The translations under genes and the position numbers were made by a program. Below, piece after piece: positions 1-64,000 of a stretch of 64,000 bases of DNA. The stretch is taken from positions 62,001-126,000 of the forward strand of contig NZ_PPCV01000001.1 in assembly GCF_004126535.1 (NCBI RefSeq). Direction: 5' to 3'. Position 1 is the first letter of the stretch, and each line of letters begins with the position of its first letter. This DNA is from Propioniciclava flava (GTDB lineage Bacteria; Actinomycetota; Actinomycetes; Propionibacteriales; Propionibacteriaceae). The notes under the pieces were generated by a model. That model worked only from the letters and a program-made list of their open reading frames with translations. It had not been told where the DNA came from and made no database searches.

Positions 1-3000
1 CCTTCCTGGTCGATACTGCGCTCGCCCGGGTGAAGGAAATGGGGTGGACGGTACGCGGCGTGTCCCACCCCATCCTGAGTGTGGTGCGCGACGCCGACGG
101 TGTGCTGATCGATCTTGCACCTGGAGGGCATGAGGAGTCGTGGCTCAGTATCGAGGTGTATCCGCCCCTGGGCCCCTGGGATGACGGCCGCATTCCCGCG
201 CTCCTGGAGTCGGTCTCGGCGGGTCTAGCCGCGTCCAGACTCGTCGAAGATGACGCCGACGCGTTGCGCGCAGCGGCCCTGCGCGTCGCTGCCGTGGCCT
301 ACACCCGGCCCACGCCCCCAGGGGTGGAGGGACGCGGCGAAGAGGTGGGGGAACTCCTCACCTGGCTCACCCAAGGACACTTCACCTTCTTCGGCTACCG
401 CCACTACCGGGTCGAAGGCGATGCGATCGAACCAGACGTGGAAACAGGCTTGGGGTTGCTACGCCACCCCGCCGGAGCAGAGTTCTTTGCCCGCCTGCCA
501 GGGCGCGACGACCGCCAACTCCTGGTGGTGACCCGCGATTCACGACGCTCCCCGCTGCAGCGCTCCGGTTTCCTGGACTACCTGGGTATTCGCGAGTTCT
601 CCGCGTCGGGCATGATCGTGGGGGAGCATCGGTTCCTCGGTGTCCCCAGTCCCGGATCGAGCAGCGAGCCCCTCTCGGGTGTCCCCGTCCTCGGCCCCAA
701 GGTGTCCCGCGTCCGCGAGTTGCTGGGACACGATCCCGCCTCGCACTCGGGGCAAGTGATCGAGCAGACCCTCGCATCCTTCCCGCGGCACCTGCTGTTC
801 GAAGGGGACCCCGAAACCCTGGCCGCCGATATTGCCAAGGCCGCGGCGATCCAGGAACGCGGCGCAGCCGGAATGCTGCTGCGTCCCGGCGCCTACGGGC
901 GCTTTTGGACTGCCGTGATCTACCTGCCCCGCGATGGGTACCGCACTGCGGTGCGTGAACGTGTGGAGAAGGTCTTGCTGGCGGGCCTGGGGGGAACATC
1001 GCTGGAGTTTCAGGTAGCCGTGACCGATGCCCCCATGGCGCGCCTCATGCTCGTCGTCAAGACCGATCCGGAGTCCGTGCGCGCCCCTCTCGACAGCGCC
1101 GCATTGGAGGCCGAGGTCGTTGCCGCGACCCGAGGCTGGGCAGAAGAGTTCAACGAAGCGGCAGCGGACCTGCCCGCCCAAGCTCGCGGGGTCATTTTCG
1201 GTGAGGCCTACCAGTCCGCCCACGAACCGTGGCAAGCCGTCGCCGACCTTCAGTTGGCCAACCAGTTGACGCGCCCCGATGATCTGCGATTCGTCATGTA
1301 TCGCCCCGATGATCCCGGGGATGCCGCCGACCTGCGCTTCAAGATCATCACCGCCCAGCCGATGTCACTGTCCCGCGTCCTGCCACATCTGGACGCCCTC
1401 GGCCTGGACGTGTGGGACGAACGCCCCTTCCTGTGGGATCTCCGCGGCACCCCGGTGTCGGTCTACGACTTCGGGTTCACCCTCCCGGCCGGGCAGCGCC
1501 CTGCGGACTGGACGCTGGCCGATCGCGCCCGGTTCGCGGACGCCTTCGCCGCCTCCTATCAGGGGCGCACCTACGCGGGAAAACTCAACCGACTGGTCAT
1601 GCATGCGGGGCTGACCTGGGAGCAGGTGTCGTGGTTGCGAGGCATCTCCCGCTATCTGCGTCAGGCGGGGATCCCCTTCAGCCAGCCCTACGTCGCTGAC
1701 GCGCTCACGGCCCACCCGCGCATCGCGGCCGCACTGGTCGATGCGCTCGCGGTGCGGTTCGATCCGGCGCGCGGTGGCAGCCTGACGGAGCGGACCGCCG
1801 CCTTCGAGGACGCCTGCGCCGGCATCGAAGCCTCGTTGGACCAGGTGACCAACCTGGACCACGACCGCATCGCGCGCCTGTTCCTGGCTGTCCTCAAAGC
1901 CATGCGCCGGACCAACGCCTTCGTCCCCGGGCAGCAAACGTTTGCCTTCAAGCTCGACCCGACCGCGCTGGACCTCCTCCCGCACCCGCGTCCCGCTCAC
2001 GAGATCTTCGTCGCGAGCCCGCGAGTGGAAGGCGTCCACCTGCGCTTCGGCGATGTGGCCCGCGGCGGACTGCGCTGGTCGGATCGCCCCGAGGACTTCC
2101 GCACCGAGGTCTTGGGCCTGGTGAAGGCGCAGATGGTGAAGAACACGGTCATCGTCCCGGTCGGCGCCAAGGGCGGATTCGTCCCGCAACGGCTACCGGA
2201 CCCGCGTTTGGACCGCGCTGCGTGGCTGGCCGAGGGGCAAGCGTGCTATCGGCTGTTCATCGAAGCCCTGCTCAGCGTGACCGACAACCTGGCTGCTGGC
2301 GTGGTCGTGCCCGCGGATCGTGTCGTCTCCTACGACGGGGACGACACCTATCTGGTCGTCGCCGCCGACAAGGGGACCGCAGCCTTCTCCGACCTGGCCA
2401 ACGAGATCGCGGTACGGCGCGGATTCTGGCTCGGCGACGCATTCGCTTCGGGCGGATCGGTCGGCTACGACCACAAGGCCATGGGCATCACCGCACGCGG
2501 CGCGTGGGAGTCGGTGAAGCGGCACTTCTACGAGGCGGGTCTGGACTGCCAGGAGGAAGACTTCACCTGCGTCGGCATCGGCGACATGGGCGGGGACGTC
2601 TTCGGTAACGGCATGCTGCTGTCGCGTCACACCCGACTGGTGGGGGCCTTCAACCACCAGCACATCTTCGTCGACCCCGACCCGGACGCGGCGGCGTCCT
2701 TCGTCGAACGGGAGCGACTGTTTCGCACCCCCGGGACGACCTGGGCCGACTACGATCCCTCGCTCATCTCGGCGGGCGGCGGAGTGTTCTCCCGGGCGGC
2801 GAAGCGCATCGCGATCAGCACGCAGATGCGCACGGCCTTCGGGCTCGCGTCCGACGTCACCGCCCTGACGCCGACCGCGCTGATCTCCGCCCTCCTCACC
2901 GCACCGGTCGACCTCCTGTGGAACGGCGGCATCGGGACGTATGTGAAGGCGAGCGGTGAGACCCATGCCGACGTCGGGGACAAGGCCAACGATGCGGTGC

Positions 3001-4460
3001 GCGTCAACGGGGCCGAGGTGCGGGCCACGGTGGCGGGCGAGGGCGGCAATCTTGGATGGACGCAGCGGGGACGCATCGAGTACGCCCGCGCAGGGGGACG
3101 GATCAACACAGACTTCATCGACAACTCCGCTGGAGTCGACACGTCCGACCACGAGGTCAACATCAAGGTGTTGCTCCAGCCGGCGGTGAGCGAACGGCGG
3201 CTCAGCGCGGGGGAGCGGGCCACCCTGCTGGCGTCCATGTCCGACGACGTGGCTCGCCTGGTGCTGGCCCACAACATCGACCAAAACCGTGCTTTGTCCG
3301 TTGAGCAAGCCCAGAAGCCTTCCCTGCTGGGCGCCTATGAGACGTGGTTGCAGCACCTGGAACGCGGCGCGGGCCTGGACCGTGACTTGGAGGGGTTGCC
3401 AGGGCGGGAGGAGATGGTACGCCGCATCCACGACCAGGTGGCCTGGACCCGCCCCGAGTTGGCCGCCATCTTGGCCTGGACGAAGATCTATCTGGAACGC
3501 CTGGTGGCGGCCTCTGCACTCCCCGACGATCCGTACCTGGCGGACCGGTTGACCTCCTATTTCCCGGCCCCGGTGCGTGAACGCTTCGCCGCCGACATGG
3601 CCCGGCATCCGTTGCGGCGCGAGATCGTCACGACGGTGACGGTCAACCGGTTTGTGAACTCTCAGGGGGTGACCGCCTTCAGCAGGTTGTCGGAGGAGAC
3701 AGGCGCCGACGTCACCGAGGTCATCAAGGCGCAGTTGGCTGCCCGCACGATCTTCGCGGTTGCGCGCTTCGAGTTGAAGCTCCCCAGCCTTCACCTGCCC
3801 GCGGCCGCCGAAGTGCGCGTGCGGGTGGCGTTACAGCAGATGATCGAGCGAGGCACGCGTTGGCTCCTGCACCATCGCCGCGGCGATCTCGACATTCGTG
3901 CCGAGGCCGAGACCTTCACTGCGGGCGTGGGGGAGGTGCTGCGCACGTTCACCCAGTACGCCACGGCGCGGCAGCGCACCTGGATGGCGCACGACGTCAC
4001 GGCACTGGAGGCGTCCGGGGTCCCCCACGACATTGCGGACGCGTCCGCGCGAGCCCTGTGGGCCCACCAGGCATTGCCGATCGTGGACCTCTCCCGGACC
4101 CTCAAGCGGCCCCTCGACGTGGTGGCCGGGGTCTACTTCGGTCTGGCCGGGGTCCTGGGGCTCGACCTCGTCTTCGAGCGGGTCAACGCACTGGATCGGT
4201 CCACACGCTGGGACACCATGGCCCGGGCGGCGCTGCGCGACGACCTCACTTCGGTGCAGTCCGATCTGGCGAGCGCCGCGCTGCGTGCTGCGCCCGCGTT
4301 GAGCGACCCCGAGCAGATTCTGGCCGCGTGGCAGGAGTCCATTGGCGGCATCGGACGCGAGGCAGCCCTGCTGGAGGAGATCACCGGCGAGGAAGCGACG
4401 CTGGCGCGCATGTCGGTGGCAGTGCGGACGGCTCGGACCCTGTTGGTGGGGCGCACATGA
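1..4460 (+). CDS. gdh: NAD-specific glutamate dehydrogenase, large type (5' truncated by window edge)
   Basis: Oxidatively deaminates glutamate to 2-oxoglutarate with NAD (EC 1.4.1.2), a link between nitrogen and TCA-cycle metabolism. The reading frame is open to the first base of the window (frame FLVDTALARVKEMGW before the GTG at 30), so the true start lies upstream; the roughly 1,485 visible residues fit a family of about 1,600. The catalytic core is around bases 2030-3150: the segment GDVARGGLRWSDRPEDFRTE, then GAKGGFVPQ, then a Rossmann-type half including GIGDMGGDVFGNGM and LLWNGGIGTYVK. The long N-terminal region matches the ACT-like regulatory part of this family. The stop overlaps the start of the PHP gene as ATGA. 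Family assignment is firm. Confidence 0.95.
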   Translation, partial: FLVDTALARVKEMGWTVRGVSHPILSVVRDADGVLIDLAPGGHEESWLSIEVYPPLGPWDDGRIPALLESVSAGLAASRLVEDDADALRAAALRVAAVAYTRPTPPGVEGRGEEVGELLTWLTQGHFTFFGYRHYRVEGDAIEPDVETGLGLLRHPAGAEFFARLPGRDDRQLLVVTRDSRRSPLQRSGFLDYLGIREFSASGMIVGEHRFLGVPSPGSSSEPLSGVPVLGPKVSRVRELLGHDPASHSGQVIEQTLASFPRHLLFEGDPETLAADIAKAAAIQERGAAGMLLRPGAYGRFWTAVIYLPRDGYRTAVRERVEKVLLAGLGGTSLEFQVAVTDAPMARLMLVVKTDPESVRAPLDSAALEAEVVAATRGWAEEFNEAAADLPAQARGVIFGEAYQSAHEPWQAVADLQLANQLTRPDDLRFVMYRPDDPGDAADLRFKIITAQPMSLSRVLPHLDALGLDVWDERPFLWDLRGTPVSVYDFGFTLPAGQRPADWTLADRARFADAFAASYQGRTYAGKLNRLVMHAGLTWEQVSWLRGISRYLRQAGIPFSQPYVADALTAHPRIAAALVDALAVRFDPARGGSLTERTAAFEDACAGIEASLDQVTNLDHDRIARLFLAVLKAMRRTNAFVPGQQTFAFKLDPTALDLLPHPRPAHEIFVASPRVEGVHLRFGDVARGGLRWSDRPEDFRTEVLGLVKAQMVKNTVIVPVGAKGGFVPQRLPDPRLDRAAWLAEGQACYRLFIEALLSVTDNLAAGVVVPADRVVSYDGDDTYLVVAADKGTAAFSDLANEIAVRRGFWLGDAFASGGSVGYDHKAMGITARGAWESVKRHFYEAGLDCQEEDFTCVGIGDMGGDVFGNGMLLSRHTRLVGAFNHQHIFVDPDPDAAASFVERERLFRTPGTTWADYDPSLISAGGGVFSRAAKRIAISTQMRTAFGLASDVTALTPTALISALLTAPVDLLWNGGIGTYVKASGETHADVGDKANDAVRVNGAEVRATVAGEGGNLGWTQRGRIEYARAGGRINTDFIDNSAGVDTSDHEVNIKVLLQPAVSERRLSAGERATLLASMSDDVARLVLAHNIDQNRALSVEQAQKPSLLGAYETWLQHLERGAGLDRDLEGLPGREEMVRRIHDQVAWTRPELAAILAWTKIYLERLVAASALPDDPYLADRLTSYFPAPVRERFAADMARHPLRREIVTTVTVNRFVNSQGVTAFSRLSEETGADVTEVIKAQLAARTIFAVARFELKLPSLHLPAAAEVRVRVALQQMIERGTRWLLHHRRGDLDIRAEAETFTAGVGEVLRTFTQYATARQRTWMAHDVTALEASGVPHDIADASARALWAHQALPIVDLSRTLKRPLDVVAGVYFGLAGVLGLDLVFERVNALDRSTRWDTMARAALRDDLTSVQSDLASAALRAAPALSDPEQILAAWQESIGGIGREAALLEEITGEEATLARMSVAVRTARTLLVGRT

Positions 4461-5311
4461 GGCAGACTTCTCTCATGCGGATCGACCTGCACACGCACAG
4501 TTGTGTCTCCGACGGCACCGACACGCCCGCCGTGCTCGTGGCTCACGCTGCGGCGGCCGGGCTGGACGCGATGGCCTTGACCGATCACGACACCTTCGAC
4601 GGGCTACCGGACGCCTTCGCTGCCGCCGCCACCGAGGGCATCGAGGTGCTGGGCGGGTTGGAATTCTCGACCCAATGGGAGGGCCATTCGGTCCACCTGC
4701 TGGGGTACGGGCCGCGCGTCGAGGACACCGCGCTCACTGCGGAACTCGCCCGCGTACGCGAGGGCCGCGACGCCCGCGTCCCGGCGATGGTCGCCAAACT
4801 CACGGCCTTGGGCTATCCGCTGACGTTGGCCGACATCGCCGCGCAGGCCCATGGTTCCTCCATCGGGCGGCCCCACATCGCCGACGCGATGGTGGCGCAC
4901 GGGTATGTGCAGCACCGCGATGAGGCCTTCGAACGGTTCCTCTTCGATGGCGGCCCTGGCTTCGTTGACCGGTACGCCACCCCGTTGCTGGAGGCGCTGG
5001 CCTTGGTGAAGGGGGCGGGAGGAGTGAGCGTTATCGCCCACCCGTGGAGTCGGGGATCGCGGGCGGTCCTTCCCGAAGGGGTGATCGCCGACCTCGCCGC
5101 CGCTGGCCTCGATGGCCTAGAGGTGAATCATCCCGACCACGATGAGGCGACGCGTGCACAGTTGCGTGATCTGGCGCACCGCCACGATCTGCTCGTCACG
5201 GGTGGCAGCGACCATCACGGGACGGGAAAGACGCGCAATCCCCTGGGCGCCGGGCTCACCGAGCCGAGCGTCTACGCCGAACTCAAGCGGCGCATCGCCT
5301 CCTTGGCGTAG
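4457..5311 (+). CDS. PHP-domain phosphoesterase (TrpH/YciV-like)
   Basis: A metal-dependent phosphoesterase of the polymerase-and-histidinol-phosphatase superfamily. Proteins of this subgroup (E. coli YciV/RNase AM, nucleoside 3',5'-bisphosphate phosphatases) act on RNA 5' ends or small nucleotides; the substrate here is inferred only. All metal-ligand motifs are present in order: DLHTHS at the N-terminus, LTDHDTFDG, GLEFS, GRPHIADAM, VIAHPWSRG and GSDHHG near the C-terminus. The first ATG overlaps the gdh stop (ATGA) and gives 284 residues; a second ATG at 4475 would remove six residues and begin directly before DLHTHS. Coupling with gdh is likely translational, without an obvious functional link. 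Confidence 0.88.
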   Translation: MRQTSLMRIDLHTHSCVSDGTDTPAVLVAHAAAAGLDAMALTDHDTFDGLPDAFAAAATEGIEVLGGLEFSTQWEGHSVHLLGYGPRVEDTALTAELARVREGRDARVPAMVAKLTALGYPLTLADIAAQAHGSSIGRPHIADAMVAHGYVQHRDEAFERFLFDGGPGFVDRYATPLLEALALVKGAGGVSVIAHPWSRGSRAVLPEGVIADLAAAGLDGLEVNHPDHDEATRAQLRDLAHRHDLLVTGGSDHHGTGKTRNPLGAGLTEPSVYAELKRRIASLA

Positions 5312-5333
5312 TGCCCGCCGGATCAGACGAGGC

Positions 5334-5879
5334 TTACTTCTCGCAGGCGATCCCATCCCCGTCGCGGTCCAGATGCTTGGCGTAGCCGGGTTGCCCTTTG
5401 TACAGGGGGGCCATGCCCGCGGCACGGACCGCAGCGCAATTCTTGTAGGAGGCGGCGGCTACGGCGACCTTGGTGGGCGCGGGATTCGCCGCTGCGGCCT
5501 TGGTCGCGGGGGCTGCCTTGGCCGCGACCACCGTGGTGCCACTGGCCACCCGCGTGCTACTCGTGGCACGCGTGCTGGTGGCCGGGGCCGGGACCGGGGC
5601 GAACCGCACGATCGTGGGCTGGCTGGTGGCGGTGGCGGGGGCTTGCGGTGCGGGCGGCTGGGTGGAAGCCGGGACCACGCTCGGCGTCAGGGTCGGGGTC
5701 GGCGTCGGGGTTGCGGTGGCGGTCGGGCTTGGGGTCGTGGTCGTCGCCGCGACCTGAGTGCTCGGCACTGCAGGGGTGGTGGCCGGGGCAGGGGTCAAGA
5801 CGCCACCGACGATCATCACCGCAACGGAAGCGACCTGAATCACGACGGACTGTAGTGGGGCGCAGCCCGCCCGAGCCAT
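5334..5879 (-). CDS. Secreted Excalibur calcium-binding domain protein
   Basis: An exported protein of 181 residues. It has a hydrophobic N-terminal segment (VASVAVMIVGGVL) that looks like a signal peptide, a long Thr/Pro/Ala-rich low-complexity spacer with TPTPTPTLTP, and a C-terminal Excalibur domain of about 35 residues: YKNCAAVRAAGMAPLYKGQ followed by DRDGDGIACEK. The DxDxDG loop resembles the calcium-binding loop of EF-hands, and two Cys flank the domain as usual for the family. The function of such proteins is mostly unknown; some are attached to surface nucleases. The start is uncertain. A GTG at 5843 (169 residues) lies 5 nt after TACAGT, the same hexamer used before recC, and could be a leaderless start. 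Confidence 0.8.
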   Translation of the reverse strand: MARAGCAPLQSVVIQVASVAVMIVGGVLTPAPATTPAVPSTQVAATTTTPSPTATATPTPTPTLTPSVVPASTQPPAPQAPATATSQPTIVRFAPVPAPATSTRATSSTRVASGTTVVAAKAAPATKAAAANPAPTKVAVAAASYKNCAAVRAAGMAPLYKGQPGYAKHLDRDGDGIACEK

Positions 5880-5907
5880 TCCGCGTGCCCGCCGCCTGCC
5901 CGCGGGT

Positions 5908-5913
5908 TAGGAT
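5908..5913 (+). promoter_or_regulatory. Predicted -10 box (TAGGAT) for a leaderless trpS leader transcript
   Basis: TAGGAT ends 7 nt before the ATG of the leader peptide. That spacing places transcription start at or next to the ATG. No convincing -35 hexamer is visible, as is common for actinobacterial promoters. Inference from sequence only. Confidence 0.55.
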
Positions 5914-5920
5914 GGAGGGC

Positions 5921-5950
5921 ATGAAGCAAACCGGGTGGTGGCGGTCGTAA
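5921..5950 (+). CDS. trpS leader peptide MKQTGWWRS
   Basis: A nine-codon ORF with two adjacent TGG Trp codons (5936-5941) and a TAA stop, 85 nt upstream of trpS. Consecutive Trp codons are very rare by chance. The position before a tryptophanyl-tRNA synthetase gene and ahead of two overlapping hairpins is the hallmark of a ribosome-mediated attenuator. A GGAGGG lies only 1 nt before the ATG, too close for normal Shine-Dalgarno use, which favours leaderless initiation. An in-frame ATG at 5912 would add MEG but overlaps the presumed -10 box. The peptide itself probably has no function beyond sensing charged tRNA-Trp. Confidence 0.7.
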   Translation: MKQTGWWRS

Positions 5951-6000
5951 CGACGGCCCCGGCAACAACCCTGGTAACGGCCGTCCTGCGGGCGGCCGTT
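5951..6000 (+). promoter_or_regulatory. Predicted Trp attenuator: alternative antiterminator and terminator hairpins
   Basis: The terminator-like hairpin has arms 5976-5986 (AACGGCCGTCC) and 5990-6000 (GGGCGGCCGTT) with a TGC loop: 11 bp including one G-U. The competing antiterminator pairs GACGGCC at 5952-5958 with GGCCGTC at 5979-5985, consuming the 5' arm of the terminator. A ribosome stalled at the first Trp codon would leave most of 5952-5958 free, so the antiterminator can form; a ribosome that reaches the TAA would cover it and allow termination. There is no long U tract after the stem, which is often true for high-G+C terminators. Folding was done by eye. Confidence 0.65.
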
Positions 6001-6035
6001 TCGCACGTTCGCGGGCCTTCACGACGAGGAGAACC

Positions 6036-7163
6036 ATGACCGACGACAGCCTGTCGACGCCTACCGACGAGGTGGGCGACGCGCTTGCCACCTCAACCTC
6101 GGAGGCGAGCCTGGCGCGCACGGAGCAACGCAGCCACGAGATCGAGGCGCAGATCGCCGCCGACCCCTCGAAGTTCCGCGTGATGACGGGGGACCGCCCC
6201 ACCGGCAGCCTCCACGTGGGGCACTATTTCGGTTCGCTCATGAACCGGGTGCGGCTCCAAAACGCCGGGGTCGACACCTTCGTGCTGATCGCCGACTACC
6301 AGGTCATCACCGACCGCGACGGCACAGGCCCCATCGCCGAGCGCGTGAGGGGATTGGTGACCGACTACCTGGCGGTGGGCATCGACCCCGGCAAGTCGAC
6401 CATCTACACGCACTCCGCAGTTCCTGCCCTCAATCAGCTGATGCTGCCGTTCTTGTCCTTGGTGAGCGATTCGGAGCTGTACCGCAACCCGACCGTCAAG
6501 GCCGAACACGAGGCCACCGGCGGCCGTCCCATGTCGGGGCTGCTGCTCACCTATCCCGTGCACCAGGCCGCCGACATCTTGTTCTGCAAGGCGAACCTCG
6601 TCCCTGTTGGCAAGGACCAACTCCCGCACCTGGAACAGACGCGTGTGATCGCCCGGCGTTTCGATGAACGCTATGGCCGAGCCAACCCGGATGCGCCCGT
6701 CTTCCCGCAGGCCGAGGCGCTCCTCAGCTCCGGATCGCTCATCCTGGGCCTGGACGGTGCCAAGATGAGCAAGTCGCGCGGCAACACCATCGAACTGCGG
6801 ATGACCGCCGATGAGACCGCGAAGTTGCTCAAGCGCGCCGTGACCGACTCCGATCGTCACATCACCTTCGACCCGGTCAACCGTCCCGAGGTGAGCAACT
6901 TGCTGACCTTGGCCGGGCTGGCCACGGGACGCGATCCGCGGGCGATCGCCGAAGAGATCGGCGACGGCGGTGGTGGCGGCCTCAAGCGCTACCTCACTGA
7001 GGTGCTCAACGAGATGCTCGCGCCGATCCGAGCCCGCCGTGCAGAGTTGGCCGCTGATCCCGGCTACCTCGCTGATGTCCTGGCGGCCGGCAACGCCAAG
7101 GCCAACGCCGTCGCTGATGCGACACTGCGGGAAGTCCGCGATGCCATGGGGATGGCGTACTGA
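6036..7163 (+). CDS. trpS: Tryptophanyl-tRNA synthetase
   Basis: Charges tRNA-Trp with tryptophan in the cytosol (EC 6.1.1.2; class Ic). The class I signatures are visible: TGSLHVGHYFGSL with the HIGH-like HVGH at residues 60-63, and KMSKS at 243-247. At 375 residues it has about 45 more N-terminal residues than typical bacterial TrpS. The ATG is preceded by GAGGAG at good spacing. A Trp-Trp leader ORF and overlapping hairpins precede it, so expression is probably controlled by tRNA-Trp charging. The stop overlaps the next gene as TGATG, so it heads a three-gene unit. Confidence 0.95.
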   Translation: MTDDSLSTPTDEVGDALATSTSEASLARTEQRSHEIEAQIAADPSKFRVMTGDRPTGSLHVGHYFGSLMNRVRLQNAGVDTFVLIADYQVITDRDGTGPIAERVRGLVTDYLAVGIDPGKSTIYTHSAVPALNQLMLPFLSLVSDSELYRNPTVKAEHEATGGRPMSGLLLTYPVHQAADILFCKANLVPVGKDQLPHLEQTRVIARRFDERYGRANPDAPVFPQAEALLSSGSLILGLDGAKMSKSRGNTIELRMTADETAKLLKRAVTDSDRHITFDPVNRPEVSNLLTLAGLATGRDPRAIAEEIGDGGGGGLKRYLTEVLNEMLAPIRARRAELAADPGYLADVLAAGNAKANAVADATLREVRDAMGMAY

Positions 7164-8044
7164 TGTCCGGCTCAGGAACGGTCGGCTGGGTGATCTCCCG
7201 GCGCACCGGGTGGCGCGCCGTCTGGGGCGCGCTCGGGATTCTCGTGTTCGGTGCGGCTTTCGTGGCTGCCCTGGTCGCCTTCATCGCCGCCCCCCACGTC
7301 GATTCAGGCATGCTGGTCATCATCACCTTGCCGTTCTTCGCGGCTGCGCTCGTGATGGCGGCTGAGGCGCTCATGCAGGGCATGGTGCATGTGGATCAGC
7401 AGGGATACACGATGCCCTTGCGCCCACGCCACGCCTGGAAGGATGTGCTCGGCGTCGGATTCGGCGAGGTCGACGGGCGGCGCCTCCCTGTCGTGGCGCT
7501 CGCCACCCCAGGCGACTTTCCGGTAGCCCAAGACACGTTCCCTGGGTTCGCCGATGACGATGGCGATGCCCTCGTGGAGGCGATGGTGCGCTGGACGGGT
7601 GACTCGCAAGGGTTTGCGGGGCTGCGCCCCAGCGAAGGCTGGTGGGCCGCAGCCGAAGCCGAAGCCGACCGGGTTACTGGTGTGGTGGAGGCGGCGTCGG
7701 GTCGTACGCCGGTGTCCCGGGAACGGGTGGCCTACGGCTATCCGGGAATGGTGAGCGCCATCCGACTCGACTATGGAACCAACGCGGCGGGAGACCTCGT
7801 GGAGGTGCTGTGCCGACGCACCAGCGATCTGGCCGTGACGCGGGAAGGACGGCGCTGGTTGCGCCAAAATCGCAAGCGCTCCGCTGACCCCGCAGGGCAG
7901 GTCGCCTGGTTGCTGGGCGACTATGAGGTGGCCCATGTCCCCAACACGGGGGCGGGCTTCGACCGATTGACCCTTCAGGTGCCCGGGCAACGCCCCCTGC
8001 GGTTTAACGCTGAGGAACCGGATCGATTCGCGGTGGCCGCATGA
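7163..8044 (+). CDS. Conserved-type hypothetical protein with two N-terminal membrane segments
   Basis: I do not recognise this family. The 293-residue protein has two hydrophobic stretches near residues 18-42 and 48-70 (WGALGILVFGAAFVAALVAF and MLVIITLPFFAAALVMAAEA), then a soluble C-terminal part of about 220 residues. The segment VHVDQQGYTMPLRPRHAWKDVLGVGF resembles the start of bacterial PH-like domains, but this is weak. Its ATG overlaps the trpS stop (TGATG), and its own stop overlaps the next ATG (ATGA), so the three genes are translated as one unit. Confidence 0.7.
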   Translation: MSGSGTVGWVISRRTGWRAVWGALGILVFGAAFVAALVAFIAAPHVDSGMLVIITLPFFAAALVMAAEALMQGMVHVDQQGYTMPLRPRHAWKDVLGVGFGEVDGRRLPVVALATPGDFPVAQDTFPGFADDDGDALVEAMVRWTGDSQGFAGLRPSEGWWAAAEAEADRVTGVVEAASGRTPVSRERVAYGYPGMVSAIRLDYGTNAAGDLVEVLCRRTSDLAVTREGRRWLRQNRKRSADPAGQVAWLLGDYEVAHVPNTGAGFDRLTLQVPGQRPLRFNAEEPDRFAVAA

Positions 8045-8580
8045 GTGCTGCCGAGGTTCGCGAATTGCCCCCCACCGAGGGAGGCGAACTGGACACCCTC
8101 CTGGGATTCCTGGAGTTCCAGCGCGGCACCATCGCCCTGAAGACGCAAGGCCTGGACGACGCTCAGTTGCGCACCCCCTTGCCGCCCTCCACCATGACGC
8201 TGGGTGGACTGCTGAAGCACCTGGCCTTCGTGGAAGACTTCTGGATCGGGATGACCGTGACCGGCCGAGAGCCTGCGGAACCGTTCGCGTCGGCCCCGTG
8301 GGGCGATGACCCCAACTGGGATTGGAGTTCATCGGCCTGGGACACCGCCGCCGAGGTGCGTGGCGGATGGGAGGCGGCGGTAGAGCGCTCCCGCACGGAG
8401 CTTGCCGACGTGATCCTCGACCTCGGGGATGCGGCGTTGGGGACGCGGATCCCGCGCTGGGAGTCCGACGAAGCGGTGTCTCTGCGCTGGGTGCTGCTGC
8501 ACCTGATCGAGGAGTACGCCCGGCATGCCGGACATGCCGATCTGCTGGCTGAGAACGTGGACGGACGCCTCGGGGTCTGA
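8041..8580 (+). CDS. DinB/DUF664 family protein
   Basis: A 179-residue four-helix-bundle protein of the DinB-like superfamily. The features are the N-terminal helix TLLGFLEFQRGTIALKT, the mid segment LGGLLKHLAFVEDFW with a predicted metal-binding His, and the C-terminal helix LLHLIEEYARHAGHADLL with HxxH-type His. Actinobacterial DUF664/DinB proteins include mycothiol-dependent transferases and maleylpyruvate isomerase relatives; the substrate here is unknown. It is the last gene of the trpS unit, joined by ATGA overlap, and is followed by a strong bidirectional terminator. Confidence 0.8.
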   Translation: MSAAEVRELPPTEGGELDTLLGFLEFQRGTIALKTQGLDDAQLRTPLPPSTMTLGGLLKHLAFVEDFWIGMTVTGREPAEPFASAPWGDDPNWDWSSSAWDTAAEVRGGWEAAVERSRTELADVILDLGDAALGTRIPRWESDEAVSLRWVLLHLIEEYARHAGHADLLAENVDGRLGV

Positions 8581-8606
8581 CGCTCCCGCGTCGTGGGGTG
8601 AACGCA

Positions 8607-8642
8607 GCGAACCCCTGGCTTGCAGAAAAGCCAGGGGTTCGT
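8607..8642. terminator. Bidirectional terminator between DinB gene and DEAD-box helicase gene
   Basis: A perfect 13-bp stem (8609-8621 with 8628-8640, GAACCCCTGGCTT arm) and 6-nt loop GCAGAA, extended by one C-G and one G-U pair. It sits between two convergent genes and can serve both. Confidence 0.85.
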
Positions 8643-8662
8643 CGTTGCAGGGGCCCGTCAGT

Positions 8663-10198
8663 TCACGACTGGGCCGGCTCGGGCTGAGGCGTCTGCTGGT
8701 CGGCGCTGGACCTGCCCCGCCCACGCCCGCCGCGACGACGGCGACGCGTGCCGGCAGGCTTGTCGTTGTCGCCGCTCTCCGCAGACGAGCCGGTCACAGC
8801 CGCTGTAGCGCTCGTGACGGCGGAGGCGCCTTCGTCGGCGGACTGCTCGGCGACGACCTCACCGTTGTGGAGACGCCGACGCGTCCGGTTGCGCGGCGGG
8901 CGCGCCTCCCGGGGCTTGCGCTCGCGCGCCTTGGGCTCTTCACGACGCGCCTCACGCAACCGGCCCTTCGTCCCCTCAGGGATGTGCAGGTCGGTGAACA
9001 GGTGCGCGCTGGTGGAGTAGGTCTCCACCGGATCGGTGAAGTCCAACCCGAGGGCCTTGTTGATGACCTTCCAGCGCGTGATGTCGGCCCAATCGACCAG
9101 GGTCACGGCCACACCGGTGTTGCCCGCGCGGCCCGTACGGCCAATGCGGTGCACGTAGGTCTTCTCGTCATCGGGGCACTCGTAGTTGATGACGTGAGTG
9201 ATGTCAGCCACATCGATACCGCGCGCGGCAACGTCGGTGGCGACCAGAACCTTGACCCGATCCTCGCGGAACTTGGTCAACGCCTTCTCGCGCAAGACCT
9301 GCGACAGGTCACCGTGGATGCTGGTCGCTGAAAAACCGCGCTCCTCGAGATCATCGGCCAGCCGCTGGGCCGCGCGCTTGGTCCGGGTGAAGATCATGAC
9401 CTTGCCCGCGTGATCGGCTTGCAGAATCCGCGAAACGATCTCCGGCTTATCCAGATCGTGGGCTTGGTACACGAACTGGGTCGTGGCCGGGACGGTGGTC
9501 TGCTCGTCGTGGCCTTCGGCCCGGATGTTGACCGGCTGGGAGAGATGGCTGCGTGACAGCGAGACGATCGCGCTCGGCATCGTCGCAGAGAACAGCAGGG
9601 TCTGGCGCGAGGCGGGAGTCTTGGCGATGAGGCGATCCACATCGGGCAGGAATCCCAGATCGAGCATCTCATCGGCCTCATCGAGAACCAGAACCTTGAC
9701 GTGGCTCAGGTCCAGCGCCCGGCGATTGACCAGGTCGAGCAGGCGGCCGGGAGTGCCCACGACCACGTCGACACCGGCCGTGAGGGCGTCCAACTGCGGC
9801 TCGTAGCCCACTCCGCCATAGACGGTCAGGATGCGCGCCTGGCGCACCGTTGAGGCGTCCTTGAGGTCTTCGGTGATCTGCAGGGCGAGTTCACGCGTCG
9901 GCGTCATCACGAAGGCTTGCGGCTTGCCGGGGAAGGCCATGTCCGCGTAACCGGGGTCGGTTGGCACGGTGATGCGTTCCAGCAACGCAATGCCGAAAGC
10001 CAGCGTCTTGCCGGTGCCGGTGCGTGCCTGACCGATCATGTCGGTCCCCGCCATCGCGATCGGCAGCGACATCGCCTGAATGGGGAAGGGGTGAGTGATG
10101 CCCTTCTCGGCCAGCGCCTCGACGATCTCGCTGCGGACGCCGATGTCGGCGAACGTGGGCTTGTCGGATGCTTGTGCGGGTAAAGATGAAGTGCTCAG
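8663..10198 (-). CDS. DEAD-box ATP-dependent RNA helicase (probable CTG start)
   Basis: An RNA-unwinding ATPase for ribosome assembly or mRNA turnover, RhlE/CsdA-like. Motifs in order: a Q motif ending HPFPIQ, AQARTGTGKT-type Walker A (QARTGTGKT), PTRELALQ, GTPGRLLDL, DEAD in LVLDEADEML, SATMP, and HRIGRTGRAG. The C-terminal tail of about 130 residues is Arg/Lys-rich and disordered (KARERKPREARPPRNRTRRR), likely for RNA binding. The first ATG is at 10072, but this would delete the whole Q motif. Upstream the frame stays open to a stop at 10208-10210 with no ATG, GTG or TTG. A CTG at 10198 starts MSTSSLPAQ and has GTGAGG 7 nt before it, so I choose it. Confidence 0.85.
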   Translation of the reverse strand: MSTSSLPAQASDKPTFADIGVRSEIVEALAEKGITHPFPIQAMSLPIAMAGTDMIGQARTGTGKTLAFGIALLERITVPTDPGYADMAFPGKPQAFVMTPTRELALQITEDLKDASTVRQARILTVYGGVGYEPQLDALTAGVDVVVGTPGRLLDLVNRRALDLSHVKVLVLDEADEMLDLGFLPDVDRLIAKTPASRQTLLFSATMPSAIVSLSRSHLSQPVNIRAEGHDEQTTVPATTQFVYQAHDLDKPEIVSRILQADHAGKVMIFTRTKRAAQRLADDLEERGFSATSIHGDLSQVLREKALTKFREDRVKVLVATDVAARGIDVADITHVINYECPDDEKTYVHRIGRTGRAGNTGVAVTLVDWADITRWKVINKALGLDFTDPVETYSTSAHLFTDLHIPEGTKGRLREARREEPKARERKPREARPPRNRTRRRLHNGEVVAEQSADEGASAVTSATAAVTGSSAESGDNDKPAGTRRRRRGGRGRGRSSADQQTPQPEPAQS

Positions 10199-10275
10199 GG
10201 TCGTGCCTCACTACTCACCGGCGCGTAGCCGGGAACGGACCCTCCGCAGGCGCGACGCACGCGGGTGCGCACAGC

Positions 10276-10307
10276 GGCGGGGACGCACGAAGGCGTGCGT
10301 ACCCGCC
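10276..10307 (-). terminator. Terminator after DUF3107 gene
   Basis: Hairpin with arms GGCGGG + ACGCAC and GTGCGT + CCCGCC, interrupted by one G/A mismatch, loop of 6 nt. It lies just downstream of the DUF3107 stop. No T tract. Confidence 0.5.
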
Positions 10308-10317
10308 CTACTCTAGC

Positions 10318-10548
10318 TCAGTTGCTGACGGCGCCGAACCCGACGGCGCGGGTGTGCTCGCTACCCAACTCCACATAGGCAATCTGGGCGGCCGGGATCA
10401 GGACCTTACGGCCCTTCTCGTCGGCGAGCACCAGGGTGGTCTGGTTGGCGATCGCGTCGGCCAGCGCCTTCTCGATCGTGGCCGCCGACTCGCGCGACTC
10501 AACAACGACTTCGCGCGGCACGTCGCGCACTCCGACCTTGATCTCCAT
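10318..10548 (-). CDS. DUF3107 family protein
   Basis: A 76-residue protein typical of actinobacteria (MEIKVGVRDVPREVVVES at the N-terminus, then LIPAAQIAYVELGS). Family members are universally small and of unknown function; they often sit near a DEAD-box helicase gene, as here. The start ATG has GAAGGGAAAA upstream as a Shine-Dalgarno-like site. It is on the same strand as the helicase gene but separated from it by a hairpin. Confidence 0.85.
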   Translation of the reverse strand: MEIKVGVRDVPREVVVESRESAATIEKALADAIANQTTLVLADEKGRKVLIPAAQIAYVELGSEHTRAVGFGAVSN

Positions 10549-10581
10549 GGGTTTTCCCTTCGCAGGCTCGATTCGTCCTCG

Positions 10582-10587
10582 ACCCTA
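10582..10587 (-). promoter_or_regulatory. Possible -10 box for the DUF3107 gene
   Basis: TAGGGT on the minus strand 34 nt before the ATG, in the 92-nt gap after the polymerase gene. No good -35 seen. Confidence 0.3.
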
Positions 10588-10640
10588 CCTGGGGCCGTGT
10601 CGGCGTCGCAGGGCACTTCGCGGCGGGCGAACGCGCCAGG

Positions 10641-11555
10641 TCACGGCGCGGGGAGGCTGGGGCGCTGATCGGTCAACACGGCGGCGAACAGGTCCCCATC
10701 GCGATGGACGCGCTCCAGGACGTCGGGAGCGGTGAAGGTGAGCGGGGCTCCCACCCTGGCAGCCTCCACCTCGTCCCAGGTGAGAGGAGTGGACACCGTG
10801 GGGGTGGCGCCGGCGCGCAGAGAGTAGACCGACACTGTCGTTCTGCCGGGCAAGTTCTGGTTGATGTCGAGCAGGATCTTGCCTGCTCGGGCCTCCTTGC
10901 TCACCGTGGTCACGAAGAGTTCGGGATGCCGCGTCATGAGGGTGCCAGCGACGGAGGTGATGTAGGTCAGGGCCGAGCCCGCCGGGGTGGGGGCCACCGG
11001 CGCATACACCTGGATTCCCTTGCGCCCCGACGTTTTGGGGTAGGCCCGTAGTCCGGCCTCAGCGAACTCACCGGCCACCAGAAGCGCGGCTAGGGCGATC
11101 AGCGGCATCGTGACGTCGGCTCCCGGGTCCAGGTCCATGACGACCTGGTCGATCAGCACCTGAGGGGAGAGGCGTACAGGGGCCCCCTCGTCCGGGGTGC
11201 GCCACTGCGGTGTGTGCAATTCCAAGGCGGCCAGGTTGGCCATATAGACCAGCGTCGGCACATCGTTGATCAGGGGATAGATCACGGCGCCATCGGTCCC
11301 GTCGACCACCTGACGCTGAAGCCATGCGGGTGCCGCGGCGGGAACGTTCTTTTCGAAGAAGGACGGCCCCGTGGTTCCATGCGGGAAGCGCACCCGGGTG
11401 ACCGGGCGCCCACTCAGGTGAGGGAGCATCACCGAGGCGATCGCCCGGTAGTACTCGATCACCTCGCCTTTGGTGAATCCGCAGGGGTACAGCACCTTGT
11501 CGAGGTTGGTCAGCCGGAGCGTGCGTCCGGCCACGTCGGCGGTGACATCGGCCAT
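10641..11555 (-). CDS. LigD-type polymerase/primase domain protein (stand-alone)
   Basis: A member of the archaeo-eukaryotic primase superfamily as found in the polymerase domain of DNA ligase D, which adds ribo- or deoxynucleotides at broken ends during non-homologous end joining. The visible signatures are LTNLDKVLYP at residues 17-26, VIEYYRAIA, a Phe-Phe-Glu-Lys motif (PSFFEKNVP) and the metal-binding VMDLDPGAD. At 304 residues it is a polymerase domain only, with no ligase or nuclease part. No Ku or ligase gene is in the window. The ATG lies 6 nt after TAGCGT, consistent with a leaderless start. Confidence 0.88.
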   Translation of the reverse strand: MADVTADVAGRTLRLTNLDKVLYPCGFTKGEVIEYYRAIASVMLPHLSGRPVTRVRFPHGTTGPSFFEKNVPAAAPAWLQRQVVDGTDGAVIYPLINDVPTLVYMANLAALELHTPQWRTPDEGAPVRLSPQVLIDQVVMDLDPGADVTMPLIALAALLVAGEFAEAGLRAYPKTSGRKGIQVYAPVAPTPAGSALTYITSVAGTLMTRHPELFVTTVSKEARAGKILLDINQNLPGRTTVSVYSLRAGATPTVSTPLTWDEVEAARVGAPLTFTAPDVLERVHRDGDLFAAVLTDQRPSLPAP

Positions 11556-11561
11556 GGACTC

Positions 11562-11567
11562 ACGCTA
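11562..11567 (-). promoter_or_regulatory. Predicted -10 (TAGCGT), leaderless, for the LigD-type polymerase gene
   Basis: TAGCGT then GAGTCC then ATG on the minus strand; no Shine-Dalgarno sequence. Confidence 0.5.
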
Positions 11568-11653
11568 GTCGGCTCGCCCACGGCATCGGCGGGCGGGATC
11601 GGATCGGATGCGTCTGGGTCTTGTGGCTCGAAGTGTCGGTGTCGTGTGATGGG

Positions 11654-14600
11654 ATGACGCCTGTGATGAACGTGGTGGCGCAGGCGCAAGGTCCGTTGCT
11701 CTTGCTGGGCGCCTCCGGCACGGGCAAGACCACCTTGTTCGTGGACGCCGCAGCCCAACGGTTGCGCGAAGGGCGCCCGCCCGCGCTTGTTTTCGCGGCA
11801 TCGCGTCAGGCCGCCTCCGAGATGCGCGACCGCATCGTGCGCGCCTGTGGGCAGACGATGCTGGCACCGCGTGTCCTCACCATCCATGCATTTTGCCGAG
11901 AACTGATTGGCGCCTTCGGGCACGACGACGACGCCACTCCTGAACTCTTGACCGCTCCCGAACAGGAGTTCCGGATCCGCGAACTGCTCGCGGGCTGGGC
12001 GGGGAGTTGGCCCCAGGAGTTAGCCGATGCGGTCGGAACACGCGCCTTTGCTGCGCAGATCCGAGCCGTTTTGGCGCGTGCCCGGCAACTGGGTCTCGAC
12101 CCGGAGGACGTCCTGGCTCATGGGGCGGCCGCGCGGGAGCCCGGGTGGGGTGCTGTCGGTGCGTTCATGGCCGAGTACCTGGACGTGCTCGACGCCGAAG
12201 CCCGCCTGGACTACGCCGAACTCGTGCATCGAGCCCGCCTCCTGATCGAGCGTGAGGACATCCGCCGTGCGGTGCTGCAGGGGGTGGGTGCGGTCTATGT
12301 CGACGAATGGTGCGAACTGGATCCCGCCCAGATCTCCCTGCTCCGCGCACTGGTGCCGGAGGGGTTCCCCGTGGTGGCCGCTGCTGATCCCGACACCGCC
12401 ATCTACCGCTTCCGTGGGGCGCATCCCCGAGCCGCCGAGGAGTTCATCCGTCTCTTCGCCACCCCAGACAAGCCGCCGGCCATCCACGTTTTGACGCACG
12501 CCTGGCGGCAGTCTCCGGCCCAGGTTGCGGCGTTGGGGAGCGTCCGGCAGCGCCTCGGCGCCCCCGCGCTGCACGACAGCGACGTGGCCAGGCGGTACCG
12601 CGACACCGACGCCGGTGGGGCGGGGATGGTGGATGTGTGGACCTGCCCAGACGAGGCGACGCAGGCGCGCGTCATCGCCGGGGAACTGCGTGCGGCACAC
12701 CTCGAGCAGGGGCTGGCGTGGGGAGACATGGCGGTGCTCGTGCGGGCCGGCCGGCAGCAAATCCCGCCGCTGGCACGCGAACTGGCCGATGCCGGTATCC
12801 CCGTCGAGGTGGCGGGCGATGAGATCGGTCTTGCGGGAGAGTTGGCCGTCCGACCCCTGCTGCTCGCACTCGAGATCGCCGGTCGCGGCGGCGTCCCCGA
12901 TCCCGACGAGGCGCACCGTCTTCTGCTGTCTGGGTGGGGTGGGTTTGACGCGGTGTCGATCCGGCGGCTGGGGCGGCGGCTTCGCGGTGCGCCTGCCGAA
13001 GGGGCGGGGATCCCCGCCGAAGCGCTGATCGCGGAAGCGTTGGGCGGCCTGCGGGACATCCCCGAGGGCGAGGAGACCCTCGCCCTACGGCGCGACCTCC
13101 TCGCTGCAGCCGCCACGACCATTCGCACGGGCGGACGCCCCGAGGACGCCCTTTGGACGCTGTGGGCGGGCACCGACTGGCCCGCCACCTTGCGACAAGA
13201 GGCGTTGAGCGGCGGCGATTCGGCTCCGCGAGCCCACCGTGATCTGGACGCGGTCACCGCCCTTTTCACGCTGGCACGTGAGTCTCTTGCGCCAGTCGGT
13301 GACGAGGGCGTGCGCTGGTTCCTTGCCGAGATTGCCCAACAACAAATTCCCGCGGATAGCCAGCGCGAGGCAGCCGTCTTCGGCCGAGGCGTCCGCGTCC
13401 TTACCGCGCACCGTGCCAAAGGGCACGCGTGGCCGTTCACCATCGTCGCGGGGGTTCAGGAAGGGATCTGGCCCGACATCCAACGCCGGGGATCAGTATT
13501 CGATCCCCTCAAACTGACCTCTGCCGGGCTGGGGGAAGGCGTCTCCACACGCGAGTTGGTCGCCACCGAGCGCAGGCTCTTCCTCCTGGCGTGTTCGCGC
13601 GCCCAGCACCGTCTGCTGGTCACCGCCGTGGAGGGGACCAACGGCGAGGACGACCGACCTTCACGGTTCTTGTCGGAACTGGGGCGTCCTCTCCGCACCG
13701 TCGACGCCCCCGAACCGCGCTTGCACACGCTGCGAGCACTCGTGGCCGACCTGCGACGGACAGCGCAGGATGACGCCGTACCACCCTCCCTGCGCCAAGC
13801 GGCGACGCGGAGGCTGGCTGCGCTCGCCCAGCAGCGCGACGACAGCGGGACACCCCTGGTTCCCGATGCGGATCCGCGGCGCTGGTGGGGGCTCGCCGAG
13901 CCGACGAGTTGGGCCGCGCCCACGCCCGAAGATCGCCTGGTGCTCAGCCCCTCCCAGTTGGAGGGAATCTTGGCCTGCCCACGCCAGTTCTTCCTGCGTA
14001 GGGAGGCTCGAGCCGACCCGCCGCGGGGGAGCGCCACCGTGGTGGGATCAGTCATCCACGCGGTCGCCGAACGTGCGGCCACCGGAGAACTGTCGGCGCA
14101 CAGTGCGGAAGGGCTCCTCGACGAGATCTGGGCCGACATTCCCTTCGCGGCGGCCTGGCTTTCGGCGTCCGAACGAGCGGACGCCGACGCCGCGGTGGCG
14201 CGGTTCCTGGCATGGCAAGCCGGCCACGAGCATGCCGACCTCGTGGGGGTGGAGGTGCCCTTCGCTGTGCGGATCGACATCGACGGGGCCGTCGTGACCC
14301 TGCGCGGCAGCGTCGACCGACTCGAGCGCACCGCAGGAGGAGACCTGCGCGTGATTGACTTCAAGACGGGCCGTTCCACCCCCACCAAGGACGAGGTGGC
14401 GCGCATGCCACAGATCGGCGTCTACCAACTCGCGATCGAGGCGGGTGCCTTCGACGATCTGGCACCAGGAGCTGCTTCGGCGGGAGCGAGCCTGGTCTAC
14501 CTGCGTCATGACGACAACGAGGGTTGGCCCAAGGAGTTTCGCCAGCCGTCGCTCACCGAGGCCCCCCATCTCACCGACGATGCAGACGAGTTGGCCTATC

Positions 14601-14737
14601 CGACGTGGGTCCATCAGCGCGTAGCCCAAGCGCACGCAGTGCTGGCCAGCGGCCGATTCGACGCGCGCCCTGGCCCCGTTTGCCGCCATTGTCCGGTGGC
14701 ATCGAGTTGTCCGGCCCGAAGTGGACAGGTGATGTGA
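11654..14737 (+). CDS. adnA: AdnA-like helicase-nuclease subunit
   Basis: First subunit of the AdnAB motor-nuclease that resects double-strand breaks in mycobacteria. It has an N-terminal SF1 UvrD-like motor with Walker A GASGTGKTT, and a C-terminal RecB-like nuclease with the catalytic VIDFKTGR. Four Cys (ILACPRQFF plus CRHCPVASSC at the extreme C-terminus) fit the Fe-S-stapled nuclease fold of the AddB/AdnA type. Motor motif II reads DEWCEL rather than DEYQDT, and motif III reads DPDTAIYRFRG with Thr for the usual Gln, so ATPase activity may be weak. Length is 1,027 residues. The start is uncertain: ATG 11654 or 11666. It is separated from adnB by one base. Confidence 0.88.
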   Translation: MTPVMNVVAQAQGPLLLLGASGTGKTTLFVDAAAQRLREGRPPALVFAASRQAASEMRDRIVRACGQTMLAPRVLTIHAFCRELIGAFGHDDDATPELLTAPEQEFRIRELLAGWAGSWPQELADAVGTRAFAAQIRAVLARARQLGLDPEDVLAHGAAAREPGWGAVGAFMAEYLDVLDAEARLDYAELVHRARLLIEREDIRRAVLQGVGAVYVDEWCELDPAQISLLRALVPEGFPVVAAADPDTAIYRFRGAHPRAAEEFIRLFATPDKPPAIHVLTHAWRQSPAQVAALGSVRQRLGAPALHDSDVARRYRDTDAGGAGMVDVWTCPDEATQARVIAGELRAAHLEQGLAWGDMAVLVRAGRQQIPPLARELADAGIPVEVAGDEIGLAGELAVRPLLLALEIAGRGGVPDPDEAHRLLLSGWGGFDAVSIRRLGRRLRGAPAEGAGIPAEALIAEALGGLRDIPEGEETLALRRDLLAAAATTIRTGGRPEDALWTLWAGTDWPATLRQEALSGGDSAPRAHRDLDAVTALFTLARESLAPVGDEGVRWFLAEIAQQQIPADSQREAAVFGRGVRVLTAHRAKGHAWPFTIVAGVQEGIWPDIQRRGSVFDPLKLTSAGLGEGVSTRELVATERRLFLLACSRAQHRLLVTAVEGTNGEDDRPSRFLSELGRPLRTVDAPEPRLHTLRALVADLRRTAQDDAVPPSLRQAATRRLAALAQQRDDSGTPLVPDADPRRWWGLAEPTSWAAPTPEDRLVLSPSQLEGILACPRQFFLRREARADPPRGSATVVGSVIHAVAERAATGELSAHSAEGLLDEIWADIPFAAAWLSASERADADAAVARFLAWQAGHEHADLVGVEVPFAVRIDIDGAVVTLRGSVDRLERTAGGDLRVIDFKTGRSTPTKDEVARMPQIGVYQLAIEAGAFDDLAPGAASAGASLVYLRHDDNEGWPKEFRQPSLTEAPHLTDDADELAYPTWVHQRVAQAHAVLASGRFDARPGPVCRHCPVASSCPARSGQVM

Positions 14738-14738
14738 C

Positions 14739-17700
14739 ATGGTCCGGTTCACCAGCCCGAGTGACCTCGTTGAGGCCTTAGGCATTCCGTTCTCTGCGCA
14801 GCAGATCGCGGCCATCACCGCGCCCTTGGAGCCTGGCGTCATCATCGCGGGGGCGGGGTCGGGCAAGACCACCGTGATGGCCGCGCGGGTGGTGTGGCTG
14901 GTCGGGACGGGACAGGTCCGCCCTGAGCAAGTTCTGGGGCTCACCTTCACCCGCAAGGCGGCCGCCGAATTGAGCGGACGCGTGCGCGCCGCCCTGACCA
15001 GTGCTGGCGTCGTGGACGCCTCCGGCTACGACGACGCCGGCGAGCAGGTCATCATGACCTATGACGCGTTCGCCGCGCGGCTGGTCGCCGATCACGGGTT
15101 GCGCATCGGCGTGGAGGGGGATGCGCGCATGCTGACGGGGGCCTCTCGCTTCCGTATCGCCTCCACGGTGGTCGCTCGAGCGCCCGGTCCCTGGACGGAG
15201 TTGGCACGGCTGCGTCCTGACTCCGTGACCGACAAGGTGCTGTCGCTGGACGCCGAGTTGTCCTCCCACCTGGTCGCGCCGCAGCGCCTCCTCGATCATG
15301 GGCTGGAGGTGATCACCGGGGTGGAGTCCTCACCCCGCACTCGCACGAAGGCGCTGTACGCCTCGATGAAGAAGGCAGCGGCGGTGGCGGCCGAACGAGC
15401 CGAGCTTTCGGGGCTGGTGGAGGACTACCAGCGCCTGAAGCGGGAGCGGGGTGCCGTCGAGTTTGCCGACCAGATGGGCGTCGCCGCCGACCTCGCGCGC
15501 CGAGTGCCTGAGGTGTCGCGCGCCCTGCGTGACCAGTTTCGCGTCGTCCTCCTCGACGAATACCAAGACACCTCCAGTGCGCAAGCGGCCTTGCTTTCGG
15601 CCCTGTTCTCGGGGTCGGACGAGGAGCAGGGGCGCGGCTTCCCGGTGACCGCTGTCGGCGACCCGTGCCAGGCCATCTACGGCTGGCGAGGGGCGGCAGC
15701 AGCCAACATCATCACGTTCGCCACGCACTTTCCCCGTGGCGACGGTTCACCGGCGGTCGACTATGCCCTCACGGTGAATCGACGTTCGGGACAACGCATC
15801 CTCGACGCGGCGAACGCCTTGTCTGCCCCGCTGCGCAACGACGAGGAATTGCAGTGGGACGGCATCAACACCGATCTGGTCGCCCCGCCACACACCCCAC
15901 CAGGGGACATCAGGGTCGCCACGTTCGGCACCTGGCCAGACGAGATGGCCTGGATCGCCGACGACATCGCCGCCACCCACGATGCGGGTCGGGCCCCACG
16001 CTGGTCCGATATCGCCGTCTTGGCGCGCCGCAACCAGCACATCCGACCGCTGTACGGGGAACTCCTCGCCCGCGGCATCCCGGTCGAGATCGTGGGGCTT
16101 GATGGTCTCTTGGCGGTTCCCGAGGTTGCCGACGTGGTCGCGGTGTTGCGCGTCCTGGGCGACGCCACCGCCAACCCGGACGTGGTGCGCATCCTGACCG
16201 GTCCCCGCTGGGCGATCGGGCCGACCGACCTGGCGACGCTCGGCCGTCGGGCCCGCGAACTGGCCGGTGAGACACCCCCCGAGCCCGGGCGCACGCCGCA
16301 GCAAGAGATCGCGGCCATCATCGACCAGACCCAAGCAGCCCAGGCGCCGTCGCTGGCCGAGGCCCTCAGCGACCTGGGGGAGGGGCCCTACACCGCGGCC
16401 GGCCGCGAGCGCCTCACGCGCTGTGGCCGAGAGTTGTCCGCGCTGCGTGCCCACGTGGGGGCACCGGTCACGGATCTGGTGCGCCGGGTGATCACCGTGC
16501 TCGGCGTCGAGGTGGAGTTGGCGATGCGCGGGCCTCACGGGACGCGGCAACTCGACGCCTTTGTGGCGCAGGTCGCGGGGTACGCCGACGTGGACGGGGA
16601 CGGTTCGCTGCCCGGCCTCCTGGGGTGGCTCAACGCCGAACAGGAGCATGGCGTCGGCCTCGAGCAAGCGGTCCCTACGGCGTCGGATTCGGTGAAACTC
16701 CTCACCATCCACCGGGCCAAGGGGCTCGAGTGGGAGGTGGTCTACCTGCCTGCGCTGGCGGACAAGGTCTTTCCCTCCGAACGCGTCCAAGGCAACTGGT
16801 TGGCTCGCTCCGACGTGCTGCCTGCCGACCTTCGCGGGGACGCCGACAATGTCGCCCAGTTGGCTGACTTCTCCAACGAGGACGTGAAGGACTACACCGA
16901 AGCGCTGAAGCGTGAGGCCCGACGGGCTGATGATCGGCTGGCGTACGTCGCGGTGACCCGGGCCCGTCAGCACCTGGTGGCCACCTCTCATGCATGGAGT
17001 GACCTGCTCAAACCCCGGGAGCTCTCGCCCTACCTCCTGACGCTGGAGAAGTTCAGCGATGAGGCGACCCATGAGCCCGTTCCACCCAGCAATCCCTTAC
17101 TGGGTCACGGGGGTGGGCTCCCGTGGCCCACTCCCAGCGATGAGGCGCAGCGGGCGCGTCGTCAGGAGGTAGCTGAGGCAGTCATGGCTGCCCAGAGCGC
17201 GCCAGCGAACCCCGAGGAACCAGCGCTGTTCCTCGACGAGGCAGCCGTGGTCTCCCGCTGGGACGCGGCGGCTGACCAGTTGATCGCAGAGGCGCGGCTG
17301 CGGCGCGGTCGAGGGGGAGGCCCCATCGCCCCGCCCTACTGGTCGGCGACCAGCCTCATCGCCGCCCGCGTGGCCCCTGAGGAGTTCCGCGCCGACCTGC
17401 TGCGGCCGATGCCGACGCCGCCCCAGCGATCGGCCCGTATCGGTGAAACGTTCCATGCGTGGTTGGAGCGCCGCAGCAACGAGGCGCCCGCGCTCGTGCC
17501 TCAGCCTGAGGGCGCCGCACCGGATCCCGCATTGCAACGGCTGATCGCCGCTTTCGAAGCGGGCCCCTACGCTGACCGTCACCCGATTGCCACCGAGGTG
17601 GGCTTCTCCTTGTTCCTGGGAGGCGACGTCGTCCGCGGGCGCATCGACGCCGTGTTTGCGACCGACGACGGGTTCCAGGTGGTGGACTGGAAGACGGGGC

Positions 17701-17891
17701 GCGCTCAAGAACCAGACCCTCTGCAGTTGGCGTTGTACCGGCTCGCGTGGTCCGAGATCACGGGCACCGACCTGGGAGCGGTGGATGCCGTGTTCTACGA
17801 CGTCCTCGGCGCCCGGAGCGTTCGCCCACCCTCGTTGCCGACGCGTTCCGAACTGGAGCGGCTGATCGGCGAGGTGTCGCAACAGCACTAG
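14739..17891 (+). CDS. adnB: AdnB-like helicase-nuclease subunit
   Basis: Second subunit of the AdnAB break-resection machine. All SF1 motifs look intact: GAGSGKTT (Walker A), GLTFTRKAA (Ia), LLDEYQDTSSAQ (II), GDPCQAIYGWRG (III), LLTIHRAKGLEW (V) and YVAVTRARQHL (VI). The C-terminal RecB-like nuclease has the catalytic VVDWKTGR and the QLALYRLAW motif. At 1,050 residues it matches the mycobacterial protein in length. With the degenerate motifs of the AdnA partner, this is probably the main translocation motor, as reported for mycobacterial AdnAB. Its TAG stop lies within the presumed -10 box of nudC. Confidence 0.9.
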   Translation: MVRFTSPSDLVEALGIPFSAQQIAAITAPLEPGVIIAGAGSGKTTVMAARVVWLVGTGQVRPEQVLGLTFTRKAAAELSGRVRAALTSAGVVDASGYDDAGEQVIMTYDAFAARLVADHGLRIGVEGDARMLTGASRFRIASTVVARAPGPWTELARLRPDSVTDKVLSLDAELSSHLVAPQRLLDHGLEVITGVESSPRTRTKALYASMKKAAAVAAERAELSGLVEDYQRLKRERGAVEFADQMGVAADLARRVPEVSRALRDQFRVVLLDEYQDTSSAQAALLSALFSGSDEEQGRGFPVTAVGDPCQAIYGWRGAAAANIITFATHFPRGDGSPAVDYALTVNRRSGQRILDAANALSAPLRNDEELQWDGINTDLVAPPHTPPGDIRVATFGTWPDEMAWIADDIAATHDAGRAPRWSDIAVLARRNQHIRPLYGELLARGIPVEIVGLDGLLAVPEVADVVAVLRVLGDATANPDVVRILTGPRWAIGPTDLATLGRRARELAGETPPEPGRTPQQEIAAIIDQTQAAQAPSLAEALSDLGEGPYTAAGRERLTRCGRELSALRAHVGAPVTDLVRRVITVLGVEVELAMRGPHGTRQLDAFVAQVAGYADVDGDGSLPGLLGWLNAEQEHGVGLEQAVPTASDSVKLLTIHRAKGLEWEVVYLPALADKVFPSERVQGNWLARSDVLPADLRGDADNVAQLADFSNEDVKDYTEALKREARRADDRLAYVAVTRARQHLVATSHAWSDLLKPRELSPYLLTLEKFSDEATHEPVPPSNPLLGHGGGLPWPTPSDEAQRARRQEVAEAVMAAQSAPANPEEPALFLDEAAVVSRWDAAADQLIAEARLRRGRGGGPIAPPYWSATSLIAARVAPEEFRADLLRPMPTPPQRSARIGETFHAWLERRSNEAPALVPQPEGAAPDPALQRLIAAFEAGPYADRHPIATEVGFSLFLGGDVVRGRIDAVFATDDGFQVVDWKTGRAQEPDPLQLALYRLAWSEITGTDLGAVDAVFYDVLGARSVRPPSLPTRSELERLIGEVSQQH

Positions 17892-17894
17892 CGT
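17889..17894 (+). promoter_or_regulatory. Predicted -10 (TAGCGT), leaderless, for nudC
   Basis: TAGCGT, then GGGAGCC, then ATG at 17902. The first three bases of the box are the TAG stop of adnB. GGGAG could also act as a Shine-Dalgarno site on a read-through transcript. Confidence 0.45.
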
Positions 17895-17901
17895 GGGAGC
17901 C

Positions 17902-18786
17902 ATGGAGCCCTGGGTACCGGACAGCGGATTGGATCGCCTGCTGGAAGCACGGGAGGATCCCGCCTGGGTAGCGGCCCAATGGGCCCACCCGCACGCGCGC
18001 GTCCTGGGCGTCGATGCGCGCTCGGGAGTGTCGGCGACGCCTCACCACGACGGTCTGCGAGGGATCCGACCCGGGGGCACGTTCGATCCTCAGCATCACT
18101 ACCTGGTGGGCGCCGTTGACGGTGATCCCTGGTTCGCTGTCGAGGCGTCCGCGGACGGTCTCTCCTCGTCCTTGCGGGAGCTGGGAGGCGTCCTGGGTGA
18201 GACCGAACTCGACCTGGCCATGAGCGCGGTGGCGCTGGTCAACTGGCATCGTGAGGCAGGCTTTTGTGGCCGGTGCGGTACGGCGACGACGGTCACCTCC
18301 GGCGGCCACGAGCGGGCCTGCCCCGGCTGCCAGGCCCAATGGTTCCCGCGCATCGACCCGGCCGTGATCGTGGCGGTGCTGGACGAACAGGGGCGGCTGC
18401 TGCTGGGGCATCACGCTGGCTGGGAGGACACCCGGGTTTCGATCCTGGCCGGATTCGTCGAGGCCGGGGAATCCCTCGAGCAGGCCGTCCGGCGCGAGAT
18501 CATGGAGGAGTCCGCGGTCACGTTGTCTTCGCTGCGTTACGTGGGCAGCCAGCCGTGGCCGTTCCCGCGCTCCCTCATGCTGGGATTCGTGGCACAGGCG
18601 CGGGGTCAGGAGGTCCGTCCCGATGGGGAAGAGATTCTCTGGGCGCGGTTCTTCGCCCGCGAGGAGGTGTCGGCTGAGGTCGCCGCGGGCCGTTTGACCC
18701 TCCCGATGCGCACGTCGATCGCGTCACGCATCATCGCGGCCTGGCGCGACGGGGACCTGACCCTGGATCCGGCAGCGACACGGTAG
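17902..18786 (+). CDS. nudC: NADH pyrophosphatase / NAD-capped RNA decapping Nudix hydrolase
   Basis: Hydrolyses NADH to NMNH and AMP and can remove NAD caps from RNA (EC 3.6.1.22 family). A zinc ribbon is formed by Cys122, Cys125, Cys140 and Cys143. The Nudix box GFVEAGESLEQAVRREIMEE starts at residue 184, and the NudC-specific SQPWPFP is at 216-222. It has 294 residues. I take the ATG at 17902 rather than the GTG at 17893 because the latter lies inside the TAGCGT box. It follows adnB immediately and is convergent with recD with only 23 nt between them. Confidence 0.92.
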   Translation: MEPWVPDSGLDRLLEAREDPAWVAAQWAHPHARVLGVDARSGVSATPHHDGLRGIRPGGTFDPQHHYLVGAVDGDPWFAVEASADGLSSSLRELGGVLGETELDLAMSAVALVNWHREAGFCGRCGTATTVTSGGHERACPGCQAQWFPRIDPAVIVAVLDEQGRLLLGHHAGWEDTRVSILAGFVEAGESLEQAVRREIMEESAVTLSSLRYVGSQPWPFPRSLMLGFVAQARGQEVRPDGEEILWARFFAREEVSAEVAAGRLTLPMRTSIASRIIAAWRDGDLTLDPAATR

Positions 18787-18809
18787 CGATCTCGTCCGCA
18801 CCCGGCGCC

Positions 18810-20468
18810 TCAGCGCAGGCGTGCGGTGAGGCCGCTCATGCGGCGCGCGGGGCGGGCGATGGCCTGCGAGATGGCCGCCTCATCGCCGACCAGAAGCACC
18901 GACTCCTTGGCGCGCGAGACGGCTGTGTAGAGCAGTTCTCGCGTGAGCAAGGGTGAGCCTGCGGGGGGAAGCACCACGCTGACGTCGCGAAACTGGCTGC
19001 CTTGCGCCTTGTGGACGGTCATCGCATGGACGCTGGTCAGCCCGTCGAGCACAAAGGGGGAGAAAGCCTGCGGGATGCCCCCCACGCTGAACCAGGCCTG
19101 CGGCGGGCCCCCGGCGGCCACCACCACGCCGGTGTCGCCGTTATACAGCCCCAGTTCGGGTCGGTTGGCGGTCATCATCACTGGGCGTCCCGGGTAGGCC
19201 TCGCCTTCGGGAACGAATCCGGGAACGTCGGCGGTGAGCCAGGCCACCGCCGAACGGGACCAGGGGGCGACCCCGAAGGGGCCGCTGCGATGCCCGCACA
19301 GCAAGCGGTGCGCATCCAACGCCGCCAACGCGTGAGCGGGGTCGGCGTCGCGGACGGCCTCGGCCACGTCACGACCTGCCGCGACGACACGGTCCCGGAC
19401 CGCGGCGACGCCTGCCTCGCCGTCCAGCAAGCGAAGGCTGGGGTCGCCTGAGGCGAGCGTGGCGAGCGCGGCGTCGGCATCCCCGGTGCGGATGGCTGTG
19501 GCGAGTGTGGCGATCGCACCCTGGAACCGGTAGTTGTGGCTCAGGCGCGCCACGATCCCGGCGCTGGCCGGGGCTTGGGTGATGTCAGCCAGCACACTGC
19601 CAGCATCGACGGAGGACAACTGGTCCGGGTCGCCCACCAACACCAGACGAGCGCCCGGTTTGAGTGCCTCCAGGAGACGGGCCATCAGCGACATCGAGAC
19701 CATCGACATCTCGTCAATGATGACCACATCGTGAGGAAGCGGTCGCGTCGCATCGTGCGCGAAACGGGTGCGGGAGCCGCGCCTCCACCCCAGCAAGGCG
19801 TGCAAGGTCACGGCGCGGGCGGCGGGGTCTTGAAGCGACTCGGTCATGCGGGCCGCAGCCTTGCCGGTGGGGGCCGCGAGGCCGACCAGGGCGTCAGGGC
19901 TCTCGGCGCGGATGCGTGCCATGATCGCCTTGATCGTCCACGTCTTTCCCGTGCCCGGCCCTCCCGCGATGACGGTGACCGGGCTAGCGATGGCCAACTC
20001 CACCGCATCGCCTTGGCCTTGCGGGGCGCCGCCCGGAGGGGCGAGCGCCAGCCTGGCGAGCATTTCACGGCGGACGACTTCTTGATCGGCGTAGTGACGC
20101 TCCAAGTACAGGGCACCGTCGACGAGGCGCAGCGGCCGAGACGGGGCGTCCTGGGGCCCCACCGTCACGAGGGGGCTGTGGCGCAGAGCCTCCTCCCATG
20201 CGCCCGACTCTGGCCACCAGGCGGGGTCGATGTCGCTGGTGTCTTCGAGTTGATCCAGTTCGCGGAGCCGATCAAGCGGCAGGCAGATGGACCCCATGCG
20301 CAGTGCCCGCACCGTTAAAGCGGCGGCGAGGAGAACCTGCGGGTCCGACTCGCCAAAGAGGTACCCCCATTGCTGGGCGGGATGGACGTCGGACCAGGTG
20401 AGGGCCCCAGCCTCGTTGAAGTGGGCCAACAGTCCGGTGGCGCTGACCGCGCGCGCATCAGGGCTCAC
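18810..20468 (-). CDS. recD: Exodeoxyribonuclease V alpha subunit
   Basis: The 5'-3' SF1B helicase of RecBCD (EC 3.1.11.5). Motifs: GGPGTGKTWTIKAI (Walker A), VVIIDEMSMVSMSLM (Walker B region), LVLVGDPDQLSSVDAGSVL and the C-terminal MTVHKAQGSQF. At 552 residues it is similar to other RecD1 proteins. The GTG start overlaps the recB stop (GTGA), so it is the last gene of the recC-recB-recD unit. Confidence 0.94.
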   Translation of the reverse strand: MSPDARAVSATGLLAHFNEAGALTWSDVHPAQQWGYLFGESDPQVLLAAALTVRALRMGSICLPLDRLRELDQLEDTSDIDPAWWPESGAWEEALRHSPLVTVGPQDAPSRPLRLVDGALYLERHYADQEVVRREMLARLALAPPGGAPQGQGDAVELAIASPVTVIAGGPGTGKTWTIKAIMARIRAESPDALVGLAAPTGKAAARMTESLQDPAARAVTLHALLGWRRGSRTRFAHDATRPLPHDVVIIDEMSMVSMSLMARLLEALKPGARLVLVGDPDQLSSVDAGSVLADITQAPASAGIVARLSHNYRFQGAIATLATAIRTGDADAALATLASGDPSLRLLDGEAGVAAVRDRVVAAGRDVAEAVRDADPAHALAALDAHRLLCGHRSGPFGVAPWSRSAVAWLTADVPGFVPEGEAYPGRPVMMTANRPELGLYNGDTGVVVAAGGPPQAWFSVGGIPQAFSPFVLDGLTSVHAMTVHKAQGSQFRDVSVVLPPAGSPLLTRELLYTAVSRAKESVLLVGDEAAISQAIARPARRMSGLTARLR

Positions 20469-23400
20469 GAGGGGGTCTCCTCTCCCGCCAATAGCGCGGA
20501 GGTGGCGAGCACCAGGTCCGGGCTCGGCTTCCAGGTGAACACGCCCAGGGGGTGCCCGTCGGGTTGGGGAGTGTGCTCCCCGGCCATGCCGCGAACGAAC
20601 AGGTAGGCCACACCGCCGAGATGGCGCTCAGGTTCGTAGGGTCGCCACCGGGTTCCCAAGAAGCGATGCAGGGCGACGCTGTAGAGCAACGCCTGGAGGG
20701 GATAGTGGCTGGCCATCATGGCTTCGGCCATGGCAGCGCGGGTGTAGTGCCCAATCGTCAAGGGTTCGTCGGCGGGGGCAAGCCAGTTGGTCTTGTAATC
20801 CACGACGACGAAGCGTGCTGCGGCGCCATCGCCGTCGCGCAACACGGCGTCGATGGAGCCGGTCAAGAACCCGTGCAGCCGCTGTCCCGCCAGGAGCGGG
20901 TTGGCCAGGCGAGCCGGGTAAGCGGCCAGAGGGTCGCCTGGAGGCAGGTGACGCTCCAGAAGGTGTGCCAGGTCGGCCACGGTAGCGCTGGGGTTGGAGA
21001 GGGCGAACTCGAAATCCATCTCCGCGAGCCGATCCGCGGGTGAGAAGTCGCGCAAGGTGCGGCCGGGAAGCAGGGGGCCAAGCGGGGTGTCGAAACTGGG
21101 GGCCAACGCGGTGGCGAGCGCGTCCGCACTGACATCGGCGACCGGCACCTGACGCAGCGCGGTCCTGGTGGCGTTGGCGACGGCGTCGCGCCACGACGGC
21201 ACGGTCGCGTCGGTGGCCTCATAGACAGCGTGGACGAGAGTTCCGAAGGCTGCCCCGGCGGGCAGCGTCGCCATCGGCGAGAGGTCGGCATAGGCGTCCT
21301 CGACGGGGACGAGGAGATCCTCGGGGCCGCCTTCGTCGTCGAGCAGCAGGGAATCGACGGGTGATGCCTGATCGTGAGCGGCCGCGGTGAGCCCCGAGTA
21401 GGAGGTCCGCCGCCATGTCTGGTCGATGGTGCGATCCCACGAACGGAGGGTGAGTTCCGGGGATGGTGGCCGCGGAAGGGGCACCGCACGGGTGCCCTGC
21501 ACCTCGACGACGCCGATCCCCGCTGCGGGGAGCCAACCGGCTCCGAGGGGGGTCGAGTCGGCGAGCACCTCGCTGAGGGGATAGGAACTGAGCGGACGCC
21601 GTGGGTGCTGCGGGTCATGGTCGGCGTGGACGAGTCGATGCAGCGGGGAGGCCGTCACGCGCGATTGGGGTGCCCACCACGTCACCACGCGGGACTCCGC
21701 GCGCGTCAACCCCACATAGAAGGCCCGCAAGGACTCATCCCCGTCTTCGAGCAGGTGCTGCTCCCAGCGACGGGCACGATCGGGGCCGCGTCGCCCGCCA
21801 ATGTCGAGCGAACGGGCGGTACCGCCCGGGAGCACGAGGGGCTCACCGTGATCGGGCTGGACGGGAAACTCTTCACCCGACTCGGGCAGCAGCACGACAG
21901 GCCATTGGAGCCCCTTGGCGCGGTGGATCGTCATCACGGTGACGGCGTCGGCGTCGGTCGCGCGGCGGCGGGTCGCCTCGCCGCCGAGGGACTGGGCGGC
22001 GCGCTGACCGTGCAACCAGGCCGCGAGATCGCGCGGACGCCGCGTGACCCCAGAGCCGCGGTGACGATGCAGCAACTCGGCGATCTGGCGGTGATCGGTG
22101 ACGCGTTGCTCCCCATCGGGGCGCTGCAAGAGCCGTGCGGTGAAGTCATGGTCGGTGTCGAAGGCCGCCACCAGCGCGGGCACGCCGCTGCGCTCCAGTG
22201 TCCGCGCCCATCGGTGCAGGAGGATCGCCCAGGCTGAATGCTGCGCCTCGTCGGCTTCGGCAAGACCCGGCACGGTTGCCCCGATGAAGTCGGTGAGGTA
22301 GGCGCGTTGCAGAAACGGACGACGCGGTTCGTCGAGGGCTTGAAGTAACGTCAGCCAGTCGTCGGCAGCGGTCGTGCTGAACACGCTGCGCGATCCGGTG
22401 AAGGTTGCGGGGATCCCCGCCTGGGCCAACTCCTTGGCCAGGGTCGCCCCTCGCTTGTTGGAGCGGACCAGCACGGCGATGTCACGCGCCCGCAGCGGGC
22501 TCCCCACGCCAGGAACCGGGATGCCGTTCTCGGTGGGCAGCCGCACGAGCGGGGGCTGATCACTCAGAAGTTCGGCGACGACTCCCACCAGGTCATCCCC
22601 GATGGCCTTGGCCGCTTGTGCCTGCGTCATTGCGGTGTCGGCGCTGATGCTGCGCACGTGGACGCCGTGGGCCCACGCGGTGCCATCTCGGCCCTGCAGC
22701 CGCGAGTGGCGAGCCGCGGTGACGGGGGGAGTCACGATGCCCTCACCCAGGAGAACACCATCGAACAATGCAGCGACTCCCGCCACGGTCTCGGGGTCTG
22801 ACCGGTAGTTCACCGGCAGCGTGGTGGTGGTCGTCGACTCCTGCACCGCGAGGGTGTAGGTGTGCACATCCCCACCCCGGAACCCGTAAATCGCCTGCTT
22901 GGGATCGCCGATGAGCACCAACGTCGAGGATCCGTGGAACGCGCTGCGCAGGATCGACCATTGCACCGGGTCAGTGTCTTGGAACTCGTCAACCAGGACC
23001 ACCGGGAACCGTGAGGACAGCCGCTGGCGCGCCTGGGCGCCAAAGCGATCATCGTTGAGGGCGTCCTTGAGGCGTTCGAGTTGGTCGTCGAACGAGTAGA
23101 CGCGCAAGGCATGTTTGCGCCGTGCCACCTCGTCTCGGACCTGCTGGGCGAAGCGCACCCGATCACCCACGGCCCCTGAGGCGTCCTCTCCGACCAAGGT
23201 GGCGTCCTCGGTCGCGGCACGGCGCCCGATCTCCTGAGCCCCTGGATCGGCATTCCACCGCCTGCCATAGGGGAAGGGTGCGCCCTGCTCGCGCCGCGCG
23301 AACTGGGAAACGTACACGTCAGCGGACGCTTCGTCGGCCAATGGGCCGAGTTCTTCGATGAGCGTCGACAACGGGGTCTGCGGGGCCAGGATGCCCAAGC

Positions 23401-23815
23401 CGCTCAGCATGCTGTGGCAGAACTCGTGCGTGGTCATGATGGTGGCCCGGTCGAAATCTGCGACGGCGCTCGCCAACCGCGCGGCGCGCTCGGCGACCTG
23501 ATCGGGGGTTCCGGTAGCCAGCGAGATCAAGACGGCATCGGTCGGCGTGGCATGCGTGCGCCCCTGGACGAGGTCTTCCAGGAAAAGGGCGGCCTCGTGG
23601 AGACGTTCCCGCACGCGCAGCCGCAATTCGGCCGTCGCAGCGCGCGAGAACGTGATCAGCAGGAGATCGTCGATCCGCGCACGCCCCTGCGCCACATAGC
23701 GGACAGCCAAGGCGGCGATCGCGTACGTTTTCCCCGTCCCTGCAGACGCCTCCAAGACAGTGGTGTTCGTGGGCAGGGCCCCGGTCAGGGAAAACTCTGG
23801 ATAGTGCTGCGTCAT
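20465..23815 (-). CDS. recB: Exodeoxyribonuclease V beta subunit
   Basis: The 3'-5' helicase and nuclease of RecBCD. It has 1,116 residues. Motifs: EASAGTGKTYAIAALAVRY (Walker A near residue 20), VLVDEFQDTDPVQW, LIGDPKQAIYGFRGGD, TIHRAKGLQWPVV, and the nuclease FVVVDYKTNWL near the C-terminus. The frame extends further upstream, but the ATG at 23815 overlaps the recC stop as ATGA and begins MTQHYPEFSLTG, which fits the family, so I use it. The gene coexists with adnAB about 3 kb away; mycobacteria also carry both systems. Confidence 0.94.
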   Translation of the reverse strand: MTQHYPEFSLTGALPTNTTVLEASAGTGKTYAIAALAVRYVAQGRARIDDLLLITFSRAATAELRLRVRERLHEAALFLEDLVQGRTHATPTDAVLISLATGTPDQVAERAARLASAVADFDRATIMTTHEFCHSMLSGLGILAPQTPLSTLIEELGPLADEASADVYVSQFARREQGAPFPYGRRWNADPGAQEIGRRAATEDATLVGEDASGAVGDRVRFAQQVRDEVARRKHALRVYSFDDQLERLKDALNDDRFGAQARQRLSSRFPVVLVDEFQDTDPVQWSILRSAFHGSSTLVLIGDPKQAIYGFRGGDVHTYTLAVQESTTTTTLPVNYRSDPETVAGVAALFDGVLLGEGIVTPPVTAARHSRLQGRDGTAWAHGVHVRSISADTAMTQAQAAKAIGDDLVGVVAELLSDQPPLVRLPTENGIPVPGVGSPLRARDIAVLVRSNKRGATLAKELAQAGIPATFTGSRSVFSTTAADDWLTLLQALDEPRRPFLQRAYLTDFIGATVPGLAEADEAQHSAWAILLHRWARTLERSGVPALVAAFDTDHDFTARLLQRPDGEQRVTDHRQIAELLHRHRGSGVTRRPRDLAAWLHGQRAAQSLGGEATRRRATDADAVTVMTIHRAKGLQWPVVLLPESGEEFPVQPDHGEPLVLPGGTARSLDIGGRRGPDRARRWEQHLLEDGDESLRAFYVGLTRAESRVVTWWAPQSRVTASPLHRLVHADHDPQHPRRPLSSYPLSEVLADSTPLGAGWLPAAGIGVVEVQGTRAVPLPRPPSPELTLRSWDRTIDQTWRRTSYSGLTAAAHDQASPVDSLLLDDEGGPEDLLVPVEDAYADLSPMATLPAGAAFGTLVHAVYEATDATVPSWRDAVANATRTALRQVPVADVSADALATALAPSFDTPLGPLLPGRTLRDFSPADRLAEMDFEFALSNPSATVADLAHLLERHLPPGDPLAAYPARLANPLLAGQRLHGFLTGSIDAVLRDGDGAAARFVVVDYKTNWLAPADEPLTIGHYTRAAMAEAMMASHYPLQALLYSVALHRFLGTRWRPYEPERHLGGVAYLFVRGMAGEHTPQPDGHPLGVFTWKPSPDLVLATSALLAGEETPS

Positions 23816-26800
23816 CCCTGCCCCTTCACGATCGGTCCCCACACCCGGCCGGCCAGCGCTCCCAGGAGTTGCTCTTCGCCGGGCATGGCCCACGGGCTGC
23901 CATGGGACGGCGTGCCGCGCCAGGGCACCTCGTCTTTGCCGTACCAGCGATCCCAGACCAGATCGCGGTCGTAGCGCCACAGCTTGTTCAGCAGCGCGGT
24001 TTCCTTCAGCGGATCCCGGCCCTGGGCGCGGAACCGCGCCCACTGCTCGGCGACCCGGGGCGGCAAGGGGAGCACCTGCTCAGTGGCGTCGTGGGCCAAG
24101 GCGAGGAGATCGCCCAGGAAGGCTCGGGCGTGCTCGACCGGTGGCGCGGTGAGCCGCAGCGTCGAGCCGCGACCCACAACGACGGCGTTCGTGCGGCGTC
24201 CCGTGGCGACCGTCAGCGCGAGCATCTGAGCCCAGGCAGGGCCGAGATGGCGGGCGTCGACACGGCCGTACTGGGCTGTCGCGATGAGGCCCCCGCGGGT
24301 AACGACCTGGCCGGTGACGCGGACGCCGTCCACCACGAGATCGACGACGTCGGTGTGTGCCTCACCGGGGGCCTCGCGCTGGAAGCGGGTGACGATGCCG
24401 TGGGCGTCGCCGACGATGTCCATGAGCGGCCCGCGGCCGAGTTCGTGCGGAGGAACCTGCCCGCTGAGCCATTGGGCTGTGACGGCCTGATCGGAATCCT
24501 GCCCGGCGAGCAGCGAGGCCACGAGGGCCTCACCCAGCGACCAGCTTTCGCGGAACCCCAGTTCGAGCGGGATCGCCTCCTCGGCGATGTCGTCGGTAGC
24601 GAGGGTGAGGTCGGCACGTTCGCGCAGCAGGAACCGTGCCGGATGTTTGAGCAAGGCACCCAGTTGCTCGACGCTCACCTCCCGCAGCGGGGAGGTGCGG
24701 GGGAGCACGCCCAGGGCAAACGGATGGGGAGCAGAGCGCGGGGCCGCACTGAGGGCTCGGGCGGCAGCGTAGGACGCCCGATCGAAACTGCGGGCACGCC
24801 CTTTGGCGTCGGGAAGGAAGTTGCGGGGGGAGAACGGTTGCAGCGTCTCGATATGGACGCGGTCCTCCCCGAGCGCGTCACGAACCTCCAACACCCCGGC
24901 GGGGGGCGGATAGTCCTCGGGGGTGAGGGAGGACTGCCCTTGATAGATGAGGATCAGCCGATCCTGCGCGGCGAGAATCGCGTCCAGGATCGCCTGGCGA
25001 TCATCGGTGCCGGGGGAGGGATCCAGCGGCTCATGCGCCGTAGCCAGAAGGTCGTCCCCGTCGCCGAGGCTCCGACGGGGAAACGTGCGTTCGTCCAGGC
25101 CCACGACGCACACCAGGCGATGAGGGATGCGCGGCACATCATCCACGCTGGCGACGACGAGGCTCCCGTTGCCGAAGGCGGGACGCTCCCGACGCCGCCC
25201 CCACGCGTCCGTCATCAGTGCCACGACATCACTGGCATGCAGGGAGGACCCTGCCGAACTGCCCCGCTCCTCGATGTCGGCCAGAACCGACCAGACCTGA
25301 GACAGTTGCCAGCTCTCGGGGTGGGGAACCTCGGTCAGGGAGGTCACGGCGTCACGGATGCGCGCCACCCATGTACTGACGGGGGCGTCCAACCCGAACT
25401 CGCGCGCGACACGCGACAATCGGCTGACGAGTTCGGCGAGGGCTCCGACGCGGTCGGTGTCGGTGGAGGAAACATCGTCGACCGTCGCCACCACCCCGAC
25501 GCTGGTGTGGGTGTCGTCGCTGAAGGCCTCGCCGAGGATGAGGCGCTGGACGCCGAGTTGCCAGGTGTTCTGTGTCACCTCGACGCCGAACCATGCGCGG
25601 TGATCCGCGTTGATCCCCCAGCGGATGCCCGCTGCGTCGATCAGGGCCTCCAGGCGATCGATGTCGTCCGCGGCGAAGCCGAAACGGCGTGCAACGAAGG
25701 GGTGCGCCGCCCAATCGAGGAGTTCGGAGGCGGTCCCTCGACTGGTGCGCAACCCCAGCAGGTTCAGCACGAGCGCATACACCTGGTTGCCGTCCGCGAG
25801 ACGGGGAATCGCCACGCGCAGGTGCGAGGCCGGATGCGCTGCGGCGGCGTCGCGAAGATCCTCGGGAGGGGAGAACAAGGCGGTGATGTGGGGGGCGAGG
25901 GCCGCAGGATCAGGAGTAAGCACGACGGCATCGCGAGGTTCGAGCGTGGGATCGTCGGCGAAGGCACCGGTCAACAGTTCGCGCATGACGTCGGCCTGAC
26001 GCCCCAACGCGTGGCTGCTGTGGATGCTCAGTGAGTCGTCTGTCGGCAACGACGCGGGGACGGGTGCGCCGGAGAGGATCGACGCCTGCAGGAGCCCCAG
26101 CACCGTCCTGGCGCGCGGGGCAGCGGGATGGGATTCCTGGCTGTCGGCCAGCGCCTCCCACGCCGAACGCCACGCCGCGGCGCGCCGACCCAAAGCGGTG
26201 GCGAGGCTATTGGCCCCGGACTCGTGCACGGGCAGCCACACGTGCACGGGACGCGTGGACCCCAGCGCGGCGACGAGGTCAAGTGCGGCGGGGGTGACGT
26301 GGCGTGGGGCGAAGATATGCGCCTCGGGCCACGGCAGGGGATGCGTCCCTGCGCGCAGCGCCGCGGTCAAGGCATTCCGGCGCTGGATCGGGTCGGGTGC
26401 CGACACTTCGTCGTGCAGGGCGTGCCACAGCCATGGCTGCCACCCGTGGTCGCCCAGCCCCTGCGCGGCCAGCTGCGGGTCGGCCAGCCAAGCGCTCAGC
26501 CACGCCGGACGGTGATCGGCATAGCGATGAAGCAGGCGGGCCAGGCGCATCGCGTTGGCATAGCGCTGGTCGTTCGACGCGAGATGCGCCTCGAGCGCCT
26601 CCAGACCGGGCGCGTGCCGCTCGCACGCGGCAAGGATCGCCCACACCATGCGCGTCGGTGCCCAGGCGTCCTCGTGGGTAGGACTGCCCGACAACAACGC
26701 TTCCAGCCGACTCCAGGGATGGACGTCGTAACCGGCCATGATCCCGGCACCTGCCAGCGAGGTCGTGGCGACCTGCTGGGACAGCCACCGCTGTACCCCC

Positions 26801-26919
26801 GGTGTAGAGGTCAACAGGAGCGGACGCGCGAACGGATCGGCGTCGCTGGGCGTCGCGCTGGCGAACGCATGCGCCAAAGCGGCCGGGTCGGCCGAGGTGT
26901 GGAGGCGCACGTGGTTCAT
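23812..26919 (-). CDS. recC: Exodeoxyribonuclease V gamma subunit
   Basis: The scaffold and Chi-recognition subunit of RecBCD, with degenerate helicase and nuclease domains. Recognised from the N-terminal pattern (LLTSTPGVQRWLSQQVA, then MAGYDVHPWSRLE), from LVCVVGLDERTFPR in the middle, from LEVRDAL and LGFRESWSLGEALVASLL, and from its position upstream of recB and recD. It has 1,035 residues. The ATG at 26919 has no Shine-Dalgarno sequence; TACAGT lies 8 nt before it, so it is probably read from a leaderless mRNA. It is first in the recCBD operon and divergent from uvrD2. Confidence 0.9.
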   Translation of the reverse strand: MNHVRLHTSADPAALAHAFASATPSDADPFARPLLLTSTPGVQRWLSQQVATTSLAGAGIMAGYDVHPWSRLEALLSGSPTHEDAWAPTRMVWAILAACERHAPGLEALEAHLASNDQRYANAMRLARLLHRYADHRPAWLSAWLADPQLAAQGLGDHGWQPWLWHALHDEVSAPDPIQRRNALTAALRAGTHPLPWPEAHIFAPRHVTPAALDLVAALGSTRPVHVWLPVHESGANSLATALGRRAAAWRSAWEALADSQESHPAAPRARTVLGLLQASILSGAPVPASLPTDDSLSIHSSHALGRQADVMRELLTGAFADDPTLEPRDAVVLTPDPAALAPHITALFSPPEDLRDAAAAHPASHLRVAIPRLADGNQVYALVLNLLGLRTSRGTASELLDWAAHPFVARRFGFAADDIDRLEALIDAAGIRWGINADHRAWFGVEVTQNTWQLGVQRLILGEAFSDDTHTSVGVVATVDDVSSTDTDRVGALAELVSRLSRVAREFGLDAPVSTWVARIRDAVTSLTEVPHPESWQLSQVWSVLADIEERGSSAGSSLHASDVVALMTDAWGRRRERPAFGNGSLVVASVDDVPRIPHRLVCVVGLDERTFPRRSLGDGDDLLATAHEPLDPSPGTDDRQAILDAILAAQDRLILIYQGQSSLTPEDYPPPAGVLEVRDALGEDRVHIETLQPFSPRNFLPDAKGRARSFDRASYAAARALSAAPRSAPHPFALGVLPRTSPLREVSVEQLGALLKHPARFLLRERADLTLATDDIAEEAIPLELGFRESWSLGEALVASLLAGQDSDQAVTAQWLSGQVPPHELGRGPLMDIVGDAHGIVTRFQREAPGEAHTDVVDLVVDGVRVTGQVVTRGGLIATAQYGRVDARHLGPAWAQMLALTVATGRRTNAVVVGRGSTLRLTAPPVEHARAFLGDLLALAHDATEQVLPLPPRVAEQWARFRAQGRDPLKETALLNKLWRYDRDLVWDRWYGKDEVPWRGTPSHGSPWAMPGEEQLLGALAGRVWGPIVKGQG

Positions 26920-26925
26920 TGCCGA

Positions 26926-26994
26926 CCACTGTAGGGGCAGCGACCGACAGTGTGCTCCCGAGGCGAACAACGTCACCGGCTCCGCCTACAGTGG
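26926..26994. promoter_or_regulatory. Mirror-image leaderless promoters of recC and uvrD2
   Basis: CCTACAGTGG occurs at 26985-26994 on the plus strand and as its exact reverse complement at 26926-26935. On each strand TACAGT ends exactly 8 nt before the start codon (GTG of uvrD2, ATG of recC). Neither gene has a convincing Shine-Dalgarno site. The two boxes are separated by 49 nt. This fits a pair of divergent -10 elements driving leaderless transcripts. Confidence 0.6.
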
Positions 26995-27000
26995 GGCAGC

Positions 27001-29082
27001 GTGACCACCGATCCCGAGGACATCCTTGCCGGGCTCGATCCCGAGCAGCGCGCTGTCGCGCAGGCGCTCCAGGGTCCCGTCGTGGTGCTGGCGGGAGCGG
27101 GCACCGGCAAGACCCGGGCCATGACGCATCGCTTGGCCTACGGGGTGGCAACGGGGGCGTTCAGCCCCCGCTCCGTGCTGGCGCTCACGTTCACGACGCG
27201 GGCCGCCGCGGAGCTGCGCGAGCGTCTCGCCGCACTGGGGGTTCGGGGTATTCAGGCGCGCACCTTCCACTCCGCCGCCTTGCGGCAGGCTCAATACTTC
27301 TGGCCGCAGGCCTACGGGAACCCGCTCCCCCCGGTGACCGACCAGCGCATGGGGCTGGTCGCCGACGCGTTACGCCGGGAGCGGCTGGGCACCGACACCA
27401 GTCAGGTGCGCGACATGGCCGCCGAGATCACGTGGGCGAAGGTCAGCAACGTGGGAGCGGCCGACTACCCGGCGATCGCCGAGCGCGCAGGGCGCGAGGT
27501 GGCCGGGCACCGTCCCGACATGGTGGGCCGCATCATGGCCCACTATGAGGCGGTTAAGGCCGCCCGTGGGGTGATCGACTTCGACGACATCCTGCTGTGC
27601 ACGGCGGGGCTGCTGGCCGAGCACGCCGAGGTGGCCAGCGAGGTGCGTCGCCAATATCGCCACTTCGTGGTCGATGAGTACCAAGACGTCAGCCCGCTGC
27701 AGCAGGCGCTGCTCGACCTGTGGCGCGGGGATTCCGAGGAACTGTGCGTGGTGGGAGATCCCGCCCAGACGATCCACTCGTTCGCCGGTGCCCGCGCGGA
27801 CTACCTGACGGGCTTCGTCCAGCGGCACCCGGGGGCGGCGCGCATCGAACTCGTCCGGGATTACCGTTCGACGCCGCAGATCGTCGCGGTGGCGAACCAC
27901 GTCATGGCCGGTCAACCCGAGGCCATGGAACTGCGTGCCCAACGCGAGGACGGGCCGGTACCCGTTTTGGTGGGGGCCGACAGCGAGGCGGAGGAGGCCG
28001 CGGGGGTCGCCGAGTGGCTGACGGCCACCCACGCCGCAGGAACGGCGTGGAATGAGATGGCCGTGCTGTATCGCATTCACGCGCATTCGCCCGTCTTCGA
28101 GGCGGCCCTCTCACAAGCGGGGATCCCGTTCCTCACCCGGGGCAGCGACGGCTTCTTCGAGCGGGTGGAAGTGAAGGCGGCGCTGCGTGGATTGCGCGGG
28201 TCGATGAAGGGCGTCGAAGACTCCGGCGCAGCAACGATGATGCGCGCGGCGGTCGCGGGCCTCGGCTGGACGCGTGAGCCTCCCGCGGGTCAGGGCAGCG
28301 TCCGGGAGCGCTGGGAGTCGTGGGACGCCTTGGTGGGGCTAGCCGACGAGTTCTCCCGTGCGCGGCCGCAGGGAACAACGGCGGATCTGGTCGTTGAACT
28401 CGAGCACCGTGCCGCAGCACAGCATGCACCCACCGGGCAGGGCGTGACACTGGCCACCTTGCATGCGGCGAAGGGCCTCGAATGGGACGCCGTCGCCCTC
28501 GTGGGCGTGCACGAGGGCGGCGTGCCGTTCACCTTGGCCACCTCGCCTGCCCAGATCGCGGAGGAGCGACGCCTGCTCTACGTGGGGCTCACTCGCGCCC
28601 GGCACGCCCTGCACGTGTCCTGGTCCACGTCGCGCCATGGTGGCGGTCCACGGCGTGACGCCAGCCGGTTCCTTGCTGGCGTGGCGCGAAGTCGCGGCGC
28701 TGCCACGCACACCTCGGCGCTCAGCAGGCAGCCTGCACGTCGTGGTTCCGCTTTGAGCGAGACGTGTCGGGTCTGCGGGCGGACTCTGACGTCGGGTGCG
28801 GAACGAAAACTGCAGCGCCATGTGGGGTGCGAGGTCGAACTCGACCTCGCCCTGTGGGAGGCGCTCCTGGAGTGGCGCTCCGATATGGCGCGGGCCGCCA
28901 GTGTCCCCGAGTTCGTGGTCCTCACCGATGCCACGTTGCGGGCTGTCGCGGAACGCTGCCCCACCACGGTGGCGGAGTTGTCGCGGATCGCAGGGATTAA
29001 CGCGACCAAGCTGGCGCGGTACCAGGATGCCCTGCTGGGACTGGTGGCGCACCACCGTGGCGATCGCGTTGATCGCGGGTGA
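27001..29082 (+). CDS. uvrD2: UvrD2-type SF1 DNA helicase with HRDC domain
   Basis: A 3'-5' DNA helicase related to mycobacterial UvrD2. Motor motifs: GAGTGKTRAMTHR, LTFTTRAAAELRERL, VVDEYQDVSPLQQ, VGDPAQTIHSFAGA, TLHAAKGLEWDAV and YVGLTRARHAL. The C-terminal third has the UvrD2 hallmark zinc module and an HRDC domain (about 70 residues ending in a helix before GLVAHHRGD). The metal motif reads CRVC, 14 residues, then HVGC, so it is CxxC(14)HxxC in place of the CxxC(14)CxxC described for mycobacteria. The GTG start at 27001 gives 693 residues and follows TACAGT by 8 nt. The end is followed directly by the convergent ThiF-like gene. Confidence 0.92.
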   Translation: MTTDPEDILAGLDPEQRAVAQALQGPVVVLAGAGTGKTRAMTHRLAYGVATGAFSPRSVLALTFTTRAAAELRERLAALGVRGIQARTFHSAALRQAQYFWPQAYGNPLPPVTDQRMGLVADALRRERLGTDTSQVRDMAAEITWAKVSNVGAADYPAIAERAGREVAGHRPDMVGRIMAHYEAVKAARGVIDFDDILLCTAGLLAEHAEVASEVRRQYRHFVVDEYQDVSPLQQALLDLWRGDSEELCVVGDPAQTIHSFAGARADYLTGFVQRHPGAARIELVRDYRSTPQIVAVANHVMAGQPEAMELRAQREDGPVPVLVGADSEAEEAAGVAEWLTATHAAGTAWNEMAVLYRIHAHSPVFEAALSQAGIPFLTRGSDGFFERVEVKAALRGLRGSMKGVEDSGAATMMRAAVAGLGWTREPPAGQGSVRERWESWDALVGLADEFSRARPQGTTADLVVELEHRAAAQHAPTGQGVTLATLHAAKGLEWDAVALVGVHEGGVPFTLATSPAQIAEERRLLYVGLTRARHALHVSWSTSRHGGGPRRDASRFLAGVARSRGAATHTSALSRQPARRGSALSETCRVCGRTLTSGAERKLQRHVGCEVELDLALWEALLEWRSDMARAASVPEFVVLTDATLRAVAERCPTTVAELSRIAGINATKLARYQDALLGLVAHHRGDRVDRG

Positions 29083-29102
29083 AGGACGCCTGGATGGAGG
29101 CG

Positions 29103-29906
29103 TCAGGCCGCGCAGCGGTGGGCAGCCGCATGGGCGGCGCAGTCGAGGCGGCGCGCCCAACTCCGAGTACCCAGTGATCCATCGGCCCGGCTGAGTTCGA
29201 TCGTGGTTCCCCAGGTGTCTGGGACGAAGCCGGCGGACCAGGCGCGTACCTGCGCGGCGGCCATCCCGGCGATCCACGCGGTCTGAGAGGGATGCGGCAC
29301 TGCCGTGGTCCGGCAGAGTTGGAGAAGGAGATGGGGCCACGCCGGATCGAGGTCACGCCGGATCAGATCGGTGCAGGTGAGGCAGGCGCTGTCGGGGGTG
29401 ACCAGGGGGCCGACGATGGCGCGTTCCGGTTCGGCATGCAGGACGAGGTGCGTTCGTCCGCTGATCGTCAGTTCGCGGGTCAGGACACGATCGGGTTCAG
29501 GGGTCTCAGGGCAGACGAGGACGAGTTTGCCGGGGTGGCTCTCGGGCCGCCAGGAATGCGGCGCGACGAGGGGCGTGCCGGGCTCGAGCGTCGCCGCGAC
29601 GGCGTCGGCCACGGCTCCTGAGCCGACGATGACGGCGGACGGCTGATCGTGATGCCAGGGCGTCGTCAATCCCTGATGGGTGAGCGTTGCGAGGGTGATC
29701 CTCGCCCAGGAGTGGGGGAGCCCAGGAACCACGTCTGCGAACTCGTGGGCGGTGAGCCCGCGCCGCAGACCCATCAAAGCAGCCTCGGCGTGAGGGGGTG
29801 CATCCGGGAGCACCACGGGGGTCTCCACATCGAGACCGATCTGGATCCCGCCGTCGGGCAGGCGCAAGATGCTGACGTCGGGGCGAAGCCGAAGGCGTGA
29901 AGTCAT
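29103..29906 (-). CDS. ThiF/cyclodehydratase-like protein (Rv3196-like)
   Basis: A 267-residue protein resembling the ThiF-like adenylation fold, especially the E1-like proteins grouped with thiazole/oxazole cyclodehydratases. An internal Rossmann-like start AVIVGSGAVADAVAATLE is visible, though the Gly-rich loop is reduced. ACLTCTDLIRRDLDPAWP matches the Cys-x-x-Cys followed by RxxxDPxWP seen in that group. There is no YcaO or precursor-peptide gene next to it. In mycobacteria a similar protein sits near uvrD2 with unknown role. The ATG start at 29906 has no clear ribosome-binding site; upstream open frame is not needed. Confidence 0.65.
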   Translation of the reverse strand: MTSRLRLRPDVSILRLPDGGIQIGLDVETPVVLPDAPPHAEAALMGLRRGLTAHEFADVVPGLPHSWARITLATLTHQGLTTPWHHDQPSAVIVGSGAVADAVAATLEPGTPLVAPHSWRPESHPGKLVLVCPETPEPDRVLTRELTISGRTHLVLHAEPERAIVGPLVTPDSACLTCTDLIRRDLDPAWPHLLLQLCRTTAVPHPSQTAWIAGMAAAQVRAWSAGFVPDTWGTTIELSRADGSLGTRSWARRLDCAAHAAAHRCAA

Positions 29907-29994
29907 GGTGTCAGCGTGGCGCGAGCGAGGCCGCGATCGCACTCGATCAGGCCAGGTGACGACATCCCGACAACACGACTGAGGTGAACATGCA

Positions 29995-30029
29995 GCCGGG
30001 GCATCGAGCGTGATGCTCGATGCCCCGGC
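29995..30029 (-). terminator. Terminator after DUF5679 gene
   Basis: Perfect 15-bp stem (arm GCCGGGGCATCGAGC, 29995-30009, paired with 30015-30029) and loop GTGAT, about 20 nt downstream of the DUF5679 stop. Confidence 0.85.
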
Positions 30030-30049
30030 GCGACGTCTTGCTGCGGCGC

Positions 30050-30211
30050 TCAGGCCTTCGGCAGGAAGCGGGTGAGGTTGGTGCCGCACACGGGGCACTT
30101 GGCCTTCGCGATGCGGGTGCCCTTCTCGTTCACCGACACGGCTCCCTCGGCTTCGCGGTGATCCTTGCACTTCACGCAGTAGAACTTTCCGCTGTAGGTG
30201 TCGTTCGCCAC
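30050..30211 (-). CDS. DUF5679 zinc-ribbon protein
   Basis: A 53-residue protein with two CxxC knuckles: FYCVKCKDHREAEG and CPVCGTNLTRFLPKA. This is the pattern of the actinobacterial DUF5679 family, of unknown function. The GTG start is chosen because AGGAGG lies 6 nt upstream; the frame is open further but without support. It resembles ribosomal protein L33 superficially, but the central GxRxAxAxCPxCGT is diagnostic of DUF5679. It is monocistronic with its own terminator. Confidence 0.8.
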   Translation of the reverse strand: MANDTYSGKFYCVKCKDHREAEGAVSVNEKGTRIAKAKCPVCGTNLTRFLPKA

Positions 30212-30272
30212 AGGTTTCCTCCTGGCTGATTTCTGAACCCCGGCGGGCGGCCGTCGAGGCGCTGACCGGTTC

Positions 30273-30278
30273 AGCATA
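30273..30278 (-). promoter_or_regulatory. Possible -10 (TATGCT) for DUF5679 gene
   Basis: TATGCT on the minus strand about 60 nt before the GTG start. No clear -35. I see nothing else in the 254 nt between this gene and the YgjP-like gene except the leaderless -10 of the latter. Confidence 0.35.
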
Positions 30279-30452
30279 CGTCACAGGGTCCCGGATGCTC
30301 ATGCAGGGAGCAGGAAGACCCCCGGTGTGTCGCACGCCTGCCTTCCCCTGCGGGCGTCCACCACTCCGGGGGCCGTGGCGACAACTTAGCGTGCCCGCGA
30401 CTCGCTGGTCAAAGCCGACGGCGTGGTTGCCCGTCCTGTGCGGGCCGAGCCC

Positions 30453-30458
30453 TAGGCT
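30453..30458 (+). promoter_or_regulatory. Predicted -10 (TAGGCT), leaderless, for YgjP-like gene
   Basis: TAGGCT, then GTCGCCC, then ATG at 30466. No Shine-Dalgarno sequence. Confidence 0.55.
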
Positions 30459-30465
30459 GTCGCCC

Positions 30466-30990
30466 ATGCCGACGCTGGAGTACGAGGTACGCGATTCTCG
30501 TCGCCGCACGCGCACCATGACCGCCTTCCGGGAAGAGGGTCGCCTGGTTGTCGTCGTACCCGAACACATGACCACGCGTCAGCGCCGGGCCCTGATCCCT
30601 GGCCTCGTGGAGCGGTACCTCGCCAAGGAGGCCCGACAGCGCCCCCCTCGCGGTGACGAGGAGATCACGGCCCGAGCGGTCGAGTTGTATCGCTCCTACA
30701 TTGCCCCCCACACCGAGCAGCCGGAGCCCGTCATTGGGGCCCGTTGGGTGTCCACGATGGCGTCACGGTGGGCGTCCTGCACCCCCAGCACCGGTGAAAT
30801 CCGGGTCAGTGACCGGTTGCAAACCATGCCCGCGTGGGTTCTGGATTACGTGCTCCTCCACGAAGTCACCCACTTCGTGGAGCGCGAGCACAACACTCGC
30901 TTTTGGCGGTTGGTCAATGCGCATGCCGAGTCGCCGCGAGCGCGCGGGTTCCTGGAGGGCGTCGACTTCGTCAAACGGACGGGGGGCTAG
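30466..30990 (+). CDS. YgjP/DUF45-type zinc metallopeptidase
   Basis: A 174-residue protein of the YgjP-like family, related to SprT-type and M48 metallopeptidases. The zinc site is LLHEVTHFVEREHNTRFW: His132, Glu133, His136, with His142 as third ligand. The preceding MASRWASCTPSTGEIRVSDR is also family-typical. The substrate is unknown. The ATG is 7 nt from a TAGGCT box, so initiation is probably leaderless. It is convergent with the DUF2342 gene, 16 nt away. Confidence 0.88.
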   Translation: MPTLEYEVRDSRRRTRTMTAFREEGRLVVVVPEHMTTRQRRALIPGLVERYLAKEARQRPPRGDEEITARAVELYRSYIAPHTEQPEPVIGARWVSTMASRWASCTPSTGEIRVSDRLQTMPAWVLDYVLLHEVTHFVEREHNTRFWRLVNAHAESPRARGFLEGVDFVKRTGG

Positions 30991-31006
30991 GCCGCAGGCT
31001 GGGCTG

Positions 31007-32332
31007 TTAGACGTCCTCGTCTTTCCCGCGTTCTTCGTCGAGTAACCGCGCGAGTTGGGCGTCCAGGTCGTCGTCGGCCGCTGAGGAGAGGTGACCGTTC
31101 TCGGCGAAGCCGAGAGGGTCGTCCAGGTCAGCACCCGTCGGGACGAGGTCCGGATGAGCCCACACTGCGTCTCGACCCTCCACGCCTCGGCTCGCACGTA
31201 CCGCCGCCCATAGGTTCGCCGCATCGCGGATTCGCCGGGGACGCAGTTCCAGGTTCAGCAGCGACGTCAAGGCGGATTCGGCGCCGGAGGCGCGGCGGCG
31301 CCGGACAAGCTCCTTCAATGCCGCGGCGCGGGGCACATACGCCGCACCTGCCTGGGTCACGACATCGTCCACCCAGCCCTCCACGAGCGCCACGAGCGTC
31401 TCCAGTCGACCCAAGACGTCACGTTGCTCTGCGGTGAGGACCGGCGTGAACAACTTCCCTGCCAGTTGGTTGCCGAACTCCTCGATCCGTTCGGCGCTGA
31501 GCCCACCCGACATCTGCGCTTCGATGGCCTCTTCAAATGCCGCAGAGTCCAAGGTCAGCTCGCGGGCATACTTCTCGATGAGGGCGAGCATCTGGGGGCC
31601 GAGCCAGGTCACCTGCCCGAACAGGCGCTGCCGCGCCGTCTCTCGCAAGGCCAGATAGATGCGGACATCGGACAGCGGCGCGTCCGAACCCTCCGCGAAG
31701 GCCGCTACGTTCGTCGGAAGCAGCGCGACCACGGGACGGTCCGTCAACGGGAACCCGAGATCCGAGGTGCTCACGACCTCCGTGCCGAGCTTGCCGATCC
31801 CCTGGCCGACGTGGGCGGCGAGCATGCCTGCCGCAGCAGTACGCATCATCGGCTCCATCATCGCCGCCATCCCGGCGAACTCGGGCTCGGGCCGGTCCAT
31901 GAGCCCGGCAACCGCACCAGCCAACGAGGACGACACCGGCCCGGTGAGGCGCTCCCACGTTCCCATCGTCTGTTCGACCCACTCGGCGCGGCTCCAGGCG
32001 GCTGGAGCGGTGGCGATGCGGTCCATCGCAAGATGATCGTCCAGCCACAGGTCGGCCAGCGCGACCGCGTCACGGATCGAGGCGGCCTGCGCGGCGGACG
32101 GCGTGGGGTCGGGGCCCGCAGCCGCGGCGGTCTTGCGGGCGACGTCCTTCACCAGGGTCCAATTCAGACCGTCGCCGTCGCCTGCAGCCGACATCTGCTG
32201 ACTGAACTGGGCGAACGCCTGCTGAAGCGGGCCGACGAGTTGATTGATGTCGAAGGTCCCGTCGGGCCCAGGCGTGATGCCGAACTGTCGAAGGAATTCC
32301 TCCATCGGGTTCGGATCGTCTCCGGTTGCCAT
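31007..32332 (-). CDS. DUF2342 zincin-like protein (Rv3195-like)
   Basis: A 441-residue member of the actinobacterial DUF2342 family (F420-biosynthesis-associated/zincin-like). The N-terminal segment ANPMEEFLRQFGITPGP-like (here NPMEEFLRQFGITPGP) and the later LDRPEPEFAGMAAMMEPMM region are characteristic. Where a zinc site would be expected the sequence is VEGWVDDVV, and I find no HExxH, so a protease role is doubtful for this copy. GGGAG lies about 8 nt before the ATG. It is divergent from the Lon-like protease gene, with which it is also paired in mycobacteria. Confidence 0.8.
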   Translation of the reverse strand: MATGDDPNPMEEFLRQFGITPGPDGTFDINQLVGPLQQAFAQFSQQMSAAGDGDGLNWTLVKDVARKTAAAAGPDPTPSAAQAASIRDAVALADLWLDDHLAMDRIATAPAAWSRAEWVEQTMGTWERLTGPVSSSLAGAVAGLMDRPEPEFAGMAAMMEPMMRTAAAGMLAAHVGQGIGKLGTEVVSTSDLGFPLTDRPVVALLPTNVAAFAEGSDAPLSDVRIYLALRETARQRLFGQVTWLGPQMLALIEKYARELTLDSAAFEEAIEAQMSGGLSAERIEEFGNQLAGKLFTPVLTAEQRDVLGRLETLVALVEGWVDDVVTQAGAAYVPRAAALKELVRRRRASGAESALTSLLNLELRPRRIRDAANLWAAVRASRGVEGRDAVWAHPDLVPTGADLDDPLGFAENGHLSSAADDDLDAQLARLLDEERGKDEDV

Positions 32333-32408
32333 GATCGATCTCCCTTCCCTGGTGCCTCCATTGTGGGGTACGAGGCAAGCGGGTGGGGGTCGCGAAGGCG
32401 CGGGCAGG

Positions 32409-32414
32409 TAGTAT
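32409..32414 (+). promoter_or_regulatory. Predicted -10 (TAGTAT), leaderless, for Lon-like protease gene
   Basis: TAGTAT, then TCGCGCC, then ATG at 32422. No Shine-Dalgarno sequence. Confidence 0.55.
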
Positions 32415-32421
32415 TCGCGCC

Positions 32422-33483
32422 ATGACGAGGCAGACATGGACGGCCGCCGTGTCTGCGTTGATCTTCGTGATCTCGGCAGCCGTGCTCGCCATGACTCCCG
32501 TTCCGTTCGTTACTTATGCCCCCGGGGCGACCTTCGACGTCCTGGCCGACGCACAGCAGCCGCCCATCGACATCGCGGGCGCCCCCAGCTACGCGGCTAC
32601 TGGCAGTCTGCTCATCGCCTCCACCTCGGTCACGCGTCCCGATGCTCCTGTCTCCTTACCTGAAGTGCTCTATGCCCATGCGGCTCCCGATCGCGAAGTG
32701 TTCCCCCGCGACGTGGTGTACGCGGCAGGTGCGACCAACGCCGAGATCCGCAGCAAGGAGGTTGCACAGTTGGGTGCTGCGCAATCCGACGCCGCTGCGG
32801 CCGCGTTGCGTGCCGCGGGGTTCCCGGTCCGGCAGGTGCCCATGGTGCAGTCGGTGGCGCAGACAGGCCCAGCCGCCGACAAGCTGTTCCCCGGTGATTT
32901 CGTCTTGGAGATCGATGGCGTCGCGACTGCGACGACGGCGGCGGTTCGCGCACAGATCGAGAAGCGCGCGATCGGCGACCCGGTGACCTTTACCGTGCAG
33001 CGTGACCTGCCCGATGGCACCCGCGGGCGACTCAGCGTCAAGATCGACACCACCGCCTCCAAGACGCAGGCCAGCCTGCCCGTGTGGGGCGGCAACCTCA
33101 CGATGGGGTACTCCTACGAACCCCGCATCACTTTTCATCTGGACTCCAGCCTGGGAGGCTCCACAGCGGGCCTGATCCTCGCGCTGGGGGTCTATGACCG
33201 CATCACCGCTGACAACGTCATCAATGGGCGCATCGTCTCGGGAGCCGGCACGATCGACGGCGTCGGCAACGTGGCCGCGGTCGGCGGGATCAAGGAGAAG
33301 CTGGTGAGCGCGGAGCGTGCCGGAGCGGAGGTCTTCTTCGTGCCCTCTGGTAACTGTGCCGACATGGACGGCGTCGGTTCGCACGCACGGATCGTGAGCG
33401 TCTCGACGCTCGATGACGCGATCAACGCGCTGGACGCCTTGGCGGATCCGGCAACCGAAGGCCTCGTGAAGGGATGCACATGA
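32422..33483 (+). CDS. Membrane-anchored PDZ/Lon-type serine protease (YlbL-like)
   Basis: A 353-residue extracytoplasmic protease. Residues 8-28 form an N-terminal membrane anchor. A PDZ domain spans about residues 135-205 (KLFPGDFVLEIDGVATATTAA). A C-terminal Lon (S16) protease domain follows, with the Ser-Lys dyad as Ser247 in LGGSTAGLILALG and Lys291 in VGGIKEKLVSAERAGA. The spacing of 44 is close to that of Lon. There is no ATPase domain. The stop overlaps the next gene (ATGA). In mycobacteria the equivalent is Rv3194c. Confidence 0.9.
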   Translation: MTRQTWTAAVSALIFVISAAVLAMTPVPFVTYAPGATFDVLADAQQPPIDIAGAPSYAATGSLLIASTSVTRPDAPVSLPEVLYAHAAPDREVFPRDVVYAAGATNAEIRSKEVAQLGAAQSDAAAAALRAAGFPVRQVPMVQSVAQTGPAADKLFPGDFVLEIDGVATATTAAVRAQIEKRAIGDPVTFTVQRDLPDGTRGRLSVKIDTTASKTQASLPVWGGNLTMGYSYEPRITFHLDSSLGGSTAGLILALGVYDRITADNVINGRIVSGAGTIDGVGNVAAVGGIKEKLVSAERAGAEVFFVPSGNCADMDGVGSHARIVSVSTLDDAINALDALADPATEGLVKGCT

Positions 33484-33995
33484 GTGAGGACGCGCTGATC
33501 GCGGCGTTGATGGAGATCGAGCGCCACGTCGGGCACGGCGGTTGGGACCAGCCAGCCAGGCTGTTCGCGCTGGTGCCCACGGCGGAACTACTGGCGGCAG
33601 AGCCTGCGCTGGCCGATCAGTTGGCCCGGCCGCAGGAGCAGCCGTCCGACGCGCTGAGTTCCATCGAGCAGGACGGCTTCAACGCCGGAACCGACGTGGT
33701 GGATGCGTTGGCCGGGATTGGATGGCCCTCTGGGGTGTTCGGCTGTGCTGTCGCGATGGAGCGGCTGTTCGTCCCGCCCGAGGTCGAAGACGACCTCCCT
33801 GAGGATCAGGCCGAGGCGGAGACGTTTGTCGCCCATCACCCTCAGCGTCAAGACGTGCGTGTCGTCGTGGGTGTGACGCGTGAGGGCGCGCAGTACGGGG
33901 TGGCCCGGCTGAAGACGCGCCCCGAGGAACTCCTCGCAGCTCCGGACCTGGTTCCGGGGCTGAGCGAGGTTCTGTCGCATACCCTGACTGCTTAA
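33480..33995 (+). CDS. PPA1309 family protein
   Basis: A 171-residue protein of the actinobacterial PPA1309 family, named from Propionibacterium acnes; function unknown. Recognisable parts are the N-terminal MEIERHVGHGGWDQPARLFALVPT and the central SSIEQDGF plus IGWPSGVFGCAVAMERLFVPP. It is soluble, acidic and joined to the Lon-like protease gene by an ATGA overlap (start at 33480, not the ATG at 33474). It is 22 nt upstream of the UPF0182 gene, so the three are probably one operon. Confidence 0.82.
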   Translation: MSEDALIAALMEIERHVGHGGWDQPARLFALVPTAELLAAEPALADQLARPQEQPSDALSSIEQDGFNAGTDVVDALAGIGWPSGVFGCAVAMERLFVPPEVEDDLPEDQAEAETFVAHHPQRQDVRVVVGVTREGAQYGVARLKTRPEELLAAPDLVPGLSEVLSHTLTA

Positions 33996-34017
33996 CGACT
34001 TTCGAGGAGTCCTAGAC

Positions 34018-36888
34018 GTGCCAGCCGCCACCGTTGCCCCCCGTCGTAGTCCTGTCCTGATGACGGCGGTGATCATCGCCGTCGCTATTGCAGCCTTCCT
34101 GGTGTTTGCCGCCGTGTGGACTGAGAAGCTGTGGTTCGACTCCACGGGGTTCACCGGAGTGTTCACCACCCAACTGGTGGCGCACGTGGTCTTGTTCGTG
34201 GTGGCCGCAGTCGTGGTCGGGGGCCTCATCGGGCTCAACATGGCGGTCGGGCTCCGCTTGCGTCCCCGCCAGCGTGCTCGTGGTTCCTCCCAGGTGCTGG
34301 ACCGCTATCGCGACCTGCTGGAGACCAATCGCGTCGCCGCGGTGGTCATTCCTTCGGCCGTCTTTGGCGTGATGGCGGGGATGTCGATGTCGACGCAGGT
34401 CATGCCTGTCCTCGCCTGGCTGCACCGCAAGCCGTCCGGGGTTCTGGACCCCTACTTCGGTCTGGACACGACGTTCTACATGATCGATTTCCCGGTGATC
34501 CGGCTCGTGCTTTCACTGCTGTTGGGCGGGTTGGTGTTCGGGTTGATCGCCGCCGCAGCCGTCCACTTTGCGGTCGGCAACATCGTCATCAGTCGGGAAC
34601 GCCGCGGCATTGGGACGCCACGGGTGGCGCGTGTTCACTTGTCGCTCCTGGCGGCCGCGATCCTGGTGGTCTTCGGCCTGCAATGCCTGGTGGATCGCTT
34701 CGGGTTGCTGTTGCAGCAAGGTTCGCTGTTCACGGGGATGCAGTACACCGACGGCAATGCCCGGATGACGGCTCAGCTCGTCCTTGCCGTGATCTCCTTC
34801 ATCGTGGCGGCCCTCTTCGTGGTGAACGCCTTCGTCGACCGCACCATCATGCCGGTGGCTGGCGTGGCCCTCATGCTGGTCACCAGCCTCATCTTGAGCA
34901 TGATCTACCCGGCCATCGTGCAGACCTTCCAGGTCCGTCCCAATGAACCAGACCGCGAGAACGACTACATCCGGGCCCATCTGGCGGCGACGAAGCAGGC
35001 CTACGGCATCACCGACACGCGGATTGAGGACTATGCCGCGGTGACCCATGTGGCGCCGGGGCAGCTCAAGGAGGACGCCGCAGCCCTGCCGGGGATTCGC
35101 TTGATGGACCCCCAGGTGGTCGGGCCCGCCTTCGAGCAGTTGCAGCAGGTGCGCGGCTACTACTCGTTCCCCGACATCCTCGACATCGACCGCTACACCA
35201 TCGACGGGCAAGAGACCGATGTCGTGGTCGCGGCCCGCGAATTGAACCAGGCGGGGATCCCCGATCCGAACTGGAACAACCTCCACACCGTCTACACGCA
35301 CGGACATGGCTTCGCCTCGGCCTACGGCAACCGGCGCCAGGGCAACGGCGAGCCTGTCTGGGTGACGCGGGACATCCCGCCGGTCGGCGAGATCGAGGAG
35401 TCGCAGTCGCGCATCTACTTCGGCGAGCAGTCGACGAACTACGCCATCGTGGGGCGACTGGACGGCCAAACTCCGATCGAACTCGACACTCCCGGCGGTG
35501 CTCAGGGGGGCGGGGAACAATACAACGAGTACGACGGCACGGGCGGTGTGCCCATGGGTGACCTGTGGGGGCGCCTGCTATTTTCGACGCGCTTCGCCGA
35601 TCTGAACATTTTGTTGTCTGATCGGGTCAACGCTGAGTCGAAGATCCTCTACGACCGCACCCCCAAGCAGCGGGTGGAGAAGGTCGCACCGTGGCTGACC
35701 GTTGACCAGAATCTGTATCCCGCGGTCGTCGACGGCCGGGTGGTGTGGATCGTGGACGCCTACACGACGTCGAACACGTACCCCAACAGTCAGCGCGTCC
35801 AACTCGATCAGGCAACGACTGATACCCAGTCGTCGGCGCTGGGTGGGCAGGCCGATCAGCCGATCAACTACATTCGCAACTCGGTCAAGGCCGTGGTGGA
35901 CGCCTACGACGGCAGCGTGAAGCTGTATGCGTGGGACGAGACCGATCCGCTCCTGCAAACGTATTCCGATGCCTTCCCGGGGACCGTCTTGCCGCGTTCC
36001 GACATCAGTCCGGATCTGCTTCAGCATTTGCGCTATCCCGAGGATCTCTTCAAGGTCCAGCGTCAGCTCCTGGGGCGCTACCACGTCTCGGATGCGCGCG
36101 TGTGGTACAACGGCACGGACATGTGGGAGGTTCCGGTCGACCCGGTGCAGGGGAACAACGGCACCAAGGAACCCAGCTACTACTTGTCCATCAAGTGGCC
36201 CGGTGACGCATCACCAACCTTCAGCCAGACGGCCGTCTTTGTCCCTCGCAGCCGCCAGAATCTCGCCGCCTACCTCGCGGTGAACGCCGATGCTGCCTCA
36301 CCTGACTACGGCAAGCTGCGCATCTTGCGGATGTCGGACACGCAGCAGATCGATGGTCCTGGCCAGACGCAGAACGCGATCACGCAGAATCAGGCGGTGG
36401 CGGCCAAGCTGCTTCCCTATCAGCAGAACCGAGGGGCCGCGTCGATCAAGTACGGCAATCTCCTCACGTTGCCGATGGGCAACGGCCTGCTGTACGTGGA
36501 GCCGATCTACACCGAGCGGACGGGCAACGCGGGCGCCTACCCAGCCTTGACGTTCGTGGTGGTGCGGTTCGGTGAGCACATTGGCATCGGTAGCACGCTG
36601 CAAGAGGCGCTCGATGAGGTGTTCGCCGGTGACGCCGGCGCCGATACCGGGGAGTTGCCCGCCACGAACCCCGGTGGTTCGACGCCGACGCCCACGCCTA
36701 CGCCGTCCCCGTCAGCCCCGAGCGGCACGGTCAATGAAGCAGCGACGGTGGCTGCTTTGCAGCGCGCTCAGCAGGCCTTCACGGATGCGGATTCAGCCTT
36801 GCGCAATGGCGACCTGGCCACCTATCAGTCCAAGACGAATGAAGCGAAGCAGGCCTTGGCCGACGCGCTGCGGCAGATGGGGCGCTGA
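34018..36888 (+). CDS. UPF0182 family integral membrane protein
   Basis: A 956-residue membrane protein of unknown function (Rv3193c-like). About seven hydrophobic segments lie within residues 15-300, for example VIIAVAIAAFLVFAAVW and LVLAVISFIVAALFVVNAFV. A large soluble domain (about 310-880) follows with family-typical NEPDRENDYIRAHLAAT-like sequence. Then come a Thr/Pro linker ([18 protein letters not shown]) and a C-terminal helix (AALQRAQQAFTDADSALRNG). The GTG start has GAGGAG 8 nt upstream. Its stop codon is part of a short hairpin shared with the convergent M16 gene. Confidence 0.9.
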   Translation: MPAATVAPRRSPVLMTAVIIAVAIAAFLVFAAVWTEKLWFDSTGFTGVFTTQLVAHVVLFVVAAVVVGGLIGLNMAVGLRLRPRQRARGSSQVLDRYRDLLETNRVAAVVIPSAVFGVMAGMSMSTQVMPVLAWLHRKPSGVLDPYFGLDTTFYMIDFPVIRLVLSLLLGGLVFGLIAAAAVHFAVGNIVISRERRGIGTPRVARVHLSLLAAAILVVFGLQCLVDRFGLLLQQGSLFTGMQYTDGNARMTAQLVLAVISFIVAALFVVNAFVDRTIMPVAGVALMLVTSLILSMIYPAIVQTFQVRPNEPDRENDYIRAHLAATKQAYGITDTRIEDYAAVTHVAPGQLKEDAAALPGIRLMDPQVVGPAFEQLQQVRGYYSFPDILDIDRYTIDGQETDVVVAARELNQAGIPDPNWNNLHTVYTHGHGFASAYGNRRQGNGEPVWVTRDIPPVGEIEESQSRIYFGEQSTNYAIVGRLDGQTPIELDTPGGAQGGGEQYNEYDGTGGVPMGDLWGRLLFSTRFADLNILLSDRVNAESKILYDRTPKQRVEKVAPWLTVDQNLYPAVVDGRVVWIVDAYTTSNTYPNSQRVQLDQATTDTQSSALGGQADQPINYIRNSVKAVVDAYDGSVKLYAWDETDPLLQTYSDAFPGTVLPRSDISPDLLQHLRYPEDLFKVQRQLLGRYHVSDARVWYNGTDMWEVPVDPVQGNNGTKEPSYYLSIKWPGDASPTFSQTAVFVPRSRQNLAAYLAVNADAASPDYGKLRILRMSDTQQIDGPGQTQNAITQNQAVAAKLLPYQQNRGAASIKYGNLLTLPMGNGLLYVEPIYTERTGNAGAYPALTFVVVRFGEHIGIGSTLQEALDEVFAGDAGADTGELPATNPGGSTPTPTPTPSPSAPSGTVNEAATVAALQRAQQAFTDADSALRNGDLATYQSKTNEAKQALADALRQMGR

Positions 36889-36900
36889 GGCGGGCCTCAG
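36885..36900. terminator. Compact stop-to-stop hairpin between UPF0182 and M16 genes
   Basis: CTGAGG, loop CGGG, CCTCAG. Each stop codon (TGA on each strand) lies inside one arm. Only 8 nt separate the two coding regions. The 6-bp stem is short for a terminator. Confidence 0.4.
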
Positions 36901-38237
36901 TTCGCGTCGCTGGCGCGCACCTCGGCGTCGAAGCCCGCCTCATGCAGGGGCGTGAGGAGGGCCTGAGCGTCACCGACGACCACGAGCGTTGCCGCTTGCG
37001 GGAGGAGGAGTTCCTCGGCGACCTTCGAGGCGGCCTCAGGCGTGACCCGGGTGTAGTCGTCGAGTTGTCGAGGGACAAAGTCGGCGGGCAGGCCTGCCGC
37101 AGCCTGAGACAACACGCCTGACGTCACGCCCGCTGCCGTCGCGTAGCGCAGGGGGGTCGTCCCGGTGAGGTAGTCGCGTGCCCGGTCGATCTCGTGGGTG
37201 CTGAACTCTCCGCCTTGCAGGATGCTGCGCGTCAACGCGAGCGCTTCCCCGACCACCTCGGTGCGGAACGCTGCCTGGGTGTAGCTGAGACCACCGCGGC
37301 GCATCGGAGCGTTCACGAGGTGGATGCCATAGGTGAACCCCTTCTCCTCACGCAGGACGCGGTTCAGTCGACTGAGATAGGCCCCGCCGAGGGCGTGTGT
37401 GGCTAGTTGCAGGGCGGCCCAGCGCGGATCGGCCCGATCAAGGGTGAACCATCCCATCCGGATGTCGGCTTGGACCGCTTCGGGGCGGTCAATGATGATC
37501 GCGCGAGGGGTTGCGGGCCGCGGAGTCTGGGGAGCGATGAGCGTTTGGGCTGGATTCGTCCAGCCCTCGAACGCGTTCTGGATCCTGGCGGCGATCCCGT
37601 CAGCCAGATCCCCGGAGACGATCAGACGTGCCCCGCGGGGGCCGTAGGTGGCGGTGTGGTAGGCCCGCGCGTCGTGGCCCTGCAGGCCCGCGATGCTGGT
37701 GGGGCTACCGGTCCGCGAGCGGCTTTCCCGTGCGGTGGGGTCGATCAAGGCTGCGCGGAGCGCGTGGGCTGCACGCCCTGGTCCTGTGGCGAGTTGCTGC
37801 TCCAGCCCAGCGGTGAGCTGCGCTGCGTGCCGAGCGATGGCGTCGTCGGTGAGGGTGGGTTCGGCGACTGCTTGGGCGAGGAGGGGAAGGGCAGCGTCCA
37901 GGTGACGTGTCGGGACGTCCAGGAGCACCTGGGTTGCCGAGAAATCCACTGCGCCGCCGAGGACCGCCCCCTGATCCTCGATGGCTTCGGCGAAGGACGG
38001 CCCGGGATGGGAGCGCGTTCCTTCGATCAACGCGCTGGCCACGACGGTGGCAACGCCCTCGATCTCGCGGGGTTCTCCGGACAGGGGTGCGTCGATGAGG
38101 AGCCCCACCGAGGCGACGTATTGCCCTGGGAGATGGAAGAGGGTGACGTCGAGGCCGTTACTGAGCGTGAAGCTGTCGCTGGGCGGGAACTCCCACCGAG
38201 GCGAGGGGGCGAGGTCGGGTTGAGGGACGGTGTTCAC
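36897..38237 (-). CDS. M16 peptidase-like protein, non-catalytic partner
   Basis: A 446-residue M16B-family protein. It keeps the fold signatures (FTLSNGLDVTLFHLPGQYVASVGLLIDAP at the start, and VLREEKGFTYGIH in the C-terminal half). The HxxEH zinc motif is absent; the corresponding place reads IEGVATVVASALIEGT. This is the usual non-catalytic partner of a two-subunit M16 peptidase, as in mitochondrial processing peptidase-like pairs. The GTG start at 38237 overlaps the stop of the catalytic subunit gene (GTGA). Confidence 0.88.
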   Translation of the reverse strand: MNTVPQPDLAPSPRWEFPPSDSFTLSNGLDVTLFHLPGQYVASVGLLIDAPLSGEPREIEGVATVVASALIEGTRSHPGPSFAEAIEDQGAVLGGAVDFSATQVLLDVPTRHLDAALPLLAQAVAEPTLTDDAIARHAAQLTAGLEQQLATGPGRAAHALRAALIDPTARESRSRTGSPTSIAGLQGHDARAYHTATYGPRGARLIVSGDLADGIAARIQNAFEGWTNPAQTLIAPQTPRPATPRAIIIDRPEAVQADIRMGWFTLDRADPRWAALQLATHALGGAYLSRLNRVLREEKGFTYGIHLVNAPMRRGGLSYTQAAFRTEVVGEALALTRSILQGGEFSTHEIDRARDYLTGTTPLRYATAAGVTSGVLSQAAAGLPADFVPRQLDDYTRVTPEAASKVAEELLLPQAATLVVVGDAQALLTPLHEAGFDAEVRASDAN

Positions 38238-39538
38238 GCTGTTGCTTCCTTCGTGGCGGGTCGGTACTCCAGGACAGCTCGAGCCTGAGGGGCGAGCCAG
38301 GCGCGTGCCGCTTCTTGTACGGCGGAGGCGTCCAGCGCAGCGATCTGCGTGACGCGGGTGTTGAGGCGTTGCGGGTCGCCGTCGAGCATCACCAGACCGC
38401 TCAACAGGTCGGCGCGGGATTCCACCCGCGACGCGTCCGTGAGCCATTCGCGCTCGAACTGGACCTGAGCTCGATGCAGTTCTGCCGCCGTGGGCCCTTG
38501 GTCTGCGAGGCGCTGCACCTCATCGAGGGCGACCTCCTCGAGGTGTTCCAAGGCGACGCCTTCGCGGGCACGCGCAAACACGTGGCTGAGGGAGTTCCCG
38601 ACCGCCAAGGGCACCGCCCCGGCTCCCGCCGTGGACGCCAGGTCGGCGTCGCGCACCAGGCGGCGATACAGGCGTGAGGTCTCGCTGCCACCAAGGATCG
38701 ACAACGCCAGGTCGACGGCGTCGGCGTCGGGGTGCTGCCGCGGCGGGGTGCGCCATTGCAAGTAGAGCTGGGCCGCGGGCACGGCGCCACTGGCGGTGTC
38801 TCGGGGCACACCGCTCAGCGGTAGGAGCGAAGCGGGTGAGACGCGCTGCGGATGGTGCGCAGCCTCAAGCGGACCGAAGTAGCGCTCGATGAGCGGCAGA
38901 GCCCCCTCCGGGTCGACGTCGCCACTCAACGTCAAGACGGCGTTGGCGGGGGAGTACCAGCAGCGGAAGAACTCGTGCGCGTCCTCCAGGGATGCCGCGT
39001 CGAGGTCCGCCATCGATCCGATGACCGTGTGACCGTAGGGGTGGTCAGCGGGGAAGGCCAACGGGAGGAGTCGCTCCAGTGTGTCGCCATAGGGGGCGTT
39101 GTCGTAGCGTTGCCGCTTCTCTTCCTTCACCACGTCGCGTTGTGTGTCGAGGTTCGTCTGCGTGAGTGCAGGAAGCAGGCGACCCATGCGATCAGCCTCC
39201 AGCCACAGGGCGAGGTCGAGGGCTCCGGTGGGGACGGCCTCGAAGTAGTTGGTGCGGTCGAACCAGGTGGTGGCGTTGCCGGTAGCCCCGGCTGCCTGAA
39301 GGAGGTCGAAATGCTCGCCGCTGGCGACATGCTCGGATCCCTGGAACATGACGTGCTCGAAGAGGTGAGCCAGACCGGTGCGCCCCGGGGTTTCGTCTCG
39401 CGAGCCGACGCCGTACCACAGGTTGACCGCGACGACGGGGGCATGATGCTCGGGGTTGATCACCACCCGCAGGCCATTAGACAGCACGTGCTCGGTCAGG
39501 GAATAGCTCAAGTCTGTGGGCGGCGTCACGGCGCCCAT
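38234..39538 (-). CDS. M16 zinc peptidase, catalytic subunit
   Basis: A 434-residue M16B zinc peptidase. The inverted zinc motif is GLAHLFEHVMF: His58, Glu61, His62, with the distal Glu in DTQRDVVKEEKRQRYDN. The C-terminal half has GSETSRLYRRLVRDADLAS. It probably forms a clamshell heterodimer with the next gene product and degrades peptides or short unfolded proteins. The ATG at 39538 is the first in frame; the GTG three codons later is an alternative. Start choice is moderately secure. Confidence 0.9.
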   Translation of the reverse strand: MGAVTPPTDLSYSLTEHVLSNGLRVVINPEHHAPVVAVNLWYGVGSRDETPGRTGLAHLFEHVMFQGSEHVASGEHFDLLQAAGATGNATTWFDRTNYFEAVPTGALDLALWLEADRMGRLLPALTQTNLDTQRDVVKEEKRQRYDNAPYGDTLERLLPLAFPADHPYGHTVIGSMADLDAASLEDAHEFFRCWYSPANAVLTLSGDVDPEGALPLIERYFGPLEAAHHPQRVSPASLLPLSGVPRDTASGAVPAAQLYLQWRTPPRQHPDADAVDLALSILGGSETSRLYRRLVRDADLASTAGAGAVPLAVGNSLSHVFARAREGVALEHLEEVALDEVQRLADQGPTAAELHRAQVQFEREWLTDASRVESRADLLSGLVMLDGDPQRLNTRVTQIAALDASAVQEAARAWLAPQARAVLEYRPATKEATA

Positions 39539-39568
39539 CCAAGCACATCCCTCCCCAGCGCTTGGGTA

Positions 39569-40924
39569 TCAGGGCCGGGGTTTGGCCCCCGGGGGTGCGG
39601 CGGCGACGACGATAGCGGCGATAGCCAGACCGCCCAGGACCAAGGGGGTGGCCGGTGCCCCCAAGATCCGGGTGAATGCCGACAACTGGGTATCGCGTGA
39701 CTGCGGCGTCGCAGGCGCGTCGCCTGTCCGGGCGATCGGTGATTGCGGGGCCAGTGCGGACTCATCTGGGGCGTCGTTAGGCGCCGAGGAGGGGGACTGG
39801 AGTGACGGTGACTGCTGAGCTGCCGTCTCGTGGCGTGATGCCCCCGCGGGACGCGTGGTGACCTGCGGCGCGTTCCGTCGGGGTGAAGGTCGCGCGGGAG
39901 CCGGTGCGGGCGACGGCTGCGGCGTCGGGGCGGGAAGGGCTGGCGCCGGGGTGGGCAGGTCCGGTTGCGTGGGCGGTTGGCTCGGGTTGGGACTCCCCGG
40001 GGCGCTCGGCGTGGGCCCCTCCGACGGTGTCCCGGGTTGGCCGGTGTTGCCCGACGGTGTCGGCGACGGGGTCGCGGTGTCTCGCCCACCTGACGGCGTG
40101 GGGCTTGGGGTCGTCGTCGGCGTCACGGTCGGCGTGCTGGTGGGAGTGACCGTGGGTGTGGGCGTCGGAGTCGGAGTGGCCGTGGGGGTTGCCGTTGGCG
40201 TTGCCGTGGGTGTCGGGGTTGCCGTGGGAGTCGGCGTCGGTGTGGGGGTCTCTCCGCCGGGTGATGGCGTGACGGTGAAGGTGATGACCCCGTCGTTGGG
40301 CTGGCGATCATCGTCGGTCCACGCTTGCGTGAAGGACGCCCAGAGCGGGCTTCGTTCGGCTCGCCCGCCTGCGGGATCCACGGGGGTAAGGAACACACTC
40401 ACCTGGACGAGCGAATACCGGCCTGGAGGAAGGTTCACGGTCCTGCGCAGCAGATCGCTGGGGCCAACAATGGTCCGCGCCTGCACGTCGAGGGCCCCCG
40501 AGGCGGTGGCGCAGAAGAGAGGAACGGTTTCGGAGGAGGCGCACACCACGTAGTCGATGATGGAGGGGTCCATCACAGGGGTGCCGTCTGGCGTGGCGAT
40601 CGTGATGAGCGGCCAGGGCGCTCCGACGGCCTGCACGCCGCCGTCGGCGACGACGCGGGGGCGCTGCGGCACGTTCGTAGGCGTCGCCGAAGGGGGACGA
40701 GGCGCGGAAGGACGCGTGCTGGTGGGCGCGCTCGTCGCCGGGCCGTTCGCGGTGGGAGTGACCGTGGCCTTGGGCGTGGCGGAGGCTGTGGGGACGGGAC
40801 CCTCGCCTTCGCCCGGCATTCCAGAGGCGCTTGCGAAGGGGACCGCGAGAATTCCAAGGGAGGTGACGGCCGCCAGGCACACGGCGGCGCGACTCGAAAG
40901 CCTCATCGGGAACAATCCCGGCAT
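39569..40924 (-). CDS. Secreted Pro/Thr/Ser-rich protein with C-terminal membrane anchor
   Basis: I do not recognise a family. The 451-residue protein has a signal peptide ([23 protein letters not shown]), a Ser/Thr/Pro linker, a globular-looking region at about 90-215 with two Cys ([17 protein letters not shown]), a long [10 protein letters not shown] repeat stretch, a Pro/Ala-rich region, and a final hydrophobic segment ([17 protein letters not shown]) followed by PPGAKPRP. It looks like a surface-stalk protein. There is no LPxTG motif; [10 protein letters not shown] lies about 30 residues before the anchor. GAGGGGG lies close upstream of the ATG. Confidence 0.7.
40095..40252 (-). repeat. 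Tandem Thr-Pro coding repeat
   Basis: About 150 bp of imperfect 6-nt repeats coding for TP/TPTA units within the Pro/Thr-rich surface protein. Such a tract may vary in length between strains. Confidence 0.7.
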
Positions 40925-41115
40925 CCCACCCCCTCACTCGCGCACGACATACAGCACACACCATAAGTCACAGGCCGGGTACCGTGGAGAGTCCTCAACG
41001 AGCTCTCGACGCGTGTCGTCCGACGGGGCAAGTGTTGACACCGGCGTGGGAAAACGGTCAGGGGTAACCCATCGACGACCAGGATGATCGAGATGACGTG
41101 GCTAGATATGACAAT
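40925..41115. other. Intergenic region without a gene
   Basis: No ORF with coding character. It presumably holds the promoter of the surface-protein gene (TATGGT and TATGTC-like boxes on the minus strand near 40945-40970) and the far side of the tRNA terminator. Confidence 0.4.
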
Positions 41116-41144
41116 GGTCTGGAACTCCCCCCGGGAACCAGACC
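41116..41144 (-). terminator. Terminator of initiator tRNA gene
   Basis: GGTCTGG and CCAGACC arms with an inner TCCC/GGGA pair; on the minus strand it is followed by ATTGTCAT, 10 nt after the CCA end of the tRNA. Confidence 0.65.
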
Positions 41145-41153
41145 GTGCCACGT

Positions 41154-41230
41154 TGGTAGCGGGGACAGGATTTGAACCTGTGACCTCTAGGTTATGAGCC
41201 TAGCGAGCTACCGAGCTGCTCCACCCCGCG
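41154..41230 (-). tRNA. Initiator tRNA-Met (CAT)
   Basis: A 77-nt cloverleaf with CCA encoded. The acceptor begins CGCGGGG, and position 1 is unpaired (C1 opposite U72), the mark of a formylatable initiator. The loop is CTCATAA with anticodon CAT; the T arm is ACAGG TTCAAAT CCTGT. The anticodon stem is CTAGG/CCTAG, so only two of the three conserved G-C pairs of initiators are present; the pair 29:41 is A-U. Despite that, the C1 mismatch and the D arm AGCTCGGTA favour initiator over elongator. Confidence 0.92.
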
Positions 41231-41241
41231 TTGCTTGATCA

Positions 41242-41270
41242 ACTATAGCTGAGACGGTCGCGAGTCCCAA
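41242..41270 (-). promoter_or_regulatory. Promoter of initiator tRNA gene
   Basis: On the minus strand TTGGGA (41265-41270), exactly 17 nt, then TATAGT (41242-41247). This places transcription start a few bases before the mature 5' end. It is the best -35/-10 pair in the window. Confidence 0.75.
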
Positions 41271-41335
41271 ATCGAGGCCTGAGCCCGGTGCAGTAAGCTG
41301 TGGCGGGCTCGAGGCAGGCGATTCTGGAGGGGCGA

Positions 41336-42910
41336 GTGAGCACGTCAACAACCCATGCGCGCGGAGTACTTCGGCGCGGTGCGGTGGCGCTGGTGGCCGC
41401 GCTGGCCCTCGTGACGGCTGCCTGCTCGTCGGGGGTGTCTCCCAGCAGCACGGCGCCAGCATCACCGGCTCGCACCCTCGTGATCGGGGCAACGGCCGAG
41501 CCCACGTCACTGGATCCCACGGCCGACGCTGCGGCGGCGGGCTCCCAGGCTCTGCTCTACAACGTGTACGAGACGCTGGTGAAGGTGGATGCACAAGGTC
41601 AGCTGCGCCCGTTGCTGGCGCAGGCATGGGACGTGTCCTCGGATGGGCTGACCTATACCTTCCAGTTGAATCCGTTAGCCAAGTTCTCCGACGGCTCCCA
41701 AGTCACCGCCGACGCCGTTGCGCGCAACATCGCCCGCATCAAGCAGGAGCCGGTTGCGGCGAAGCTCAAGACTGCGATGGCCGTGGTGGACTCGACGAAG
41801 GTCATCGACACGGACACGTTGTCGGTCACGTTGTCGCGTCCCAGCGTCAACTGGCTCTACGAGATGGCCTCCACTGCGGGGATCGTGATGAACCCCGCAG
41901 GTTTCGCAACGGCCACGACCGCGACGGCGGGCTCTGGGCCGCTGACCGTAACGGGGTGGACGCCGGGGGACAGCATCGTCTTGAGCAAGAGCCCGGGGTA
42001 CTGGGGAACGCCGGTGCGGTTCGATGAGGTGACGTTCCGTTACTTCAAGGATCCCAATGCGATGAATGCCTCCATGCTGAGCGATCAACTGGACATCATC
42101 TCCAACCTTCAAGCGCCCGAGTCCTTGGCACAGTTCTCCGACCCGTCGCGCTTCAGCGTGGTGGAGGGGACGACCAACGGCGAGGTCGTCATGGGGATCA
42201 ACAACGGTGGCGCCCCGACCGACCCCTCCGTGCCTGCGGGGACCGGCAACCCGGCCTTGGCCGATGTGCGCGTCCGGAAGGCCATCACCATGGCCATCGA
42301 CAAGCAGGCGTTGGTCAACACCACCTGGGGCGGGCACGGGAAGGTCATCGGCTCGATGAGCGTCCCCACCGACCCGTACTTCGAAGACCTGTCCGGGCTT
42401 TACCCGTACAACCCGACCGAGGCCAAGCGCCTCCTCGCCGAGTCCGGCCACAGCCGCCTGACCCTGCGGCTCAAGCCCGCCGCGCTCCCGTACGCGACCA
42501 AAGCGGCCCAGTTCATCGCGGCGCAACTGCAAGACGTCGGCATCACGGTGCAAGTGGAGGAGTTGCAGTTCCCCGCGCGCTGGCGCGAAACCGTCTACGA
42601 CCGGGCCGATTACGATCTGACGATCGTCGCCCACGTCGAGGCTCGCGACCTGAACACCTTCGCCAACCCCAACTATTACTGGCGTTACCACAATCCCGAC
42701 TTCGACGCCCTGGTCACGAAGGCGGACGCCGGAACGGTGAGTGACTACGCCTCGGGCATGAAGCAAGCTGCGCGACTGCTGGCCGATGATGCCGCAGCGG
42801 TGTGGCTGTACGTACTACCCAACATCGTCGTCACGAAGCCGGGGATCACGGGGGTGCCCCGGGACGCGCAATCGCTGTCGTTCGACGTCACCACCATCGC
42901 CAGGGCCTGA
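41336..42910 (+). CDS. Extracellular solute-binding lipoprotein of a peptide/nickel-type ABC transporter
   Basis: SBP family 5 (DppA/OppA/NikA-like), 524 residues. The lipobox LVTAAC gives the lipidated Cys at residue 30, followed by a Ser-rich linker. Family signatures are EPTSLDPTADAAAAGSQALL near the mature start, RPLLAQAWDVSSDGLTYTFQL, and DVRVRKAITMAIDKQALV. The GTG start has GGAGG 5 nt upstream. It captures substrate outside the membrane; peptides are most likely, but nickel or heme cannot be excluded. It is first of five genes in one unit. A TAAGCT at 41294-41299 is a possible -10. Confidence 0.93.
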   Translation: MSTSTTHARGVLRRGAVALVAALALVTAACSSGVSPSSTAPASPARTLVIGATAEPTSLDPTADAAAAGSQALLYNVYETLVKVDAQGQLRPLLAQAWDVSSDGLTYTFQLNPLAKFSDGSQVTADAVARNIARIKQEPVAAKLKTAMAVVDSTKVIDTDTLSVTLSRPSVNWLYEMASTAGIVMNPAGFATATTATAGSGPLTVTGWTPGDSIVLSKSPGYWGTPVRFDEVTFRYFKDPNAMNASMLSDQLDIISNLQAPESLAQFSDPSRFSVVEGTTNGEVVMGINNGGAPTDPSVPAGTGNPALADVRVRKAITMAIDKQALVNTTWGGHGKVIGSMSVPTDPYFEDLSGLYPYNPTEAKRLLAESGHSRLTLRLKPAALPYATKAAQFIAAQLQDVGITVQVEELQFPARWRETVYDRADYDLTIVAHVEARDLNTFANPNYYWRYHNPDFDALVTKADAGTVSDYASGMKQAARLLADDAAAVWLYVLPNIVVTKPGITGVPRDAQSLSFDVTTIARA

Positions 42911-42916
42911 GGTCGC

Positions 42917-43870
42917 GTGCTTCGCGGACTGCTCCTGCGGCTCGGCATCCTGCTCGCCAGCCTCGCGGCAGCGTCACTGGTGATCTTTTGGATCACGCAG
43001 GCGTTACCGGGCGATGTGGCCCGCGTGATGCTGGGCGACGGGGCAAGCCCGGCCCAGTTGGCCGCCAAGCGAGCCGAACTGGGCACTGATCGTCCGTTCT
43101 TCGTGCAGTACGGCGCATGGGTCGCGGGCTTGTTGCACGCCGACTTCGGAACCTCGTGGTACTCCACCCTCCCGGTGACGTCGCTGATCGCGCCACGCGC
43201 GGCCGTGACCGCATGGCTGGTCGGTGGCGGGCTCACGGTGGCCGTGGCGGTCGCTGTGCCCTTGGGTGCTGTGGCTGCCCTGCGCCGCCGACGCCTCACG
43301 GGATTCGTCGTATCGGCCGGTGCCCAGGTCGGCATGGCCATCCCGGCGTTCTGGGCGGGGATCCTGCTGTCGATGCTGTTTGCCGTCCAGTTGCGGTGGC
43401 TTCCCGCCAACGGTTACGTGCCCCCCGGGCGTGATCTGCTGGGGTGGGCCCAGCACCTCGTGCTCCCCGTCATCGCGTTAGGCCTGGTCCAGGCGGCGGT
43501 GTTGATTCGCTATGTGCGTTCGTCCTTCCTTGATGTGCTCGGCGAGGACTACTACCGCACCGCACGCTCGATCGGCTGGACGCGGGGGGCCGCACTGTGG
43601 CGTCATGGGCTGCGCAACGCGGCCTTGTCGCTGGTCACGGTGATCGGCCTCCAGGTCTCAGCGTTGATCGTCGGGGCCATCGTCATCGAACGCGTCTTCG
43701 TGCTGCCCGGCATCGGTTCCCTGCTCCTGGATTCGGTGAGTCAGTTCGACCTGGCCATCGTGCGCGGAGTGGTGATGATCCTGGCGACGGTGGTGCTGGT
43801 GGTCAATGGCCTCGTCGACATGGCCTACGTCGTGATCGACCCACGATTGCGGCATCAGGAGCGCGCATGA
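42917..43870 (+). CDS. ABC transporter permease, DppB-like
   Basis: First membrane subunit of the importer, 317 residues, about six membrane segments. It has the DppB/OppB N-terminus (LRLGILLASLAAASLVIFWI followed by ALPGDVA) and the cytoplasmic coupling motif RTARSIGWTRGAALWRHGLRNA. The GTG start lies 6 nt after the stop of the binding-protein gene. The stop overlaps the next gene as ATGA. Confidence 0.93.
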   Translation: MLRGLLLRLGILLASLAAASLVIFWITQALPGDVARVMLGDGASPAQLAAKRAELGTDRPFFVQYGAWVAGLLHADFGTSWYSTLPVTSLIAPRAAVTAWLVGGGLTVAVAVAVPLGAVAALRRRRLTGFVVSAGAQVGMAIPAFWAGILLSMLFAVQLRWLPANGYVPPGRDLLGWAQHLVLPVIALGLVQAAVLIRYVRSSFLDVLGEDYYRTARSIGWTRGAALWRHGLRNAALSLVTVIGLQVSALIVGAIVIERVFVLPGIGSLLLDSVSQFDLAIVRGVVMILATVVLVVNGLVDMAYVVIDPRLRHQERA

Positions 43871-44679
43871 AGCGACGAGAGTTGCGTGTGGGGATCGTCC
43901 TGGTTGGCCTCATCGTGGCGATGGCCTTGGTGTCGTTCGTGTGGACGCCCTTCAGCCCCACAGCGGTCAACTCGACCTTGCCCCTTCAGCCACCCGGCTG
44001 GCCGCACGTGCTGGGCAGCGATCACATGGGGATCGACACGTTGAGCCGCATCATGGTGGGGGCCCGCTCCGCGCTGTATGTGGGGGTGATTGCCGTCGGA
44101 TTGGCCGCCGTGGTGGGCGTCCCGCTCGGGGTAGCCTCAGCCAGCCTGCCGCGGTGGGCGGCCGAGGTCGTGCTGCGCATCACCGACATCACCTACGCCT
44201 TCCCGGCACTCCTGCTGGCCATCTTGCTGGCTGGCGCGCTGGGCGCCTCGACGGAGACGGCCATGGTGGCGATCGGGATCGCCTCGGTCCCGCAGTTCCT
44301 GCGCATCGCGCGAGCTGGGGCGATGAGCGTCTTGGCCTCCGACTTTGTGCTGGCTGCCAAAGCGTCCGGGACAACCCGTCTGCGGATCGCGGTGCTGCAC
44401 GTGCTGCCGAACATCGCCCCCCTCATCGGTGTGCAGGTCTCGGTCAGTTTCGCCCTCGCGATCCTGGCTGAGGCGGCCTTGAGCTACTTGGGTTTGGGGA
44501 CGCCGAGCACCGTGCCGTCGTGGGGAAGGATGCTCGGCGACGCGCAAACGTACCTCTTCACTCAACCAGCGCAGGCGATCTGGCCGGGCTTGAGCATCGC
44601 GCTCACCGTGCTGGGGTTCAACCTGGTAGGAGACGGCTTGCGCGACGTGCTGGATCCGCAGCTTCGGGAGGTCGCATGA
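43867..44679 (+). CDS. ABC transporter permease, DppC-like
   Basis: Second membrane subunit, 270 residues. The periplasmic HVLGSDHMGIDTLSRIMVGAR and the coupling segment FVLAAKASGTTRLRIAVLHVLPN are typical of DppC/OppC. It ends with the family C-terminus NLVGDGLRDVLDPQLRE. It overlaps the upstream and downstream genes by 4 nt each (ATGA). Confidence 0.93.
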   Translation: MKRRELRVGIVLVGLIVAMALVSFVWTPFSPTAVNSTLPLQPPGWPHVLGSDHMGIDTLSRIMVGARSALYVGVIAVGLAAVVGVPLGVASASLPRWAAEVVLRITDITYAFPALLLAILLAGALGASTETAMVAIGIASVPQFLRIARAGAMSVLASDFVLAAKASGTTRLRIAVLHVLPNIAPLIGVQVSVSFALAILAEAALSYLGLGTPSTVPSWGRMLGDAQTYLFTQPAQAIWPGLSIALTVLGFNLVGDGLRDVLDPQLREVA

Positions 44680-45503
44680 GCACCTTGAGCATCGAAGGGC
44701 TGCGGGTGTCGTTTGGGCGCCGAGCACCCGTGGTGGAGGGGATCGATCTTCGGCTGAACCCCGGGGAACGCCTCGGACTGGTGGGTGAGTCGGGATCGGG
44801 AAAGACGGTCACGTCGCTGGCGGTGATGGGTCTGCTACCGGAGACGGCCCGCGTGACAGGCTCGATTCTGCTCGGCGAGGACGAACTGGTGGGGCGAAGC
44901 GACGCGTCCATGTCGCGGCTGAGGGGCGACCGGCTGAGCATGATCTTCCAGGAACCCATGACCGCACTGGACCCCACGATGACGGCCGGTCGGCAGGTCG
45001 CCGAGGCCTTCCGCCTGCACCGCGATCCGAACGCTGGCCGCGCCCGGACGGCCGTGCTGGACATGCTCGCCGAGGTGGGCTTTACCGATCCCGAGCGTGT
45101 TGCCGACAGCTACCCCCATCAGCTCTCAGGGGGGCAGCGGCAGCGGGTCGTGACCGCCATGGCGCTGATCAACCGCCCCTCACTGGTGTTGTGTGACGAG
45201 CCCACGACGGCCCTGGACGTGACCGTGCAGGCGCGCGTCCTGGCGCTCCTGGACCGCATGCTCGCGGCCACCAACGCGTCATGCCTGTTCATCAGCCATG
45301 ACTTGGCCGTGGTGTCCCAGGTGTGTTCACGGGTGGCTGTCATGCTGCGCGGCCGCATCGTGGAGGAGGGACCGGTCGATCAGGTCTTCTCCCAACCCCA
45401 ACACCCGTACACAGCAGGTTTGGTCGGGGCCGGGCGGCTGGACGTGCTCGAACCAGGGACACCGCTACCGACGGTGGACGATCTCGCGAAGGGGCGTCCA
45501 TGA
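44676..45503 (+). CDS. ABC transporter ATPase, DppD-like
   Basis: First ATPase of the importer, 275 residues. Walker A is GESGSGKTV, the signature is LSGGQRQRV, Walker B is LVLCDEPTTALDVT and the switch His is in FISHDLAVV. The C-terminal QPQHPYTAGLV region belongs to oligopeptide/dipeptide transporters, but the Cys cluster that binds Fe-S in some DppD proteins is not seen. Overlaps both neighbours by 4 nt. Confidence 0.93.
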   Translation: MSTLSIEGLRVSFGRRAPVVEGIDLRLNPGERLGLVGESGSGKTVTSLAVMGLLPETARVTGSILLGEDELVGRSDASMSRLRGDRLSMIFQEPMTALDPTMTAGRQVAEAFRLHRDPNAGRARTAVLDMLAEVGFTDPERVADSYPHQLSGGQRQRVVTAMALINRPSLVLCDEPTTALDVTVQARVLALLDRMLAATNASCLFISHDLAVVSQVCSRVAVMLRGRIVEEGPVDQVFSQPQHPYTAGLVGAGRLDVLEPGTPLPTVDDLAKGRP

Positions 45504-46282
45504 GCCTGTTCGAGGTGCGCGGACTGCGGCGGGTCTATCGGTCCTCCCGCCAAGATGTCATTGCTCTGGAGAGCCTTGACCTCACCGTGCATGCCGGGCA
45601 GCGCCTGGGGATTGTCGGGGAGTCTGGCTCGGGGAAATCGACGCTGGTGCGCCTCATGGCAGCCCTGGATCGCCCCACGGCAGGGACGGTGATGTTCGAT
45701 GGCTTACCGGTCACCGGTGTCCCCGAGAGGCGTTTGGGGTTTCTGCGGTCGCGCGTCCAAATGGTGTTTCAGGATCCACGCGGGTCCCTCGATCCGCGGA
45801 TGCGGGCACGCGACATTGTTGCCGAGCCCCTGGTGAGCCCGATCGTCCGACGCGAACTGGGGGAGTTCGACCGGGCCCAGCGGGTCCGCGAGGTGCTCGA
45901 CGAGGTGGGGTTGCCCCCTGACGCGGGGGATCGCTATCCCCACGAGTTCTCCGGGGGGCAACGGCAGCGGATCGCGATCGCGCGAGCGCTGGCGCCCAAC
46001 CCCGATGTCCTGATTGCCGACGAGGCGGTGTCTGCCCTGGACGTCTCGGTGCGTGCGCAGGTGCTCAATTTGTTGATGCGCCTGGTGGACGACCGGGGTC
46101 TCACGTTGATCTTCGTGAGCCACGATCTGAGCGTGGTGCGCCACCTGTGCCCAGATGCTGTCGTCCTGCAGGCGGGCCGGATCGTCGAGGCCGGGCCAAC
46201 GTCAGCATTGTTCTCTCAGCCGTCGCACGAGTACACCGCTCGCCTGGTGGCCGCGATTCCGAGGTTCCGGTCACGGCTCTAG
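45500..46282 (+). CDS. ABC transporter ATPase, DppF-like
   Basis: Second ATPase, 260 residues. Walker A GESGSGKST, QMVFQDPRGSLDPRM typical of DppF/OppF, signature FSGGQRQRI, Walker B VLIADEAVSALDVS and FVSHDLSVV. It ends the importer unit. Its stop (TAG, 46280-46282) is also the first half of the presumed -10 box of serA. Confidence 0.93.
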   Translation: MSLFEVRGLRRVYRSSRQDVIALESLDLTVHAGQRLGIVGESGSGKSTLVRLMAALDRPTAGTVMFDGLPVTGVPERRLGFLRSRVQMVFQDPRGSLDPRMRARDIVAEPLVSPIVRRELGEFDRAQRVREVLDEVGLPPDAGDRYPHEFSGGQRQRIAIARALAPNPDVLIADEAVSALDVSVRAQVLNLLMRLVDDRGLTLIFVSHDLSVVRHLCPDAVVLQAGRIVEAGPTSALFSQPSHEYTARLVAAIPRFRSRL

Positions 46283-46285
46283 ACT
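46280..46285 (+). promoter_or_regulatory. Predicted -10 (TAGACT), leaderless, for serA
   Basis: TAGACT, then CCTGCGG, then GTG at 46293. The TAG is the stop of the preceding ATPase gene. Confidence 0.5.
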
Positions 46286-46292
46286 CCTGCGG

Positions 46293-47483
46293 GTGAAAGC
46301 GCTCCTGCTTGAGAACATCCATGCCAACGGCGTACGCCTCCTCACCGAACGTGGTTTCGAGGTGGAGACCGTCAAAGGGGCCCTGTCTGAGGACGACCTG
46401 ATCGCCGCACTGCGCGGCGTCGACGTGCTCGGCATCCGCTCCAACACCCAACTCACGCCCCGCGTGCTGGCCGAGGCAGATCGGCTGCAGGCCGTGGGTG
46501 CCTTCTGCATCGGCACCAACCAGATCGCGTTGGATGAGGCGACGAAGCACGGGGTGGCCGTGTTCAACGCCCCGTACAGCAATACGCGTTCGGTGGTGGA
46601 GCTGGCCATCGGCGAGATCATCTCGTTAGCCCGCCACCTCACCGACCACAACGCCAAGATGCATGCCGGCGAATGGGTCAAGTCTGCGGTGGGCAGCCAC
46701 GAGATCCGCGGTCGGACGCTGGGCCTGGTGGGTTACGGCAACATCGGGAGCCAGCTCTCGGTGGTCGCGGAGTCTCTCGGCATGCGGGTGTTGTTCTACG
46801 ACCTCGTCGACCGGCTCGCGTTGGGCAACGCGGAGCGCTGCGACTCGCTGGAAGAGTTGCTGTCCAAGGCCGAAACCATCTCCCTCCACGTCGATGGACG
46901 CCCCGACAATCGTGGGTTCTTCGGTGCGGAACAGTTCGCGCAGATGCGTCCGCGTTCGCTGTTTTTGAACCTGTCGCGCGGCTTCGTCGTCGACACCACC
47001 GCCTTGAAGGCCGCATTGGACGCCGGGCACATCGCCGGGGCGGCCGTGGACGTGTTCGAGACCGAGCCCAAGCGCAACGGGCAACAGTTCGAGAACCCGC
47101 TGCGGGGCACCCCGAACGTCATCTTGACCCCGCACGTGGCGGGATCGACGGAAGAGGCGCAGCAGAACATCGGCTCGTTCGTGGCGGGCAAGCTCGCCGA
47201 TTACGTGGACTCCGGCTCGACCGTGCTCAGCGTCAACCTTCCGCCCGTCCAGGCCCAGCGCGGCAGCGAGCGTCGCATCACGCATCTTCACCGGAACGTG
47301 CCCGGCGTCTTGGCCTCGATCAACACTGTGCTGGCCGGATACGGCACCAACATCGTGGGGCAGACGCTCGCCACGAAGGGCCAGGTCGGGTACGTGGTGC
47401 TCGACATCGCCGGGGATCTCGATCCTGCCGCGGTGGACGCCTTGCGCGCGATGCCGGAGACGATTCGCGTCGAGGTGCACTGA
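46293..47483 (+). CDS. serA: D-3-phosphoglycerate dehydrogenase
   Basis: Oxidises 3-phosphoglycerate to 3-phosphohydroxypyruvate, the first step of serine synthesis (EC 1.1.1.95). It is the short E. coli-like type, 396 residues: NAD-binding GYGNIGSQ, catalytic Arg in NLSRGFVVD, Glu in VFETEP, His in LTPHVAGSTEEAQ, and a C-terminal ACT domain (NVPGVLASINTVLAGYGTNI) for feedback by serine. The frame is open upstream, but the family starts at MKALLLENIHANG, so the GTG at 46293 is used. Confidence 0.94.
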   Translation: MKALLLENIHANGVRLLTERGFEVETVKGALSEDDLIAALRGVDVLGIRSNTQLTPRVLAEADRLQAVGAFCIGTNQIALDEATKHGVAVFNAPYSNTRSVVELAIGEIISLARHLTDHNAKMHAGEWVKSAVGSHEIRGRTLGLVGYGNIGSQLSVVAESLGMRVLFYDLVDRLALGNAERCDSLEELLSKAETISLHVDGRPDNRGFFGAEQFAQMRPRSLFLNLSRGFVVDTTALKAALDAGHIAGAAVDVFETEPKRNGQQFENPLRGTPNVILTPHVAGSTEEAQQNIGSFVAGKLADYVDSGSTVLSVNLPPVQAQRGSERRITHLHRNVPGVLASINTVLAGYGTNIVGQTLATKGQVGYVVLDIAGDLDPAAVDALRAMPETIRVEVH

Positions 47484-47494
47484 CACCGTGAGGT

Positions 47495-47530
47495 GAACCG
47501 CCGGGCGCACCGCGTCTCGTCCGGCGGTTC
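47495..47530. terminator. Bidirectional terminator between serA and phosphatase gene
   Basis: GAACCGCCGG (47495-47504) pairs perfectly with CCGGCGGTTC (47521-47530) around a 16-nt loop, between convergent genes. Confidence 0.7.
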
Positions 47531-47536
47531 CTCCGC

Positions 47537-48358
47537 TCAGTCGACGAGGTCGATGCTCTCGGTGGGTTCACTCGGCGCGAGCCGGGCGAGGAGTTCGTCG
47601 TGCAGGAGGCCGTTGGTGGCGAGCGCGCCGGGGCCAACCGGGCCAGGAACACCATCGAGGTTGGTGAAGCGACCCCCCGCTTCGCGAACGATCACGTCCA
47701 GGGCTGCCATGTCGTGCAGCGCCAGGTCCGGTTCGGTCGCGATGTCGACCGCCCCTTCGGCGAGCAGCATGTAGCTCCAGAAGTCCCCGTAGGCACGCGT
47801 GCGCCACGCGTCGCGCAGCAGGTCGACGAACTCTTGACCGCGCCCCGAGGCGATCCAGCCGCCGACCGAACTGTAGGACAGGGAGGCGTTCTCCACGGCA
47901 GCGACACTGCTGACGTGCATGCGCGACGCGTTGAGGAGCGTCTTGCCGGTGAAGGCACCACTGCCCTTGGACGCCCACCAGCGCCGCTGCAGTGCGGGCG
48001 CCGAGGCGAGCCCGACCACCACCTCATCGCCCTCCATCAAGGCGATGAGCGTCGCCCACACGGGAACACCGCGAAGGAAATTCCGGGTGCCATCGATCGG
48101 GTCGATCACCCAGCGGCGTGGACCGTACCCGGTGTCCTCACGTTCCTCGCCGTGGACGGCGTCGCGGGCGCGGGCACGTTTGAGTGTGGCTCGGATGGCG
48201 TCCTCGACGGCCAAGTCGGCGTCGGTGACTTCCGTCATGTCGGGTTTTGCGCTGACGTGCAGGTCGAGGGCCTTGAAACGGGCGAGCGTGAGAGCGTCGG
48301 CGGTGTCGGCGAGGATGTGGGCGAGCCGCACATCGTCGACGTAGCTGGTATCAGGCAT
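47537..48358 (-). CDS. hisN: Inositol monophosphatase family protein, probable histidinol-phosphatase
   Basis: A Mg-dependent, Li-sensitive-type phosphatase, 273 residues. Metal-binding motifs: HGEERED (motif with Glu), WVIDPIDGTRNFLRG, and LALHDMAALDVIVREAGG. In actinobacteria the homologue beside rsgA and aroA is histidinol-phosphate phosphatase (HisN), so that role is inferred from context; inositol-phosphatase activity is the alternative. The ATG lies 6 nt after TAGGGT with no Shine-Dalgarno site. Confidence 0.85.
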   Translation of the reverse strand: MPDTSYVDDVRLAHILADTADALTLARFKALDLHVSAKPDMTEVTDADLAVEDAIRATLKRARARDAVHGEEREDTGYGPRRWVIDPIDGTRNFLRGVPVWATLIALMEGDEVVVGLASAPALQRRWWASKGSGAFTGKTLLNASRMHVSSVAAVENASLSYSSVGGWIASGRGQEFVDLLRDAWRTRAYGDFWSYMLLAEGAVDIATEPDLALHDMAALDVIVREAGGRFTNLDGVPGPVGPGALATNGLLHDELLARLAPSEPTESIDLVD

Positions 48359-48364
48359 GCTGCC

Positions 48365-48370
48365 ACCCTA
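48365..48370 (-). promoter_or_regulatory. Predicted -10 (TAGGGT), leaderless, for hisN
   Basis: TAGGGT, then GGCAGC, then ATG at 48358 on the minus strand. The box lies in the 30-nt gap after rsgA. Confidence 0.5.
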
Positions 48371-48388
48371 GTGGCGTAGGTGGTTGCG

Positions 48389-49396
48389 CTACTCCCAGGA
48401 CGCGGGGCTGGTCCAGACCTTCTCCATGCGGCGGAAGGACTCCAGTCGGTCAGGGCGCAGTTCTCCGCGCGCGACGGCGGTATCCAGGGCGCATTCGGGT
48501 GCGGTCGAGTCGTGACGGCACCCGCGAGGACAACCTTCGGTCAGTTCTGCGAGGTCGTCGAACGCCGCAAGGATGGAGTCTGTCGTGACATGGGACAACC
48601 CGAAGCTTCGGACGCCAGGGGTGTCGATCACCCAGCCCCCAGGTGGGGGAAGTTCCAAGGCGATGGCCGAGGTCGAGGTGTGCCGTCCGCGGCCGGTGAC
48701 CTCGTTCACATGCCCGGTAGCGCGATCGGCGTCGGGGATGAGGGCGTTGACCAGGGTGGACTTGCCCACTCCCGAATGCCCGACGAAAACGGTGCGGTGT
48801 CCGGCGAGGAGGTCGCGCAGACGACTCAGGTCGGCATCCGGTTCGACGACGACGGCGTCCACTCCTAGGCCCGCGTAGGCGGCGAGGAGTGCGTCCGGGG
48901 GGGCCAGATCCGCTTTGGTGAGGACCAGCAGCGGAGTGAGGCCCGCGTCATATCCGGCAACCAGGATGCGATCGATCATCCCCATGCGCGGGGGCGGGTC
49001 GGCAAGCGCGGTGACGATGGCGAGTTGGTCTGCGTTGGCGACGATGGGGCGCTCATGCGGGTCGTTGTCGTCGGCGGTGCGCCGCAGCACCGTCTCGCGC
49101 GGGAGCGCCTCCACAATGCGGGCCAGAGTTCCGGGTGCGCCGGAGGTGTCTCCGACGATGCGCACCCGATCACCCACGATGACACCCTTGCGGCCGAGTT
49201 GGCGGGCTTTAGTCGCGGTCACCAAAGCTGCACCCGCCCCGTCAGGATGCACGGTATAGCGACCCCGGTCGACGGTGATCACGAGCCCGGTTGCGGCTGC
49301 GGAGTAGTCGGGCCGGTCTTTGGTACGCGGACGGGTGCGCTTGGGTGGGCGCCCGTAACCGTCGTGCTCGTCGTAGGTGATGCCGGGCCGGCTCAT
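48389..49396 (-). CDS. rsgA: Ribosome small-subunit biogenesis GTPase
   Basis: Circularly permuted GTPase that checks maturation of the 30S subunit, 335 residues. The order G4-G1-G3 is visible: VLTKADL, then GHSGVGKSTLVNAL, then VIDTPGVRSFGL. The C-terminal zinc knuckle GCPRGCRHDSTAPECALD follows. An OB-fold precedes (RGRYTVHPDGAGAALV). The ATG at 49396 overlaps the aroA stop (ATGA), and this selects it over an upstream open frame. Confidence 0.93.
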   Translation of the reverse strand: MSRPGITYDEHDGYGRPPKRTRPRTKDRPDYSAAATGLVITVDRGRYTVHPDGAGAALVTATKARQLGRKGVIVGDRVRIVGDTSGAPGTLARIVEALPRETVLRRTADDNDPHERPIVANADQLAIVTALADPPPRMGMIDRILVAGYDAGLTPLLVLTKADLAPPDALLAAYAGLGVDAVVVEPDADLSRLRDLLAGHRTVFVGHSGVGKSTLVNALIPDADRATGHVNEVTGRGRHTSTSAIALELPPPGGWVIDTPGVRSFGLSHVTTDSILAAFDDLAELTEGCPRGCRHDSTAPECALDTAVARGELRPDRLESFRRMEKVWTSPASWE

Positions 49397-50652
49397 GCGC
49401 CCACCATCTGGGCCCACAGCCCAGGGAAATCGGCCATGGTCTTCGTCGTCGCGCCGACATCCTCCAACACGACGCCGGGAACGGCGAGGCCCAAGACCGC
49501 CCCGGCGTGGGCCATCCGGTGATCCGCGTAGGTGCCCCACATGCCGCCCTGCAGTAGCCCGGGAGCGATCAGCAGGCCATCTGGGGTCTGTTCAACGCGG
49601 GCGCCACAGGCGTTGAGTTCTGATTCCAGGGCCGCGAGGCGGTCCGTTTCATGACCGCGAATATGGCCCACGCCGCGGATACGGCCCCCGTCAGGAGACA
49701 GGGCCAGCAGGGCAGCCACGATGCACGTCAACTCGCTCGCTTCGGTGAGGTCAACATCGGCTGAGGTGACGCGCCCGCTGCCCATGACGGTCACCGAACC
49801 CGCACCGCGCGTCACGGTGCCACCCAACGCCGCCAGGGCGCTCAGAATGGCGCCTTCGGCCTGAACGGTGCGGTCTGGCCAGGGCACGGTGACCCGCCCG
49901 CCGACCGCGATGGCGGCGGCGAGGAACACCGCTGCATTGACGAGATCCGGTTCGATGACCTCGTCGCGTGCGCCGATCGTGCCAGGACGCACCCGCCAGG
50001 CGTCAGGAGCGAGCTCGGTAGCGTCGACGCCACGGTCAGTCAGCATGGCCAAGGTCAGCCGGATGTGAGGGCGCGACGGGACGGCCGCGCCGTGGTGATG
50101 CAGTTCGAGCCCCTCGGCGAACCGCGCTCCGGCGAGGAGGAGCCCTGAGACGAACTGGCTTGACCCGGACGCATCAATCGTGATGCGGCCGCCCTTGACT
50201 TCGCCGGTTCCGTGCACCGTGAAAGGGACGGCCTGCGGGTGGTCGATCATGACGCCGACCTGGGCGAGGCCCTCCAGGAGCGGGGCGACCGGTCGAGCCT
50301 CAGCTTCTGGATCACCGTGGAACGAGCTGGGCCCGTGGGCGAGGGCCGCCAGGGGCGGCACGAAACGCATGATCGTGCCCGCCAGCCCCACCTCAATGAC
50401 GTGGGCGGTGAAGTGGGCCGGGGGAGTGACCACGACGCGACCACCCGGAAGGTCGTCGAATCTCACTCCAAGAGCACTCAGGGCGGCGCGCATCAGGCGG
50501 GTGTCGCGGGCGTCGAGCGCGCCGGTCAAGGTGGAGGGTGCATCGGCGAGCGCGGCCAAAACGTAGGCGCGCGCTGTCGCCGATTTGCTGCCAGGGACCA
50601 CCACCGTGGCCCGCAACGGAATCGAAGGGGTCGGGGCGGTCCATTCGCTCAC
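49393..50652 (-). CDS. aroA: 3-phosphoshikimate 1-carboxyvinyltransferase (EPSP synthase)
   Basis: Joins shikimate-3-phosphate and phosphoenolpyruvate in aromatic amino acid synthesis (EC 2.5.1.19), 419 residues. Motifs: VVPGSKSATARAYVLAALA at the N-terminus (the usual TNR is TAR here), the actinobacterial GLAGTIMRFVPPLAA in place of GNAGTAMRP, SSQFVSGLLLAGA, and YADHRMAHAGAVLGLAVPG at the C-terminus. It overlaps both the DoxX gene upstream and rsgA downstream by 4 nt. Confidence 0.94.
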   Translation of the reverse strand: MSEWTAPTPSIPLRATVVVPGSKSATARAYVLAALADAPSTLTGALDARDTRLMRAALSALGVRFDDLPGGRVVVTPPAHFTAHVIEVGLAGTIMRFVPPLAALAHGPSSFHGDPEAEARPVAPLLEGLAQVGVMIDHPQAVPFTVHGTGEVKGGRITIDASGSSQFVSGLLLAGARFAEGLELHHHGAAVPSRPHIRLTLAMLTDRGVDATELAPDAWRVRPGTIGARDEVIEPDLVNAAVFLAAAIAVGGRVTVPWPDRTVQAEGAILSALAALGGTVTRGAGSVTVMGSGRVTSADVDLTEASELTCIVAALLALSPDGGRIRGVGHIRGHETDRLAALESELNACGARVEQTPDGLLIAPGLLQGGMWGTYADHRMAHAGAVLGLAVPGVVLEDVGATTKTMADFPGLWAQMVGA

Positions 50653-51224
50653 GCGCGGGGGCCCTCCAGGCCGGCGCGGATCTGCTTGGCCCCACGCTTG
50701 GCGTGCGCCTTCAGACGCTTGGTTTCCTTCCGCGCCTGCTTCTTCGCCTGCTCCGACTCCAAGGCCAGGCGGCGGCGGGCATCCGCGGCGCGCCAGGCAA
50801 TGCTGGGGCGTCCGGCGGTGTCCTGCGTCACGATCAAAGCGGCGCCCAGCAAGGCGAGGTCGCGCAGGCGTGCGACCTTGATTTCTGCGCGCTCGACTTC
50901 CGAGGAGCCCTCGGGGGCGCGTCCCAGGACCTGGGTCAGCATGGACGTGGCGGCCAGCGCGCCACCGGCGCGGCGACCAATCCCGGTGGCGATGCCCAGA
51001 CCACCCAGCAAAGACAGCCCACCGTTGACGCGCGCGAGTGTCTCGGGATTCTCAGGAACGTACCCGGCAGCCCGAACACTGGCCTTGCGCAGGAGCGGGG
51101 TGACGCGCTCCACGACCGGCTCCACCTGGGCGGCGTAGCGGCCAGGGTCCTTGATCATCTTGACCCCGTTGACAATGTAGAAACCGCCCAACAGCAGGCG
51201 TCCAACTCCGCGCACTAGGTTCAT
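50649..51224 (-). CDS. DoxX family membrane protein
   Basis: A 191-residue membrane protein with the DoxX N-terminus (VRGVGRLLLGGFYIVNGVK), two or three further hydrophobic segments (GGLSLLGGLGIATGI, LRDLALLGAALIV), and a highly basic C-terminal tail (EQAKKQARKETKRLKAHAKR). Function is unknown; DoxX proteins are linked to redox or thiol-stress membrane complexes in mycobacteria. A TAGGA 9 nt before the ATG may be the ribosome-binding site. It starts the DoxX-aroA-rsgA unit and is divergent from the sigma gene. Confidence 0.85.
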   Translation of the reverse strand: MNLVRGVGRLLLGGFYIVNGVKMIKDPGRYAAQVEPVVERVTPLLRKASVRAAGYVPENPETLARVNGGLSLLGGLGIATGIGRRAGGALAATSMLTQVLGRAPEGSSEVERAEIKVARLRDLALLGAALIVTQDTAGRPSIAWRAADARRRLALESEQAKKQARKETKRLKAHAKRGAKQIRAGLEGPRA

Positions 51225-51262
51225 GCCGACATTCCTACCATGCGCGCGCGAAGCCGGGGAAC

Positions 51263-51274
51263 AGACTGCAGTCT
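51263..51274. promoter_or_regulatory. 12-bp perfect palindrome in the DoxX/sigma intergenic region
   Basis: AGACTGCAGTCT, 15 nt upstream of the SigR-type -35. A possible operator; no family assigned. Confidence 0.35.
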
Positions 51275-51289
51275 TGACCTCGCCGTCGC

Positions 51290-51315
51290 GGAATAGCAGC
51301 GGCGGGCCTGCGGTT
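51290..51315 (+). promoter_or_regulatory. SigR/SigH-type autoregulatory promoter
   Basis: GGAAT at 51290-51294, exactly 18 nt, then GTT at 51313-51315. This matches the GGGAAT-N18/19-GTT consensus of Streptomyces SigR and mycobacterial SigH. Transcription should start about 51321-51324, at or next to an in-frame GTG. Confidence 0.7.
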
Positions 51316-51387
51316 GTACAAGCGTGGGGAACACACTAACGAGGGAGAGGGCCTCCTCTGTCGTGCCCGAGGGCTCCGGTTCACCGG

Positions 51388-51393
51388 TACTCT
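51388..51393 (+). promoter_or_regulatory. Possible housekeeping -10 (TACTCT), leaderless, for short sigma form
   Basis: TACTCT, then 8 nt, then ATG at 51402. The same 8-nt spacing is seen at recC and uvrD2. No Shine-Dalgarno site precedes this ATG. Confidence 0.45.
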
Positions 51394-51401
51394 CGTACGT
51401 G

Positions 51402-52019
51402 ATGAAACTGCCTTCCACTGACGAGGTCGATCTCGCGACCGAAACCGATGCGGAACGTACCGCTCGGTTCGAACGTGACGCCCTGCCCTATTTGGATCAG
51501 TTGTACGGTGCCGCGCTGCGTATGGCGCGCAATCCGTCTGATGCCGAAGACGTCGTCCAAGAGACGTTCGCGAAGGCCTACTCGTCCTTTCACCAGTTCA
51601 AGCCGGGGACCAACCTCAAGGCGTGGCTGTACCGGATCCTCACGAACACCTACATCAACGCCTACCGCAAGCAGCAGCGTCGGCCGCAAGAGGGCTTTGG
51701 CGAAGACGTCGAGGATTGGCAACTGGCGCGAGCCGAGCAGCACTCCTCGACAGGCTTGCGTTCTGCGGAGATGGACGCCTTGGATCTGATCCCCGACACG
51801 GTCGTCACCGACGCTATGGCCCAACTGGCACCCGACTTCCGGATGGCGGTCTACCTGGCCGACGTCGAGGGCTTCTCCTACAAGGAAATCGCCGAGATCA
51901 TGGGGACCCCCATCGGCACCGTGATGTCGCGCCTGAACAGAGGCCGCACGCAGCTGCGAGGCATGCTTGCCGATCACGCGGCCACGATGGGGATCGGAAC
52001 GGGGGAGCGCGATGCGTGA
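51402..52019 (+). CDS. sigH: ECF sigma factor, SigH/SigR type (thiol-oxidative stress)
   Basis: Directs RNA polymerase to genes for disulfide and heat stress. It has 205 residues from the ATG at 51402. Region 2 is [33 protein letters not shown] and [20 protein letters not shown]; region 4 is [18 protein letters not shown] with [15 protein letters not shown]. The frame is open to a GTG at 51324 that would add 26 residues, and this GTG sits where the SigR-type promoter should start transcription. A long, unstable isoform made this way is known for Streptomyces SigR. The anti-sigma gene overlaps its 3' end by 8 nt. Confidence 0.93.
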
Positions 52020-52281
52020 GCCGAAGAAGGTCGATTGTGCCTACGTTGAGGAGCGCGTCCAACGCTTCCTCGACGGTGAACTCAGCGAGCAGGAGGCGGA
52101 CGAACTCCGGTTCCACCTGGATGCGTGTGCACACTGCATCGATGGCGCTGACCTGATCGAGACGTACCGGCGGCTTGTCCAGCGTTCTTGTGCCTGCCAG
52201 GCACCTGAGTCGCTGCGGCTGCGGATCGTGTCGCAATTACGCTCGGTGCACGTGACGCACGTGCAGATCCACCGCCCCTAA
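52012..52281 (+). CDS. rshA: Zinc anti-sigma factor, RsrA/RshA type
   Basis: An 89-residue redox-sensing anti-sigma factor that holds SigH under reducing conditions and lets it go on disulfide formation. The ZAS motif is complete: Cys9, His35, Cys39, Cys42 (FHLDACAHC). Extra Cys60 and Cys62 near the C-terminus resemble the additional Cys of Streptomyces RsrA. GGGGGAG precedes the ATG, and the start lies inside the end of the sigma gene. Confidence 0.93.
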
Positions 52282-52295
52282 ACGCCCCTGAACAG

Positions 52296-52332
52296 AAGAA
52301 TGCCCTCGCGTTGAGCACGCGAGGGCATTCTT
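52296..52332. terminator. Bidirectional terminator between rshA and bL37 genes
   Basis: Perfect 15-bp stem (AAGAATGCCCTCGCG arm and its complement, loop TTGAGCA), with A tract on one side and T tract on the other. Confidence 0.9.
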
Positions 52333-52349
52333 GGTGAACCGGCAACGGT

Positions 52350-52424
52350 TCAGGCGTTGGGGCGCTTGCCGTGGTTCGCCTTGGACTTGCGGCGAGCGCG
52401 GCGCTTGCGACCGGTCTTTCCCAT
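52350..52424 (-). CDS. 50S ribosomal protein bL37
   Basis: A 24-residue, very basic protein: MGKTGRKRRARRKS at the start and SKANHGKRPNA at the end. The C-terminal motif is the same as in the micro-protein bL37 found in mycobacterial 50S structures (formerly annotated as an AURKAIP1/COX24-domain protein). GAGGAG lies 6-7 nt before the ATG. Genes this short are often missed. It has a strong terminator just downstream. Confidence 0.85.
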   Translation of the reverse strand: MGKTGRKRRARRKSKANHGKRPNA

Positions 52425-52557
52425 GGGAATCTCCTCACGTCGATTGGCGCCGGGCGGCGCGAGCGACCATTCTGCCACGCTGAGGCGGGTGTGCCCAAAG
52501 TTCGCGTCAACTGTGCCCGTACGTTCCGTGGTGGGCGCGCCAGCGAGCATCAGCCTC

Positions 52558-52563
52558 TAGCAT
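52558..52563 (+). promoter_or_regulatory. Predicted -10 (TAGCAT), leaderless, for pdtaS
   Basis: TAGCAT, then GGGAGCC, then ATG at 52571. The 7-nt spacer is identical to that of nudC. Confidence 0.5.
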
Positions 52564-52570
52564 GGGAGCC

Positions 52571-54031
52571 ATGCTCTCGATGACCGAGGTGATCGCCACC
52601 CATACCGCACTCTCGGACGACGATACGGCGTGGTTGGTGGGGCTGGTCGATCAGTGGGGCATGCTGTCGGATCTCGCTTTCAGCGACCTGATCTTGTGGG
52701 TTCCCGACGAGGACGACAACGTGTTTTGGGCTGCCGCCCAGTGCCGCCCGACGACGGGCCCGACAGCGCTGGAAGACGATGTGGTCGGCGAGGAGATCGC
52801 CTATGACCCCGAGAGCCTCGTGATTGAGGCGTACCTCTCCCAGGAGATTTGTGCCACGAGCGGGAACAAACTCCATGCCGGGATTCCCGTCGACGTGCAC
52901 GCCGTCCCCATCCTGCGCGGCGAGCGCGCCATAGGGGTCGTCGAACTGCATACGAATCGGATGGGCGTCCGCGCCCCGGGTGCGCTGGAGGACGCCTACC
53001 TCGAGACGGCGACCCTCCTCATGCGCATGGTCAGCGTGTGCCAGTTCCCCACACCAGGCGACACACCGGTGCCGTGGGGAACCCCACGTGTGGGCGACGG
53101 CTCCTTGCTGATCAACCCCGACGGGGTCGTGACCTTCGCCAGCCCCAACGCGATGAGCGCGTTTCGGCGTTTGGGCTGGGGTGGCGACCTGTTGGGGGAC
53201 CGGCTGTCGGCCATCCTCACGTCCTTTCGGCAGGGCCGAAGGGAACCCGTCGAGGAGGTCGCGTCGCCATTGCTGGCTCCGCAACGCGTCCGGGAGACGG
53301 AACTGGAGACGCTGGCCGGCGCGATCCGGGTGCGCTCGCAGCCGCTGTGGAGCGAGGAGGAGCCTGCAGGGTGGTTCGTGACCTGCCGGGATGTCACCGA
53401 CCTGCGCACACGGGAGCGAGAACTGGTGACCAAGGACGCGACCATCCGGGAGATCCATCACCGGGTCAAGAACAATCTGCAGACGGTGGCGGCGCTGCTG
53501 CGTCTCCAAGCACGGCGCAGTTCCTCCGAAGAGGCGTCCCACGCCCTGGCCGACGCGCAAAAGCGGGTCGCGGCGATCGCGGTGGTCCACGAGATCTTGT
53601 CGCAGGGCTTTGATACCTCGGTGAGTTTTGACGAGGTCGCCGACCGGTTGATGACCATGGTGCGCGATGTCGCCACGACTCGAACCAAGGTGACGATGAG
53701 CCGGATCGGGTCGTTCGGGAACATCCCCGCCGACGTCGCGACGAACCTCTCGTTGGTCTTCACCGAAGTGGTGCAGAACGCCCTGGAGCACGGCCTGGGG
53801 GACCGTCCCGGGCATGTGGTGGTCACGGCGGGGCAGGCAGACAGCATGCTGAGTGTCGAGGTCCGCAACGACGGAGCGTCGTTGCCGCCCGACTTCGAAC
53901 TGGCCAGCACACGGAGCCTGGGCTTGTCGATCGTGATCACGCTCGTCGCCGACCTCCATGGCACGTTTGAGATCGAGCCTGGTCCGGGCGGGGAAGGCAC
54001 CACAGCACGCATCGAGATCCCGCTTGACTGA
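52571..54031 (+). CDS. pdtaS: PdtaS-type cytosolic sensor histidine kinase
   Basis: A soluble histidine kinase that normally phosphorylates the RNA-binding antiterminator PdtaR. It has 486 residues: an N-terminal GAF domain (about 20-150), a PAS domain (about 175-285, INPDGVVTFASPNAMSAFRRLGW), a HisKA_2 region REIHHRVKNNLQTVAALLRLQ with phospho-acceptor His296 (or 297), and an HATPase domain (EVVQNALEHGLG, then LSIVITLVADLHG). The partner gene is not in the window, as is usual in actinobacteria. Confidence 0.9.
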   Translation: MLSMTEVIATHTALSDDDTAWLVGLVDQWGMLSDLAFSDLILWVPDEDDNVFWAAAQCRPTTGPTALEDDVVGEEIAYDPESLVIEAYLSQEICATSGNKLHAGIPVDVHAVPILRGERAIGVVELHTNRMGVRAPGALEDAYLETATLLMRMVSVCQFPTPGDTPVPWGTPRVGDGSLLINPDGVVTFASPNAMSAFRRLGWGGDLLGDRLSAILTSFRQGRREPVEEVASPLLAPQRVRETELETLAGAIRVRSQPLWSEEEPAGWFVTCRDVTDLRTRERELVTKDATIREIHHRVKNNLQTVAALLRLQARRSSSEEASHALADAQKRVAAIAVVHEILSQGFDTSVSFDEVADRLMTMVRDVATTRTKVTMSRIGSFGNIPADVATNLSLVFTEVVQNALEHGLGDRPGHVVVTAGQADSMLSVEVRNDGASLPPDFELASTRSLGLSIVITLVADLHGTFEIEPGPGGEGTTARIEIPLD

Positions 54032-54131
54032 CCCTGCCTAGGAGTTCGGCTCGACTGAGACCCGCGTGGGAGTGTGGCTCGGCCCTTCCTCGCGTCGCAG
54101 TTCGGTCGGGCTGGCACCCCTGCGGCGGAGT
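54032..54131. other. Convergent intergenic gap after pdtaS
   Basis: 100 nt between two convergent genes. I see no strong hairpin. Confidence 0.3.
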
Positions 54132-55232
54132 TCAGGAGGCGCGCATGCGGGAGCGGATAGCCAAAGCGGCTGCTCCTCGTGCCCATTCCTGATCGCCGAC
54201 GGCCTCCACGATGAGCGCGGGGGCAGGCAGGCCGTAGGGACCCATGTCTGCCAACCGGGCGGCGACGCGGGCCTCGCGGCCAGCGAGCAAGACCGCACCC
54301 TCACCGGCCACCAGGATCCGTTCGGGAGCCGTGATGGAGCACACAGTGCCCGCCAACTCTCCCGTGGCGTCGGCGAGGTCGTCCAGCAGTTCAGCCAGGC
54401 CGGGATTCGCGAGGGCCAGCGTGGGGAGTTCTGCCGGGGAGACCTCCCGCCCGAGGAGGGCCTGAGCGGCTTCCATCACATAGGGGACCCCGGCAGCACG
54501 CCAGGCCGGACGCCCTTCGCGTAGAAGAACAGGGCCCACCATTCCCGCCGCGCCGCCGTGACCGCGCACGAGTTCGTCGCCGCACACCAGTCCCATCCCC
54601 ACCCCAGCACCCAAGGTGATGACGGCGAAGTCGTCGGCGCCGCGACCCGCCCCGAACCAATGCTCGGCGACCGTGAACGCATTCACGTCGTTGTCGATGA
54701 CCACCGGCATCCCCGTGGCTTCTCCGATCGGGCCAGCGAGGTCGACCGGATCGGCCCAGCCGAGTAGATACGTGCCGCGCACAAGCCCGTCCTCCGCCAC
54801 GGTGCCCGCCAGGGACACCCCAATGGCACGTGGTCGACGCCGACCACGCAGCGTGTCAGTCAGGGAAGCGATGGCCGCCGTGACGGCTTCTGGAGTCGCC
54901 TCGTGAAGGGGGGTTGAACCCGACCGCATGATGGTGCCCTTGAGGTCGGTCAGCGCGCCATAGACGGCGTCGCGAGCCAACTTGATGCCGATGAACGTCG
55001 CCGCACCCGCGGCGATCTCCAAGGGCAGGGAGGGACGTCCGGGTGAGCGGGGCTGGGGGGCACCTTCGATCAGCAGCCCGGAGCGCACCAAGGGTTCGGT
55101 GATGCGCGTCAGGCTTGCCGACGACAATCCGAGCATGCGGCCCAACTCTGCGCGGGAGATCGGGCCGTGTCGTAAGACCCCGAGCGTGACGCGCAACGAG
55201 GTGGGATCCAGACTCCATCGATCGCGCTTCAC
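54132..55232 (-). CDS. ROK family transcriptional regulator
   Basis: A 366-residue protein with an N-terminal winged-helix DNA-binding domain (LRHGPISRAELGRMLGLSSA, SLTRITEPLVRSGLL) and a C-terminal sugar-kinase-like ROK domain (IGVSLAGTVAEDGLV, VIDNDVNAFTVAEHWFGAG, VITLGAGVGMGLV). The CxCGxxGC zinc site of many ROK proteins is missing; the corresponding region reads GAAGMVGPVLLREGRPAW. It probably senses a sugar. The GTG at 55232 is a tentative start; the frame continues upstream to 55286. Confidence 0.85.
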   Translation of the reverse strand: MKRDRWSLDPTSLRVTLGVLRHGPISRAELGRMLGLSSASLTRITEPLVRSGLLIEGAPQPRSPGRPSLPLEIAAGAATFIGIKLARDAVYGALTDLKGTIMRSGSTPLHEATPEAVTAAIASLTDTLRGRRRPRAIGVSLAGTVAEDGLVRGTYLLGWADPVDLAGPIGEATGMPVVIDNDVNAFTVAEHWFGAGRGADDFAVITLGAGVGMGLVCGDELVRGHGGAAGMVGPVLLREGRPAWRAAGVPYVMEAAQALLGREVSPAELPTLALANPGLAELLDDLADATGELAGTVCSITAPERILVAGEGAVLLAGREARVAARLADMGPYGLPAPALIVEAVGDQEWARGAAALAIRSRMRAS

Positions 55233-55286
55233 ACCTACAGTCTGCCGTTCTGCGCCGTTCGGCGCCCCAGGATTTGGTGAACGCAA

Positions 55287-55535
55287 TCAGGCGCGGTTGC
55301 GGGCGCGGGCGTTGCGACGCTTCATCGCGCGACGCTCATCTTCGGACAGGCCGCCCCACACACCGTGATCTTGCCCGGCTTCCAACGCCCATTGCAGGCA
55401 TTCGGCCCGGACGTCACAGCGCGCGCACACCTTCTTGGCTTCCGCGATCTGCATGATGGCCGGACCAGTGTTCCCGACGGGGAAGAACAGCTCGGGATCC
55501 TCGGTCAGGCACGCCGCCTGATGGCGCCAATCCAT
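55287..55535 (-). CDS. whiB1: WhiB1-like iron-sulfur transcriptional regulator
   Basis: An 82-residue WhiB protein. Four cluster-binding Cys at 9, 37, 40 and 46 (VCARCDVRAEC), a GVWGG turn at about 58-62 and a basic C-terminal tail (SEDERRAMKRRNARARNR). MDWRHQAACLTEDPELFFPVG is the WhiB1 type, which binds the housekeeping sigma factor and responds to nitric oxide. AGGAG lies about 9 nt before the ATG. It is adjacent to the PdtaS region as in mycobacteria. Confidence 0.93.
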   Translation of the reverse strand: MDWRHQAACLTEDPELFFPVGNTGPAIMQIAEAKKVCARCDVRAECLQWALEAGQDHGVWGGLSEDERRAMKRRNARARNRA

Positions 55536-55681
55536 GCGGAAACCACTCCTAATGCGTTGGGAAACGAGAGGGCACGTCGGGGTTTGGGTGTCATCCAGGC
55601 GTACCCGAACACTTTGCCAACATATCGGTCGGAAGACAAGACCTTGGCACTGTCAGGCACGAGTTCATGCGGTGAATCCTC

Positions 55682-55687
55682 TACCAT
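55682..55687 (+). promoter_or_regulatory. Predicted -10 (TACCAT), leaderless, for small membrane protein gene
   Basis: TACCAT, then GAGGGGG, then ATG at 55695. The spacer is also purine-rich enough to serve as a Shine-Dalgarno site. Confidence 0.4.
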
Positions 55688-55694
55688 GAGGGGG

Positions 55695-56063
55695 ATGCAT
55701 CCCCGTCGCTGTACCCGAGAACCAGGCCTGATCGCCGTCGCCGTGGCCAGCGTGGCCTTGGGGGCGTTCCTCATCGTCTTGGCTGGCCTGTCGCTCGCAG
55801 CAGCGCACGGCGGTTTCAGCTACGGCGTCGCGGCTGCCCTGGTGGTGTGGGCCCTCGTCGTCGCCGGGAGCGGCCTGCTCCTTTGGCGCGGGGCAGGCCG
55901 ACTTCGTGGCGTCGTCGTGGCCGCCGGGCTGATGAACCTGTTCGCGTTCGGGCAGATGATTCCCAGCAACGGCCTCGCCGTCGTCGGCGCTGTTGCGGGG
56001 TTGGCCTGTGTGGTCGGTCCGCTTCTGCCGGGCAGCCGGGCCGCGCTCAGCGGCGAAGACTGA
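55695..56063 (+). CDS. Small integral membrane protein of unknown function
   Basis: A 122-residue protein with four predicted membrane helices (VAVASVALGAFLIVLAGLSL, GVAAALVVWALVVAGSGLLL, VVVAAGLMNLFAFGQM, VVGAVAGLACVVGPLLPG). I do not recognise the family. An ATG at 55686 would add three residues, but it overlaps the -10 box. Its 3' end overlaps the convergent galK gene by 17 bp. Confidence 0.7.
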   Translation: MHPRRCTREPGLIAVAVASVALGAFLIVLAGLSLAAAHGGFSYGVAAALVVWALVVAGSGLLLWRGAGRLRGVVVAAGLMNLFAFGQMIPSNGLAVVGAVAGLACVVGPLLPGSRAALSGED

Positions 56064-57159
56064 GCGCGATCCCCCCGGCACAGGCGCGGGTCGTCGTCAC
56101 CTGAGGCGTATCGAAACCGTGGCGAGCGTAGGCCTGGGTGAGCGCCGTGGTGAAGGCTTGCAGTTCCCGGGTCGGAAGCAGAGCGATCACGGTGCCACCG
56201 AACCCGCCCCCGGTCATCCGGGCTCCCAGCGCTCCGGAGGCCACGGCGACCTCAACGGCAAGATCCACCGTGGGGACGGTGATCTCGTAGTCATCGCGCA
56301 TCGACGCGTGCGAGGCCGTGAGGAGTTCTCCCACGGCCGCCCAGTCGTTGGCTTCGAGGGCTGCGACCGTGGCAAGGACGCGCGCGTTCTCCGTGACGAC
56401 GTGCCGCACGCGGCGGACGTGCTCCTCATCGGAGAGCCGTGCGAGGGCGGCAGGCAACTCGTCGATCGTCACGTCCCGCAGAGCCGTGACCCCGAGGACG
56501 GCGGCTGCGGCCTCGCAGGATGCTCGCCGTCGCGCATAGTGGCCATCAGCTAGAACGTGAGGGCTACGCGTATCGACCAGCGCCAGGGTCAGGTCCGTCG
56601 GCAGCGCGAACGGAATCTGGCGGGCCGTCAGGGTGCGGCAATCCAGCAGCAACGCATGCTCGGCTTCGCACCACAGGCTGGCTCGCTGATCCATTGGCCC
56701 CGTGGGGATACCCAGGAAACGATTCTCTGCCGCCTGTGACACCGAGGCCAACTGCTCGGGGGTCAGGTCGAGGGACGCGAGTTGATCCAGCGCCAGCGCG
56801 GTTGCGCATTCGATCGCCGCCGAACTTGAGAGGCCCCCACCTAAGGGCACATCGCTGTCGAGTGCCAGATCGATCGCACCGATGGGGTGACCTGCATCGC
56901 GCAACGCCCACACCACACCGGCGATGTAGCCCCACCAGGCCCGCTCGCCGGGCTCCAGAACGTCCAAGACGACCGACGTACCCAGTTGCGCCGAGGAGAT
57001 CGTTACCACGTCTCCCTCCCCGCCTCGGGACGCGGAGATCCGCGCGGTCTTGTCGAGCGCGATGGGGAGCACGTAGCCGTCGTTGTAGTCGGTGTGTTCA
57101 CCGATCAGGTTCACACGGCCAGGAGAGACCCCCACTGCCTCACTCGTCATCGAGGTCAT
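56047..57159 (-). CDS. galK: Galactokinase
   Basis: Phosphorylates galactose at C1 (EC 2.7.1.6; GHMP kinase family), 370 residues. Signatures: GRVNLIGEHTDYNDGYVLP (galactokinase motif near residue 14), VPLGGGLSSSAAIECATALA (ATP-binding GHMP motif), and MTGGGFGGTVIALLP. A second ATG three codons in (57150) is possible. Its start lies inside the 3' end of the DUF6104 gene, so translation is coupled. No other gal gene is nearby. Confidence 0.93.
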   Translation of the reverse strand: MTSMTSEAVGVSPGRVNLIGEHTDYNDGYVLPIALDKTARISASRGGEGDVVTISSAQLGTSVVLDVLEPGERAWWGYIAGVVWALRDAGHPIGAIDLALDSDVPLGGGLSSSAAIECATALALDQLASLDLTPEQLASVSQAAENRFLGIPTGPMDQRASLWCEAEHALLLDCRTLTARQIPFALPTDLTLALVDTRSPHVLADGHYARRRASCEAAAAVLGVTALRDVTIDELPAALARLSDEEHVRRVRHVVTENARVLATVAALEANDWAAVGELLTASHASMRDDYEITVPTVDLAVEVAVASGALGARMTGGGFGGTVIALLPTRELQAFTTALTQAYARHGFDTPQVTTTRACAGGIALSLRR

Positions 57160-57319
57160 CCAATCTCGCCAGCCATGTGGCTAGGCGTTCCACCGGGATC
57201 TCGAACTCTGGGTTGAGATCAACGAACGTCCGAAACTGCTCAGCGAGCCAGGCCATCGTGACGTCATCATCGCCGCGACGGGTCTCCAACTCTTCGATCC
57301 CACGGTCAGTGAAGTACAT
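57140..57319 (-). CDS. DUF6104 family small protein
   Basis: A 59-residue acidic protein (MYFTDRGIEELETRRGDD at the start, VERLATWLARLDDLDDE at the end), typical of DUF6104, which is found in actinobacteria right after the kgd gene. Function is unknown; the conserved position suggests a link to 2-oxoglutarate metabolism. Its ATG overlaps the kgd stop (TGATG). Confidence 0.82.
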   Translation of the reverse strand: MYFTDRGIEELETRRGDDDVTMAWLAEQFRTFVDLNPEFEIPVERLATWLARLDDLDDE

Positions 57320-60300
57320 CAGGCCCCTTCGAAGGCGCGCTGCAACAAGTCCGCCTCCTGCGCCACGTGGACCTTGTGCAGGCCCACCGACGGCGAAGAC
57401 GCCTCGGGACGAGCGACGACAGTGAGATCCAGGTGATAGCCCCCGCCCATGGCCTCGTCGACCGCAGCGGGCAGATGCAGTGCCATGAAGGGCCACGCGC
57501 CCTGATTCAGCGGCTCATCCTGGACGAAACGGACATCGGTGACGTCGGGGTAGCGCCGAAGTTCGGCGACTAGATCCTCGATGGGCAGGGGGTAGAGCCG
57601 CTCCAGGCTCACGATGGCCACCTGAGATTCCAGGCCCCGCTTGGCCCGTTCGGCCACGAGATCCCAGCGGAGCTTGCCCGAGCACAACAGCACCGTCGTC
57701 ACCGCGGACGGATCGGTGATCGAGTCGTCCCCGATCGCCGGACGCCACCGTCCATGGATGAACTCCTCGGGCTGTGAGACGGCCGCCTTGCTGCGCAGCA
57801 TCGACTTGGGCGTCAGGATCACCAGCGGTCGGTGCCAGTTGACGTAGGTGTGGGTCCGCAGCAGGTGGAAATGGGACGCCGGGGTGGACGGCTGGCACAC
57901 CGCCAGCGCGTCCTCAGAGCACAACTGCAGCCAGCGCTCAATGCGGGCCGAACTGTGATCGGGCCCCTGGCCCTCATAGCCGTGGGGCAGCAGCAGCACG
58001 ACGCCAGACTTTTGAGTCCACTTGGCCGCGCCCGAGGAGATGAACTCATCGGCGACGGTCTGCGCCCCATTGGCGAAGTCGCCGAACTGGGCCTCCCACA
58101 GCACGAGCGACTGCGGAGAGGCCACGGAGTACCCGTACTCGAAGCCCATCACCGCGTACTCACTCAACAACGAGTCGTAGATGTGGAAGGTGCCCTGGGT
58201 CTCGCTGAGATGCTTCAGCGGGACGTATTCGTCGTTCGTCCGGCGATCCACCACCGCAGCGAAACGCTGGCTAAAGGTGCCCCGCCTGCTGTCTTGGCCG
58301 GTCAACCGCACGGTGCGGCCTTCCAACAACAGCGACCCCAGCGCCAAGATCTCGCCGGTGGCCCAGTCGATGGGGCCGTTCTCGATGGCGTGAGCGCGGC
58401 GCTGCATCTGGGGCAGCACCTTGGGATGGACCGCGAATCCGGCGGGGAAGGTCACCTGGGCCTCGGCGATGCGGTGCATGGCCTCGGTGGTGATGGCCGT
58501 ACCTTGCTCGCGACCCAACTTGACCGGATAGAAGGGGACCCGGCTGTAGGAGTCGTCCTCCTCCTCATTGCCCTTGACGTCCTTGAAGACTCCCTCAAGG
58601 CGACTGCGGAACCGCTCCATCACCGCGTCCGCGTCCTCGGTAGAGATGTCACCGCGGCCAATCAGAGACTCGGTGTAGATCCGACGCACGCTGCGCTTTT
58701 GCTCGATGAGGTCGTACATCTTGGGCTGGGTGAAGCTGGGGTCGTCACCCTCGTTGTGGCCCCGGCGCCGGTAGGCCACCAGGTCGATCACAACGTCGGT
58801 ATGGAAGGCTTGACGGTACTCGAAGGCCAGGCATCCGACGCGGGCGACCGCTTCAGGGTCATCGCCGTTGACGTGGAAGATGGGCGCTTGAACGACCTTG
58901 CCGACGTCGGTGGAGTAGACCGAGGACCGCGACTCGCTGGGCGCGGTGGTGAATCCGACCTGGTTGTTGACGACGATGTGGATCGTGCCGCCGGTCTTGT
59001 AGCCGCGCAGCCGGCTCATCTGCAGCGTCTCGTACACGATGCCCTGGCCCGAGAACGAGGCGTCACCGTGCAACAAGACGGGTAAGACGGAGTAGGCCTC
59101 GAGGTTGCCGGTGGCATCCATCTTGGCCCGGGCGATCCCTTCCACGACCGGGTTAACGGCTTCGAGATGGCTCGGGTTCGCCGCAACCGACGTCTTGATG
59201 ACGTTGCCCTCCAGCGAGGTGAACTCACCTTCGGCGCCGAGGTGGTACTTCACATCGCCGGTCCCCATGTTCTGATGGGGGTCGATGCTTCCCTCGAACT
59301 CACGGAAGATCTGGCCATAACTCTTGCCGACGATGTTGGCCAAGACGTTGAGGCGTCCTCGGTGAGGCATGCCGATCGTGACTTCGGACAGGCCCGCGTT
59401 CGCGGCGACGTCGCAGACCTCGTCGAGCAGGACGATGGTCGACTCGGCGCCTTCCAGCGAGAAACGCTTTTGGCCCACGAACTTGGTCTGCAGGAACGTC
59501 TCGAAGATCTCGGACTCGTTGAGCTTGTCCAGGATCCGCAGGTGCTCATCCCGCGTCCACTTGGTGTAGGGGCGCTCGAAGTAGCTTTCGATCCACCGCC
59601 GCTTCTCGGGCTCTTGGATGTGCATGAACTCCACGCCGACGTGGCTGGAGTAGGCGGTGCGCAGTTGGCGCAGGACCTCCCGCAGCGTCATCGTCTCCTT
59701 GGCGTGGCCGCCGAACTCCCCGACGGGGAACTCGCGGTCGAGATCCCAAATCGTCAGACCGTGGGCTTCGAGCTCCAGTTCGGGATGGGTGCGCTGCTCG
59801 TACTCCAGTGGGTCGATGTCGGCCATGAGGTGGCCCCACATGCGGTACGCGTTGATGAGTTGCACCACGCGTGCGCCCTTGGAGAGCTCGAAGGTTCGGT
59901 GAGCCGAATCATCGGAGGCCCACCGAAGGGGGAGATAGGGGACACGCAGCGACAAGAAGACCTCGTCGTAGAAGCCGTGCTGCCCCAGGATCAACTCGTG
60001 CATCACCTTGAGGAACTCACCCGAGGTGGCCCCTTGGATGACGCGATGGTCATAGGTCGAGGTCAGCGTGGTGATCTTCGAGACGGCTAGTTCGCGCAAG
60101 CGCTGGTCAGAGGCCGCCTGGAACTCCGGCGGGTAATCCAGCGAGCCGACGCCCAAGATGACGCCCTGACCTGGCATGAGGCGGGGCACCGAATGGCTGG
60201 TGCCGATCCCGCCGGGATTGGTGAGGGAGGCGGTCGTCCCAGCGAAGTCGTCCACGGTCAAGGTGTTGGTGCGCGCCTTCTTGACCATGGCCTCATAGGC

Positions 60301-61224
60301 CTGCCAGAACTCGCGGAAGTTCATCTGGTCCGCGCCGGTGATGTTGGGGACCAAGAGGCGGCGGGAACCGTCGGGCTCCTTGAGGTCGATGGCCAGCCCG
60401 AGGTTCACCTGGTTGGGGACCACCAGCGTCGGCTTGCCGTTGACGACCTTGTAGGAGTTGTTCATGTCCGGCACGAGCTTGAGCGCCTGCACCATGGCGT
60501 ACCCGAGCAGGTGGGTGAAGGAGACCTTGCCGCCCGTGGTCTTGGCGAGGTGCTGATTGATGATCTCGCGGTTGTCGAACAGCAGTTTGACGGGGATGTT
60601 GCGCACGCTCGTGGCCGTGGGGACGGCCAAGGAGAGATCCATGTTCTTCGCGGTCCGCATCGGCGTCCCGCGCAGGGTGACCTCGGTGGGCTCGGGCTTT
60701 TCTTGGATCGGTCGAATTGCGGAGGGCCTGTTGGCCGACAAGCCACCGGCGCTGCCCGGGTTGCGGGGTGCCCCCGTGGCGGAGGAACCCGAACGCGAAG
60801 CCACCACTGCGGGGCTGGGCCCATTGGCGGCATGGGGTGCCACGGCGGGGGTTGCGGGAGCGCTCGGCGCCGAAGGTGCGGCGGGGGCAGGTGCCGCGGG
60901 GCCCGCTGCAGGCACAGGCGCCGCCGCCGGTGCGGGGGGCGGCGTGGGCGCGGCTGCTGGCTTGGCTAGCGCGACCTTGGCCGACGGTTCAGCTGGGGCG
61001 GGGGCGTGCTCTACGGGAGCGGGTGCGGCCACCTGAGGGGGAGGGGCCGTTGTCGATGCCCCCGGGGGAGTCTGCTCAGCGCGCGAGGCGAAAAACTCAC
61101 GCCACGCCGGATCAACCGAGTCGGGGTCGGTGGAATAGGCCTCGTACGTCTCCTCGATGAGCCAATCATTGGCCCCGAAGTCCGTGAGGTCGCTGGAGTT
61201 GTTGCCGGGCGCCGTCGCCACCAT
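57319..61224 (-). CDS. kgd: Multifunctional 2-oxoglutarate decarboxylase/dehydrogenase (E2-E1 fusion)
   Basis: The actinobacterial OdhA/Kgd protein of the TCA cycle, 1,301 residues. After an N-terminal helix (DFGANDWLIEETYEAY) and a long Ala/Pro-rich linker (about 45-190) comes an E2-like succinyltransferase domain without lipoyl domain (TSTYDHRVIQGATSGEFLK carries the catalytic His). The thiamine-dependent E1 part follows: MPHRGRLNVLANIVGKSYG, GDASFSGQGIVYETLQM and FVQDEPLNQGAWPFM. It uses thiamine diphosphate and Mg, and is regulated by FHA proteins such as GarA/OdhI in relatives. The linker makes it somewhat longer than the mycobacterial protein. Confidence 0.95.
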   Translation of the reverse strand: MVATAPGNNSSDLTDFGANDWLIEETYEAYSTDPDSVDPAWREFFASRAEQTPPGASTTAPPPQVAAPAPVEHAPAPAEPSAKVALAKPAAAPTPPPAPAAAPVPAAGPAAPAPAAPSAPSAPATPAVAPHAANGPSPAVVASRSGSSATGAPRNPGSAGGLSANRPSAIRPIQEKPEPTEVTLRGTPMRTAKNMDLSLAVPTATSVRNIPVKLLFDNREIINQHLAKTTGGKVSFTHLLGYAMVQALKLVPDMNNSYKVVNGKPTLVVPNQVNLGLAIDLKEPDGSRRLLVPNITGADQMNFREFWQAYEAMVKKARTNTLTVDDFAGTTASLTNPGGIGTSHSVPRLMPGQGVILGVGSLDYPPEFQAASDQRLRELAVSKITTLTSTYDHRVIQGATSGEFLKVMHELILGQHGFYDEVFLSLRVPYLPLRWASDDSAHRTFELSKGARVVQLINAYRMWGHLMADIDPLEYEQRTHPELELEAHGLTIWDLDREFPVGEFGGHAKETMTLREVLRQLRTAYSSHVGVEFMHIQEPEKRRWIESYFERPYTKWTRDEHLRILDKLNESEIFETFLQTKFVGQKRFSLEGAESTIVLLDEVCDVAANAGLSEVTIGMPHRGRLNVLANIVGKSYGQIFREFEGSIDPHQNMGTGDVKYHLGAEGEFTSLEGNVIKTSVAANPSHLEAVNPVVEGIARAKMDATGNLEAYSVLPVLLHGDASFSGQGIVYETLQMSRLRGYKTGGTIHIVVNNQVGFTTAPSESRSSVYSTDVGKVVQAPIFHVNGDDPEAVARVGCLAFEYRQAFHTDVVIDLVAYRRRGHNEGDDPSFTQPKMYDLIEQKRSVRRIYTESLIGRGDISTEDADAVMERFRSRLEGVFKDVKGNEEEDDSYSRVPFYPVKLGREQGTAITTEAMHRIAEAQVTFPAGFAVHPKVLPQMQRRAHAIENGPIDWATGEILALGSLLLEGRTVRLTGQDSRRGTFSQRFAAVVDRRTNDEYVPLKHLSETQGTFHIYDSLLSEYAVMGFEYGYSVASPQSLVLWEAQFGDFANGAQTVADEFISSGAAKWTQKSGVVLLLPHGYEGQGPDHSSARIERWLQLCSEDALAVCQPSTPASHFHLLRTHTYVNWHRPLVILTPKSMLRSKAAVSQPEEFIHGRWRPAIGDDSITDPSAVTTVLLCSGKLRWDLVAERAKRGLESQVAIVSLERLYPLPIEDLVAELRRYPDVTDVRFVQDEPLNQGAWPFMALHLPAAVDEAMGGGYHLDLTVVARPEASSPSVGLHKVHVAQEADLLQRAFEGA

Positions 61225-61367
61225 TGCCTTCTTCCATTCGCTCGCGCACGGGCGACCTGTCCGTCAGCGGCCGCCCGCTGCGAGCTTAGCCGCGATGGGC
61301 GATGGGGACGAACCCGGACACGCGCCCGGGAATGAGCGCGAGGCGTCGGCGATGAGGTGACAAGCAA

Positions 61368-61397
61368 GCGGGCCCTCGTCAGTTTCCTTCGGGCCGC
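61368..61397 (-). terminator. Possible terminator of tRNA-Arg gene
   Basis: GCGGGCCC (61368-61375) with GGGCCGC (61391-61397), one bulge, about 25 nt after the tRNA 3' end on the minus strand, followed there by TTGCTTGT. Confidence 0.4.
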
Positions 61398-61421
61398 GAC
61401 GGGGAGGTGTGGTGATAGTGG

Positions 61422-61496
61422 TGGCGCCCCCAGCAGGATTCGAACCTGCGCTCCCGCCTCCGGAGGGCGGTGCTCTATCCCCTGAGCTATGGGGGC
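61422..61496 (-). tRNA. tRNA-Arg (CCG)
   Basis: A 75-nt cloverleaf with CCA encoded. Acceptor GCCCCCA/TGGGGGC, D arm GCTC-GAGC, anticodon stem CCGCC/GGCGG with loop CTCCGGA (anticodon CCG, reading CGG), T arm GCAGG TTCGAAT CCTGC. All stems are fully paired. Confidence 0.95.
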
Positions 61497-61523
61497 CATC
61501 CATGGCCGTGAAGGCCGGAGACG

Positions 61524-61529
61524 ACTCTA
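61524..61529 (-). promoter_or_regulatory. Possible -10 (TAGAGT) of tRNA-Arg gene
   Basis: TAGAGT on the minus strand, 27 nt before the mature tRNA 5' end. No good -35. Confidence 0.4.
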
Positions 61530-61613
61530 GCACCTCCTTGCCGGGTCTCCGCGCGGCCGTGATGCGCGAAAGGTGTCCGAGCGGTGAGGTGCGCAGGATG
61601 CCCGAGGTGAGAC

Positions 61614-63038
61614 ATGGCAGAGTTGAGCGTCGTGACTCACATGCACGTTGCCGGATCCATCCATGCCGACGCCAGTTCCGCCGCACCCGTGTGGTTGGAG
61701 AAGCCGGTTGACGCCAATGTCCTCGTCGACGGGCTGTGGAGCGGCACTGCCGTGCGCGGTCAGGGTGGCGAAATGCACGTGGGCGGCTTGCCGGTGAGCG
61801 AGATCATGGCGCAGGCCGGATCGCCGGTCTATGCGATTGATGAGATCGACTTTCGTGGCAGGGCTCTCACCTGGGCGCAGGCATTCTCCGGATGGAAGGT
61901 CTACTACGCCGGCAAGAGCTTCCTCAGCGGCACCATCGCTCGCTGGGTCAGCGAGGAAGGCCTCAACCTGGACGTGTGCTCACTCGGTGAGCTGACCGTC
62001 GCGCTGCGCGCCGGATTCGATCCCGCACGCATCGGTCTCCACGGCAACAACAAGTCCGAGGAACTCCTGCGGCTCGCGCTGAGCACAGGAGTGGGACGCA
62101 TCATCATCGACAGTTCCGATGAGATCACCAGGCTTGAGCGGATCGGAGCGGAACTGGGGGTGCGGCCTCCGGTGCTCATCCGTGTTACCACCGGCGTGGA
62201 AGCGCACACCCATGAATACATCGCAACCGCGCACGAGGATCAAAAGTTCGGATTCTCCATCGCGGGCGGGCAGGCGCTCGTCGCGTTGGTGCGCTGCCAA
62301 GGCAGCCCCCACCTGGACCTCGTGGGTCTTCACAGCCATATCGGCTCCCAGATCTTCGACACCAACGGGTTCGAGGTCGCCGCGCGCCGCACCCTGCGGT
62401 TGATGAGTCAGTTCAAGGAAGCCACCGGCGTCACCCTGCCGGAACTGGATCTGGGGGGCGGTTTCGGTATCGCCTACACCATTGATGATTCGCCCGCGAC
62501 GCCCGCCGACCTCGCCAGGGGACTGTCCGACATCATCGAGCACGAGTGCCGCGCCTTCGGACTCGACAAGCCGCTCCTCTCGCTGGAGCCCGGACGCGCC
62601 ATCAGCGGCCCTCCGGGAACGGCGCTCTACACGGTGGGCACGATCAAGGACGTCGAACTGGGCGGGGGGCAATCCCGCCGCTACATCAGCGTGGACGGGG
62701 GGATGAGCGACAACATCCGTCCGGCCCTCTACGCCGCCGAGTACTCCGCCGTCGTCGCCAACCGCGTCACCACCGCACCGCCCACGCTCTCGCGGGTGGT
62801 GGGTCTGCACTGTGAAGGCGGAGACATCCTCGTGCGCGATGTGTTCTTGCCCTCGGACATTGCGATTGGCGATGTCATTGCCGTGCCCGCCGCGGGCGCC
62901 TACAGCAGGTCGATGGCGAGCAACTACAACCACACCCCGCGCCCGGCAGTGGTGGGGGTCCGGGACGGTAAAGTGTCGGTCATCCTTCGGCGCGAGACGC
63001 TGGACGATCTGCTGGCCCTCGACGCCGGCCTGGACTGA
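61614..63038 (+). CDS. lysA: Diaminopimelate decarboxylase
   Basis: Last step of lysine synthesis: meso-diaminopimelate to lysine (EC 4.1.1.20), PLP-dependent, fold type III. It has 474 residues. Motifs: the PLP Lys101 in YYAGKSFLS, HSHIGSQIFD, LDLGGGFGIAYT, SLEPGRAISGPPGT and the catalytic Cys in LHCEGGDIL. GAGGTGAG lies a few bases before the ATG. An N-terminal stretch of about 40 residues precedes the conserved part, longer than in E. coli. hom follows 24 nt downstream, as in many actinobacteria. Confidence 0.95.
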   Translation: MAELSVVTHMHVAGSIHADASSAAPVWLEKPVDANVLVDGLWSGTAVRGQGGEMHVGGLPVSEIMAQAGSPVYAIDEIDFRGRALTWAQAFSGWKVYYAGKSFLSGTIARWVSEEGLNLDVCSLGELTVALRAGFDPARIGLHGNNKSEELLRLALSTGVGRIIIDSSDEITRLERIGAELGVRPPVLIRVTTGVEAHTHEYIATAHEDQKFGFSIAGGQALVALVRCQGSPHLDLVGLHSHIGSQIFDTNGFEVAARRTLRLMSQFKEATGVTLPELDLGGGFGIAYTIDDSPATPADLARGLSDIIEHECRAFGLDKPLLSLEPGRAISGPPGTALYTVGTIKDVELGGGQSRRYISVDGGMSDNIRPALYAAEYSAVVANRVTTAPPTLSRVVGLHCEGGDILVRDVFLPSDIAIGDVIAVPAAGAYSRSMASNYNHTPRPAVVGVRDGKVSVILRRETLDDLLALDAGLD

Positions 63039-63062
63039 CGGACTGCGAGGACGACGAGGACC

Positions 63063-64000
63063 ATGATGACGATCGGGGACGCCCCTGTGCGGGTGGCGCT
63101 GCTGGGCTGCGGCGTCGTGGGTTCACAGGTGGCGCGGATTCTGGTGGAGCAGGCCGACGACCTGCGTGAGCGTGTCGGTCGGCCGCTGGAACTGGTGGGG
63201 ATCGGGGTGCGCCGAGACATTCCGCGTCCCGGGATCGATCCGGCCCTCCTGACGACCGACGTCGCTTCGCTGGTGCGTCGTGAGGATGTGGACATCGTCG
63301 TCGAGATGGTCGGCGGCATCGAACCGACTCTGACGTACCTGCTGGATGCCATCGCTGCGGGTAAGTCGGTGGTCACCGCGAACAAGGCCCTACTGGCCCA
63401 GCATGGTGACGCCGTCTTTGACGCGGCCCGCGATTCCGACGTCGACGTCTATTACGAGGCGGCGGTGGCGGGCGCCATTCCGATCATCCGTCCCTTGCGT
63501 GAATCCTTGGTCGGGGACGCGATCACGAGCGTGCTCGGGATCGTCAATGGCACCACGAACTACATCCTCGACCAGATGCACACGCGCAAGTCGACGTTCG
63601 CTGACGCTTTGGCCGAGGCTCAGTCGCTCGGGTACGCCGAGGCGGATCCGACGGCTGACGTCGAAGGGTACGACGCGGCTGCCAAGGCGGCGATCCTGGC
63701 GTCGCTCGCCTTCCACACCCGCGTGCACCTCGATGATGTCGACCGTGAAGGGATCACGGAGATCGACGTGCAGGACATCGCCGCAGCCGAGCGCCTCGGG
63801 TGCGTGGTGAAGCTCCTGGCCCGCTGCACGGTTTCTGCCGACGGGACCGTCGCGGTGGGCGTTCACCCCACCATGGTCCCTCTCGAGCACCCGTTGGCGG
63901 GGATCCGCGGTGCCTACAACGCCGTCTTTGTCGAGTCGGTGAACGCGGGACGACTGATGTTCATGGGGCCCGGTGCGGGCGGTTCCCCCACGGCCTCGGC
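63063..64000 (+). CDS. hom: Homoserine dehydrogenase (3' truncated by window edge)
   Basis: Reduces aspartate semialdehyde to homoserine for threonine and methionine synthesis (EC 1.1.1.3). The 312 visible residues start MMTIGDAPVRVALLGCGVVG with the nucleotide-binding GCGVVGSQV. They continue with VTANKALLAQHG, EAAVAGAIPIIRPLRESL, IVNGTTNYILDQM, and EAQSLGYAEADPTADVEGYD, all family signatures. A C-terminal ACT domain would be expected beyond the edge. The frame is open to the last base. Either ATG at 63063 or 63066 can be the start. Confidence 0.94.
   Translation, partial: MMTIGDAPVRVALLGCGVVGSQVARILVEQADDLRERVGRPLELVGIGVRRDIPRPGIDPALLTTDVASLVRREDVDIVVEMVGGIEPTLTYLLDAIAAGKSVVTANKALLAQHGDAVFDAARDSDVDVYYEAAVAGAIPIIRPLRESLVGDAITSVLGIVNGTTNYILDQMHTRKSTFADALAEAQSLGYAEADPTADVEGYDAAAKAAILASLAFHTRVHLDDVDREGITEIDVQDIAAAERLGCVVKLLARCTVSADGTVAVGVHPTMVPLEHPLAGIRGAYNAVFVESVNAGRLMFMGPGAGGSPTAS

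Follow-up and report, generated by a model that had tools for sequence, protein, structure and literature searches.

A predicted tryptophan-codon attenuator in the leader of trpS in Propioniciclava flava and its relatives

The trpS leader and its surroundings

The window, by which we mean the whole 64,000-nucleotide stretch of Propioniciclava flava DNA analysed here, carries on its forward strand a tryptophanyl-tRNA synthetase (TrpRS) gene, trpS (6036..7163), preceded by a putative Shine-Dalgarno sequence, GAGGAG (6026..6031). The product scores above the TIGR00233 cut-off, and among solved structures its best relatives are 1yi8 and 2a4m; 2a4m is named TrpRS II, the type to which we assign the enzyme. 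As the one TIGR00233 match in this genome (G000), it is the sole TrpRS found there. Two genes 3' of trpS, at 8041-8580, lies a gene for a Mycothiol-S-transferase/DinB-type protein.

On the same strand upstream of trpS, a -10-like hexamer, TAGGAT (5908..5913), read as the trpS promoter, is separated by the 7-nt spacer GGAGGGC from the ATG at 5921. This codon opens a nine-codon leader ORF, MKQTGWWRS* (5921..5950), predicted to be leaderless, which contains tandem TGG codons, the presumed regulatory Trp codons (5936-5941), and ends in a TAA stop (5948-5950). Rereading the sequence placed all of these elements where the first-pass annotation had reported them. The leader RNA can be divided into four segments. 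Segment 1, GGUCGU (5943..5948), identified from folding and alignment, shares bases with the last part of the leader ORF and has its partner at 5953-5958. Segment 2, GACGGCC (5952..5958), can pair either with segment 1, acting as protector, or with segment 3, as antiterminator, as judged from pairing and blocked folding. Segments 3 (5976..5986) and 4 (5990..6000) are the 5' and 3' arms of a terminator hairpin of 11 pairs, including one G-U, closed by a TGC loop, which ends in a short U-run, UUU (5999-6001). Seven Watson-Crick pairs can alternatively join 5952-5958 to 5979-5985; because the 2:3 and 3:4 helices both need 5979-5985, they are mutually exclusive, and the two competing structures described earlier are indeed present. 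The 1:2 helix (5943-5948/5953-5958), which surrounds the leader stop codon and appears in the minimum-energy fold, had gone unnoticed in that annotation, and it is this helix that would make termination the default without a ribosome. The bases running past the terminator, TTTCGCACG at 5999-6007, often appear as TTTYGCATG in relatives, for no obvious reason.

The folding energy of the whole leader is mildly unusual (z -1.9, with 8 of 200 shuffles equally good), while that of the part after the stop codon has a z of -0.62 (52 of 200 shuffles). No Rfam family reaches its gathering score at the leader, the single sub-threshold match being a weaker hit to a miRNA model on the opposite strand; a T-box riboswitch before trpS was considered and rejected, as there is no Rfam T-box match. 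Among the trp biosynthesis genes of the same genome, no Trp leader was found: the two PF04715 loci (L171, L172) contain no adjacent-Trp-codon anchor of the kind defined below.

A predicted ribosome-controlled switch

The sequence elements, the mutual exclusivity of the helices, their recurrence and the computed switch led us to propose a model in which trpS is controlled by ribosome-mediated transcription attenuation responding to charged tRNA-Trp, on a leaderless transcript; we put the probability of this reading at about 90%. In this model, transcription would start at or beside A5921, and a ribosome would load directly onto the 5' AUG. With ample charged tRNA-Trp, the ribosome would pass UGG-UGG, reach the UAA at 5948-5950 and mask segment 2 (5952-5958), leaving segments 3 and 4 to pair, with transcription expected to end near 6001. 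Scarcity of charged tRNA-Trp, conversely, would stall the ribosome at 5936-5941, opening the 1:2 helix and leaving segment 2 mostly exposed, so that the 2:3 helix could form ahead of segment 4 synthesis and trpS would be transcribed. Without any ribosome, the 1:2 helix should form and termination would be the default. Under this model, the one TrpRS gene that we found in the genome would sense the shortage of its own product.

The first-pass annotation had proposed the same contrast between a stalled ribosome and one positioned at the stop codon, and blocked folding, in which ribosome-covered bases are held unpaired using footprint lengths taken from general knowledge, reproduces the predicted switch and so supports it. 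When the RNA ends at 5989, the 2:3 helix has a mean probability of 0.12 if no ribosome is present (with the 1:2 helix at 0.74), of 1.0 and 0.84 with the A site at the first and second Trp codon, respectively, and of 0.0 when the A site holds the stop codon. Once segment 4 is included, equilibrium favours the terminator whatever the state of the ribosome, at 0.78 to 0.98 across the four. Control must therefore be kinetic, as it is in known attenuators.

It is conceivable, though unlikely, that the hairpin works with Rho or by pausing, with the RNA shielded by the ribosome, instead of being a simple intrinsic terminator. Just three U follow the stem in the window, and the trpL2 leader of Streptomyces lividans TK24 is likewise described as having two hairpins past the leader ORF and no uridine-rich stretch (PMC8079986). 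Against this, a strong stem lies past the leader ORF in the leaders that we compiled from relatives, where the U-run varies from none (L131, among others) to five T (L116), and the overlap of the 2:3 and 3:4 helices would be needless for Rho.

A second alternative retains the attenuator and makes the leader peptide leadered, with transcription beginning further upstream and GGAGG (5914-5918) serving as Shine-Dalgarno sequence of the leader ORF. We regard this as quite improbable. The GGAGGGC spacer of the window does invite it, but an SD-like 4-mer is absent from the spacer of 38 of the 39 compiled leaders, the window's own being the exception, and the leaderless reading therefore fits better. 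The distance from the -10 to the start is also kept: all 39 compiled leaders (39/39) have TANNNT at 6 or 7 nt from the start, although the compilation itself required a -10, and the unbiased comparison is the anchor count given below. This distance matches expectation for a start codon that coincides with the predicted transcription start. The idea that some actinobacterial leader peptides are leaderless, invoked in the first-pass annotation, has a published basis in S. lividans, where eight leader peptides are reported, among them the comparable TrpL2 before trpS, described as leaderless from 5'-end sequencing (PMC8079986); that annotation did not mention this precedent. As a separate observation, several loci that have no Trp leader (L013, L016, L017, L023, L024, L025 and others) show TANNNT at 5-8 nt from the presumed start of trpS, which suggests that trpS itself may be leaderless there.

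To set the leader against chance, we counted TGGTGG as an anchor when a stop lay in frame within 20 codons and an ATG or GTG in frame within 25 codons, no promoter being required, and then asked whether TANNNT stood 5-8 nt ahead of such a start. Among 154 distinct segments covering the 300 nt upstream of trpS, 37/37 anchors show this spacing, at 32 loci and in 31 distinct leader ORFs, a WWW leader being counted twice. The corresponding figures are 1/68 for the rest of the same loci and 1/77 for mononucleotide shuffles; both strands of the 64-kb window hold 13 anchors, and the only one with the spacing is the trpS leader. These anchor counts are not probabilities, because related genomes are not independent; judged on sequence, the trpS leader in the window is nevertheless not a chance arrangement. 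A chance ORF or unrelated small protein beside a plain terminator, an idea that the abundance of short ORFs and the variability of the peptide outside WW might encourage, is scarcely credible given that adjacent Trp codons and -10 spacing coincide in those 31 leader ORFs, against 1/68 control anchors, and that the element precedes TrpRS genes of several types.

Recurrence and pairing among relatives

Within the genus, 11 of the 13 genomes (the window's included) match the window's trpS at 1e-60, and at nine of these 11 a Trp leader stands ahead of trpS, its start codon six or seven bases past a -10. Of these leaders, seven are of the WW kind (L081, L082, L083, L085, L086, L088 and L090) and two have a single Trp codon (L087, L091); no Trp leader was found upstream of trpS in L084 and L089. 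At L084 (G009, around 1440) the promoter is followed directly by GGCGGCCGTTTGC, which resembles a leftover terminator 3' arm, and the attenuator has possibly been deleted there, with that arm remaining. Across the family, the window's trpS is matched in 157/197 genomes, of which we sampled the upstream regions of 90, comprising the 30 best matches and 60 from further down the list; among these 60, one locus (L151) had too short a sequence. A Trp leader with a -10 is present at 34 of the 90 loci (21/30 of the best, 13/60 of the others) and absent from the other 56. The leader is thus dispensable, as it is absent from G005, G009 and G011 within the genus and from those 56 family loci. The first-pass annotation did not mention these gaps (two of 11 congeners, 56 of 90 family loci). 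Its expectation that the arrangement should survive in close relatives is borne out, since the Trp codons, the promoter-to-start spacing and the pairings recur there and in other families. Outside the family, leaders were found in Georgenia (L020), Austwickia (L022, L026) and an Actinomycetales MAG (L046), and apart from WW the peptide varies among the 39 compiled leaders.

A covariance model built from 14 leaders, with G012, G002 and G010 outside the training set, gives 94.5 bits at the window's leader, itself a training sequence, and 17.6 bits at its next match in the window. The large searches used stricter filters, so that their counts are lower bounds. In the family, matches occur in at least 37 of 197 genomes at E up to 0.01; 24 of them, 14 training and 10 not, fall below 1e-5, and all 24 have a same-strand TrpRS gene just downstream. 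The figure is 26 of 30 among family matches with a locus, a count outside which nine weaker matches stand. In the class, at least 20 of 296 genomes have a match, the window's own included. The other matches number 20, with 13 coming from a family designated f18; TrpRS-coding sequence lies downstream in 17, one of them partial (L294), and in L301, L306 and L308 no TrpRS was found downstream. Matches not near a TrpRS gene (L286, L287, L291, L301, L306, L308) were treated as noise.

L288 (G069) holds one further match away from TrpRS genes, on its minus strand, with a leader of its own, MQNMYSWWLA*, starting at around 1591 and followed by a gene at 462-1466. This leader is of the leaderless type, with a hairpin and a T-run. 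The gene behind it encodes a substrate-binding protein (PF04392) that matches a single NCBIfam model, TrpX, with a score under the cut-off; perhaps this is a Trp-attenuated tryptophan importer.

The type of the downstream enzyme and the presence of the leader can be set side by side in 40 regions upstream of TrpRS genes. A Trp leader with a -10 is present in 7/7 second copies from f18, and none was found in 4/4 other f18 copies or in the remaining 29 regions, one of which (L216) precedes a TrpRS bearing GDRPTG, a motif of the TrpRS type present in the window.

Comparison of the alternative pairings in 38 leaders relied on a script that takes the strongest stem past the stop, together with the upstream segment that pairs best with it; it always returns a pairing and is no test alone. 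It picked a later hairpin in L082, L160, L162 and L020, and the search covered L092 but not its near-duplicate L096. Segments 2 and 3 differ between distant clades and yet remain complementary, as GACGGCC/GGCCGTC in L081, GGCGGC/GCCGCC in L125, GCGGCC/GGCCGC in L158 and GCGACGG/CCGTCGC in L022. Swapping segment 3 among 20 representatives (L160 and L020 included with terminators set by hand, L162 left out) weakened the pairing, with 5 of 20,000 permutations reaching the own-pair sum, although several representatives pair equally well with the segment 3 of others. Against shuffles of their own regions, 11 of the 20 are at 0.05 or below for the 2:3 pairing.

In a close alignment of 21 rows (A2), 92.5% of 146 cells in the 2:3 helix are paired, but no pair has changed on both sides and the helix does no better than shuffles, because its core is nearly invariant. 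The comparison of relatives that the first-pass annotation had proposed is thus favourable for the WW ORFs, which recur, and divided for covarying stems, which appear by eye as differing yet complementary segments in distant clades and are missing as two-sided changes from the close set. The 1:2 helix in the window's register has all six pairs standard in 13 of the 21 rows and is broken in eight, and the window's U-G is C-G in several congeners. RNAalifold on a second alignment (A1) returned a mixed structure instead of the combination of 1:2 and 3:4. Gapped pairwise alignment gave no discrimination as a measure of leader identity and was set aside.

The trpS slot and its counterparts

The window's TrpRS type is missing from two congeners, G005 and G012. 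Each has a single TrpRS, scoring 346 and 337 bits, respectively, with TIGR00233 compared with 233 for the window's enzyme. The two enzymes are 35-36% identical to the window protein; that of G012, at 36%, is a type I TrpRS. The gene order NAD-GDH, PHP, trpS is identical in all six genus loci compared (for the window and G012 the PHP domain itself was verified), and a DEAD-box gene lies beyond in five of the six, the sequence of the sixth, G005, ending earlier. The window's next gene past trpS (7163-8044) has no match at the same place in G012, nor in G002, a genome that keeps TrpRS II.

In G012 (L226, minus strand), the type I trpS (5846-6904) occupies the same slot as the window's TrpRS II and follows a leader (6903-7008) encoding MHERLRWWRP*, with TAGTCT seven bases upstream. 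The covariance model built without G012 gives this leader 74.0 bits (E 5e-16), and congeners with TrpRS II that were likewise outside the training set score lower (G002 61.6, G010 60.2 bits). The G012 enzyme is 75-76% identical to proteins of three genomes from a family designated f29 and at most 67% identical to the others listed. A 25-row tree places G005 and G012 within f29 (group 100/99, inner fork 97/92), apart from six type I enzymes of their own family (100/99). No Trp leader was found at four f29 loci or at the six own-family type I loci checked.

Taken from sequence comparison, the simplest reading is that trpS was replaced in place, the leader being kept in G012 and absent from G005, which has the same replacement and no leader. 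A transfer that ran the other way, or a leader gained independently, would be a less simple origin for the G012 arrangement. We consider it likely that the attenuator is a regulatory slot that can outlive its enzyme, and that a foreign TrpRS took the place of trpS in G012 and came under the control of the switch.

The tandem Trp codons and segments 1-4 of the window recall the classical leader of the Escherichia coli trp operon, which has both. The E. coli leader differs in its leadered peptide with a Shine-Dalgarno sequence, its control of biosynthesis and its longer U-tract. Closer in target is an auxiliary, antibiotic-resistant TrpRS gene from Streptomyces coelicolor, for which Vecchione and Sello in 2010 (J. 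Bacteriol.) reportedly described ribosome-mediated transcriptional attenuation. The title of that paper points to the same regulatory principle on a TrpRS gene, auxiliary there and sole here.

The S. lividans TrpL2 system resembles the window in its leaderless Trp leader ORF before trpS, its two hairpins past the ORF and its lack of a uridine-rich stretch, the window's own run being UUU, and differs in that the published peptide has one Trp codon where the window's has two (PMC8079986). Leaders from f18 such as MTTRTCTQLWWAA, matched by our model built from Propionibacteriaceae leaders, are nearly identical to the trpL2 peptide as given there, suggesting that f18 is probably Streptomyces; in f18 the leader stands before a second TrpRS copy, in the window before the only one, of TrpRS II type. 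In Streptomyces avermitilis, candidate attenuators of trp operons and trpS2 share UGG repeats and a GC-rich terminator with the window, and by our own comparison their gGCC-rGCy-GGCC triples fit window segments 2-3-4; unlike the window, they have poly-U tracts. The accessible text names no Propionibacteriaceae trpS among its attenuators (PMC1262725). Nor did any title on trpS attenuation in Propionibacteriaceae appear among the matches listed from the open-licence literature, where the one paper retrieved on tryptophan leader attenuation with Propionibacterium was PMC1262725; this is a weak negative in view of that scope.

A Trp-codon leader switch before trpS is already known in Streptomyces, and the present one is not new in kind. 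Our results would extend Trp-codon attenuation of trpS to the Propionibacteriaceae, before the sole TrpRS found rather than a spare copy, and in a compact form (about 95 nt) in which promoter, ribosome entry and sensor would begin from one base. The parts that specialists may not expect are the position of a sole TrpRS II gene behind such a leader and the apparent enzyme replacement in G012. The latter may be viewed as a natural experiment, in which charging-state control would be independent of the type of TrpRS behind the leader, and it predicts that aminoacyl-tRNA synthetase leaders can bring incoming synthetases under control.
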